Source: Methylococcales bacterium (GTDB lineage Bacteria; Pseudomonadota; Gammaproteobacteria; Methylococcales; Methylomonadaceae). Taken from it: a DNA stretch of 34,234 nucleotides. The stretch spans positions 1 to 34,234 of the forward strand of contig QVQD01000042.1 of assembly GCA_003584875.1 (NCBI GenBank), in the 5' to 3' direction. The notes under the pieces were generated by a model. It made no database searches. It had not been told where the DNA came from and saw nothing but the letters and a program-made list of their open reading frames with translations. Made by a program: the position numbers and the translations under genes. Of this stretch, positions 1 through 34,234 are shown in pieces (position 1 is the stretch's first letter; each line of letters begins with the position of its first letter).

Positions 1-36
1 TTGTGGATAAGGTGTATTTGTTGGATTTAAACTCAT
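1..36 (-). CDS. First 12 codons of a 74-residue phage protein spanning the window junction
   Basis: The minus strand has an ATG at 36-34 that overlaps the stop of the gp10-like gene (TGA at 35-33) as ATGA. The frame reads MSLNPTNTPYPQ and leaves the window open at base 1. If base 1 is joined to base 34234 it continues without a break into the open frame that ends at 34046, giving one 74-residue protein. The motif TPYPQVEFMD and the C-terminal ending GFINITVNGKPFKVPYYN resemble small uncharacterised proteins of short-tailed phages (recollection, not a search). Its place directly after the neck gene suggests a virion or assembly role, which is inference. Confidence 0.75.
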   Translation of the reverse strand, partial: MSLNPTNTPYPQ

Positions 37-2264
37 GACTCACCTACAGTTGCTTTTAAGTTAGCAGATACAATCACAGCTTTAACAGGATCAGTAACAA
101 CAACTTCAAACACTCGATCACGAGCCTGACCTAATCTTCTCCAAATAGCACGATTCTTATACTTTCCTTCTTTACCAATACTTACCCAATGTTCGTTTGA
201 CCACGTTGAACCACCGTCATTTGACCAACGCAACATAGCTTGTGGGTTTGCACCTACATTAGGTATAACTTGACCAATTAAAACAGTTTCATCGGCAGCC
301 ACAAAAAATGTTTGATTAGGAGCTAATAAAAATGGGGAAGAAAACACCCTATTAGCTTGAGTAGGATAACTAGGTTGTGCATTTTGCAATCCAACACCAG
401 GCTGAAAATAGATTTGTAATTCATCAAAGTACATTCGTTGATAATCAGCTACTAAATGGACTGCCCTACGCAATCTGCGTATTTCTTGACCATTATCTGT
501 GTAATTGTTTTGATCTAATTGATAAATAATGCCATTTTCCCAATCGCCAACTAAATTCATATTTTGAAAGTTAGCTTGGCAATTACCTCTGTGACGATGG
601 TACACATTTTGATTATCAATCCATAACCATTTATGCCACATTCCTGTAGCTACGTCATATACCCAAGTCAAATCTAAACTAGGGAAATTTAATACATAAC
701 ATTCGTGACCTTCTAATTGATAAGTCCACGCAATAGCATCTTGAACATATTGATCAACTAACGTATTTTCTACGGCATGAGTTGATATTCTTTGTGGAAA
801 GTAACCATTCATCATGACAACTTGAGATTGCCCACGAATATTACGGCTTAAATAAGCAAATGAATTACCTATTCTAGCAACAGAAAACTTAGCGACAATA
901 CCATGCTGACTTGATGAACCTGGTATTCTTTGAAACGGAAATGGGAATGTACCTACATCTGACCATACTTCACTTGTAGTCTCACCCAATAAATAAACTT
1001 GTCCATGATCGGCAATAATAGAAACTAAATTATCAGGTCCTGTAAACTTACTAGCAAATGATAACGCAGGGGTTATTGGGCTTAAAATATTAGACGCAGC
1101 CCATTGTTGCGTATTAGGTCGATTATAAATAAAGTAGTTATCAACAATATCAACTAAATCTGCACCAGTAAACGCACCATCATTTGTCGGTAAAATACTA
1201 AAATTAAGACCGTACATTGTTATTGAAGTAATTGTTTGACTTGTACTGATAACATACGTTCCTGTGCCACCAATACCTGTGCCAAAAGTTAATGTCAGCG
1301 TTAATCCTGTGCCAGAACCTGATGTTGATGTAGTTACGTTATTAGTAGGATTACTTGTATAGTTTCCTGCATTTGTAACCGTTAATCCTGTTACAACACC
1401 AGCAGACACGCTTGAAACGGTATAAGTTGCAGGAGTAGTACCATAAACACCACCTTGAACAGTAATAGTGTCATTAACAGCATATCCTGTACCACCTGTG
1501 GCTATTGCTGTACTTAAAACTGTGCCTCCACCATACGATGTTATAACTGTGTTAGCAGCTATGCCTGTACCTTGCACCGTTTGTCCAGGATATAAAGTGC
1601 CAGAACTTACAGCAGTTACTGTCAAAGTTGTGCCACTAATTGAACCTGTTATTACTGCACCTACTGTTGCACTATTAAATACTTCAGATGGTTCTGTTTG
1701 CGAAATATTAATGGTATAAGTACCAACCCCACCTGTTCCTGTGCCAAGTGCTGTAATAATTGTTTCGCCAGTAACACCTAAACCAAATAATGATTGACCT
1801 GCTGCAATTGTTCCTGATTTCATTAAAGTTACAGTTAATGTTGTACCTGTAACTGAACCTATGAATTGTGCAGAAGCTGGGTTAGATATTCGCCATGTAT
1901 AACGATACTGGCCATCAGTTATATAAACATTTAATCCGTTATCTGTTATACCAACATTTCCAGATGATGTATTTAATTGACCAACAATTGTAGGTGTTAA
2001 ATTAGCAGTTAAAACATAAACATACTGCCCACAAACAGCAACTAAATATTGCCCACCTGATACGGTACGCATACCTCGTACTTGTGCTTGATTAAATAAT
2101 GTGACTTTACCTGTTAAACCTGGTGTTGGATATAAAGCAACTACTCCACGTTCACCTTGTGGTTTAGTAGGATCAATTTCAGGTCGAAAATTGATGCACT
2201 CCTCGCCATTTACATAAATGGATGGAGCAACATAACTTGGCCCAACAAATCCAAAATCTGGCAT
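33..2264 (-). CDS. P22 gp10-like packaged-DNA stabilisation (neck/tail hub) protein with inserted beta modules
   Basis: The 743-residue product begins with the family-like pattern GFVGPSY...INFRPE and then ALYPTPGL, seen in gp10-type head-closure proteins that seal the portal after packaging. P22 gp10 is about 470 residues. Much of the excess here is an insertion at residues about 130-355 made of two related beta-rich modules, the second interrupted by a different module. Beyond it the family-like core resumes (VDIVDNYFIYNRPNTQQW, then many Trp/Tyr-rich beta strands to the C-terminus). The ATG is preceded by AAGGA and follows the gp4-like gene by 8 bases, matching the P22 order gp4-gp10. The stop overlaps the start of the next gene as ATGA. 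The assignment rests on pattern and gene order, without a search. Confidence 0.8.
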   Translation of the reverse strand: MPDFGFVGPSYVAPSIYVNGEECINFRPEIDPTKPQGERGVVALYPTPGLTGKVTLFNQAQVRGMRTVSGGQYLVAVCGQYVYVLTANLTPTIVGQLNTSSGNVGITDNGLNVYITDGQYRYTWRISNPASAQFIGSVTGTTLTVTLMKSGTIAAGQSLFGLGVTGETIITALGTGTGGVGTYTINISQTEPSEVFNSATVGAVITGSISGTTLTVTAVSSGTLYPGQTVQGTGIAANTVITSYGGGTVLSTAIATGGTGYAVNDTITVQGGVYGTTPATYTVSSVSAGVVTGLTVTNAGNYTSNPTNNVTTSTSGSGTGLTLTLTFGTGIGGTGTYVISTSQTITSITMYGLNFSILPTNDGAFTGADLVDIVDNYFIYNRPNTQQWAASNILSPITPALSFASKFTGPDNLVSIIADHGQVYLLGETTSEVWSDVGTFPFPFQRIPGSSSQHGIVAKFSVARIGNSFAYLSRNIRGQSQVVMMNGYFPQRISTHAVENTLVDQYVQDAIAWTYQLEGHECYVLNFPSLDLTWVYDVATGMWHKWLWIDNQNVYHRHRGNCQANFQNMNLVGDWENGIIYQLDQNNYTDNGQEIRRLRRAVHLVADYQRMYFDELQIYFQPGVGLQNAQPSYPTQANRVFSSPFLLAPNQTFFVAADETVLIGQVIPNVGANPQAMLRWSNDGGSTWSNEHWVSIGKEGKYKNRAIWRRLGQARDRVFEVVVTDPVKAVIVSANLKATVGES
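1209..1646 (-). repeat. Inserted beta module, copy 2, itself interrupted by another module
   Basis: Encodes about residues 207-352. The first half reads GSISGTTLTVTAVSSGTL...GQTVQGTGI..NTVITSYG and the closing part reads GTGIGGTGTYVISTSQTITS, matching the two halves of copy 1. Between them lie about 80 extra residues (DNA about 1278-1526) of another glycine/threonine-rich type (ATGGTGYAVNDTITVQGG ... VTNAGNYTSNP ... GSGTGLTLTLTF). Confidence 0.7.
1278..1526 (-). repeat. Second-type beta module nested inside copy 2
   Basis: About 83 residues with GGTGYAVNDTITV and VTGLTVTNAGNYTSNP motifs interrupt the copy 2 module exactly between its TVITSYG and GTGIGGTGTY segments. Modules of this look are common in phage virion proteins to my recollection; no formal family name is claimed. 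The boundaries are approximate. Confidence 0.6.
1671..1859 (-). repeat. Inserted beta module, copy 1, within the gp10-like gene
   Basis: Encodes about residues 136-198 with the pattern GSVTGTTLTVT...SGTIAAGQSL..LGV...TIITALGTGTG..GTYTINISQT. The same pattern recurs in copy 2 of this gene and in the neighbouring gp4-like gene. The copies are clearly alike as protein but visibly diverged in DNA, so this is not a very recent duplication. Confidence 0.75.
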
Positions 2265-2272
2265 TTCCGTCC

Positions 2273-3244
2273 TTATCTAAAGAAACCACCTGATAAAATC
2301 CAACCAGCATCTTTTTGCCTACTTGCTAACATAGCATCTTGGAATCTAGCTGATTGAATAGGCTTCATATTAGTGCGTTTAATGGTTGATTTACCTTGTG
2401 CTGCAAATGCTTGAATCATAGCTATTTGTGTTTGAGAAGCCTTACCATACATCGGCATTAATCGTTCTGCTAAACACCATCTAAGAGCCATTAAAAAACC
2501 TTGTGGCAATATAATAGGATCATTAATTGAGTTATATCGTGAAAATATAGTATCTGCAAAAATGTGCATTTCGCCTTGCGATGGATTAGGCCATACAAAG
2601 ATATTACCTAAAGTTTCTGATGGTTGATAATAAAGAGCTTTAGGCCAAGGTCCTGCCAATGTCTTTAAACCTATCATTTCATAATCTTCTACATTTAAAA
2701 TTGCAACAGGGTAATCCAAACCCCCATTAACAATAGGCTGACCATTGCTGTTTGTATTAATACGAACAAAAGCACTATTAATAGAAAGTGGTCGCTGATA
2801 ATACGAATTAATTGTTGTGGATGCAACATTTTGACTAATGTTAAGGGTATATGTGCCAACTTCATTAATATTACCACCTGCTCCTGATTGAAAAGCTACA
2901 ATTGTAGTACCAGCAGAAATACCTGTTCCGCTAAGTGTCTGACCTAGTGCTATAGCCCCACTTGATATGCTTGTAACGGTAAGTGTTGTACCAACAATAG
3001 AACCAGCAAAAATTGCACCAATTTGTCCATTTGGGCCAATTGTATATTGTGTTTGACCTGAAGTAATAGGAAATATAATTTCTGTCTTATAAGTGACCAT
3101 CATGGACTCATTTGACCATTGATCTAATAAGTCATTTAACATATCAAATGCGTCTTGAGCGGCTTCTGGTGTAGGAGTTTCACCAGCCTCTAATGCACCA
3201 ATGTCTTTTAATGCACGAGATACAATATCAAATGGTTGTGTCAT
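2273..3244 (-). CDS. P22 gp4-like head-completion / tail accessory protein with inserted beta module
   Basis: A 323-residue protein whose N-terminus (IVSRALKDIGALEAGETPTPEAAQDAFDMLNDLLDQW) is the helical start typical of gp4-like neck adaptors that bind under the portal; the match covers residues 7-43. After YTIGPNGQ (about residue 74) an extra 75-residue beta module of the same type as in the downstream gp10-like protein is inserted, after which the core resumes with RPLSINSAFVR. The later part (YYQPSETLGNIFVWPNP, LRWCLAERLMPMYG) fits the longer members of this family found next to gp10-like genes. P22 gp4 itself is shorter (about 166 residues). The start is the ATG 3 bases after the preceding gene's stop. 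Function is by family pattern and gene order. Confidence 0.75.
   Translation of the reverse strand: MTQPFDIVSRALKDIGALEAGETPTPEAAQDAFDMLNDLLDQWSNESMMVTYKTEIIFPITSGQTQYTIGPNGQIGAIFAGSIVGTTLTVTSISSGAIALGQTLSGTGISAGTTIVAFQSGAGGNINEVGTYTLNISQNVASTTINSYYQRPLSINSAFVRINTNSNGQPIVNGGLDYPVAILNVEDYEMIGLKTLAGPWPKALYYQPSETLGNIFVWPNPSQGEMHIFADTIFSRYNSINDPIILPQGFLMALRWCLAERLMPMYGKASQTQIAMIQAFAAQGKSTIKRTNMKPIQSARFQDAMLASRQKDAGWILSGGFFR
2795..3019 (-). repeat. Inserted beta module in the gp4-like gene
   Basis: Encodes about residues 76-150: GSIVGTTLTVTSISSG, GQTLSGTGISAGTTIV and GTYTLNISQNVASTTI. These three segments line up with copies 1 and 2 in the adjacent gp10-like gene, although the two host proteins are unrelated families. 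Confidence 0.75.
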
Positions 3245-3247
3245 AAC

Positions 3248-3547
3248 TTATGCCCAAGGTACACCTGATTCTTGCACAGGATTCTTTAATGCGTCTATCT
3301 GAGATTGTAGGCTGGCTTCTGTTGTATCTTTGCCAATTGAAGTCTGAACCCATCCTACGCAGATTGCTTCTGTTAAGTCAGCGTAAGGAATGTAAGTTTC
3401 ACCTGCTACTTGTGTATAAGATGTTGTGCCGTATGTAGATGCTATGTAATTACCATCTGTAGCCGTTACTGTATAGTGACAGGTTACAACAAAGCTGTCG
3501 CTTGTTAGTCTGTCCATTTGTACTACTTGCCAATTAAAAGTTGTCAT
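3248..3547 (-). CDS. Small fibre-associated protein, paralogue of the 103-residue protein at 5228-5539
   Basis: 99 residues with FNWQVVQMDR near the start, a central beta region (FVVTCHYTVTATDGNYIAS), then YADLTEAICVGWVQ and a C-terminus ending VPWA. The plan matches the 103-residue protein upstream (FDWKITQV, IVHAHYVCK, DIADWI, NLPW), so the two look like paralogues. Both directly follow a tail-fibre gene, which suggests a fibre-linked role such as assembly helper or adaptor; this is inference. The ATG is immediately adjacent to the stop of the S74 fibre gene (TAAATG), implying coupled translation. To my recollection, small proteins of this type are common near phage tail genes and have no established function. 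Confidence 0.7.
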   Translation of the reverse strand: MTTFNWQVVQMDRLTSDSFVVTCHYTVTATDGNYIASTYGTTSYTQVAGETYIPYADLTEAICVGWVQTSIGKDTTEASLQSQIDALKNPVQESGVPWA

Positions 3548-5224
3548 TTAAATACCTACCTTTGCTTTGAGTTGTTCAATAATTACCTGTTGTTCTTGCA
3601 CTAATGCTACAAGGTTTGCCATTACTTCAGATGATGATGGTTGAATAGACTGATATTTAGGCTTGCCTTCTGCATCAACTTCATCTTTTGTGCCATTGCC
3701 TGAATACTTAGCAACTTCCATAAATTCGTGAGCAATAAAACCAACACCTTTTCCTGAACCATCCCACCAATCCCAAGTCTTAGGTTGTAAAGCCATAATA
3801 AATTCTGAAGCACCTGTTAATGCTGTAGGATTGTTTTTAAGACGATAATCAGAAGTAAGGTTATAAAGAACACCAGTTGAACCATTTTGTGTAATAGAAC
3901 CTATAGCAGTACCAGCACCATAACCAAATGAAGCATAGCTAGAACCACTAGCAGTTCCTGATGTGTGGGATATTCTAAAGTTTCCATCTGTTTGTAAAGC
4001 ATATGATAATGAATTTTGTAAACCTGAACTTGTTTGCCCCACCAACAAATTACCGCTGGTGTCAAGCGTCATTTTGTTAGCATATGTTCCAGATGAAGGA
4101 AGATTTGCATAGGCATATGAACCTGTTGTATCAAAGTTCAATGCACCATTTCCATCGACATACATTCTGTATGAGCGTTTGTTTGAAGCATCATATGCAC
4201 CAGACAAATACAAAGCAGTTGAAAGCTGTGCAGGGATATTATTGCTGGCAGTTCCACCAACAAGGATTGACTTACCAGAACCCCACACGTCAAGCAAAGC
4301 AGCAGGACTTGTAGTACCCACACCCAAATTACCACTAGAGTCAATACGCATACGCTCTAAAGCATTATCTTGAAAGATAAAAGAACTTCCGTTGTAATAG
4401 TTGTACCAATATGTACTTCCATTATTTGTAGAATATTGCGTTACAGCAGTATTTGAACCTGAAGTTGAAACAATAGCAATTCTTGAATCGCCTGACTTTT
4501 GAACCTGCAAAGAAAAACTAGGACTACTTGTACCTATACCTACATTACCACTAGAGTCAATACGCATAGCTTCTGTATTATTAGTATAAAAAGGTATGCT
4601 TCCATTTTGTGCATTTACTAAATAAAAGTCTGTTCCGTTGTGTTGAATATAGCCAAACTGTACTGTTGATGCAGCGTTTCGCCATTGAATATAAGCAGCA
4701 GAACCATTTAATCTTATTGCTTCTGAATTTTGTGTAATAGTTAATTTAGAACCATCATAGGTAAAATTAGCAATACTTCCAAAAGCACTTGTACCATTAC
4801 CATAAGGAATATAGCCAGAAGTTAGATTCGATAAGCCTGTGCCACCGTTACCAACTGGTAGTGTGCCTGTAACTTGGGTTGCTAAATTAATCGTGCCACT
4901 TAACGAACTTGTAGGAATTGTTGTAGATGCTGTCATAGCACCTGTACCATTACCGTATACATAGCCTGTTAAAGTTGTAGCGCCTGTACCGCCATTACCA
5001 ACAGCAAGTGTGCCTGTTACATTGGCTAAATTCTGTGTTGCTGTGCTTGTACCACCAGTAATTGTTGGACTTGTTAAAGTTTTGTTTGTAAGCGTATCTG
5101 TAGTTGCTTTACCAACTAAAGTATCTGTTGCCAATGGTAATGTTAAAGAATAACTAGACGCAGTATTTTGACCAACTAATGCAGTCTGGCCACCTAGCGT
5201 TGCTTGAAAGACAATTTGACCCAT
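3548..5224 (-). CDS. Tail fibre with C-terminal S74 intramolecular chaperone domain
   Basis: 558 residues. The N-terminal third has fibre repeats (LVGKATTDTLTNKTLTSPTI, VGNGGTG twice). The middle has two MRIDSSGN-VGIGTSSP type repeats common in trimeric fibres. The C-terminal 101 residues match the S74 autocleaving chaperone: SDYRLKNN at 458-465 places Ser458 and Lys463 five residues apart, as in the endosialidase catalytic pair, followed by LQPKTWDWW and GFIAHE, and ending in a probable coiled coil (LVALVQEQQVIIEQLKAKV). The domain should trimerise the fibre and then cut itself off. It presumably binds the host surface. Start is the ATG at 5224 following the 103-residue gene by 3 bases. Confidence 0.88.
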   Translation of the reverse strand: MGQIVFQATLGGQTALVGQNTASSYSLTLPLATDTLVGKATTDTLTNKTLTSPTITGGTSTATQNLANVTGTLAVGNGGTGATTLTGYVYGNGTGAMTASTTIPTSSLSGTINLATQVTGTLPVGNGGTGLSNLTSGYIPYGNGTSAFGSIANFTYDGSKLTITQNSEAIRLNGSAAYIQWRNAASTVQFGYIQHNGTDFYLVNAQNGSIPFYTNNTEAMRIDSSGNVGIGTSSPSFSLQVQKSGDSRIAIVSTSGSNTAVTQYSTNNGSTYWYNYYNGSSFIFQDNALERMRIDSSGNLGVGTTSPAALLDVWGSGKSILVGGTASNNIPAQLSTALYLSGAYDASNKRSYRMYVDGNGALNFDTTGSYAYANLPSSGTYANKMTLDTSGNLLVGQTSSGLQNSLSYALQTDGNFRISHTSGTASGSSYASFGYGAGTAIGSITQNGSTGVLYNLTSDYRLKNNPTALTGASEFIMALQPKTWDWWDGSGKGVGFIAHEFMEVAKYSGNGTKDEVDAEGKPKYQSIQPSSSEVMANLVALVQEQQVIIEQLKAKVGI

Positions 5225-5227
5225 GAT

Positions 5228-5539
5228 TTAATCCTTAAGTTTGAATGTTTTTGGCAGCCAAGGTAAATTCACAGTTTGATCATTTTGTAAAGACTGCATC
5301 TGTTCCTCTAACCTTAATTTTATTGTACTTACACCATTTTGCATAGATTCTTTTTCTATCCAATCTGCAATATCTTGCTGTTTAACCTCGTCAAATGGCT
5401 TTTTAATAATTTTGTCAGAAAAATACCAATTTCCCTCAGTTTCTACGGTAAAAGGTTCTTGAATTAACTTACAAACGTAATGAGCATGAACAATAGCCCC
5501 ATCTTCTACGTTGACTTGAGTTATTTTCCAATCAAACAT
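5228..5539 (-). CDS. Small fibre-associated protein, paralogue of the 99-residue protein at 3248-3547
   Basis: 103 residues beginning MFDWKITQVNVEDGAIVHAH, with a beta-rich first half and a helical second half (DIADWIEKESMQNG, IKLRLEEQMQSLQ) and a conserved-looking NLPW near the end. It shares its layout with the 99-residue protein encoded after the next fibre gene. The start codon overlaps the stop of the 620-residue fibre gene by one base (TAATG), so it is probably made together with that fibre. No enzymatic motif is visible. Function is unknown; a fibre assembly or attachment role is inferred from its position between two fibre genes. Confidence 0.7.
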   Translation of the reverse strand: MFDWKITQVNVEDGAIVHAHYVCKLIQEPFTVETEGNWYFSDKIIKKPFDEVKQQDIADWIEKESMQNGVSTIKLRLEEQMQSLQNDQTVNLPWLPKTFKLKD

Positions 5540-7401
5540 TATGGTGCAATATATAAAGTTGAAAACGTGCCAGCAGCTGGAGTTGTTCCACCAATTACCG
5601 TATTATTAATTGTGCCACTTGTTAAAGTTGCCCCACCAGAAAAAACTGTAGCACTCAATGTGCCTGTTGATGAAACATAACTTAATTTAGTTGAACTTGT
5701 ATATACGGTATTTAAACTTCCTGTGGTTATACGAGCAAGCGTTGGATATTCTACTGTTGCACTTGAGGTATCGTCTGTAACGGTTATAGTAGCAGAATTA
5801 TTCGACCAAATTGGTGCTGATGTACCTTGAGAAGTTAATACTTGTCCTGTTGTACCTGCTGCCGTTAAAGCCAACGCAGATGCAGTTGAATATGGGACTG
5901 CTCCAGCCACAGCCGTTAAACTTGCATTAGTTCCACCATTGCTTAGCCCAAGTGTGCCACCTAGTGTGATAGCCCCTGTTGTTGCCGTACTAGGAGTAAA
6001 TCCTGTAGTTCCAGCACTAAACGATAAAACACCTGTATTAGCAATTGTTACGGCAGTCGATCCATTAAAACTTGTACCAGATAACCCTGTGCCAATTGTT
6101 AACACATTTGTTGTGTTTGCCGTAATTGTGCCACTACTACCTAGTGATATAGATGTGCTATTGACCGTAATACTTGAATTAGCCAAATTAGCATTAGTAA
6201 TGCCTGCTGTGCCACTTAAATTACTATTAGTTAAACCTGTAATAGTGTTTGAACCAGCAGCAATTGTTTTGTTTGTTAATGTGTCAGAAGTTGCACGACC
6301 AACTAAAGTATCTGATGTTGTCGGTAAAGTTAACGTGCCTGTATTTGTAATGGTAGAAATTACAGGTGCAGTAAGCGTTTTATTAGTTAAAGTCTGACTG
6401 CCTGACAAAGTTACCACAGTAGAATCTATAGCAATTGTAGTTGCAACTGATCCGTTATATGATGTTCCTGTTAAACCTGTTCCAATTGTCAACGCATTAG
6501 TTGTATTGGCCGTTATTGTTGCACTACCACCTAGTGCTATAGTTGAGCCATTTACCGTAATAGAACTATTGGTAAGCCCAGAATTTGGGATTGTGGCATT
6601 AATCTGACTTGGTGCAATTGAAATAGTAGAATTGCTTGCTGAAGTTATCTGACCTTGAGCATTGACAGCAATAACTGGCACAATAGATGCAGAACCATAA
6701 GTTGCAGCCGATACACCTGTGTTAGTTATGCTAAATGTATTACTAGCAAGAGTTAATCCTGTGCCTGCATAATAAGTATTTGCCCCTGAGAATTGCACCC
6801 AAGGCATAGCAGTAACATTAATTGTGCCTGTTTGTGTAGCAGTACACACCCAACCTGTGTTTGATTGCCCACCATTTAATAAAACTGTGTAAGCACCTGA
6901 CACTTCCGACCATACATCCATATCAACTGCACGAGTCCATGCACTTGCAGAAGCAATATAAATACCGTTAAACTGACTAGATGATTGATTTTTAACTAAT
7001 ACACGATTACCAGCAAGAGTTGTATAACCATCAATGGTTTGTAATCCTGATAATGTAATATTTGCCGTTGTACCTACGGCACACGCAGCTTTAGGGCCTA
7101 ATCCTTGTGCAATTGCATCAACATAAAACTTATTGGCTATATCTGTTGCACTCGATGGAGTTGTACTAATAGTTCCTGTTGTAGTGGATATATTAGTAAA
7201 AACCCCAGTAGATGGGCTAGAAGCACCAATAGTCGTGCTATCAATGGTACTACTTGTAATGGTTAACCCTGATTGAACAAGGTTTGCAGTAGCATAAAAA
7301 GGCTGACCTTGACCAATAAACGTGTTAAAACTGCCATCTAAGTTAAAATAGGCTTGAACTGGCAGTAGATTTTGATCTACCGTCTTGGCTGGATCAGCCA
7401 T
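5539..7401 (-). CDS. Large repetitive tail fibre / appendage protein
   Basis: 620 residues, low in charge and rich in Ser, Thr, Gly and Asn. The first about 250 residues include FYVDAIAQGLGPKAAC and VLVKNQSSSQFNGIYIASASAWTRAVD, a pattern I associate with phage fibre proteins. The rest is repeats: TANTTN.LTIGTGL.GTS.NGS occurs twice and SDTLTNKT(L/I) occurs twice. The latter also appears in the S74 fibre downstream, showing shared modules. No S74 domain, hydrolase motif or collar domain is visible here. The start has an AAGGAG site 8 bases upstream. It probably forms a fibre shaft; host-binding is inferred from composition and neighbours. Confidence 0.78.
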   Translation of the reverse strand: MADPAKTVDQNLLPVQAYFNLDGSFNTFIGQGQPFYATANLVQSGLTITSSTIDSTTIGASSPSTGVFTNISTTTGTISTTPSSATDIANKFYVDAIAQGLGPKAACAVGTTANITLSGLQTIDGYTTLAGNRVLVKNQSSSQFNGIYIASASAWTRAVDMDVWSEVSGAYTVLLNGGQSNTGWVCTATQTGTINVTAMPWVQFSGANTYYAGTGLTLASNTFSITNTGVSAATYGSASIVPVIAVNAQGQITSASNSTISIAPSQINATIPNSGLTNSSITVNGSTIALGGSATITANTTNALTIGTGLTGTSYNGSVATTIAIDSTVVTLSGSQTLTNKTLTAPVISTITNTGTLTLPTTSDTLVGRATSDTLTNKTIAAGSNTITGLTNSNLSGTAGITNANLANSSITVNSTSISLGSSGTITANTTNVLTIGTGLSGTSFNGSTAVTIANTGVLSFSAGTTGFTPSTATTGAITLGGTLGLSNGGTNASLTAVAGAVPYSTASALALTAAGTTGQVLTSQGTSAPIWSNNSATITVTDDTSSATVEYPTLARITTGSLNTVYTSSTKLSYVSSTGTLSATVFSGGATLTSGTINNTVIGGTTPAAGTFSTLYIAP

Positions 7402-7411
7402 AAACTACTCC

Positions 7412-7768
7412 TTAGTTTTGATCAACCATAGGCAATACATATAATGTAGTGCCTGCTGTACCTATTGCTGTAATTGCAAAACTTGGCGGAACGGCAATCA
7501 CAGTCGGCTGGCTCATACTAACACCTAACACAAAACTTTGACTTGAGTTACCACCTGTAGGTAATACGGCTGCGGCTGCTGTAGTTGTTGTACCAGCAAT
7601 AGCAGGTGCAATTGTAATTGCTACAGGATTAGCAGAAGTATTTAAAAATCCACAGAAATTTACCTGATCATTACCATTAGGAGTAATTGTTACAGATGTG
7701 GATGAAGTTCCAGTTACTGTAATAGCAGTAGTTGGGCCAACAAAACGATATGCAGATACGTTTGCCAT
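7412..7768 (-). CDS. Small beta-rich virion-surface candidate (118 residues)
   Basis: The product is low in charge and rich in Ala, Thr and Val (SAYRFVGPTTAITVTGTSST, AITIAPAIAGTTTTAAAAVL, FAITAIGTAGTTLYVLPMV), as expected for a small beta-sandwich virion protein. The gene has a Shine-Dalgarno site (AAGGAT) and lies between the candidate capsid accessory genes and the first fibre gene. I do not recognise a named family. Decoration or fibre-base protein are both possible. Confidence 0.65.
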   Translation of the reverse strand: MANVSAYRFVGPTTAITVTGTSSTSVTITPNGNDQVNFCGFLNTSANPVAITIAPAIAGTTTTAAAAVLPTGGNSSQSFVLGVSMSQPTVIAVPPSFAITAIGTAGTTLYVLPMVDQN

Positions 7769-7777
7769 GATTTATCC

Positions 7778-8107
7778 TTAACCAGCAGTTGTAGGTAAAG
7801 GTAAATTTTCGCAACGTGTTACACAAAATACATACAAACCTGCAGTTGGAGTTACAGAAGCTGCTGTGCTATTTATAAACGCAACAGTTAAAACACCATT
7901 AGTTAATACATCACATTCAGCACCTGTTACACCTGCTGTTTGAGCGCCTTGTAAACCCACATACTGAACAATGTCAGTTGTCTGTAAGCCAGCGATATTA
8001 AATGTTTGAGCAGCTGTAGTATATGAAGCAACAGTTACAGGTGTTAAAGATGGAGCAATGTAAATTTGAGAGAGAACATTTCCACGAGAAATAGTAGTAG
8101 ATGGCAT
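7778..8107 (-). CDS. Small beta-rich capsid-associated candidate (109 residues)
   Basis: Includes SQIYIAPSLTPVTVASYTTA, QTFNIAGLQTTDIVQYVGLQ and VAFINSTAASVTPTAGLYVF. This alternating hydrophobic and Thr/Ser-rich pattern is like small virion proteins often found just after coat genes. It starts right after a strong terminator, behind a leader carrying the palindrome TTTCTTTGCAAAGGAAA that includes its Shine-Dalgarno site. That arrangement suggests expression set apart from the coat protein. Function is not established; capsid accessory is an inference from location and composition. Confidence 0.65.
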   Translation of the reverse strand: MPSTTISRGNVLSQIYIAPSLTPVTVASYTTAAQTFNIAGLQTTDIVQYVGLQGAQTAGVTGAECDVLTNGVLTVAFINSTAASVTPTAGLYVFCVTRCENLPLPTTAG

Positions 8108-8111
8108 TTTT

Positions 8112-8129
8112 TTTCCTTTGCAAAGAAAA
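8112..8129 (-). promoter_or_regulatory. Palindromic ribosome-binding leader upstream of the 109-residue gene
   Basis: On the minus strand the leader reads TTTTCTTTGCAAAGGAAA, with CTTTGCAAAG self-complementary and the AAGGA ribosome site on its right arm. The same 18-base run recurs before the gene starting at 18174. Pairing of the arms could partly hide the ribosome site. Confidence 0.4.
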
Positions 8130-8162
8130 CCAAAAGTGGTTATTTAATTATACAACAAATGA

Positions 8163-8190
8163 TAAAAAAAACCCCCTTTTTACAGGGGGC
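8163..8190 (-). terminator. Rho-independent terminator after the coat and decoration-candidate genes
   Basis: Read on the minus strand: GCCCCC, loop TGTAAAAA, GGGGG, then a run of eight T. It begins about 20 bases past the stop of the 141-residue gene. It should end or attenuate transcripts carrying coat and the 141-residue protein before the tail-fibre genes. Confidence 0.9.
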
Positions 8191-8208
8191 TTGAAACTAA
8201 TTATTCAA

Positions 8209-8634
8209 TTAAGAATAAGTGCTAAAGTCATAACCATAGACATATACATCCATTGTAGCAGTTGCACCTTGTGCAGTTCCTACGTTGAGATATAAGTTTT
8301 GGCTAGTTTGAGTAGCAGTTGAAGCAACAGTTCTTTGTGAAACTACTGTTGCACCTGTTAATGCTGATAACGCTGCGTTAGCAACAACACCTGTACCACC
8401 AGCAGACGGAGCAGTAAATAAACCTGCTGCTGCTGAAGATAATGATACTGATGCGTTTGTAAACACTACGTTAGATACAGAGTAGTTTGAAGAATTGATG
8501 ATCGGTAATACTGCTTGATCACCTGTTGCGTTGACGTTAACACCTGTTGCAACGGCTAACAAACGAATTGCTTGGTTTGTTGCTAAGTTACTTGGGTGAA
8601 TCGTTACGGTGGTTGATGGTCCTGGATTTGCCAT
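8209..8634 (-). CDS. Candidate capsid decoration protein (141 residues)
   Basis: The gene directly follows the coat gene with a strong ribosome site (AAGGAG) and is followed by a strong terminator, so it should be expressed at a level like the coat protein. The product is Ala/Thr/Val/Ser-rich with few charges (TVTIHPSNLATNQAIRLLAV, AVLPIINSSNYSVSNVVFTN, ATMDVYVYGYDF), consistent with an all-beta virion protein. Position and expected abundance favour a decoration or capsid-stabilising role; no family motif is recognised, so the function is inferred. Confidence 0.65.
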   Translation of the reverse strand: MANPGPSTTVTIHPSNLATNQAIRLLAVATGVNVNATGDQAVLPIINSSNYSVSNVVFTNASVSLSSAAAGLFTAPSAGGTGVVANAALSALTGATVVSQRTVASTATQTSQNLYLNVGTAQGATATMDVYVYGYDFSTYS

Positions 8635-8652
8635 TATATATTCTCCTTAAGA

Positions 8653-9909
8653 TTAAGCTGCAACACGGCAAGCGAGTTCAGGATAAAGTGGAGCCCATCC
8701 ATACAGAACATCTAAACGAGTAGGAATACTGTCGTTATTGATGGTGTATTGACGAACAACACGCATAGACAAGCCGATTTCTTTGTCAGAAGCACGACCA
8801 GCAAAGTGTACACCTTCAGGTAACTCTAAGTCAGCGACGGCGAGTGTGAAAGCATTTCTGTGCATGATAATGTTTTGTGGAGAAACTGCACCTGTGCTGT
8901 TAAATTGAGTAACGGCAGCAGTACCTGATGGGCTTGGAATACTTACGTTTTGGAACTGACCAGCAGTAATAACGGCTGGAGATACAGTTACAGTAACGCT
9001 TGAGCCTGAAGCAATAGTAGCAGCACTCTTAACAACAAAGTTACGGAGCTTGTTAGAACCATAAGCCTGACGGTTTTGTGGGTTAACTGCATAAACACCA
9101 GCGATAGTAATAACGTCACCTGCGTTCAATACTAAGTTACCTGTATTGGCTGCTGTGATGCTGATGTTAGAAGAAGAAGCCCAACCAGATGTTAAGAAAC
9201 CAGTAGCAGTTGTAGTTGCAACAGAAGCAGTAACAGTAGTTGTACTGTTGTTACCAAAAGTCTGTGATACTACGTTTTGATCTAATTTCCAATTCATACC
9301 AGCAGAGTCACGACCCATTAAGCCTTTGCGATACTGTTCGCCAATTGCTTCTTGTGGCACAAATAAGCCCTTCAAAGAATCAACAATAGTAGCAGATGTA
9401 AATGGCTCAACGATACAAGCACGTCTACCGTCTCTTGGAGCACCTTCAGCATCGAGGTAAGCACCAGCAGTTAGATATGTAATCAAACCAGTTGGAGGAG
9501 TACCAGCAACACCAACGATGTTTGCTGTGTTAGCAGTAGCCATAACCATACCATCACGGTCAATTTTGTTAGCAATCGCAGCAACAGCAGGCTTTAATAC
9601 ACGGTCAGAGAACATATCTAAAGACAATGCTAAATCTTGCGTTGTGAATTGAGTTGCAACTTGGAATTGCGTTGACAATGTAACAGGAACAGAAGTCTCG
9701 TTGAAATCTTCAACAGACAAAGCTGGGCCTACTGCACCTACGAAACGACCAGGTCGTCTTACATTTACTGTGTTACCAATCTTACCACCTACAACAGCAA
9801 ATTGATCATCGTAATTACGGTCAACTTCTGAAGTAAAGGTAAGTTCGTTTTCCAATACCATCAACGCTTCGTTGGTGATTTTGGAAATGGTTAATAAATT
9901 ATTAGCCAT
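8653..9909 (-). CDS. Major capsid (coat) protein, P22 gp5-like
   Basis: 418 residues. The N-terminus MANNLLTISKITNEALMVLE followed by NRNYDD-like, KIGNTVNVRRPGRFVG, FNETSVPVTL and IANKIDRDG segments closely follows the P22-type coat protein pattern (HK97 fold), and the length is close to P22 gp5 (430 residues). The middle carries a Thr/Ala/Gly-rich stretch (about residues 220-320) that fits the inserted domain of this family. It has a good ribosome site (AAAGGAAA) and lies just after the scaffold gene, as in P22. The protein forms the icosahedral shell. Confidence 0.92.
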   Translation of the reverse strand: MANNLLTISKITNEALMVLENELTFTSEVDRNYDDQFAVVGGKIGNTVNVRRPGRFVGAVGPALSVEDFNETSVPVTLSTQFQVATQFTTQDLALSLDMFSDRVLKPAVAAIANKIDRDGMVMATANTANIVGVAGTPPTGLITYLTAGAYLDAEGAPRDGRRACIVEPFTSATIVDSLKGLFVPQEAIGEQYRKGLMGRDSAGMNWKLDQNVVSQTFGNNSTTTVTASVATTTATGFLTSGWASSSNISITAANTGNLVLNAGDVITIAGVYAVNPQNRQAYGSNKLRNFVVKSAATIASGSSVTVTVSPAVITAGQFQNVSIPSPSGTAAVTQFNSTGAVSPQNIIMHRNAFTLAVADLELPEGVHFAGRASDKEIGLSMRVVRQYTINNDSIPTRLDVLYGWAPLYPELACRVAA

Positions 9910-9937
9910 GATATTTCCTTTATAAATAAATTAGGGT

Positions 9938-10819
9938 TTACCTAATCCTTTTAGCCTGTCTCATAGCCTTGTACTGTGCATAAGTCATTTTATCTGTATC
10001 AGTTACAATAACTTGTTCACTTGTACCAGCTTTAATCGGACTAATTGGAGCAGGTGCTTTAGATTTCACAGCAACAGTTTTCACTTCTTTAGGCTCATTC
10101 TTTTCAAAAAGAGCTTCCAATTTACCTATTTGTCTCAAAGCAGTAATAAGTGATGATTTACTGATTTTCTCTGCAATATCTGGGTTCTCAGCCAAATGGT
10201 ACAAAATGCGAGGCCCAACTTCGGACTCTAAAATTGCATCTCGTACTTGATCGCTAACAACTACATCGCTAGATGCCACCATATCATCATAATCAGGTAG
10301 TTCTGATTTAGTAGATTCAAGTCTCGTGTTCCAAGTTGATATAACTTTTTGACGTTCTTCTTGATTCTTCTTTTCAATATCTTCCTGTCTTGCTCTCATT
10401 ACAGCGTTTTCAGCACTCCAATCAGCTAATGCTTCTGCGTATTCAAACGCATCTACAAACTGATCTGGCTTCGGCTTATCATCCCTGCTCTGCTCCTGTT
10501 TAGGTGCAGCCTGTGATTCCAATGCCTTTAAACGAGTTTCCAATTCTTCACGTTTACTACGTTCAATCTCTGCTTCTTTACGCAGTTGTTCACGTTGTTT
10601 CGTAAGTTCTGAAAACCTCTTTTCAAGTTTCGGATTGGGTTTCCGTTCTTCTGTTACTTTTTCCTCATCCTCTGCAACTGGTTCACTCTGTTCTACAACT
10701 TCTTCAATTGGCTCTGTAGGAGTTGTCTCTACTACAGCCTCAACTTCAGGTTGGTCAGCTAAACCTAATTTATTTGCATAAAATTCGGCACTATTCTCAC
10801 TTGTTAAAACATTTGACAT
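9938..10819 (-). CDS. Scaffold protein
   Basis: 293 residues from the ATG at 10819, chosen because GGAG lies 6 bases upstream; an in-frame ATG at 10843 would add 8 residues but has no ribosome site. The product is very acidic at the start (many Glu, EEVVEQSEPVAEDEEKVTEE), then coiled-coil (residues about 65-105 and 140-165), and ends in a basic tail (YKAMRQAKRIR). Acidic/coiled-coil with a basic C-terminus that docks on coat is the scaffold plan, and the location between portal and coat is that of P22 gp8. It should be lost from the mature virion. Confidence 0.82.
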   Translation of the reverse strand: MSNVLTSENSAEFYANKLGLADQPEVEAVVETTPTEPIEEVVEQSEPVAEDEEKVTEERKPNPKLEKRFSELTKQREQLRKEAEIERSKREELETRLKALESQAAPKQEQSRDDKPKPDQFVDAFEYAEALADWSAENAVMRARQEDIEKKNQEERQKVISTWNTRLESTKSELPDYDDMVASSDVVVSDQVRDAILESEVGPRILYHLAENPDIAEKISKSSLITALRQIGKLEALFEKNEPKEVKTVAVKSKAPAPISPIKAGTSEQVIVTDTDKMTYAQYKAMRQAKRIR

Positions 10820-10839
10820 GGAATTCTCCAAGGGTTTAC

Positions 10840-10856
10840 CCAATGTACCTCATTGG
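10840..10856 (-). promoter_or_regulatory. Leader hairpin of the scaffold transcript
   Basis: The arms CCAATG and CATTGG pair perfectly around AGGTA on the minus strand. It lies just downstream of the candidate promoter at 10869-10897, so it would form near the 5' end of the scaffold-coat messenger and could stabilise it. Confidence 0.45.
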
Positions 10857-10868
10857 TAAGGTTTACTT

Positions 10869-10899
10869 ATCTTAATACTTTTGTTGTTAATTTACAACA
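10869..10899 (-). promoter_or_regulatory. Candidate late promoter overlapped by a TGTTGT/ACAACA palindrome
   Basis: On the minus strand TTGTAA and TAAGAT are 17 bases apart, a sigma70-like arrangement, upstream of the scaffold and coat genes. The inverted repeat TGTTGT-AAATTA-ACAACA (10882-10899) covers the -35 side. The same half-sites occur in the Cro control region at 21649-21678, so a shared regulator is possible. Confidence 0.45.
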
Positions 10900-10903
10900 T
10901 TAA

Positions 10904-11095
10904 TTATTTCATGCTTCTTTCAGAATTTCCAATATTTAAATCATGCAAAGCTGTATCTATGGCTTGTTTTTTTCCTAACTCAGATTTTAAATGCTCAAAT
11001 TTAGGATGAGTTTTTGCTTTTTCATGTTGTTCTTTATTATATTTTTTTGCTAATTCTTTTGAAATATAATCTGCGTGATTTAATTCTTTTTTCAT
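10904..11095 (-). CDS. Small charged protein after portal (63 residues)
   Basis: A lysine- and glutamate-rich, probably helical protein (HADYISKELAKKYNKEQHEK). The ATG overlaps the portal stop as ATGA, so it is translationally coupled to portal. It lies before the putative scaffold promoter. No motif or family is recognised. Compact size and coupling suggest a capsid-assembly helper, but that is only inference. Confidence 0.6.
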   Translation of the reverse strand: MKKELNHADYISKELAKKYNKEQHEKAKTHPKFEHLKSELGKKQAIDTALHDLNIGNSERSMK

Positions 11096-13155
11096 ATTGC
11101 CCTTTCTGTAGTTTCTGCACTTGCTAATTTAGATTGTTCACTATTCATTCTTGCTAATAATATAGCTACTTGAGCTTTTAATTGTTCAACTTCTATTTGT
11201 GTTTGTGTTTTCAGAACTGTATCATGTGCCTGAGTTTCAACACGCATTTCAGTATCATGTGCCTTAGTAGTCTGACGCATGAGTTCACGCTTTGTCTCAG
11301 CATCTTGTTTAACACCTTCAATGTCTTGACGTTGTTTAATAAACATTTGCAACTGTTGTAATTGTTGTTGCATCTGTTGAATAGTAGCCTGATCTTGTTT
11401 GAGCTTCATTTGTATTGGTGGTGGTATGTCAGACATATCATCAATCTGAGCCAATGGGTTATTAATTGCCATACGGTCAGCAATAATATCAGCACCAGGG
11501 AAATCCATATTTCTGACCAACAAATCACCCATAACTTGTACTAATTGTGGCTCGGCTTGCACTAATTGCATCATTGCATCAACGGATTCTTGACGTTTAC
11601 TGTTGTAGCCAGGGCCTGTATCCATCACCACATCAAACTCACCAATAGTTACATCATTTAATATGCGTTCAATACCCTGTTCATCCATCTTACGTTCATT
11701 AATGGTCATAATTTCAGGTTTACCATCATCGCCAATAATACGCATTGCACGTTGTGTATCGTAAATTTTAGGTATTAAATCCAAAATAATACGACCAACT
11801 TGTCTTATAGAACGTGTAAGGTTGTCGTAATAGTGCATATTTGTCATATCAGATTGCATTTGCTGACCTTGAATTGCCTTACCTGATTGAATACCTTGTG
11901 GTAATTGATTAGGATCGTAAATACCGATAACTGCCTGTAAATCTAAATTCATAGATTGCATTGCAGCCATCGCACCTGTTGGTGGTGACTCTGGTTGTTG
12001 ACGAATTGGTGGAGCAGCAGGTCTGCCATCAATATCCGTTTGTTTATAACGTAATACAGGCATAGCTTTAATGTTTGCTTGAGCCCACTCGTTCTCGTGG
12101 CCTTCATCTTGACCTTCTGCAAGTATCCATTTAGCTTTAGGTGCTAATGCAACAGTTTCAGTTAATGCAGTTGACCAATAGTTATACATCCGTTGTGGGT
12201 CTTTAGCCATTCTGACTAAACCAAAACGCTTATGTTTGCCTTGAACAATGGTGGACTGACCATAAACAGGGATAATTGGAATGTATTTACCTGCCCATTC
12301 GCCTTCTTCTAACACTTGCATAGCAGTAACTTTGCACCATTTAATCTTTTTGCGTACGGAATCACGCTTATTAATAATGGTTACACCCAATTCTTTCATT
12401 AAATCTTTGTCTACTTCATCTTCATAAATGCTAGAACCATCCGATAGTTGTAATAAAACAACACTTTCACGCACGGTATACCAATATTCTGCAATACGGA
12501 TTTCTTCTTTTTGTATCCAATCGCCTACAACGTCACCAGTTCCACGACTAACAAAACCTGAATCTACTTCGGCATCAGGATACATTGCACTAAATGTTTT
12601 TTTAGGAATAAGTGTTGTAATTAAACAACGCTCAGCATCTGAGCCATCAGCCATAATAGAATTAGGATCAAAATATACCGTAAATGGATTCTCAATTGGC
12701 CTAATATAGATTTCTTGGTCAAAGCTATCATCCTTAACGTAATCAGTAGTTACCCTAATATATCCCCAACCCATGCGAACTGCGTAATCTACGGCATTTA
12801 AATAGGCTTGGTCAGCATCTGACTGCAATTCTATGTGTCGGCACATTCCTGTAATAATTTGTGCTTGTTTCTCGTTTGATTGAGTATTCATGCCGTGAGC
12901 TTTGATTCTTGGTCGTTGCTCACGAATCTGATTCACAATTTGACGGCAATACGCATCTACCTTATTAATAGTAAGGCAAGGTCTGGCTTCTAATACTCTT
13001 GAGTTTTGCACGTCAACTGGCCATTGATCGCCAGCACTAAAACGTACATCATCTAAGGCTTCAGCACGATTATTGGAATCAACGTCATTAACTTGACGTA
13101 AATACTCCATAGCTTGATTAATACGATCATCTTGCTCTAAGATTTCTTCAGCCAT
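11092..13155 (-). CDS. Portal protein, P22 gp1-like
   Basis: 687 residues, close to P22 gp1 (725). The N-terminal half has the family pattern: NRAEALDDVRFSAGDQWP, then RPCLTINKVDAYCRQIVNQI, then a conserved-looking VDYAVRMGWGYIRVTTDY. The C-terminal about 110 residues are glutamine-rich coiled coil (QQMQQQLQQLQMFIKQ), the region that would form the barrel in P22-type portals. The dodecameric portal sits at one capsid vertex and passes DNA in and out. It lies 33 bases after the large terminase gene, the usual order. The ribosome site at ATG 13155 is weak (AGGGC). Confidence 0.9.
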   Translation of the reverse strand: MAEEILEQDDRINQAMEYLRQVNDVDSNNRAEALDDVRFSAGDQWPVDVQNSRVLEARPCLTINKVDAYCRQIVNQIREQRPRIKAHGMNTQSNEKQAQIITGMCRHIELQSDADQAYLNAVDYAVRMGWGYIRVTTDYVKDDSFDQEIYIRPIENPFTVYFDPNSIMADGSDAERCLITTLIPKKTFSAMYPDAEVDSGFVSRGTGDVVGDWIQKEEIRIAEYWYTVRESVVLLQLSDGSSIYEDEVDKDLMKELGVTIINKRDSVRKKIKWCKVTAMQVLEEGEWAGKYIPIIPVYGQSTIVQGKHKRFGLVRMAKDPQRMYNYWSTALTETVALAPKAKWILAEGQDEGHENEWAQANIKAMPVLRYKQTDIDGRPAAPPIRQQPESPPTGAMAAMQSMNLDLQAVIGIYDPNQLPQGIQSGKAIQGQQMQSDMTNMHYYDNLTRSIRQVGRIILDLIPKIYDTQRAMRIIGDDGKPEIMTINERKMDEQGIERILNDVTIGEFDVVMDTGPGYNSKRQESVDAMMQLVQAEPQLVQVMGDLLVRNMDFPGADIIADRMAINNPLAQIDDMSDIPPPIQMKLKQDQATIQQMQQQLQQLQMFIKQRQDIEGVKQDAETKRELMRQTTKAHDTEMRVETQAHDTVLKTQTQIEVEQLKAQVAILLARMNSEQSKLASAETTERAI

Positions 13156-13188
13156 AATTTGCCCTAAATGTAAAGACTATGTTGTATT

Positions 13189-14451
13189 TTAACCCATCCA
13201 TGAACCACGTTCAATGTAAACTTTCTTTGGTTTAACTTTTTTAGGTTCATTTACCATTAATCCAAGCATCCTAAATGCGTCTGCACCATGCGAATATTGG
13301 TCGTGTAATGGTTTCTGACTCCATGAACCATCTTCTGCCACATCATACTTATAATGACGCAAACATTGTAAACCTTCATCGCAATTTTCTCTGTCAAAGT
13401 AACAACGATTAAATATAGTCCTTGCAGCGTTAATAGAATCTGTAACAGGCACTCGATCTAATATTTGTACTTTCATGCCTGTACTTCTTACAATATCTTC
13501 TATGCTACGACCAGAACCTAAGTTTTTAGCGGCAGCGTCATGTGGTAACCATAAAGTATCAAAAAAATACCCAAACTTCTGCATTTCTGCCAAGTACCAT
13601 GAAATAGTTTGCTGATTAGCTTGCATATAACGTATTAAACGTATTTCCATGCCTATGAATTGCACAAACCAAATAGCCGTATGGTCAGCCCATCCCAAGT
13701 CAAATACAGCATGAACTGGTTTAATTGGGTCATAAGGTACACGAGTCAATCTGTTATCTAACTCAGCCATTTGCATTTCTTTGGCAAAAATAGCACCATC
13801 CACCGTTACTCGGCATAATCCTTCCCACACAGTATTGTAGGCTTCAGGGTCACGATTCTTAAGTGCTGTACGTTCTAAGTCTAGTGTTTCAGGAAACCAG
13901 GGGTTATCTGACCAGTTAATTTTCTGCACCATCGCACCATCTGGAGGACTAACAACAAACCGTTGATAGGTTTCATCTGATTCTAATTCAGGATTAAACG
14001 TCACCCATATCTCTGATTGTTCCTTACGAATTGTCGGAATTAAAACATTCCATGATGTACGGCTAGTAGTCTGTGCTTCTTCTACCCAACAAATGTCTAC
14101 ACCTTCGTAAGATTTCACATTGGCAATATTGTTTTTTAATCCAATAAAAGAAAACTCACTACCGTTCTTACCTCGTATAGAACTCTGTGTTATTTCGTAA
14201 AATGTTTCTAACCCAAGTGCGTAGATTTGATCTGATAATAACTTGTGTACTGAGTCTTTAATAGATGTTTGAAATTCCCTTGCACATAATATGCGTAAGG
14301 TAGATTTGCACCCCAAAATAAGCAATGCCCTAGCAACACCCCAGCTTTTAGCACCGCCTCGGCCTCCGTAGAGTACCTTGTAACGGGCTTTGTCGAAAAG
14401 TATGGATAACTTCTCAGGAAACTCAGCATTGGCAATATTAGGTTCATTCAT
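13189..14451 (-). CDS. Terminase large subunit, PBSX/Terminase_3 type
   Basis: 420 residues with both motor halves visible. The Walker A-like loop is GGRGGAKSW (29-37), Walker B is VDICWVEEA (118-126), and the nuclease half shows DLGWADHTAIW with Asp251, PHDAAAKN near 303-310 and HGADAFR (Asp391) as the likely metal-binding acids of the RNase H-like fold. It cuts concatemeric DNA and pumps it through the portal. Length is normal for the family. The start overlaps the small subunit by 8 bases. The motor type is compatible with headful or cos packaging; which is not decidable here, though circular assembly of the window fits headful packaging. Confidence 0.93.
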   Translation of the reverse strand: MNEPNIANAEFPEKLSILFDKARYKVLYGGRGGAKSWGVARALLILGCKSTLRILCAREFQTSIKDSVHKLLSDQIYALGLETFYEITQSSIRGKNGSEFSFIGLKNNIANVKSYEGVDICWVEEAQTTSRTSWNVLIPTIRKEQSEIWVTFNPELESDETYQRFVVSPPDGAMVQKINWSDNPWFPETLDLERTALKNRDPEAYNTVWEGLCRVTVDGAIFAKEMQMAELDNRLTRVPYDPIKPVHAVFDLGWADHTAIWFVQFIGMEIRLIRYMQANQQTISWYLAEMQKFGYFFDTLWLPHDAAAKNLGSGRSIEDIVRSTGMKVQILDRVPVTDSINAARTIFNRCYFDRENCDEGLQCLRHYKYDVAEDGSWSQKPLHDQYSHGADAFRMLGLMVNEPKKVKPKKVYIERGSWMG

Positions 14452-14776
14452 CTGGTTTCTTAAAAGTTACTGCAATACCATCTACAGCACCTGTTAATTC
14501 TGTTACCTGAGTTTCTTTCCATCCAGCCCTAGTTTTAAGCCAAAAGATTGCAGCAGTCATATTGCCTTTTTTAGCTTGCTGAAACAATGTATTGGCTATT
14601 TGTGCATTAGCATCAATTCTGCCACTTTCTAAATCTTCTCTGTAATGTTTTCTAAGAGTTTCATCATTAATAGTTAATTTATGAGCTATATCAACATAAC
14701 GCACTCCCATAGCAGCTAAGTTTTTAACTAGCTTTCTGCTATCTTCACTTGGTATATGTTCTTTACCCTGACTCAT
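14444..14776 (-). CDS. Terminase small subunit-like DNA-binding protein
   Basis: 110 residues. The first part holds a helix-turn-helix-like segment (GVRYVDIAHKLTINDETLRKHY) and the second part has ANTLFQQAKKGNMTAAIFWLKTRAGWKE, a pattern I associate with small terminase or DNA-packaging regulators. It directly precedes and overlaps the large subunit gene, which supports the assignment. It would recognise the packaging site (pac) and recruit the large subunit. The gene begins a late segment; upstream lies a 120-base intergenic region with the divergent promoter of the plus-strand gene. Confidence 0.8.
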   Translation of the reverse strand: MSQGKEHIPSEDSRKLVKNLAAMGVRYVDIAHKLTINDETLRKHYREDLESGRIDANAQIANTLFQQAKKGNMTAAIFWLKTRAGWKETQVTELTGAVDGIAVTFKKPDE

Positions 14777-14844
14777 TTTTCTTTTCTAACTCCCAAAGTT
14801 AACCAATAAACTCAAAAGATGTCGTTAATCTATTTAAATATCTC

Positions 14845-14873
14845 TTGCATAGTTAAGTTACCTTAATTATAGT
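14845..14873 (+). promoter_or_regulatory. Sigma70-like promoter for the 73-residue gene
   Basis: TTGCAT and TATAGT are separated by exactly 17 bases, about 24 bases before the ATG at 14897, and a good ribosome site (CAGGAG) follows. This is one of the clearest promoters in the window. Confidence 0.7.
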
Positions 14874-14896
14874 CTTATTAACAACAGGAGAACAGC

Positions 14897-15118
14897 ATGA
14901 CAAAATTGGAACAAGTAAAACAGGCATACGCTACTGGTAACTATAAAGATGCACTTAGAATAGCCGCTAAGTTCCCCCAGCTTGGTAATGAACGCAAAGC
15001 TATTACCCTTGCTAATGAATGCTTTAGTAACCCACGGTTTTACAAACAAGTTGGTGTAAATATTGACCAAGCTATTGCTGATGGCGTTAAGACTTTGGGT
15101 GCTAAATACGGTTTCTAA
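14897..15118 (+). CDS. Stand-alone small phage protein (73 residues)
   Basis: The product is mostly helical and basic: KQAYATGNYKDALRIAAKF, then a segment with NERKAITLANECFSNPRFYK and a Gly/Ala-rich end. The NPRFYKQ segment recalls small uncharacterised proteins seen in many phages. It has its own promoter and a strong ribosome site and is followed by a terminator inside the convergent methylase gene, so it forms a single-gene transcription unit pointing against the late operon. Such insulated units often encode early takeover or accessory proteins; the actual function is unknown. Confidence 0.8.
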   Translation: MTKLEQVKQAYATGNYKDALRIAAKFPQLGNERKAITLANECFSNPRFYKQVGVNIDQAIADGVKTLGAKYGF

Positions 15119-15128
15119 GCAAATTGTA

Positions 15129-16463
15129 TTAATTTTCACCAACTAGCATCTCCTCTGCTATTTCAACAATGCCGCAGTTATTTGCGGCTTTTTTACCATC
15201 ACCTTTTACAAATACCAGTACATTTTGGTGTGTTTTGCCTAGCTTGCGGCTTGCACTAAACATTTTGCCTGCCCTAATGGGTAAGCTACCTACCGCAGTT
15301 ATTAAAATTGCTTCGTTGTAGTAATTAAGGCCAGCCGCTTTAAATGCTTCTACCGTATCACCTACAAAATTGTAATAATTGCCTTTTTTATCCCTTACAT
15401 CACCCACTACAAAACAAGCAAAAGCGTTATTTTTTAACAAGTTACAGCTTTTTTTAATAATTTCAAAGTAGGCGGCTTTAAATTCAGGGTAAGTAAAGGT
15501 GCTTAAGTCTTTTGGGTCATCAGAATAAACTTCTAAATCAGCATAAGGTGGGCAACTAAAAATAAGGTCAGCTTTTACATCAACACAAGTTTTATCTATG
15601 TTTTGGCTATCACCGCAAATCCAAGCTGGCGGCAAAAGGTCATCAAAACAAATATCTATGCCCTGTTTAATGTTAGCGTCAACTTGTTCCTGCCTAAGTT
15701 CGTGTCCTATGTATTGCCTACCTAGTTTGCTGGCCACTACGCCCCTTACACTACCCCCTGCAAATGGGTCTAGTACCAAACCTTTGGGTGGGCAAAACCA
15801 TGTGTAAGCTATTTCACACATAACAGGGTCAAATATACTGCCGCCCTCATTGTTGCCACGCCCAGCCATGTAATCAGGTACATTTTTACCTACATTTGTA
15901 CTACCAATTTCACGGCCCTCTTCAGATTTAATACCTAATGCCAACCATGCACGTTTGCGGTCTTGCCACCAACCTTCCCTAGCATTAAATACGCTAAATG
16001 GTGGTATTAAGAATCTTTCAGCCAAACTACCGTTGCCGCTAGGCCCATCAGTAGGGTCGTTGGTTTCTTGTTTTAATAAATCATTAAGCTCTTTGTCATC
16101 AAAACCAAGCAAATTTATATCAAAATCTTCATCTTTTAGGCTTTGGATTTCTAAAGCTAAAAAATCAAAATCCCACCCAGCATTCATAGCCAGCTTATTG
16201 TCGGCAATGATTAAAGCCTTTTTCTGTATTTCGGATAAATGAGCAAGTTCAATAACAGGTATTTTATCCATATTGAGCTTACGAGCAGCCAATAAACGAC
16301 CATGCCCAGCAATAATCCCATTAATCCCATCAACAAGTATAGGATTAGTCCAACCAAACTCTTTAATACTAGCAGCAATTTGAGCCACTTGTTCATCAGA
16401 GTGGGTTCGACTATTGTTAATATAAGGAATTAAATCCTTAATTGGTTTCTGTTGTATTTGCAT
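15129..16463 (-). CDS. DNA methyltransferase with N-terminal ParB-like domain
   Basis: 444 residues from the ATG at 16463, chosen because the ParB domain begins right there; the open frame extends upstream only through a TTG at 16568. Residues about 5-130 are ParB/Srx-like (IKDLIPYINNSRTHSDEQV, IIAGHGRLLAAR, ALIIADNKLA). The C-terminal half is a SAM-dependent N4/N6 methylase: LVLDPFAGGSVRG (DPFAGG at 232-237) binds SAM and SCPPY (303-307) is the catalytic motif, in gamma-like order. GKTHQNVLVFVKGD closes the fold. It probably methylates adenine or cytosine to protect phage DNA or steer regulation. No restriction partner is visible. Its start overlaps the preceding gene by 26 bases. Confidence 0.88.
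   Translation of the reverse strand: MQIQQKPIKDLIPYINNSRTHSDEQVAQIAASIKEFGWTNPILVDGINGIIAGHGRLLAARKLNMDKIPVIELAHLSEIQKKALIIADNKLAMNAGWDFDFLALEIQSLKDEDFDINLLGFDDKELNDLLKQETNDPTDGPSGNGSLAERFLIPPFSVFNAREGWWQDRKRAWLALGIKSEEGREIGSTNVGKNVPDYMAGRGNNEGGSIFDPVMCEIAYTWFCPPKGLVLDPFAGGSVRGVVASKLGRQYIGHELRQEQVDANIKQGIDICFDDLLPPAWICGDSQNIDKTCVDVKADLIFSCPPYADLEVYSDDPKDLSTFTYPEFKAAYFEIIKKSCNLLKNNAFACFVVGDVRDKKGNYYNFVGDTVEAFKAAGLNYYNEAILITAVGSLPIRAGKMFSASRKLGKTHQNVLVFVKGDGKKAANNCGIVEIAEEMLVGEN
15171..15194 (+). terminator. Rho-independent terminator of the 73-residue gene, embedded in the methylase gene
   Basis: GCCGCA, loop GTTATT, TGCGGC, followed by six T on the plus strand. It is about 50 bases after the stop at 15118 and lies within the coding sequence for the C-terminus of the opposite-strand methylase, where the T run encodes lysines. 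Confidence 0.88.
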
Positions 16464-16656
16464 TTGTATGTTGTTTTTCTGCAACAACTTCAGCATTAGA
16501 CTGTTGTATTTCTGCAACAGATTGTTGTGAATCAATTTGTTTTTTTGTATGTGATTGGATGAAATCAACTAATCCTCTTGAGTATCTATGAGGTACTTCA
16601 TCAAGAAACTTTAACATTTCGTTAATCTGGTCAATATGAAATTCAATTTGCATCAT
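16438..16656 (-). CDS. Small protein preceding the methylase (72 residues)
   Basis: Begins MMQIEFHIDQINEMLKFLDE and continues PHRYSRGLVDFIQSHTKKQI, a helical first half; the rest is Gln/Asn/Ala/Glu-rich and probably disordered. The ATG overlaps the stop of the upstream 47-residue gene (ATGA) and the end overlaps the methylase start, so it is a coupled member of the operon. The LDEVPHRYSRGL segment looks like small proteins found in other phages. No function is assigned. Confidence 0.65.
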   Translation of the reverse strand: MMQIEFHIDQINEMLKFLDEVPHRYSRGLVDFIQSHTKKQIDSQQSVAEIQQSNAEVVAEKQHTNANTTETN

Positions 16657-16796
16657 TTACTCACTTTCTTTTTTTCTGCTGCTCGTTTGACGGATAGGGC
16701 GATTGCTACTGCTTGTTTTTGGGGTTTGCCTGCTTTGATTTCTGCTTCTATATTCTTGCCGACTGCTTTTTGCGACTTGCTTTTGATTAATGGCAT
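16653..16796 (-). CDS. Small basic protein (47 residues) of a type common in phages
   Basis: From the ATG at 16796 the product is MPLIKSKSQKAVGKNIEAE and continues with AGKPQKQAVAIALSVKRAAE, ending in a lysine-rich tail. The PQKQAVAIA..VKRAA core is typical of very small phage proteins that are widespread but uncharacterised (recollection). The longer open frame starting at 16838 is less likely. It sits wholly inside the 3' half of the frame 16944-16657 in another register. The basic character suggests nucleic-acid contact, which is only inference. Confidence 0.7.
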   Translation of the reverse strand: MPLIKSKSQKAVGKNIEAEIKAGKPQKQAVAIALSVKRAAEKKKVSK

Positions 16797-16944
16797 TTTT
16801 AATTTCCTCTGGAACTTCAACAATAAAACGGTAATCAACTTCTAACTTGTCAATTTTTAATTCTGACTGTTGAGTTTTATACCAACCAAAATGATTCATC
16901 ATTTTTTCAAACAAACTTCTATCATCTAATATTTCTACACTCAT
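16657..16944 (-). CDS. Uncharacterised protein whose 3' half overlaps the 47-residue gene
   Basis: 95 residues from the ATG at 16944, which overlaps the stop of the preceding gene as TAATG. The first about 50 residues (MSVEILDDRSLFEKMMNHFG, LEVDYRFIVEVPEEI) look like a real folded protein. The last about 45 residues, rich in Ser, Arg, Lys and Gln, are read from the same DNA as the 47-residue gene in another frame and may be an unstructured by-product. Either the two genes truly overlap in full or the original stop of this gene was lost. Function unknown. Confidence 0.6.
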   Translation of the reverse strand: MSVEILDDRSLFEKMMNHFGWYKTQQSELKIDKLEVDYRFIVEVPEEIKNAINQKQVAKSSRQEYRSRNQSRQTPKTSSSNRPIRQTSSRKKESE

Positions 16945-17222
16945 TAGCAATTCCAATTCTTCAATGATGCTTTGGCTCTTGGTGCATCGCCTTTAGCGTG
17001 TTTAACAACTCCTTCCATGCGAGCACAAAAAGATTTCTTTCTACCTTCGTCTTTTTCAGTCTTAGGATTAGGGGCTGGTGCTTTTAAATTAGCATTGTTC
17101 TTAGCATTGTATTCAGCACGACCTTTAGCCGTCATGCCAGCACCTTTGTCGGTAGGATTATAAGTCTTGCCCTTACCTGTGGTCTTGTGTTCAATTGGTT
17201 TGTCGTGTTTTTTAGTTGCCAT
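16944..17222 (-). CDS. DUF6321-like basic phage protein (92 residues)
   Basis: The core GMTAKGRAEYNAKNNANLKA, then PAPNPKTEKDEGRKKSFCAR and a C-terminus SLKNWNC match a phage protein type I recall as DUF6321, found in many aquatic phages, function unknown. It is strongly basic with a conserved Cys in SFCARM and another at the end. The start is the ATG at 17222, overlapping the GroES stop by one base (TAATG), so the two are translationally coupled. A DNA or RNA contact is plausible from charge only. Confidence 0.72.
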   Translation of the reverse strand: MATKKHDKPIEHKTTGKGKTYNPTDKGAGMTAKGRAEYNAKNNANLKAPAPNPKTEKDEGRKKSFCARMEGVVKHAKGDAPRAKASLKNWNC

Positions 17223-17521
17223 TATGCTAACTCCTGTTCAAAACATACATCTTCCCATGACATGATTAAATAGCGTTCATTGCCTTCAAAATATTCTTGA
17301 TACTTCAAATATTCGTCATTTCCCATTGTGCCAAATCTAACAAATGATCCTACACTAATAGGCATTGGCTCACGCTTACCATTAGGTAGTTTTCTGCCAG
17401 GGCCAACAGCAACGACAGTCCCCATATTATCTCGTTCATCCATAATTACTTCAATAATTGCAGATTTCTGTCGAACAATAGGTTTAACGACAATTTTGTC
17501 GTGCATTGGTTTAAGATTCAT
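17222..17521 (-). CDS. Phage-encoded GroES-like co-chaperonin
   Basis: 99 residues, the usual Cpn10 size. The fold markers are present in order: LKPMHDKIVVKPI at the N-terminus, a loop region (RQKSAIIEVIMDERDN) in the place of the GroEL-binding mobile loop, GTVVAVGPGRKLPNGK, the barrel strand SVGSFVRFGTMGNDEY, and a final segment YLIMSWEDVC. It would cap host GroEL and adjust the cage for phage proteins such as the coat protein, as T4 gp31 does for its capsid protein. The loop differs from the bacterial GGIVL type but keeps hydrophobic residues. It overlaps the upstream Cys-rich gene by 11 bases. Confidence 0.85.
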   Translation of the reverse strand: MNLKPMHDKIVVKPIVRQKSAIIEVIMDERDNMGTVVAVGPGRKLPNGKREPMPISVGSFVRFGTMGNDEYLKYQEYFEGNERYLIMSWEDVCFEQELA

Positions 17522-17765
17522 TTTTTTTAGGCCTTCCTGGTTTAGGTTTTATTGAACCAACTTCTGCCATAATAGTTTCTCTTGTAACATCTGCAACAAG
17601 GTTTTCTAAGGCAGCAGGACTAGGATTTTGTTGAAATTCACCACACCACTCTGTAGCGTGTCTATTTTGATACGTTGGGTATCTGCGACAATTTCCCATT
17701 ACCATATTTGGGTCTGAGAAATATATACAATTTAAGCAAGTCTTATTAAAATTACTATTAGCCAT
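17511..17765 (-). CDS. Small Cys-rich, probably zinc-binding protein (84 residues)
   Basis: Contains TCLNCIYF near the start, then GNCRRYPTY and EWCGEF: four cysteines in the pattern CxxC...C...C that could hold one zinc. The C-terminus is basic (KPKPGRPKKNES), with an AT-hook-like GRPKK. A plus-strand gene at 23190-23348 encodes a protein with the same pattern (CKTCKYW, GICRRFPQTQ, DWCGEH), so this phage has two relatives. No function is established for this type. Confidence 0.72.
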   Translation of the reverse strand: MANSNFNKTCLNCIYFSDPNMVMGNCRRYPTYQNRHATEWCGEFQQNPSPAALENLVADVTRETIMAEVGSIKPKPGRPKKNES

Positions 17766-17790
17766 TCAACATTATCCTGTTGTGTTGGTT

Positions 17791-17829
17791 AAAAAGCCCT
17801 ACTTTCTTTACCGAGAATTTAGGGCTTTT
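17791..17829 (-). terminator. Bidirectional-type terminator after the 112-residue gene
   Basis: Ten-base arms (AAAAGCCCTA and TAGGGCTTTT) flank an 18-base loop; T runs lie on the 3' side in both directions. On the minus strand it sits just past the stop of the gene at 17836-18174 and before the Cys-rich gene. Confidence 0.75.
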
Positions 17830-17835
17830 GTTTAA

Positions 17836-18174
17836 TTACATCTTATCTTGTGCGTGATCCATACGGCTATGTTCGTAGGCAACGTGCTCTCTTGAGCCAC
17901 CTTTCATTTCGCCACACATACCATCATTTTTACCTAAATGTGATGCGTCACGAGAACCAATGCTATCAGCCTTGCCCATAGCTACACCACCAACAAGTTT
18001 AGCTTTTCTTTCGCCAGATGTATCGCTAGAAGTTGCACCTGCTGGAGCTTTAGCACCAGTTACAGATGGCACACCTTTTAAACTGTTAGAGCCTTTTTCG
18101 CTGCCCATTTTTTCGCCCGTACGATCAGATGACTTAGCACCTTTTGGCTCTTTTTCCATTCCGTAATAACCCAT
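17836..18174 (-). CDS. Gly/Lys/Ser-rich low-complexity protein (112 residues)
   Basis: The ATG at 18174 is chosen because AAGGAAAA lies just before it; the frame could begin at 18204 but without a site. The product starts MGYYGMEKEPKGAKSSDRTG and is rich in Gly, Ser, Lys and Ala with no long hydrophobic run, so it is probably disordered. Motifs like KGAKSSDRTGEKMG and GATSSDTSGERKAK look like an imperfect internal repeat (SSDRTGEK / SSDTSGER). It has its own terminator. I do not recognise the family. Confidence 0.65.
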   Translation of the reverse strand: MGYYGMEKEPKGAKSSDRTGEKMGSEKGSNSLKGVPSVTGAKAPAGATSSDTSGERKAKLVGGVAMGKADSIGSRDASHLGKNDGMCGEMKGGSREHVAYEHSRMDHAQDKM

Positions 18175-18177
18175 ATC

Positions 18178-18195
18178 TTTTCCTTTGCAAAGAAA
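18178..18195 (-). promoter_or_regulatory. Palindromic ribosome-binding leader, second copy
   Basis: The same run as at 8112-8129 (minus strand TTTCTTTGCAAAGGAAAA) precedes the gene starting at 18174. A short hairpin ATCTCA-ATGG-TGAGAT (18195-18210) sits immediately upstream and may act as a weak terminator for the nuclease gene or as a leader structure. Confidence 0.4.
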
Positions 18196-18232
18196 TCTCA
18201 CCATTGAGATACTTTATTTTACTATAAATTTA

Positions 18233-18514
18233 CTACATATCAAGAACTTTTATTAATCGTATTGCCCCTTCAACATCGTTTATTCTTATGACAGTTGAAC
18301 CGTTCCAATTTTCCATAAACTTTAATTGTGCTTGCGTAAATTTTTTTTGTTCACTTGATTTTATTTCAACAAGCACCGTTTTTTGTTTATAACCAACAAC
18401 AAGATCAGGAAATCCTAAGCCCATTCGACTTGCATCAAAAACACTTGCCCCTAATAAACGCAATGTTTTAACAACTTCTTGATGATTTAAATCCACTCTT
18501 TTAGCGTATGTCAT
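18233..18514 (-). CDS. VRR-NUC / Holliday-junction-resolvase-like nuclease
   Basis: 93 residues with the compact PD-(D/E)XK layout: RVDLNHQEVVKTLRLLGASV, then GFPDLVVG (35-41) with the catalytic Asp, LVEIK (48-52) with Glu and Lys, and TQAQLKFMENW as the helix with the trailing Gln. This matches VRR-NUC or Hjc-like phage nucleases that cut branched or damaged DNA, useful for resolving packaging concatemers. It starts the long minus-strand block, divergent from the metallophosphoesterase gene with only 52 bases between. Confidence 0.8.
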   Translation of the reverse strand: MTYAKRVDLNHQEVVKTLRLLGASVFDASRMGLGFPDLVVGYKQKTVLVEIKSSEQKKFTQAQLKFMENWNGSTVIRINDVEGAIRLIKVLDM

Positions 18515-18541
18515 TGTAAAATAATGTGATTATGATATAAA
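18514..18541 (+). promoter_or_regulatory. Sigma70-like promoter for the metallophosphoesterase gene
   Basis: TTGTAA and TATAAA are 16 bases apart, followed by AAGGGA 6 bases before the ATG at 18567. The -35 sequence equals that proposed before the scaffold gene. The -35 touches the start codon of the divergent nuclease gene, so the two units share this narrow control region. Confidence 0.6.
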
Positions 18542-18566
18542 GCCATTATATAACAAGGGAATTATA

Positions 18567-19568
18567 ATGCCATCACCAATTTGTACAGATGACGATTTTA
18601 TAAAATTATGGGAATCTTTACGATCTGGGGCAGAAGTATCTAAAGCTCTTGGCATAGATATTCGCCATGTATTAAGAAGACGCAGACGATTAGAAAAAAA
18701 ATATAATATTGTTTTACATACAAAAAATATTAAAAACTTAGATTTAAACAAATATTTAAACGAAAAAAGATTACAAGAGACTAGGCACAATGTAAGACGT
18801 GGCACAACTATGGATAGTGGCCGTATTATCGTTTTTTCAGATGCTCACTTTTATCCTGACGATGAGACAACTGCATACAGAGCTTTATTAGAATCAATAA
18901 AAGAATTTAAACCAGAAATAATTGTTTGTAATGGTGATGCCTTTGACGGTACAACAAATAGCCGTCATGCTCGTATAAATTGGTCAGATGCCCCTTCGGT
19001 AGTAGATGAACTTAAAGCTGTGCAGCATTATCTTGGTGGAATTGAAACAGCTTCTAAGTTTAAATCTAATTTTATTTGGACTCTTGGAAATCATGACGCA
19101 AGGTTTGAGACGTTTTTATCAACTCAAGTACCCCAATATCAAAATGTCAAAGGTTTTAGCTTAAACGACCATTTTCCTACTTGGAAATCCTGTTGGTCAT
19201 ATTTTGTTAACAATGACACACAAATTAAACATAAATGGAAAGGTGGTAAATATGGTGGAGCTAATAATACATTGCACTCTGGTATTAATATTATTACTGG
19301 TCATACACACGTTCTTTCTGTAGATTCTCTAACCGACCATAGCCCTAATTTTAAAAATGGCACTCGTTATGGAGTACAAACAGGAACATTAGCTTATCCT
19401 AAAGGTAATCAATTTATAGATTATTGTGAAGATAACCCTATTAATTGGAGATCAGGATTTGTTTTATTAACTTGGCATAAAGGGCAATTATTAATGCCTG
19501 AAATGATACAAGTCTGGGATGAAGATGAGGGATTAGTGCAATTTCGTGGCAAGGTATATGGTGTATGA
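18567..19568 (+). CDS. Calcineurin-like metallophosphoesterase with N-terminal helical DNA-binding-like segment
   Basis: 333 residues. Residues about 1-80 are helical and basic (GAEVSKALGIDIRHVLRRRR) and resemble a helix-turn-helix. Residues about 85-330 are a two-metal phosphoesterase: SDAHFYP (91-97), GDAFDG (123-128), GNHDARFE (174-181) and GHTHV (245-249), all in the order expected. Metal ligands are complete, so it should be active as a nuclease or phosphatase; the DNA-binding segment favours nuclease (SbcD/Mre11-like superfamily). The stop overlaps the SprT gene start as ATGA. It is early-type by strand and promoter. Confidence 0.88.
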   Translation: MPSPICTDDDFIKLWESLRSGAEVSKALGIDIRHVLRRRRRLEKKYNIVLHTKNIKNLDLNKYLNEKRLQETRHNVRRGTTMDSGRIIVFSDAHFYPDDETTAYRALLESIKEFKPEIIVCNGDAFDGTTNSRHARINWSDAPSVVDELKAVQHYLGGIETASKFKSNFIWTLGNHDARFETFLSTQVPQYQNVKGFSLNDHFPTWKSCWSYFVNNDTQIKHKWKGGKYGGANNTLHSGINIITGHTHVLSVDSLTDHSPNFKNGTRYGVQTGTLAYPKGNQFIDYCEDNPINWRSGFVLLTWHKGQLLMPEMIQVWDEDEGLVQFRGKVYGV

Positions 19569-19903
19569 CACCATCAGCCAAAACTTTAGAAGCCATGTAT
19601 CTGATGTTATGTCAGATAAAACCTTTCAAGTCTTGGAATTTGCCAAATACTGCCTGTATTAACTTTGTTGTAACCGATGAAGAAGATTCTTACGGCACTT
19701 ATGTATTTGATGATGATATTCATATTATTACAATATCTAAAGCCAAGTGCAGTCATTTTGAAACTATACTTAAAACACTAGCACATGAAATGATCCACAT
19801 GAAAAGATATAAACATAAAGCATGGGATCAACATGATGCAACTTTTAGACGTTACGCAAAAAGTGTTGCAGATGAATTTGGGTTTGATCCATTAGAGCTT
19901 TAA
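19565..19903 (+). CDS. SprT-like zinc metalloprotease
   Basis: 112 residues. The gluzincin-type motif HEMIH (74-78) in TLAHEMIHMKRYKHKAWDQH, with the later His residues (KAWDQHDATF) as possible third ligand, fits the SprT/Spartan-like minimal protease. Members of this superfamily cleave proteins crosslinked to DNA; in phages their role is unproven. It is shorter than cellular SprT and lacks the C-terminal zinc ribbon. It is coupled by ATGA to the metallophosphoesterase gene and converges with the Ref-like nuclease gene, overlapping it by 12 bases. Confidence 0.8.
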   Translation: MTPSAKTLEAMYLMLCQIKPFKSWNLPNTACINFVVTDEEDSYGTYVFDDDIHIITISKAKCSHFETILKTLAHEMIHMKRYKHKAWDQHDATFRRYAKSVADEFGFDPLEL

Positions 19904-20164
19904 TAATTCCATTGTTTGAAGTAATAGGGTTTGCTCGTCAATGCCGTAGCTAATTTCAAATCCTTTTCTCCCAAGTCCGTGAACACCAGTATTGCCGCGA
20001 TGATGCTCTGGGCAGAGTCCAATAACTTCGGCATTTTTTCTTTTCCCACCAAATCTTCTAATATGGTGGATTTCACATGGTGTTTCACCGTATCCAAGAT
20101 GTCTACAGAGAGAGCATCCCAATCGTGCAATTTTTCCATATAATTCTTTTTCTGTTTTTGTCAA
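19892..20164 (-). CDS. Ref-like HNH nuclease (RecA-dependent nuclease family)
   Basis: 90 residues with LGCSLCRHLG (zinc Cys pair 17-20), CEIHHIRRFGGKRK (HH catalytic site at 33-34), IGLCPEHHRGNTGVHGLGRK (second zinc pair and the conserved GVHGLGRKGFE block). This is the pattern of P1 Ref-type recombination-enhancing nucleases that nick DNA in RecA filaments. The start is TTG at 20164, overlapping the upstream stop as TTGA; no ATG is available before the conserved region. It joins ERF, VRR-NUC and the exonuclease as recombination tools, though it sits in the regulator cluster. Confidence 0.82.
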   Translation of the reverse strand: MTKTEKELYGKIARLGCSLCRHLGYGETPCEIHHIRRFGGKRKNAEVIGLCPEHHRGNTGVHGLGRKGFEISYGIDEQTLLLQTMELLKL

Positions 20165-20484
20165 CGTGTAATTTTTTCGATTTGTCTATTAGTGGCTTGT
20201 TCTGTTCGCCAGACTTCCACTTTCATTTTAGCTGTTTCAATAGTTAATTTTAATGCTGTATATTTACGTTTAGCTTCTTCTAAGTCATAGCAATATTGTA
20301 AATAATCTTTAGAAGCTAACGCATCCATTTCTTTACCAGCAATAGATGGACTAGGACTATCTTTCATTTTTAATGCCTTTAACGCTGATTTATAGTTTTC
20401 TAACCAAGCTAATCTTGCATCTGCATAGGAATAATCATCTATAAGATCAACAATGTGCTGAATTTCATCATTTGGGTTAATCAT
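20161..20484 (-). CDS. Helical charged protein of unknown function (107 residues)
   Basis: Mostly helical: EIQHIVDLIDDYSYADARLA at the start, then a long coiled-coil-like second half (LEEAKRKYTALKLTIETAKM, VEVWRTEQATNRQI). No catalytic motif is visible. The ATG overlaps the upstream 47-residue gene by ATGA and the end overlaps the Ref-like gene, so it is part of a coupled run of five small genes. I do not recognise a family, although phage proteins of this length with this helix plan are common. Confidence 0.7.
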   Translation of the reverse strand: MINPNDEIQHIVDLIDDYSYADARLAWLENYKSALKALKMKDSPSPSIAGKEMDALASKDYLQYCYDLEEAKRKYTALKLTIETAKMKVEVWRTEQATNRQIEKITR

Positions 20485-20624
20485 TTAGCCACCAGTCCTA
20501 ATCCTATATTGCCTATAAAATATCCTACAAATGACACACCTAGTGCTACATTACCCTTGCTGATCTGTTCAATAGCAACATATAAATAGACTATACCAAT
20601 ACCCCATATTAAATAAGATGACAT
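20481..20624 (-). CDS. Two-segment small membrane protein (47 residues)
   Basis: The product has two hydrophobic runs (YLIWGIGIVYLYVAI and NVALGVSFVGYFIGNIGLGL) joined by a short polar turn, like a helical hairpin in the inner membrane. An AAAGGG ribosome site lies 7 bases upstream of the ATG and the stop overlaps the next gene as ATGA. It is below the length normally called. Role unknown; membrane anchoring or superinfection exclusion are possible but unproven. Confidence 0.65.
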   Translation of the reverse strand: MSSYLIWGIGIVYLYVAIEQISKGNVALGVSFVGYFIGNIGLGLVAK

Positions 20625-20625
20625 T

Positions 20626-20802
20626 CTATTTTCCCTTTAGAATTTTCCATTGTTTTAAAATCTCTGCCTCTAACTCTTGTCTTGCAACTATACCTCTTTT
20701 TTCTTCTACTAAGTTTAAATATTTAATACGTTGTTGTTTTTCTGTCTTTAGCGTAGAAGTAGCCTCGCAGATTCTTCGCCATTCTTCACTATAAGTATCC
20801 AT
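20626..20802 (-). CDS. Small phage protein with SEEWRR motif (58 residues)
   Basis: Starts MDTYSEEWRRICEATSTL and continues helical and basic (QQRIKYLNLVEEKRG, LEAEILKQWK). The pattern SEEWR..CEA...R..YL..VE..RG...L..EI..QW recalls a very common small phage protein type (DUF7696 by memory). The ATG follows directly after the stop of the upstream 30-residue frame (TAAATG), and its own stop is 1 base before the next ATG. Function unknown. Confidence 0.7.
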   Translation of the reverse strand: MDTYSEEWRRICEATSTLKTEKQQRIKYLNLVEEKRGIVARQELEAEILKQWKILKGK

Positions 20803-20895
20803 TTAGATACATAAAAAAAAGATAATAACTAATGCTAATACAATAATAATTCTATCTACTAACTTCTCAAATTCTGCTATTTGTTTACTATTCAT
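20803..20895 (-). CDS. Single-pass membrane peptide (30 residues)
   Basis: The frame MNSKQIAEFEKLVDRIIIVL with the tail ALVIIFFLCI has a short charged N-terminus and one hydrophobic segment of about 17 residues. TGAGG precedes the ATG by about 5 bases and the stop abuts the next start. It follows the structured stretch at 20935-21110 by about 40 AT-rich bases. Real expression is likely but not provable from sequence. Confidence 0.5.
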   Translation of the reverse strand: MNSKQIAEFEKLVDRIIIVLALVIIFFLCI

Positions 20896-20934
20896 AAAAC
20901 CTCATAAGTATATATAAAATATATCTTCTCTTTT

Positions 20935-21110
20935 GGTGAAGACACCTAGCCATCCTAGTGTGCCTTCAAAACCTTCTCTTTCGGAGCCAGTTCACCCGAC
21001 AGTCTTTCGTTGGATCGGCACTATCTTCGCCACCGATTTATGCAGTATTACACCAACTTTCCCACAGTCTGCTTGTATCGTAACTGCTGCCGTTATCCGA
21101 CCAGTTTACG
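20935..21110 (-). ncRNA. Candidate structured RNA adjoining the HNH gene
   Basis: This stretch lacks a plausible protein frame, is visibly GC-richer than its surroundings, and folds well on the minus strand. Arms at 21102-21110 and 21079-21086 form eight pairs with one bulged A. Arms at 21031-21037 and 21014-21020 form seven pairs. The arms GGTGAA (20991-20996) and TTCACC (20935-20940) close a domain that holds a nine-pair hairpin (20960-20964 plus CTAG 20955-20958, against CTAG 20946-20949 plus 20941-20945) with loop GATGG. The first hairpin covers the stop of the HNH gene. It could be a regulatory leader for the small genes downstream or an RNA partner of the HNH protein. Strand and function are inferred. 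Confidence 0.55.
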
Positions 21111-21414
21111 ACCTAAAATCTTTAATTTTATTACCTTTAATTTTATTGCATCTTCCACATAAAGTTTGCAAATTATTTATATCTAATGCTAATTCTGGAT
21201 AAAACTTTCTAGGTTTTACATGATCAATATTTATATTTTTTGTTGAACCACAACTTAAACACTTTACACCATATTTAACTTTAGCAAGTTTTCTTAATTC
21301 TTTCCATTCTTTTGACATTAAAAAATTTTTAGGTTTAGATGCAAAAAGTTTTGACAATTCATTGTTTGATAATTTTTCAACTTTATTTCTATAAGCAATT
21401 TTAATAGAATTCAT
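21106..21414 (-). CDS. HNH endonuclease, homing-type (102 residues)
   Basis: From the ATG at 21414, which overlaps the stop of the Cro-like gene as ATGA. The C-terminal half has the full HNH zinc finger: KCLSCGS (52-55 Cys pair), NIDHVKPRKFYPEL with the catalytic His (65), LDINNLQTLCGRCNKIKG with the Asn and second Cys pair (86-89). The N-terminal half is basic and helical (SKEWKELRKLAKVKYG). It should nick or cut double-stranded DNA. Lying between a repressor gene and a structured non-coding stretch, it may be part of a mobile unit, but the coupled start argues for long residence in this operon. Confidence 0.85.
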   Translation of the reverse strand: MNSIKIAYRNKVEKLSNNELSKLFASKPKNFLMSKEWKELRKLAKVKYGVKCLSCGSTKNINIDHVKPRKFYPELALDINNLQTLCGRCNKIKGNKIKDFRS

Positions 21415-21638
21415 GCTAATTCTGGCCACACAAGGGCATAACTTTTAGGAAACATATCTTTGCGTGTTACTAAACCATGTGATTGTTTTTCTATCTGAGC
21501 TGCTAAAAATACTAATTGCCCATGTGGTATTCCTCTTGTTCGCCATTGTGTTACTGCTGGTGGAGCTACATTACACATCTTTGCTACTTGTTTAGTACCA
21601 CCCAATAATGCAATGATTTGATCATCCGTAAAATTCAT
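21411..21638 (-). CDS. Cro-like helix-turn-helix repressor
   Basis: 75 residues with ALLGGTKQVAKMCNVAPPAV followed by TQWRTRGIPHGQL, the P22 Cro/YdaS-like helix-turn-helix in which QVAKMC is the first and APPAVTQWR the recognition helix. KQSHGLVTRKDMFP and a terminal WPELA are also typical of this type. It has a good ribosome site (AAAGG). It is divergent from the early operon at 21752, the usual place for Cro in lambdoid switches. No CI-like partner or integrase was seen, so it probably tunes early expression and not lysogeny; that is inference. Confidence 0.82.
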   Translation of the reverse strand: MNFTDDQIIALLGGTKQVAKMCNVAPPAVTQWRTRGIPHGQLVFLAAQIEKQSHGLVTRKDMFPKSYALVWPELA

Positions 21639-21751
21639 AATTAACCTTTGTTGTTTTATTTTTATTTATTTTACAACACTTTTTATAAAACATTACACAA
21701 AACTTAATTTTATGTTAATATAACATCATAGTTACTTAAAGGGAGAAAACT
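21639..21751. promoter_or_regulatory. Divergent control region between cro-like gene and early operon
   Basis: 113 very AT-rich bases. The half-sites TGTTGT (21649-21654) and ACAACA (21673-21678) form an inverted repeat with an 18-base spacer next to the repressor gene. TATAAC at 21719-21724 is a possible -10 for the plus-strand operon and AAAGGGAGA precedes the ATG at 21752. The exact promoters are not clear by eye. Confidence 0.5.
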
Positions 21752-21934
21752 ATGTTTGATAAATTTGAAATTGATAACGACTTACAAGAAATGAGAATGA
21801 TGCAAGAAGAAAGACAAATGAGACTTTTGGAAGCATTAGAACACATGGAAATTGGAACAATAACTGAAGAAGATAAAGACGTTATTTGGTTTGAGTGTGG
21901 TATGCCACGTTCTGCATTTCGGAGGATTCAATGA
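21752..21934 (+). CDS. Small acidic helical protein leading the recombination operon (60 residues)
   Basis: The product begins MFDKFEIDNDLQEMRMMQEE and is helical, acidic and methionine-rich, ending in a Cys-containing WFECGMPRSAFRRIQ. A strong AAAGGGAG ribosome site supports the start. The stop overlaps the ERF start as ATGA, so its translation is coupled to the recombinase. No family is recognised. Such small partners may regulate or load the annealing protein, but nothing in the sequence proves this. Confidence 0.72.
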   Translation: MFDKFEIDNDLQEMRMMQEERQMRLLEALEHMEIGTITEEDKDVIWFECGMPRSAFRRIQ

Positions 21935-22527
21935 ATTCATCTGCTACCGTAAAAGAATTAGCCACAGCCCTTGCTATTGTGCAAGGCCAATTAACCTTTG
22001 CTAAAAAAGATTCTAAAAATCCATTTTTTAAATCTAACTATGCCGACCTTGAATCTGTTTGGGATGCTTGTAGGGAATTATTATCTGCCAATGGTTTAGC
22101 TATTATGCAGTTCCCTGGTGATTATGTTGATGGCAATATGACTTTAACCACAGTTATGACACATTCTAGTGGTGAATGGGTGGCCCAAAATATGAGCCTG
22201 CCTGTCTCTAAACCAGATGCACAAGGTGCAGGATCAGCCATCACTTATATGCGTAGATATGCTTTAGCAGCAATTGTTGGTGTAGTTCAAGCGGATGATG
22301 ATGGGAACTCTGCATCTGAAAAAGCAACAAGTGTTGTCGAAAAAGCACCAAGCATTACTGCTCAGCAAATAGCTTCTATAAACGCTTTAATTGAACAAAC
22401 TGCTTCAGATGAGGCTAAGTTACTTGCTTACTTTAAAAAGCCTTCTGTAGCCCTTTTTGATAGAAATCAGGGTATTCAAGCCATTGCCATGTTAGAAAAG
22501 AAATTAGGAGAATCAAATGTCGGTTAA
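21931..22527 (+). CDS. ERF-family single-strand annealing recombinase
   Basis: 198 residues from the ATG at 21931, chosen for its GGAGG site and ATGA overlap; the open frame extends upstream but without a site. The ERF pattern is clear: ELATALAIVQGQLTFAKKDS, NPFFKSNYADLESVWDACRE, and GAGSAITYMRRYALAAIVGV. The C-terminal part after about residue 130 is variable and probably binds partners. It anneals complementary strands, circularises or repairs the genome, and supports recombination-dependent replication together with the SSB gene that overlaps its end by 11 bases and the PD-(D/E)XK nuclease farther on. Confidence 0.9.
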   Translation: MNSSATVKELATALAIVQGQLTFAKKDSKNPFFKSNYADLESVWDACRELLSANGLAIMQFPGDYVDGNMTLTTVMTHSSGEWVAQNMSLPVSKPDAQGAGSAITYMRRYALAAIVGVVQADDDGNSASEKATSVVEKAPSITAQQIASINALIEQTASDEAKLLAYFKKPSVALFDRNQGIQAIAMLEKKLGESNVG

Positions 22528-22933
22528 TAAAGTTATTTTAGTAGGCCATGTAGGTAAAAATCCTGAAACTCGTGCATTTCAAGACGGAACAGGTGTTACT
22601 AGCTTTAGTTTGGCAACTTCTGAGAAATACAAAGATAAGTCTGGTGAATGGAAAGATCAGACTGAATGGCACAACATAAGTTGTTTTGGTAAATTGTCAG
22701 AAATTGCTACCAAATTGGTAACAAAAGGCACTCAACTTTATATTGAGGGCAAGATCAAAACCAATAAATACACAGACAAAGCTGGTGTAGAAAAGTATTC
22801 AACCAATATTGTAGTAAGTAGTTTGCAGTTGTTGGGTAGTAAAGAAGTAAAAGCCCCATCTATTGATTATGTAGAGATCAGTACCAAGCCTTCACAGTCT
22901 TTAGGTGATATTTTAGAAGATTTACCTTTTTGA
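22517..22933 (+). CDS. ssb: Single-stranded DNA-binding protein
   Basis: 138 residues with the bacterial SSB fold in order: VNKVILVGHVGKNPETR, VTSFSLATSEKYKDKSGEWK, TEWHNISCFGKLSEIATKLV, KGTQLYIEGKIKTNKYTDK and YSTNIVVSSLQLLG. The C-terminal tail ends in an acidic DILEDLPF, which is the docking tip that recruits other repair and replication proteins, so it can interact with host factors. It is probably tetrameric. Overlap with the ERF gene shows joint expression. A phage with no polymerase of its own would use this to protect strands and tune host replication. Confidence 0.92.
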   Translation: MSVNKVILVGHVGKNPETRAFQDGTGVTSFSLATSEKYKDKSGEWKDQTEWHNISCFGKLSEIATKLVTKGTQLYIEGKIKTNKYTDKAGVEKYSTNIVVSSLQLLGSKEVKAPSIDYVEISTKPSQSLGDILEDLPF

Positions 22934-22940
22934 GGTTTGT

Positions 22941-23114
22941 ATGGATAATATGATTCGTGAATATGCGAAAAATTATTCTGACACGTTTACGCTGCCGTTT
23001 GGTGTAGATGAAGAACGTACTGTGTATCAGTTCGACCAAGTGGGCCTTGCTCGCTTTGTTGAACAAGTAATACAACGTACTTCTGATTTGTCAGAAAAAA
23101 TCGTCTATTCGTAA
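22941..23114 (+). CDS. Small phage protein (57 residues)
   Basis: The ATG at 22941 is 7 bases past the SSB stop with TGAGG upstream. The product MDNMIREYAKNYSDTFTLPF goes on with ERTVYQFDQVGLARFVEQVI, an alpha/beta-looking small domain without a catalytic motif. It was too short to be noticed easily but its frame, site and spacing are all good. Function unknown; the position ties it to the recombination operon. Confidence 0.7.
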   Translation: MDNMIREYAKNYSDTFTLPFGVDEERTVYQFDQVGLARFVEQVIQRTSDLSEKIVYS

Positions 23115-23136
23115 AGATTATTAACTTTATTAAAAT

Positions 23137-23159
23137 TTCATGCTGCATGATGGCATGAA
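23137..23159. repeat. Short inverted repeat in the 75-base gap
   Basis: TTCATGC and GCATGAA are perfect seven-base arms around TGCATGATG. There is no T run, so it is not an ordinary terminator. It could be an operator or a messenger processing structure ahead of the Cys-rich gene at 23190. Confidence 0.4.
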
Positions 23160-23189
23160 TAAAGTATTGTTCACTTTAAAAGGGATAAA

Positions 23190-23348
23190 ATGAACTGTAA
23201 AACTTGTAAATATTGGTATAGCCCAAAAGGATTTGATTCTATGGGCATTTGTCGCAGATTTCCACAGACGCAAAATAAAGCACCAGATGATTGGTGTGGC
23301 GAGCATAAAGAAATGATTGTCTTTATAAAGAAAGCGAGTGAGAAATGA
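23190..23348 (+). CDS. Small Cys-rich, probably zinc-binding protein (52 residues), relative of 17511-17765
   Basis: MNCKTCKYWYSPKGFDSMGI starts with CxxC, followed by CRRFPQTQNKAPDDWCGEHK. The four cysteines and the CRR.P..Q and WCGE blocks match the 84-residue protein on the other strand. The start has an AAAGGGAT site. The stop overlaps the next ATG as ATGA. It lacks the basic tail of its relative. Role unknown; two copies under different promoters suggest related but distinct timing. Confidence 0.7.
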   Translation: MNCKTCKYWYSPKGFDSMGICRRFPQTQNKAPDDWCGEHKEMIVFIKKASEK

Positions 23349-23737
23349 CTGCAAATGAACTAGCTGATTACATTACAGTAAATGAGATTAGAACTGTAAC
23401 TATAGATATGGTAGCTAATATGCTACGCCAGCAACAAGCCCTAATCGAGCAATTTGAGAAAACGCAGGATTATTTGTATAAGACGCACGATGCAGACAAG
23501 GCTGAAATAGAAGCGTTGAAAGCCAAGATGTCGCTTAGTAGCTACGATGATGCCCAAAATGTCGTTTATCAGCTATTAAACGAAAAGATTAGTTTATGGG
23601 ATTACTTTGCAGCTAACGCACTACAAGGATTAATATCTGGATGCTACTCTGGAAACAATGTTGGTTTTACTGTTGAAGGAAATGTGTTCGCTGCTTATGA
23701 GTACGCAGATGCAATGATGAAAGCGAGTAAGAAATGA
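23345..23737 (+). CDS. Uncharacterised phage protein with coiled coil and conserved C-terminal helices (130 residues)
   Basis: The first half is a helical coiled-coil-like segment (IDMVANMLRQQQALIEQFEK, HDADKAEIEALKAKM). The second half contains WDYFAANALQGLISGCYSG and AAYEYADAMMKASKK, a pattern (DYFAA.AL..LI...A.YEYADAMM) that recurs in uncharacterised phage early proteins by my recollection. It is coupled by ATGA both to the upstream Cys-rich gene and to the 59-residue gene after it. No enzymatic motif visible. Confidence 0.75.
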   Translation: MTANELADYITVNEIRTVTIDMVANMLRQQQALIEQFEKTQDYLYKTHDADKAEIEALKAKMSLSSYDDAQNVVYQLLNEKISLWDYFAANALQGLISGCYSGNNVGFTVEGNVFAAYEYADAMMKASKK

Positions 23738-23913
23738 CTGAAGCTGAAGAACTACAAACCCTAGTTAAGTCTTTCTTTGAGAACTACTTGGACTACCAAG
23801 AGGAGTCGGATAGTGGTCGAGTGTTTAACCCTATCCACATTAGTTGTACCAGAGTGGCAATGATTGAGCCTTTTGCTGCCTTGTTAAATCGTATGAGAGA
23901 ATTATCCCGATAA
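23734..23913 (+). CDS. Small acidic phage protein (59 residues)
   Basis: The ATG overlaps the previous stop as ATGA. The product MTEAEELQTLVKSFFENYLD continues YQEESDSGRVFNPIHISCTR and ends in an amphipathic helix (AALLNRMRELS). The EESDSGR.F.P..ISC.R pattern is of a kind often seen in small phage early proteins. Function not known. It is the last gene before a 181-base non-coding stretch. Confidence 0.7.
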   Translation: MTEAEELQTLVKSFFENYLDYQEESDSGRVFNPIHISCTRVAMIEPFAALLNRMRELSR

Positions 23914-24094
23914 GGAATATATTGGGTGTTAAATGGTTTAAAGTGCAGTTTATTTACCGTTCGGTATTCTTGAATATTGATTATTTGGGCAATATTTTGA
24001 GCATTTTGTGTAGTATGTTACACATTTTGTACATAAATTATTGTTTTTGTGCATAATAGTTAACTTGTAGTTTAATTTCATAAAAGGGAAAATT
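23914..24094 (+). promoter_or_regulatory. Intergenic control region before the PD-(D/E)XK nuclease gene
   Basis: 181 bases without a gene. A perfect inverted repeat GTGTA-GTATGT-TACAC lies at 24008-24023, followed by TTGTAC (24027-24032) and CATAAT (24052-24057) 19 bases apart, a loose promoter. AAAGGGAA precedes the ATG at 24095. The palindrome is a candidate operator placed just ahead of the promoter. Confidence 0.4.
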
Positions 24095-24838
24095 ATGATA
24101 ATCACAGCAGAAAGCAATTCAGGCCATTGGTATACAGCAGATGGACAGCCAAGTTATACACGAATTGCAAAAAATGGTAACGTGCGAGCTACAACTCTGA
24201 GAGATGCTAAAAAAGAGGGATTGTTGCCAAGTGTAACTACAATAATTAATGTCCTTGCAAAGCCAGGATTAGACCGTTGGAAGCAAGAACAAGTGTTATT
24301 GGCTAGTCTTACCTTGCCACGTTTAGAAAACGAACCTGAAGCCGATTGGTTAAAGCGAGTAACCGAAGATTCACGTTCTACTGGTCGTGATGCAATGGAT
24401 CGTGGTACGGCTATGCACAACGTATTAGAAGCGTATTTTGATCAAGTGTATTTGATTGAGTACCCAGACTATACACATCGAACTGAAACAGCGTTACGAG
24501 AGCATTTTGGTGATCAATTATGGATTACTGAAAAGTCGTTTGCCAATGAATTAGGATATGCTGGTAAGTGCGATTTATACTCAGATAATGGCATAGTTGT
24601 GGATTTTAAGACAAAGGAATCCCTTGAAAACGCTGCGGTTTATACTGAACATATTTTACAACTAATTGCGTACGCACACGGTTTAAATATGCCATTAGCG
24701 AGATGTGCTATATGCTTTGTATCCGAAACAGAAACACAAATACATGAAATTGACCAAGCTGATTTACAAAGGGGCTGGAAAATGTTTCAATGTTTATTAA
24801 CGTATTTTAGAATAAAGAATAATCTTGGTCAGGGGTAA
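24095..24838 (+). CDS. PD-(D/E)XK family exonuclease
   Basis: 247 residues. The N-terminal part has LLPSVTTIINVLAKPGLDRW, then GTAMHNVLEAYF (104-115) with the conserved His, GYAGKCDLY (154-162) with the catalytic Asp, IVVDFKTKE (167-175) with Asp and Lys, and a Gln-Tyr segment HILQLIAYAHG. This is the RecB/Cas4-like nuclease order seen in phage recombination exonucleases. It likely resects DNA ends to feed ERF annealing. It has its own control region, so it may be set apart in timing from ERF and SSB. The stop codon lies inside the base-paired element at 24828-24891. Confidence 0.82.
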   Translation: MIITAESNSGHWYTADGQPSYTRIAKNGNVRATTLRDAKKEGLLPSVTTIINVLAKPGLDRWKQEQVLLASLTLPRLENEPEADWLKRVTEDSRSTGRDAMDRGTAMHNVLEAYFDQVYLIEYPDYTHRTETALREHFGDQLWITEKSFANELGYAGKCDLYSDNGIVVDFKTKESLENAAVYTEHILQLIAYAHGLNMPLARCAICFVSETETQIHEIDQADLQRGWKMFQCLLTYFRIKNNLGQG

Positions 24839-24891
24839 GGGGTTTATTCCCTTTTTCCCCAAACGTGCGTGAGCGTTCATTTACCCCTGAC
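24828..24891. other. Base-paired three-arm element with perfect 11-base arms
   Basis: GTCAGGGGTAA (24828-24838) pairs perfectly with TTACCCCTGAC (24881-24891). Within it GGGG (24839-24842) can pair with CCCC (24857-24860), and AACG (24862-24865) with CGTT (24873-24876), giving a three-way junction 64 bases long. No T run follows at once, so it does not look like a plain terminator. A messenger 3'-end structure or a replication/packaging site are possible. Confidence 0.5.
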
Positions 24892-25001
24892 TTCCCCATT
24901 GTTGTATTTTTACACTTAGGGAATGTACCTACTTGTATTATTAACAAAACTTAATTATTCTGTAGTTGTTGTATTCATTAATCATTTTAAAGGGAAATAA
25001 A
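24892..25001 (+). promoter_or_regulatory. Control region of the last plus-strand gene group
   Basis: 110 bases, AT-rich. TTGTAT (24933-24938) and TATTCT (24956-24961) are 17 bases apart and could form a promoter. TTGTTGTATTTTTACAC at 24899-24915 resembles the TGTTGT half-site found near cro and scaffold, and TTGTTGTATT recurs once more just before the gene. AAAGGGAA precedes the ATG at 25002. Confidence 0.42.
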
Positions 25002-25088
25002 ATGCAAACATTTATAGAAGCAGTGATTGGAGCATTAATTGTATTTGGCCCAGCAATTTTGTGCTGGATTTTAGTAAGGGGATGGTAA
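25002..25088 (+). CDS. Single-pass membrane peptide (28 residues)
   Basis: MQTFIEAVIGALIVFGPAIL continues CWILVRGW: one hydrophobic helix with a short basic end. The strong AAAGGGAA site and the one-base overlap with the next start (TAATG) support it as a real gene. Role unknown. Confidence 0.6.
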   Translation: MQTFIEAVIGALIVFGPAILCWILVRGW

Positions 25089-25435
25089 TGAGTTTATTTG
25101 ACTATATGCTAACAGGTACAAGTTTTGACTCTTGGTTAACTACAGATACAGAGTCAGAAAAATGGGCAGCAGCCGAAGATAAAATTGAAGAACGCACCAA
25201 AGAATTAATGGGTGTCAATGAAAAATTTGATTATCGTACATTTGAAAACTTTTATGAAGCAATTGGCTCTTTTAGTTTAGAAGAAGCTAAAGAAATAGAA
25301 TCTTACATGGGTGATTCAATTGCTGATCTTGAAAAGTTTGGTAGAGCCATCAAAGTTTTAGTTATTAATAAACTAGAGAAATGGGCAAGATCAGAAGCTG
25401 AAGATGACTTTGAGGAGGGCAAATTAGATGATTGA
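25088..25435 (+). CDS. Acidic helical protein of unknown function (115 residues)
   Basis: The start at 25088 (TAATG overlap with the 28-residue gene) is preferred to the upstream in-frame ATG at 25082. The product is acidic and helical, with MSLFDYMLTGTSFDSWLTTD at the N-terminus, YRTFENFYEAIGSFSLEEAK in the middle and an Asp/Glu-rich end (SEAEDDFEEGKLDD). No motif is recognised. Strong negative charge is a feature of some DNA-mimic anti-defence proteins, but nothing else supports that here. Confidence 0.72.
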   Translation: MSLFDYMLTGTSFDSWLTTDTESEKWAAAEDKIEERTKELMGVNEKFDYRTFENFYEAIGSFSLEEAKEIESYMGDSIADLEKFGRAIKVLVINKLEKWARSEAEDDFEEGKLDD

Positions 25436-25568
25436 TGACGCTGAATATTGGAAATCAATGTTTGAAAAAGCAATGGTGGAGTTAGAAAAAACACAATCTA
25501 ATCTTTTTGAAATTTCTCAACAACTGCGAGAACTTGAAGCTAAATTGTTTGAAGGGCCAACTAAATGA
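25428..25568 (+). CDS. Small coiled-coil protein (46 residues)
   Basis: MIDDAEYWKSMFEKAMVELE continues KTQSNLFEISQQLRELEAKL: a nearly uninterrupted heptad pattern. A GAGGAGG site lies upstream and the gene overlaps the previous one by 8 bases and the next by 4 (ATGA). Probably forms a helical bundle; role unknown. Confidence 0.65.
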   Translation: MIDDAEYWKSMFEKAMVELEKTQSNLFEISQQLRELEAKLFEGPTK

Positions 25569-25732
25569 TATATGCAGCACTTTTATTATCAACTTTTATT
25601 TGTGGATTTGTAATATTTCTGGCAGAACTACCAACTAAAAAAGTGTACGACTGCCGATATGTTACTTACCCAATTTCAATAGATGTACCTCAAGAAGTTA
25701 TCCATCAATGTCAAAAAAAGGATTTAACATGA
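25565..25732 (+). CDS. Small membrane-anchored protein (55 residues)
   Basis: An N-terminal hydrophobic segment (AALLLSTFICGFVIFLAEL) is followed by a polar tail with two Cys (YDCRYVTYPISIDVPQEVIH, CQKKD). It could be an N-terminal anchor with the tail outside the inner membrane. It has ATGA overlaps with both neighbours. Function unknown. Confidence 0.62.
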   Translation: MIYAALLLSTFICGFVIFLAELPTKKVYDCRYVTYPISIDVPQEVIHQCQKKDLT

Positions 25733-25923
25733 CCCAACATCAAATCATTGTCAAACTAGCTAAGAAACGTTGGATTAGCCCACTAGACGCATTTTTAAAT
25801 GGTGGTGGTATGAAACTATCAACTAGGGTTGGAGAACTGCGTAAATCTGGTTATACGATTTTAAGCAAATGGCACAAAAGCAAAGAATATAAACTTTATA
25901 AATGTGTAGGTGTGCCAAAATGA
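25729..25923 (+). CDS. Winged-helix DNA-binding protein, HTH_39-like (64 residues)
   Basis: From the ATG at 25729 (ATGA overlap; the upstream ATG at 25708 is in frame but overlaps more). KRWISPLDAFLNGGGMKLST then RVGELRKSGYTILSKW follows the HTH_39 pattern (I.PL.A....G...L..R...LRK.GY.I), a small winged helix common in phages. It may regulate late or lysis functions since it lies near the end of the early block; no target site is evident. Confidence 0.75.
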   Translation: MTQHQIIVKLAKKRWISPLDAFLNGGGMKLSTRVGELRKSGYTILSKWHKSKEYKLYKCVGVPK

Positions 25924-26054
25924 ACTTACATCCACAATCTAAGTATTCAAATGATAACCCACCTTATAAAGATGCAAAGTGGGTGTACTTTGATGCAAGA
26001 AACACAAATGTTTATAACACCTGGTTAAAACATGGTTATAAAGTTGTAAATTAA
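25920..26054 (+). CDS. Small protein at the end of the early operon (44 residues)
   Basis: The ATG overlaps the previous stop (ATGA). The product is MNLHPQSKYSNDNPPYKDAK followed by WVYFDARNTNVYNTWLKHGY, rich in Asn, Tyr and Lys. The stop region (26052-26054) overlaps the stop of the convergent minus-strand gene (26051-26053). No family is recognised. Coupling and compact spacing argue for a real gene. Confidence 0.6.
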   Translation: MNLHPQSKYSNDNPPYKDAKWVYFDARNTNVYNTWLKHGYKVVN

Positions 26055-26251
26055 TACTTTCTCATGTTTGGCAATGGATGGCTCTTCTGATCACTTGGAT
26101 GAGCCTTTTCCATTGGTAAATGTTCATGTTTTTCAAGTTTATTTTCTAAACGCTTTATTTCGTTGTGTTCTTTCTTTTCGTGCTCACGTTCTACAACGTA
26201 ATGCCCTTTTTTTGATTCGTGATGTTTGCCATCAATTTTAAAATTTGTCAT
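26051..26251 (-). CDS. His/Lys/Glu-rich small protein, last gene of the late block (66 residues)
   Basis: The product is very charged, with many His, Lys and Glu (KHHESKKGHYVVEREHEKKE, LENKLEKHEHLPMEKAHP). It has no hydrophobic segment, so it is not a holin. The start overlaps the endolysin stop as ATGA and GCAAAGGAAATG precedes it. The histidine content could bind metal; no family is recognised. Its end meets the early operon with no terminator visible between them. Confidence 0.68.
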   Translation of the reverse strand: MTNFKIDGKHHESKKGHYVVEREHEKKEHNEIKRLENKLEKHEHLPMEKAHPSDQKSHPLPNMRKY

Positions 26252-26757
26252 AACATTTCCTTTGCGTTTTGTTTAACTTGTGCAACTCGTGATAACCAAC
26301 CTTTACCAAATGTATTGAATAAATCTAATGATCTGTAAAACAGTTCTTTTTGTGCAGAATATTTATCTATCATATCATTAACATTTGTTTCATTAATGAG
26401 TTTCATTGTATTAGGGCCTATAACTCCATCAGGAACGCACCCTAGCGATTTTTGGAGTAATCTAATACTTTGCCCTACACCCATATTAACCGATGCGTCA
26501 AATGCCATATAATCAATACCTGTTGGCAAGTCTGGGCATTTAGATTTATCCCAATACAAAGCCTTATAAAATGGGGTAATGTCAGCAACAGTAAGTTTAG
26601 CCATTTCGCCATCAGCAATAGGTCTTTTAAGCCATGTTGACCACGCTGCTTTAGTTACCCCCATCATTGTTTCGCCACCAGGGTCTTTAGGATTATTTAC
26701 ATAATCCCCCTCTGACTTTAAAACTAATTGAAGTGAATGATTATAATTAATGTCCAA
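26248..26757 (-). CDS. Endolysin, GH108 N-acetylmuramidase
   Basis: 169 residues from a TTG at 26757, chosen because AGGAG lies 8 bases upstream and because the product then begins LDINYNHSLQLVL, as GH108 enzymes do. Glu16 in KSEGDYVNNPKDPGG is the catalytic acid (the family motif is usually EGGY; here EGDY). MGVTKAAW, FDASVNMG and DGVIGPNT (peptidoglycan-binding part) follow. It cuts glycan strands once the holin opens the inner membrane. It overlaps the holin gene by 11 bases. No signal peptide is seen, so export depends on the holin. Confidence 0.88.
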   Translation of the reverse strand: MDINYNHSLQLVLKSEGDYVNNPKDPGGETMMGVTKAAWSTWLKRPIADGEMAKLTVADITPFYKALYWDKSKCPDLPTGIDYMAFDASVNMGVGQSIRLLQKSLGCVPDGVIGPNTMKLINETNVNDMIDKYSAQKELFYRSLDLFNTFGKGWLSRVAQVKQNAKEML

Positions 26758-27244
26758 TTGGTGTACTCCTGTGCAACATATCTGTTTGTTTTTCAGAATT
26801 AGCAGAACTACCAAAATAAAAACTTACAATTGCAGTCCAAGCCGTACCTAAACTACCTAACATTAAAAGTAAGGCATCTGACTTGGTTACGCTATCTGTC
26901 ATTAATCCAACCAAAATACCAAAAAATCCAATAGTCACACCAATAGCTAAAACAGCAGGTATCATTGATTTAGTTTCAACTTGCATTTCTCTAGCCGATT
27001 TACGATCATCTGTTGCTAGTTTTTCAAAATCTAACCCTAATTCATTAGCTTGTTTTTGTAATTCTAATTCAGCCTGTTTGATAGACGCTAATTGATCAGA
27101 TGTTAATTTGCCTGAATCTATTGTGTTTTGTACATCTTTTTCATCAATGCCAAGGGCTTTAGAAATAGCAGTTACAGCTAATCCAGCAAGTGGGCCACCA
27201 AGTGCCGTTGCAATGCCTGGTGCTATTTGACTTAACCATTCCAT
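26747..27244 (-). CDS. Holin, GTA_holin_3TM-like
   Basis: 165 residues. IAPGIATALGGPLAGLAVTA is the N-terminal hydrophobic stretch, followed by an amphipathic helical region (QLASIKQAELELQKQ, DDRKSAREMQ) and two more membrane segments (about 93-114 and 123-147). This follows the 3-TM holin family first described in gene-transfer agents, where DR.SAR precedes the second membrane stretch. It directly precedes and overlaps the endolysin. AAAGGAA lies 5 bases before the ATG. It should set the time of lysis by opening the inner membrane. Confidence 0.83.
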   Translation of the reverse strand: MEWLSQIAPGIATALGGPLAGLAVTAISKALGIDEKDVQNTIDSGKLTSDQLASIKQAELELQKQANELGLDFEKLATDDRKSAREMQVETKSMIPAVLAIGVTIGFFGILVGLMTDSVTKSDALLLMLGSLGTAWTAIVSFYFGSSANSEKQTDMLHRSTPIGH

Positions 27245-27245
27245 A

Positions 27246-27323
27246 CTATTCCTTTAATAATATAATTGCCATCATACAAATTAATGCAAACATAGTCCAC
27301 CATTTAAATAAATCATCATCCAC
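27246..27323 (-). CDS. Possible membrane peptide (25 residues)
   Basis: A GTG at 27323 opens a frame reading MDDDLFKWWTMFALICMMAI and ending ILLKE, with an acidic N-terminus and one hydrophobic helix. It overlaps the end of the 55-residue gene and ends one base before the holin start. The ribosome site is weak. It could be a real lysis peptide or chance. Confidence 0.35.
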   Translation of the reverse strand: MDDDLFKWWTMFALICMMAIILLKE

Positions 27324-27483
27324 GGACTATATCTTTCTTTGTTCGTACTATTACTTTAGTTTGCCTATAAAATTTAGCTTTAGGTTGCTCTAATATTTTA
27401 ATTATAAAATGTAAATAAATAACATAAGCCCATAGTAATAATTCTACGATATAAATAACAAACCAGTATGTAGCCCATGTCAT
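27316..27483 (-). CDS. Small membrane protein in the lysis cassette (55 residues)
   Basis: MTWATYWFVIYIVELLLWAY continues VIYLHFIIKILEQ, a strongly hydrophobic N-terminal half likely in the inner membrane, then a basic tail (KFYRQTKVIVRTKKDIVRG). The ATG overlaps the stop of the upstream 148-residue gene (ATGA). Role in lysis (antiholin or accessory) is suggested only by position. Confidence 0.6.
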   Translation of the reverse strand: MTWATYWFVIYIVELLLWAYVIYLHFIIKILEQPKAKFYRQTKVIVRTKKDIVRG

Positions 27484-27926
27484 ACAAGATTAAATCTCCA
27501 TAAGAAATACGTGACAATTGCAGCAGCTACCCAGCAATACAACTGTACTCGTTTCACATCCTCTAACTTATGACCGTAATACTTTTGATTTTCTTTGTAT
27601 TCTTTTTCTACAACAGTTTTTAACTCAAGCACCTTATTCCATTCTTTTGCACCGTATTTAGCTTTAAATTCTGTTTCTGCTTTATTTTCAGCAATAATTA
27701 TAGCTTTTTGTAATTCATATTCTTGCATAGCTCGATATATCATCGAGTTTTCTATGGCTTGTTCATGTATCTTATGTTTTTTTCTTGCTTCTAATTCTTG
27801 TAATGCTACTTCTGTACCATCATGTTGAATATTCTCGATAGACTGTGTAAGTTTTTTACCAGCTTCTCGGCTTTGTTCAAGACTATTTGCTAAAGTTTTA
27901 GCCCCTTCTGCAATTGGATTATCCAC
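27480..27926 (-). CDS. Membrane-anchored coiled-coil protein in the lysis cassette (148 residues)
   Basis: Starts with GTG at 27926, 1 base after the upstream stop. A long helical, charged region (EGAKTLANSLEQSREAGKKL, then several coiled-coil stretches to about residue 125) ends in a single hydrophobic segment (YCWVAAAIVTYFLWRF) at the C-terminus, so it is a tail-anchored protein. Position suggests lysis or envelope disruption. It is not a typical inner-membrane spanin, whose anchor is N-terminal, and no lipoprotein partner is seen. Confidence 0.65.
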   Translation of the reverse strand: MDNPIAEGAKTLANSLEQSREAGKKLTQSIENIQHDGTEVALQELEARKKHKIHEQAIENSMIYRAMQEYELQKAIIIAENKAETEFKAKYGAKEWNKVLELKTVVEKEYKENQKYYGHKLEDVKRVQLYCWVAAAIVTYFLWRFNLV

Positions 27927-27927
27927 A

Positions 27928-28140
27928 TTATTTACTCGAAAACAAATGTGTTAAATATCCAATAATGGTGCTTAGTCCTGAGACTACCATCATGCCAACC
28001 CAAAACCCTCCACGACCTTTATTAGCCAAAGCAAGCAATTCTTCCATGCCAGCTTCAAGTTTGTCAACCTTAGTTGACAACTGATCAACTTTTTCCCAAA
28101 GCTGACCATATTTTACAGGGTCAATTTGAAAGTCTGACAT
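27928..28140 (-). CDS. Small holin-like protein, XhlA-type layout (70 residues)
   Basis: The N-terminal two thirds is a coiled coil (LWEKVDQLSTKVDKLEAGME) and the C-terminus holds one membrane segment (FWVGMMVVSGLSTIIGYLTH). This layout is that of XhlA-type or hemolysin-type phage membrane proteins. It opens the lysis cassette after the collar-domain tail gene. With the 3-TM holin farther on, the phage has two holin candidates; which one sets timing is unclear. Confidence 0.68.
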   Translation of the reverse strand: MSDFQIDPVKYGQLWEKVDQLSTKVDKLEAGMEELLALANKGRGGFWVGMMVVSGLSTIIGYLTHLFSSK

Positions 28141-28142
28141 AA

Positions 28143-28895
28143 TTAACTTTTCATAATAAATGCTAAAGCATAATAAGGAGGCAAATTCGCATTTGTGCCA
28201 CTTACCCCTGTTGATGCATTGGTTGTTGCTACTGTAATACCTGTTGTTGCGTTTGCTGTTTGAGCCGAAGTTCCATATGTTGCGCCAACCGGACTTCCAG
28301 ATGGACTTCCACCAAAAGCGCTATTTCCCCAAAAATTGCTTGCTGAACCAGGCGCGTGAAAGTGGCCAGCATCAGTAACTACTGATGTAGCCGTATGCGT
28401 ATGGCTTACAACAATAGCATCTGTTGAGCCACCTGTTTGACCAACGGAATAGCTATTACCAGCACCTAAAATAAATGAATTTCTAAGGTCTGGAGTAGAA
28501 TTTGTACCGTCACATAATACCCAACCACTAGGAATAGAACCAATTGATCCTGACCATATAGCAATTAATCCTGTTGGAACTACATTAGATACCGCAGGTG
28601 CGTTTTGTAAAATACCGTAAAGATTGTCATAAGTTTGTATTTGATTATTTGTGGAATCTGTCAAAATAAACTTATATGAATATCCCTGCGTTAACCAAAT
28701 TTCAGTCTGTGGTCTACCATCGCTTCCTAAAACAATTGGATTGGGATTAGGAATTAAACCATTAACATCAGAGTAAGTTGTTAATGGGGCAGATGAACCT
28801 GCTTGGTAAGTATAAATAAACCCACCATTTAATGGCAGTCCGGTAGTGGTTAAGAATTGGAATCCGTTTCCAATTGGTGATAGTAGAACACTCAT
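28143..28895 (-). CDS. Tail protein with collar domain and fibre-like N-terminus
   Basis: 250 residues. The first about 100 residues (GNGFQFLTTTGLPLNGGFIY, TYQAGS, NPIVLGSDGRPQTEIWL, YSYKFILTD) match a short virion-attachment domain common in phage tail fibres. Residues 121-150 hold the collar motif IPSGWVLCDG and PDLRNSFILGAG, followed by a His-rich patch (SHTHTATS, AGHFHAP) that in related fibre tips may hold metal. It is likely a short fibre or tip binding the host. Gene lies between ejection genes and lysis genes, apart from the other two fibres, so the phage has three fibre-like proteins. Confidence 0.8.
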   Translation of the reverse strand: MSVLLSPIGNGFQFLTTTGLPLNGGFIYTYQAGSSAPLTTYSDVNGLIPNPNPIVLGSDGRPQTEIWLTQGYSYKFILTDSTNNQIQTYDNLYGILQNAPAVSNVVPTGLIAIWSGSIGSIPSGWVLCDGTNSTPDLRNSFILGAGNSYSVGQTGGSTDAIVVSHTHTATSVVTDAGHFHAPGSASNFWGNSAFGGSPSGSPVGATYGTSAQTANATTGITVATTNASTGVSGTNANLPPYYALAFIMKS

Positions 28896-31502
28896 TTATT
28901 TTTTTCCTATGTCTGAAAGTTTAGTATTTTTTTGCATTTCTTCTTCCAATTTTGTTTTTTCTTTTTGTGCTTTTTTGGAAGAAATTTTTCCTTGTGTAGA
29001 TTCACCTTGTTTTCTTCCAAAATAACTACCAATTGCAGTTCCAACTCCTGGTAAAACAGCTGTCCCTATAGTTGCTCCAACAGCTTCTCCTAATGCCGGA
29101 GCATTTTTTTCTATTAATCCAACTCTACGATTTTGTAATCCAGCACCCTCATACTCATGCTTAGGTTGTAAGAAATGACCGCCATAATTTAATGTATGAA
29201 ATGCTTTTTGTTCCTCCGGTGAGAAACCATGTTTAATTTTTTCAGCCCTTGCATTTAAAATCGTATGAACTTCGTTTTTATTCCATTCACCTTGATTCTT
29301 TGCACCCTTTTGATAAACTTCTCTTGCTAATCCACCAAGCATTTCAGCTTTGGCAGCTTTAGCAAAATCTTGAATATTAGATGGTACTTGCATTTCAAAT
29401 TTCTTAGTTTTTACCAAACCATTTTCTAATAAACTTAATGTGTCAAAAACGTGCTTCCATTGATCAATTGGCATTGAATTTAATTTAGTTATCATTTGTT
29501 CAAAAGGAATTCCTTTTTGAATGCCATTAGGATCTAAATCTTTAAATAATTCCTTCATTCCTTTTGATTCAAATAATGTTTTTTCTGCTTGATGTAAATT
29601 ATCTGCTTTTTTATACAAATCGCCACCACCAGCAGATGCAATATCTTCATCAATTGCACGATTAATTCTAGCAATTGTTTTTGCATTATCTGGTGACCAG
29701 CCATTATTAATAGCTTTACGAACTGCATCATAAGCACTAATACTACCTGGCGGATGGGTAACATTAAATTCATCAGTAAAACCAACTTCTTTTGCCAAAT
29801 TAATTAATTCTTCAGCACCTTTAGCAACACCTTCATGATTCTTTAATTTCAATCCGGATTTAAATTGTGGATTATTTAATAAAGTATCAACATGGCTAGT
29901 TTGTATTGGGTTATCGCCTACTTGATCTTTGGCTTCTTGGTATATTTTTTCTTTTTCTTGTTTAAAATGACCTAATAAACCTTCTTCTGAAGCAATAGCA
30001 TCATGTAATACTTGGCCACGTTCATAATCAGTTACTAAATTTTTATTTGCACCAGTATTTTCTATGCGTTTTGCAGCGTAATTATATAAAGCATTTTGTT
30101 CATTAACTATTTGTTGTTTAAGTAATTCTCCCTTTGGAGTTGGATTAGGCAATTTAGCCTCACCATATTCATTGCGTAAAGTGTTTTCATTTCGAGTAAT
30201 AACACCAGGTCGAATACCTGATTCACTACCCATAATTTCTGTCACTACATCAGCAATTTTTGCTTGTTCTGGCTTTGTTACGTCTTTACCAATGCGAGAT
30301 AATTTAACGCTTGGAAATTCACCTTTAGAAATTGTATCTTCGCCAGTAAAACCTTTATATGGATTAATTTCAGACTTGGCAGCACCAACTCCAGATAAAG
30401 TTGATTCCAATGGTTGAAGTGTTACTGAAGGTTTACTTTGTGGCTTTTTCATTTCTGCCACAGCTTCACTTAATGAATCTGCTACAACTTTAGTTGTTTC
30501 GCCAATTTTATTTAATGCTTTAGATGGATTTGCTTTTGTGGCTGCAATATTAGTAAAAAATGCAACATCACTTACAGGAATATCTAATTGCTTGCCAATC
30601 CAAGCATCCCCTTTTTCTTTGTTTTCTCCAATAAACCCCATGATTTTACCAAGAGCTTGATTTTGATAAACAGGATCATTGGTAATGCCGAATGCTTTAC
30701 CTACTGGTTTATCAACATAACTTGTGAGTTTGTCTGAAATTTCCGCAGCTTTATCTGCACCCAAAAACCTTGTAGTGGCATAGCTAAGATTTTTAGTAAA
30801 AAATGGCAATACAGAGCCAATTGTGTTATCAAACTGAGCTGCCAAGTCTTTACCAATGAATGATGGATTTGTTAAGTCTTTACCCAATTGCTCTAATTGT
30901 GGCTTTGCTTGGCTTGGTGCTGCGTTTTGAGCTTGCCTTGCCATATGAGGATAACCAACAAATGCACCGGTATCTTGAGGTTTTTCTACAGATTGAATTT
31001 GTTTAGGTTGTGCCGGTTTATTAACTGGTGCAGTTCCAAGAATTAAACTACTGACATCATCCGCCGGTTGTTGCTCTTGTTGCTGAGTAGATCCTTGCTG
31101 TGAGCCTTGCATTAGGTTTTTTAAACCCTTTTCTTGCAAAATAATTGGGCCACTCAAAATATGACGAATAACTGGATTACTTAAATCAATCTTTTCATCC
31201 GGTTTAATGCCAGTCTTTTGCGATACATTTTTAATGTAAGTTTCTGTGTCGTTATTATCACTTGGAGGGGCCCAGCGAGAAATAACACCCCTAAGAGTAT
31301 TAATTCCATGTTTGCTACCATAAGCCTTTAAATTCTCATCAATGCCTTTAATGCCCTCTTCAAAGGATTGTGGTTGAACAAAGCCAGTTCCACCAACAGG
31401 TCGAATATTACCTACGTTCATAGCATTGACATTACCACCTTTAGGCTTTTCTACCGCCTCGGTTTGTTTGCCAGATATTAGGGCAAGAACATCATCACTC
31501 AT
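28896..31502 (-). CDS. Large ejection-type internal virion protein with N-terminal peptidoglycan-linked domain
   Basis: 868 residues. Residues about 24-130 carry NVGNIRP, FEEGIKGIDENLKAYG and NTLRGVISRWAPPSDNN, a domain type seen in phage virion proteins and possibly a wall hydrolase (by recollection, no catalytic residue proven). The middle is long, helical and charged. Near the C-terminus GEAVGATIGTAVLPGVGTAI is a glycine-zipper membrane-type segment, typical of proteins that insert in the host envelope. Length, position and the glycine zipper suit a P22 gp16-like ejection protein that makes the DNA channel. It overlaps the 445-residue gene by ATGA. Confidence 0.72.
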   Translation of the reverse strand: MSDDVLALISGKQTEAVEKPKGGNVNAMNVGNIRPVGGTGFVQPQSFEEGIKGIDENLKAYGSKHGINTLRGVISRWAPPSDNNDTETYIKNVSQKTGIKPDEKIDLSNPVIRHILSGPIILQEKGLKNLMQGSQQGSTQQQEQQPADDVSSLILGTAPVNKPAQPKQIQSVEKPQDTGAFVGYPHMARQAQNAAPSQAKPQLEQLGKDLTNPSFIGKDLAAQFDNTIGSVLPFFTKNLSYATTRFLGADKAAEISDKLTSYVDKPVGKAFGITNDPVYQNQALGKIMGFIGENKEKGDAWIGKQLDIPVSDVAFFTNIAATKANPSKALNKIGETTKVVADSLSEAVAEMKKPQSKPSVTLQPLESTLSGVGAAKSEINPYKGFTGEDTISKGEFPSVKLSRIGKDVTKPEQAKIADVVTEIMGSESGIRPGVITRNENTLRNEYGEAKLPNPTPKGELLKQQIVNEQNALYNYAAKRIENTGANKNLVTDYERGQVLHDAIASEEGLLGHFKQEKEKIYQEAKDQVGDNPIQTSHVDTLLNNPQFKSGLKLKNHEGVAKGAEELINLAKEVGFTDEFNVTHPPGSISAYDAVRKAINNGWSPDNAKTIARINRAIDEDIASAGGGDLYKKADNLHQAEKTLFESKGMKELFKDLDPNGIQKGIPFEQMITKLNSMPIDQWKHVFDTLSLLENGLVKTKKFEMQVPSNIQDFAKAAKAEMLGGLAREVYQKGAKNQGEWNKNEVHTILNARAEKIKHGFSPEEQKAFHTLNYGGHFLQPKHEYEGAGLQNRRVGLIEKNAPALGEAVGATIGTAVLPGVGTAIGSYFGRKQGESTQGKISSKKAQKEKTKLEEEMQKNTKLSDIGKK

Positions 31503-32836
31503 TCTAGTGATCCTGTCTGTTGAAGTTTAATTAAGTTACGATATTTTTGCTCTGCTGTTTTACGTTCTTTTGATCCAACAGGTCCTAGTAATTTTGCTAT
31601 TTCTTTTTGTTTATCTTGAGTGGGCATACTGCCATCTTCAGCAAGATTCATAATTTGAAATATTTTAGAATCAGCATTTTTAGACCATTCCTGTTGAAAT
31701 TTCTTCATATTGTTATCACCAAAACGATCAGTAAATTTTTGAGCTCCAGTTGCTTGCATATCAATATTTTTCATATCGGCTTGAGCTCTATCGGCAATAT
31801 TTAATAAAATTTCAGGTGGATAAGTGTAATCACCATTTGCAGCAGAACTTAATTGTTTATCAGCATCCGTTTTTAATCCTAATGCTTTCATATTACTTAA
31901 AGTTGTATTTGCCAAATCTTTAGATAATTGAATGTAAGTAGGATCGCCTGCCCATGTAGATACTTTTCTTGTAATTGCACCAGCAATACCGGAAGTTGGA
32001 AAAATAGATTCTTTTAATTTTTTGGCTTCTTTAATAACTTCTTCAACATTTCGTTTTTCTGTTGTTAATTGAGATTGTCTACTTACCAAGTTATCTCGAT
32101 AATTAATTCCCGATACTTTATCTGCTTCCTCAGATGGCATTGGCAAATAAGGAGAATTAGGGTTTCTCATTGGATAAGGTGTTTTAACAGGCTGACTAAA
32201 GTCTGGTAAATTCATTGCTTGAGGAGTAACCCCTGGTGCTTGCGGTGTTTTTGTCTCTTGAACTTGCGGTGTTTGTGTCTGAGGCAATTGACCAGGCAAT
32301 ATACCTGATGGATATTGTTTTTCTAATTGCGATAACGATCCAGTAGTTGTTGCTAATTGTTGAGCTAACCATGCTTTTAAATCCGTTTGACTACCACCAT
32401 TAGGGATTCCTTGCAAAGTCTTTTCTAGTGCTTGTGGTGATCCACCATGTATTCTATTTAATTCGGTTGCCTCTCTAACCACATCTTGAGCGGTTAAATC
32501 TTGTTTATTAAATAGTTTTTGTATGCCACTAATTGTTGCGTTGGAATGAGCCGTTAAATTTTTTAATTCCGTTTCATTTAAATCAACAATTGCTTTTTTT
32601 GATTCAGCTTTTCCTTTAGCTACATTTGGGTCTAACAATTGTTCTGCTTGTGAAGCTCCAATTTCTGCAGCTTTAGAACGAGCTTGTTCGCCAGAAATCA
32701 TTGCTGGGTATAGCTCTTTTAATTTAGATAGCTCATAACTTGATTTGCCAATATTTAACATATCAGCCAATGACATGGGCTTTTGCGTATTTAAATTGTT
32801 ATATATGCTTACGTCAGCTTTTTGCACTTCTGCCAT
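31499..32836 (-). CDS. Ejection-type internal virion protein (445 residues)
   Basis: A helical protein beginning MAEVQKADVSIYNNLNTQ, with a long Pro/Gln-rich link around residues 180-235 (GQLPQTQTPQVQETKTPQAP) and many charged helices after it. No enzymatic motif is seen. Its place between the gp7-like and the 868-residue gene matches P22 gp20, but sequence identity to gp20 cannot be claimed by eye. The start has an AGGA site. Likely packaged in the head and injected with DNA; inference from order. Confidence 0.65.
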   Translation of the reverse strand: MAEVQKADVSIYNNLNTQKPMSLADMLNIGKSSYELSKLKELYPAMISGEQARSKAAEIGASQAEQLLDPNVAKGKAESKKAIVDLNETELKNLTAHSNATISGIQKLFNKQDLTAQDVVREATELNRIHGGSPQALEKTLQGIPNGGSQTDLKAWLAQQLATTTGSLSQLEKQYPSGILPGQLPQTQTPQVQETKTPQAPGVTPQAMNLPDFSQPVKTPYPMRNPNSPYLPMPSEEADKVSGINYRDNLVSRQSQLTTEKRNVEEVIKEAKKLKESIFPTSGIAGAITRKVSTWAGDPTYIQLSKDLANTTLSNMKALGLKTDADKQLSSAANGDYTYPPEILLNIADRAQADMKNIDMQATGAQKFTDRFGDNNMKKFQQEWSKNADSKIFQIMNLAEDGSMPTQDKQKEIAKLLGPVGSKERKTAEQKYRNLIKLQQTGSLE

Positions 32837-32845
32837 GATTTATTC

Positions 32846-33691
32846 CTAAGAAGTAAGATAATTAGAGCCAGATGGTGTATAGCCACTACCTAATGATGGT
32901 TGCATACCATCACCACTTATAGGTGTAACTCCACTTGGCCCACCTTTACCTAAACTATTTAAAAACGCTAAATTACCAACATTTTGTAAAGTGTTGCCAT
33001 AAGCATTTGCTTGACCTATTGTGCCTGCTGCTTGTGCATTACCAATGCCTGTAGTTAAATTAGCTACATTTGTACCTGTACCAATCAAAGCGTTTGCAGC
33101 ACCTGTCGCACCTTGTAAACCAATGCCTGATATACCAGCTAATCTGTTATAAATATTGGTTTGTTGTGCTTGATAATTATTAAACGCTTGTTGATATGCG
33201 TTTTGTGCATAATTTTGACTAAATTGATTTAGTCCTTGTAAAGCATTGCCACTCATCATACCACCAGATGCGTTTGCAGCGGCATTTGTTGTGCCTTGAC
33301 CTTGTTGTAAACCGAATTGATAATTAGGTGCTAATTGTGAGTTTAAATCAGCATTACTGAATTGACTTGTTAAATAAGGTATATTTGCGTTTAACGCATT
33401 TGTACCAGTCTGACCTAATGTAATATATGGGTTATATTGCTGTGCTCCTTCTTGACCAGCAGCTAAAATTTGTGCTTGTGCTTGTCTTTGTGCGTCTGCT
33501 TGTGTATTTGCTGCACTTCTAGCAGCGTCACTTTGCATCATTCCACCAAGTACAGTACCACCAACAACAATAGCAGCAGTTGCAGGATCATTTCTTTCTC
33601 CATAGGCAGGCCCACCAAAAGGATCACCTATTGGGTCGTGTAAGCCCATTGTACGAGTTTGTGCTCGACTTGCATAAATTTTAGTTAACAT
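32846..33691 (-). CDS. DNA transfer (ejection) protein, P22 gp7-like
   Basis: 281 residues. Low-charge, Ala/Gln/Asn/Gly-rich: QSDAARSAANTQADAQRQAQ, FGLQQGQGTTNAAANASGGM, FSQNYAQNAYQQAFNNYQAQ, IYNRLAGISGIGLQGATGAA. This is the pattern of phage DNA transfer proteins annotated next to P22-like ejection genes. VVGGTVLGGMM near the start is a short hydrophobic stretch. The ATG at 33691 overlaps the upstream gene by 11 bases; an internal ATG at 33649 is a possible start, without a ribosome site. It should travel with the DNA into the host envelope. Confidence 0.78.
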   Translation of the reverse strand: MLTKIYASRAQTRTMGLHDPIGDPFGGPAYGERNDPATAAIVVGGTVLGGMMQSDAARSAANTQADAQRQAQAQILAAGQEGAQQYNPYITLGQTGTNALNANIPYLTSQFSNADLNSQLAPNYQFGLQQGQGTTNAAANASGGMMSGNALQGLNQFSQNYAQNAYQQAFNNYQAQQTNIYNRLAGISGIGLQGATGAANALIGTGTNVANLTTGIGNAQAAGTIGQANAYGNTLQNVGNLAFLNSLGKGGPSGVTPISGDGMQPSLGSGYTPSGSNYLTS

Positions 33692-34049
33692 ATTTGCACC
33701 TATCGCATTTTAATTTAATTTTACATTGTTCTCGCAAAATTTCATAGAATCCTAGCCTTTTGCAGAAATTTAAACCTTTTTCGTTATTTTCCATAACGTA
33801 AGTTATTGCACTACCATATTCGTCTAAAATTTTCTTTAATGTCATTTTTAAATGTTTACGAATTGATGCCGTTGGTTTTGCTTTATATCCTATATGCACT
33901 TCATTTTCTCGTTGTATTACACAGCCAATTAATTCACCTTTTTCATATAAACCTATTGCGTTCCAATTATGCAAATTTTGTTTAAATAATTCTTTATCAA
34001 TTGTTATTCGATTTTTAACAGATTCGTAAAGAATATCTAATGGGGTCAT
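33681..34049 (-). CDS. GNAT-like protein, possible virion-assembly or internal protein
   Basis: 122 residues of acetyltransferase-like layout: GLYEKGELIGCVIQRENEVH, a beta bulge region followed by a long helix (SIRKHLKMTLKKILDEYG) and the C-terminal strand AITYVMENNEKGLNFCKRLG. The pyrophosphate-binding R/QxxGxG/A loop is not clearly present (KAKPTASIRKHL is a weak candidate), so catalysis is doubtful. GNAT-like folds of this kind occur in T7 gp13-type internal or head-tail proteins of short-tailed phages. It is coupled (ATGA) to the 74-residue protein and lies just before the ejection genes. Confidence 0.68.
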   Translation of the reverse strand: MTPLDILYESVKNRITIDKELFKQNLHNWNAIGLYEKGELIGCVIQRENEVHIGYKAKPTASIRKHLKMTLKKILDEYGSAITYVMENNEKGLNFCKRLGFYEILREQCKIKLKCDRCKYVN

Positions 34050-34234
34050 ACGTTATAGTAAGGTACTTTAAAAGGTTTACCATTTACCGTTATATTAATA
34101 AATCCTACAGGTTTAGCAGGTAAATTAGCTGAACCAGCAGTTGCACTATCGGCACTATTAAAATTTAATATATTTAAAAAAAATTGTTGCCATGCCCTAT
34201 TTGGTCGTTTAGTTTGTTCATCCATAAATTCAAC
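34046..34234 (-). CDS. Remaining 62 residues of the 74-residue protein spanning the window junction
   Basis: Open from base 34234 inward without a needed start: VEFMDEQTKRPNRAWQQFFL then NILNFNSADSATAG, LPAKPVGFINITVNG, KPFKVPYYNV and a TGA that overlaps the GNAT-like start as ATGA. With the 12 codons at bases 36-1 it forms one continuous 74-residue frame (75 codons). Small proteins ending in GFINITVNG..YKVPYY-type sequence occur near tail genes of short-tailed phages by my recollection. No function is established. Confidence 0.75.
   Translation of the reverse strand, partial: VEFMDEQTKRPNRAWQQFFLNILNFNSADSATAGSANLPAKPVGFINITVNGKPFKVPYYNV

What the first reader, a model, noticed from the sequence alone, without database searches (positions are those of the whole stretch)
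20935..21110. A GC-richer structured stretch beside an HNH endonuclease gene, possibly an undescribed RNA
About 175 bases between the HNH gene and a run of small membrane genes have no credible protein frame and differ in composition from the AT-rich surroundings. On the minus strand they fold into several stems, including an eight-pair hairpin covering the HNH stop and a nine-pair hairpin (two CTAG arms, loop GATGG) inside a GGTGAA/TTCACC closing stem. Nuclease genes paired with structured RNAs include intron, HEARO/IsrB and retron-like units, yet this one does not show group I intron core sequences I can recognise, and the 102-residue HNH protein is far smaller than IsrB. It may be a new phage RNA or a regulatory leader.
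Basis: partly seen in the sequence, partly recalled or inferred. Interest (0 to 1): 0.72.

Follow-up and report, generated by a model that had tools for sequence, protein, structure and literature searches.

The report
Phage RNA carrying one tag twice
The stretch is a real, already catalogued but unexplained RNA gene of phages and Betaproteobacteria; it is about half as long again as the catalogue shows and carries the same fast-changing eight-letter sequence in two places, which suggests that it grips one unknown partner twice.

Summary
The stretch is a genuine RNA gene but not an undescribed one. On the minus strand, 21112-20994 matches Rfam family RF02932 (Betaproteobacteria-1, an sRNA without known function) at 90.3 bits (cut-off 49.4). 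Homologues from viral contigs, Acidovorax phage AP1 and beta-proteobacterial chromosomes show that the RNA goes on about 68 nt past the Rfam model, to 20926. Covariation supports three helices missing from that model: two pseudoknots and a stem knotted with P3. The link to the HNH gene is accidental: 1 of 190 upstream flanks has it, the window's own, while 51 of 190 have the Cro-like gene. The unexpected part is in the 3' half. It carries the same 8-nt sequence twice, in a hairpin loop (R1) and in the 3' tail (R2). R differs between homologues, but the two copies change together (121 of 142 have at least 6 of 8 identical). Complements of R are not above chance in the flanks and sit at no consistent site in six phages. 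The likeliest reading is a bivalent RNA that binds one nucleic-acid partner twice, in trans; the partner is unknown. In many relatives a second structured RNA, without an Rfam match, lies just upstream.

The parts
20926..21112 (-). whole RNA (about 187 nt), member of Rfam RF02932 plus a 3' domain that the Rfam model lacks; ends inferred from conservation, not mapped
   Evidence: Rfam match; homologue alignment A1
20994..21112 (-). part covered by the Rfam model RF02932 (Betaproteobacteria-1), 90.3 bits
   Evidence: cmscan
21077..21112 (-). hairpin P1; its 5' strand contains the stop codon of the HNH gene (21106-21108)
   Evidence: Rfam structure line, MFE, covariation A34-45/A70-81
21064..21090 (-). 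pseudoknot PK1: GCAG (21090-21087, loop of P1) with CUGU (21067-21064)
   Evidence: columns 51-55/78-81 of A1: 96.8% of cells paired, 3 of 4 pairs with changes on both sides
21042..21072 (-). hairpin P2 (GCAG/CUGC)
   Evidence: Rfam structure; covariation A110-114/A146-150
21009..21057 (-). pseudoknot PK2: GUUGG (21057-21053) with CCAAC (21013-21009, loop of P3)
   Evidence: columns 93-97/137-141: all 5 pairs have changes on both sides, 81.7% paired
21014..21037 (-). helix P3a: AUCGG (21037-21033) with CCGAU (21018-21014), knotted with P3
   Evidence: columns 113-118/131-136: 92.7% paired, 3 of 6 pairs with changes on both sides; the other 3 are fixed by the search pattern
20998..21025 (-). 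helix P3: GAUAGU (21025-21020) with ACUGUC (21003-20998)
   Evidence: 98.1% paired, 2 of 6 pairs with changes on both sides
20969..20993 (-). hairpin P4 with apical loop holding box GGCUCC (20988-20983) and R1
   Evidence: Watson-Crick covariation B47-48/D28-29
20974..20981 (-). R1, AAAGAGAA, first copy of the variable 8-mer
   Evidence: identical to R2 here; concerted with R2 in homologues
20938..20966 (-). hairpin P5 (two CUAG arms, loop GAUGG)
   Evidence: MFE; present in A1
20926..20938 (-). 3' tail: box CACC (20938-20935), A, then R2 (20933-20926), AAAGAGAA, second copy of the variable 8-mer
   Evidence: the exact 8-mer occurs nowhere else in the window on either strand
21411..21638 (-). 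Cro/YdaS-like gene upstream on the same strand; the commonest upstream neighbour of the RNA that was tested
   Evidence: Pfam YdaS_toxin 4.8e-8 and P22_Cro 7e-7; homologue upstream in 51 of 190 flanks, own included
21106..21429 (-). HNH endonuclease gene, not conserved next to the RNA
   Evidence: PF01844 7.5e-11; 1 of 190 upstream flanks

Best explanation
Shown: this is a phage-borne member of Rfam RF02932, a noncoding RNA of about 187 nt lying downstream of a Cro-like gene, independent of the HNH gene. It has a core knotted by PK1, PK2 and P3a/P3, followed by two look-alike modules that carry the same 8-nt sequence R: R1 in the loop of hairpin P4 after the box GGCUCC, R2 in the 3' tail after the box CACC. 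Inferred: the core holds R1 and R2 out as two identical binding arms, and the RNA acts in trans by binding one nucleic-acid partner twice (two copies of it, or two sites in it), as an antisense or sponge RNA would; R changes between phages because the partner changes. The partner is not known. It is probably a host or competing-element RNA or DNA, because complements of R are absent from the RNA and not above chance in the phage flanks.
For: Identity. Structure: 92.6% of 1280 cells paired, covariation score 0.504 against shuffled 0.147 (sd 0.009) and slid 0.055-0.109. R1/R2: within an RNA 7.15 of 10 positions agree against 3.94 between RNAs, largest of 2000 permutations 4.47; the excess covers positions +1 to +8. 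With R2 placed by context alone, 121 of 142 unique places have at least 6 of 8 identical. On a tree built without R, the two copies change on the same branch 107 times (90 to the same base) against about 37 expected, p 0.0005 at 7 of 8 positions and 0.04 at the other. Among the 110 strongest column pairs printed, R columns couple with each other by identity and with no column by Watson-Crick pairing. Trans action fits stand-alone chromosomal copies, 1 to 4 per genome (some below the cut-off) in 15 of 15 genomes that were chosen because they hold the RNA, whose neighbours differ (by eye).
Against: No partner was found: complements of R are not enriched in the flanks (exact 14 against 14.4 expected over 87 RNAs; with G-U pairs 226 against 207 on one strand and 306 against 302 on the other over 100 RNAs), and complements in six phages occur at no consistent place (the window has none, the phage of L134 has two exact ones where shuffled R gives 1.0 on both strands together). 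R is partly complementary to the GGCUCC box (R2 x GGCUCC -3.83 against -3.32 kcal/mol after column permutation, sd 0.10), which would fit an internal switch. In phages the RNA lies in a gene run on its own strand, which also fits a cis role. Sense copies of R were somewhat commoner than expected (34 against 21.4, sd 5.0; 39 against 26 on the RNA's strand and 13 against 17 on the other), which this reading does not predict. In one search two of five measures do not exceed the shuffles clearly (pairs with a change on both sides 13 against 11.3; further pair types 42 against 41.6).
Confidence: 0.4

Rival explanations
1. Cis-acting leader: the RNA, transcribed with the genes after cro, acts on RNA polymerase or on downstream genes as a processive antiterminator (like put RNA of HK022 or EAR) or as an attenuator.
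For: It lies downstream of a Cro-like gene, on the same strand, in 51 of 190 flanks, at 7-51 nt (11), 146-171 nt (23), 291 nt (1, the window) or 725-914 nt (16); after the primase gene and before further genes of the same strand in phage AP1; no promoter-like site on its strand close upstream in the window.
Against: Only 4 of 110 phage RNAs have a terminator-like site within 220 nt downstream, and 0 of 32 chromosomal ones; chromosomal copies have unrelated downstream genes (by eye); it does not explain two concerted variable 8-mers.
Confidence: 0.25
2. Internal switch: R1 and R2 compete for the GGCUCC box, so that the RNA flips between a local P4-loop fold and a long-range fold with its own 3' tail.
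For: R2 is more complementary to GGCUCC than column-permuted R, by 5 sd; segments next to R are also repeated in both modules; GGUGG and YCACC can pair in 62 of 62, but these letters were fixed by my search patterns and filters, so this is weak.
Against: R varies at all 8 positions while GGCUCC is in 37 of 37 complete members of a set not selected for it, and positions 1-3 of R have nothing to pair with there; the R1 hairpin itself is no better than column-permuted R (-2.48 against -2.39, sd 0.10); phage AP1 lacks the box but keeps the duplicated R (by eye).
Confidence: 0.15
3. Guide RNA of an RNA-guided DNA enzyme with two loops, as in the bridge RNA of IS110 elements, here with both loops reading the same site.
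For: Two look-alike modules each with a variable guide-like 8-mer; mobile-element setting.
Against: No DEDD_Tnp_IS110 domain (PF01548) on the window contig or in 9 further phage records (several are fragments); no one gene family accompanies the RNA (the commonest neighbour cluster is in 25 of 107 loci).
Confidence: 0.07
4. The two modules are identical binding sites for one protein whose specificity drifts, so that R follows the protein.
For: Two similar stem-plus-box modules are what a dimeric RNA-binding protein would use.
Against: R differs in several of 8 bases between close relatives with similar flanks (L126, L127, L136, by eye); no protein family accompanies the RNA in phages and chromosomes alike.
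Confidence: 0.13

Closest known systems
Rfam RF02932, Betaproteobacteria-1 RNA (sRNA, no known function)
   Same: The window RNA scores 90.3 bits over the full 120-nt model; same P1, P2, P3.
   Different: The family is longer than its model: homologues and window share a 3' domain (P4 with R1, P5, tail with R2), and PK1, PK2 and P3a are not in the model's structure line as printed. The paper that I recall as its source (Weinberg 2017, NAR gkx699) is not held, so I cannot say whether it shows them.
C4 / CI antisense immunity RNAs of phages P1, P7, P4 (recalled; papers seen as a search listing only)
   Same: Phage regulatory-region RNA with short, specificity-bearing repeats; in P4 two copies of one target sequence on one transcript (recalled).
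   Different: No Rfam match to any C4 family in the window; no enriched complement of R near it.
put RNA of phage HK022 / EAR antiterminators (recalled; a paper search found none)
   Same: Structured RNA in a phage gene run after cro, two modules.
   Different: Two variable 8-mers; chromosomal stand-alone copies; terminator-like sites rarely near.
IS110 bridge RNA (recalled)
   Same: Two loops with guide-like variable segments.
   Different: No IS110 recombinase domain on the contig; both copies carry the same 8-mer.

Membership tests
Rfam RF02932 Betaproteobacteria-1 | covariance-model score above the curated gathering score | tested here: met
   90.3 bits, cut-off 49.4, model positions 1-120
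Rfam RF02932 Betaproteobacteria-1 | acts as a free sRNA (Rfam type 'Gene; sRNA') | not testable with these tools
   no expression or binding data; chromosomal copies with unrelated neighbours fit it
HEARO / IscB-IsrB omega RNA | match to the HEARO model; guide RNA beside an IscB/IsrB gene | tested here: not met
   no such Rfam match; the 107-aa protein matches general HNH families and is not conserved next to the RNA
group I intron | match to the group I intron model | tested here: not met
   no match at gathering or up to E 10 in 20800-21250
IS110 bridge RNA | DEDD_Tnp_IS110 recombinase in the same element | tested here: not met
   none on the window contig or in 9 other records; three elsewhere in the host genome bin
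C4 antisense RNA | match to the Rfam C4 model (that such a model exists is recalled) | tested here: not met
   only RF02932 at gathering
put / EAR processive antiterminator | read-through of terminators downstream of the RNA in cis | not testable with these tools
   position fits; terminator-like sites near it in 4 of 110 phage RNAs

The most novel reading that the evidence does not exclude
RF02932 RNAs are two-armed guide RNAs: a pseudoknotted core presents one re-writable 8-nt guide twice, so that one RNA molecule joins or captures two copies of the same RNA or DNA target. The guide is retuned in both arms in step as phages and islands change partners. Nothing found here excludes this, and no RNA known to me has duplicated guides that evolve in concert in this way.
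Probability: 0.2. Interest if true: 0.85.

Novelty: new member of a known kind. Interest (0 to 1): 0.58.

Why it matters
RF02932 is an orphan family. The missing third of the molecule, its three pseudoknotted helices and above all the duplicated 8-mer that evolves in concert give a concrete handle on what it does: change R1, R2 or both and see what follows. If R proves to be a guide, this is a two-armed RNA carried by many phages and by beta-proteobacterial chromosomes. The second, unlisted RNA upstream in relatives, with its own fast-changing complementary 7-mers, suggests that this region is an RNA-run control centre.

Tried and rejected
HNH partnership: rejected, not conserved. Protein frame through the stretch: rejected. 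Target-site duplication as the origin of R1/R2: rejected, because close relatives with similar flanks carry different R in both copies (L126, L127, L136, by eye). Partner of R inside the RNA: no Watson-Crick coupling among the 110 strongest pairs. Partner of R in flanks: no enrichment. Partner in whole phages: no consistent site; 8-mers were used for the window and L134's phage, 7-mers for the other four. Partner of R in the upstream RNA, 61 loci: none (longest complement 5.82 against 5.67 between RNAs, sd 0.09, for R2; 5.20 against 5.32, sd 0.09, for R1). Complement of R plus box in six Burkholderiaceae genomes: 27 places, 15 of them in the RNA genes themselves and 12 elsewhere, against 5 for the reversed control pattern; the 12 were not examined. 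IS110 bridge RNA: no recombinase. First DNA pattern: unspecific; of its 120 viral loci only L077 matched the RNA in nhmmer (L121, the other match, is the window itself). A covariance model of the longer RNA found the window RNA, which is in the model, and two hits near 20 bits in 369 genomes of the class; the two contain no recognisable core and I count them as chance.

Limits of the sets. My second search pattern and script filters demanded GGUGGCGAAG..AG.GCC and GGCUCC, and the later scripts a CACC, so the constancy of those letters in alignment A1 is by construction; in the set, not chosen for them, GGCUCC is in 37 of 37 and NCACC in 36 of 37 complete members. Rows dropped: one search kept 126 of 194 places for display; one search lost 13 of 183 places without an [ACT]CACC box (four, L153, L244, L247 and L276, look like true relatives with a changed or lost 3' part, nine like chance pattern matches) and chose R2 partly by likeness to R1, which is why one search repeated the count without that; one search dropped 1 of 107; one search kept 61 of 142 by similarity and R1-R2 spacing. 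The 142 hold the window's own locus and at least one chance match (L269, Streptomyces). In one search one of eight rows (L255) was given the wrong coordinates and is ignored.

Full report
What is there. The window is one 34,234-base contig of a 3.03-Mb genome bin and encodes a tailed phage: terminase, portal, tape-measure-like protein, ERF recombinase, exonuclease. RF02932 is in 1 of 237 genomes of the host family and 1 of 311 of the host order, the window's own each time (stricter filters), so it belongs to the phage contig and not to the host lineage. The reported stretch lies on the minus strand between an HNH gene and small genes. It is richer in G+C than its surroundings (42% against 23-33%) and its minus strand folds better than 200 of 200 shuffles.

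It is a known orphan RNA. Rfam release 15 gives exactly one hit in the window at gathering: RF02932, Betaproteobacteria-1, 21112-20994 minus, 90.3 bits, cut-off 49.4, whole model. Full-text searches of the held library found no paper with 'RF02932' or 'Betaproteobacteria-1 RNA'; one paper holds the string 'Betaproteobacteria-1', judging by its title in an unrelated sense (listing only). The source paper that I recall for the motif is not held.

It is longer than its model. A pattern from the conserved core found 39 viral stretches. With the window's own locus this gave 40 places and 31 distinct sequences; 37 are complete downstream, and all 37 have the GGCUCC box and 36 the CACC box past the Rfam end, neither demanded by that pattern. 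An alignment of 62 sequences (61 of 142 unique places plus the window) shows the whole architecture.

Structure. On that alignment four helices were counted with their own brackets: PK1, PK2, P3a and P3. 92.6% of 1280 cells pair against 73.0% (sd 0.7) after shuffling; the covariation score is 0.504 against 0.147 (sd 0.009); cells with a change on both sides are 287 against 88; sliding partners by 1 to 3 columns gives at most 0.109. Two weaker measures do not stand out (pairs with any two-sided change 13 against 11.3; further pair types 42 against 41.6). The search pattern fixed GGU/GCC of P3a and parts of P3, so the evidence rests on the other pairs. PK1, PK2 and P3a are not in the structure line of the Rfam model as printed. 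A mutual-information scan of 106 sequences, made before this alignment, had pointed to the same helices. The structure was derived from these sequences, so the slid control favours it to some degree.

The duplicated 8-mer. After GGCUCC plus one base comes R1; after CACC plus one base comes R2. In 107 sequences (93% redundancy filter) R1 and R2 agree far more within an RNA than between RNAs, and the agreement covers eight positions. That call chose the R2 site partly by likeness to R1. With the site chosen by context only, 121 of 142 unique places have at least 6 of 8 identical, 65 of them 8 of 8. Of the 12 with 3 or fewer, 9 show the same repeat shifted by a few bases (by eye) and three (L273, L307, L308) do not. 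One of the 142 (L269) is a chance match. On a tree built without R, the copies changed on the same branch 107 times, 90 times to the same base, where about 37 coincidences are expected. There are 63 different R2 sequences among those with at least 6 of 8 identical. In the window both copies read AAAGAGAA, and the 8-mer occurs nowhere else in its 34 kb on either strand. Smaller stretches next to R are repeated between the two modules as well. So the 3' half consists of two look-alike modules whose variable parts are kept alike.

What R pairs with is unknown. Among the 110 strongest column pairs none couples R to another column by Watson-Crick pairing. Complements of R are not enriched in the flanks held, up to 9 kb a side. 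In six phages (window, AP1, four contigs of 36-40 kb) they lie at no consistent site; the window has no exact complement, the phage of L134 has two where letter-shuffled R gives 1.0 (sd 1.5) on both strands together. The neighbouring upstream RNA does not match R. Sense copies are somewhat more frequent than expected (34 against 21.4, sd 5.0, four of them in second RNA genes; 39 against 26 on the RNA's strand, 13 against 17 on the other), which I cannot explain. R is partly complementary to GGCUCC, which leaves an internal switch possible; phage AP1, which keeps the repeat without that box (by eye), speaks against it.

Where the RNA lives. In phages it often follows a Cro-like gene: a homologue of the window's Cro-like protein lies upstream, on the same strand, in 51 of 190 flanks, own included and near-copies not removed. 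Clusters with a helicase (ResIII, Helicase_C) and a Toprim primase occur within 4 kb in 25 and 17 of 107 loci, mostly upstream. In the isolated Acidovorax phage AP1 it follows the primase gene in unannotated space. In Paraburkholderia, Caballeronia, Xenophilus, Thauera, Azoarcus and other genomes (record titles) there are 1 to 4 chromosomal copies each, some below the cut-off, in 15 of 15 genomes picked because they hold the RNA, beside unrelated genes (by eye). Many Burkholderia-group copies show a TATACA/TATACT-like box upstream (by eye, no test), and there R1 and R2 each sit in a small hairpin of their own (by eye).

HNH. The HNH gene ends inside P1, but its homologue is upstream of the RNA in 1 of 190 flanks (the window itself) and downstream in 3 of 188.

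A second RNA next door. In relatives that lack the HNH gene there, the space between cro and this RNA often holds another structured RNA: promoter-like boxes, a hairpin whose loop carries a 7-8-nt segment X, and a long terminator-type hairpin carrying its complement X'. A terminator-type hairpin was found in 85 of 194 loci; in 68 distinct ones the longest exact complement between the two parts averages 7.15 nt against 5.43 between RNAs (largest of 200 permutations 5.90); that longest complement is not X in every locus. X and X' change together among close relatives: ATCGAAC/GTTCGAT, CTTGAAC/GTTCAAG, CTGGAAT/ATTCCAG, CTAGAAC/GTTCTAG, CTGATAC/GTATCAG; one of the seven usable rows (L183) has a G-T pair at the end. 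Rfam has no family for it at gathering in 14 loci, 11 of which hold it, and only weak, unrelated hits in two examples. The window itself lacks it.

Judgement. Identity as RF02932 is certain for practical purposes. The longer architecture and the concerted 8-mers are well supported and were not found in print in three searches of the held library. The mechanism, a bivalent trans-acting RNA, is inference at about 0.4; a cis-acting leader or antiterminator is the main rival at about 0.25.

Noticed in passing
L206:860-1010 (+); also L184, L217, L214, L235, L181, L126, L133, L134, upstream of the RF02932 RNA: A second structured RNA without an Rfam match between cro and the RF02932 RNA in many phages: promoter-like box, hairpin with variable loop X (7-8 nt), long terminator-type hairpin carrying the complement X'. 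X and X' change together between close relatives. It could be an immunity or attenuator RNA of C4/CI type.
   Followed up: partly
L323, L324, L327, L315, L328 (chromosomal copies), downstream of R2: A box GGNUGAGCC that is the exact reverse complement of the module-2 segment GGCUCANCC in each of these five RNAs (by eye): a possible extra stem or switch in chromosomal members.
   Followed up: no
L341:3950-4160 (Acidovorax phage AP1, OM049504): An isolated phage carries the RNA (93.4 bits) in unannotated space after its primase gene; here the GGCUCC and CACC boxes are changed, but GAGCAGA still stands twice at the places of R1 and R2 (by eye).
   Followed up: partly
L286, L281, L271/L313: Two RF02932 hits 4 to 13 kb apart on the same chromosomal contig, the second one in L286 and L281 just below the cut-off; in L286 they lie either side of a 908-aa frame with an ATP-binding-like motif (by eye).
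   Followed up: no
window:19895-20164 (-): Small RecA-dependent nuclease (PF16786, E 1.6e-9) downstream of the RNA on the same strand.
   Followed up: no
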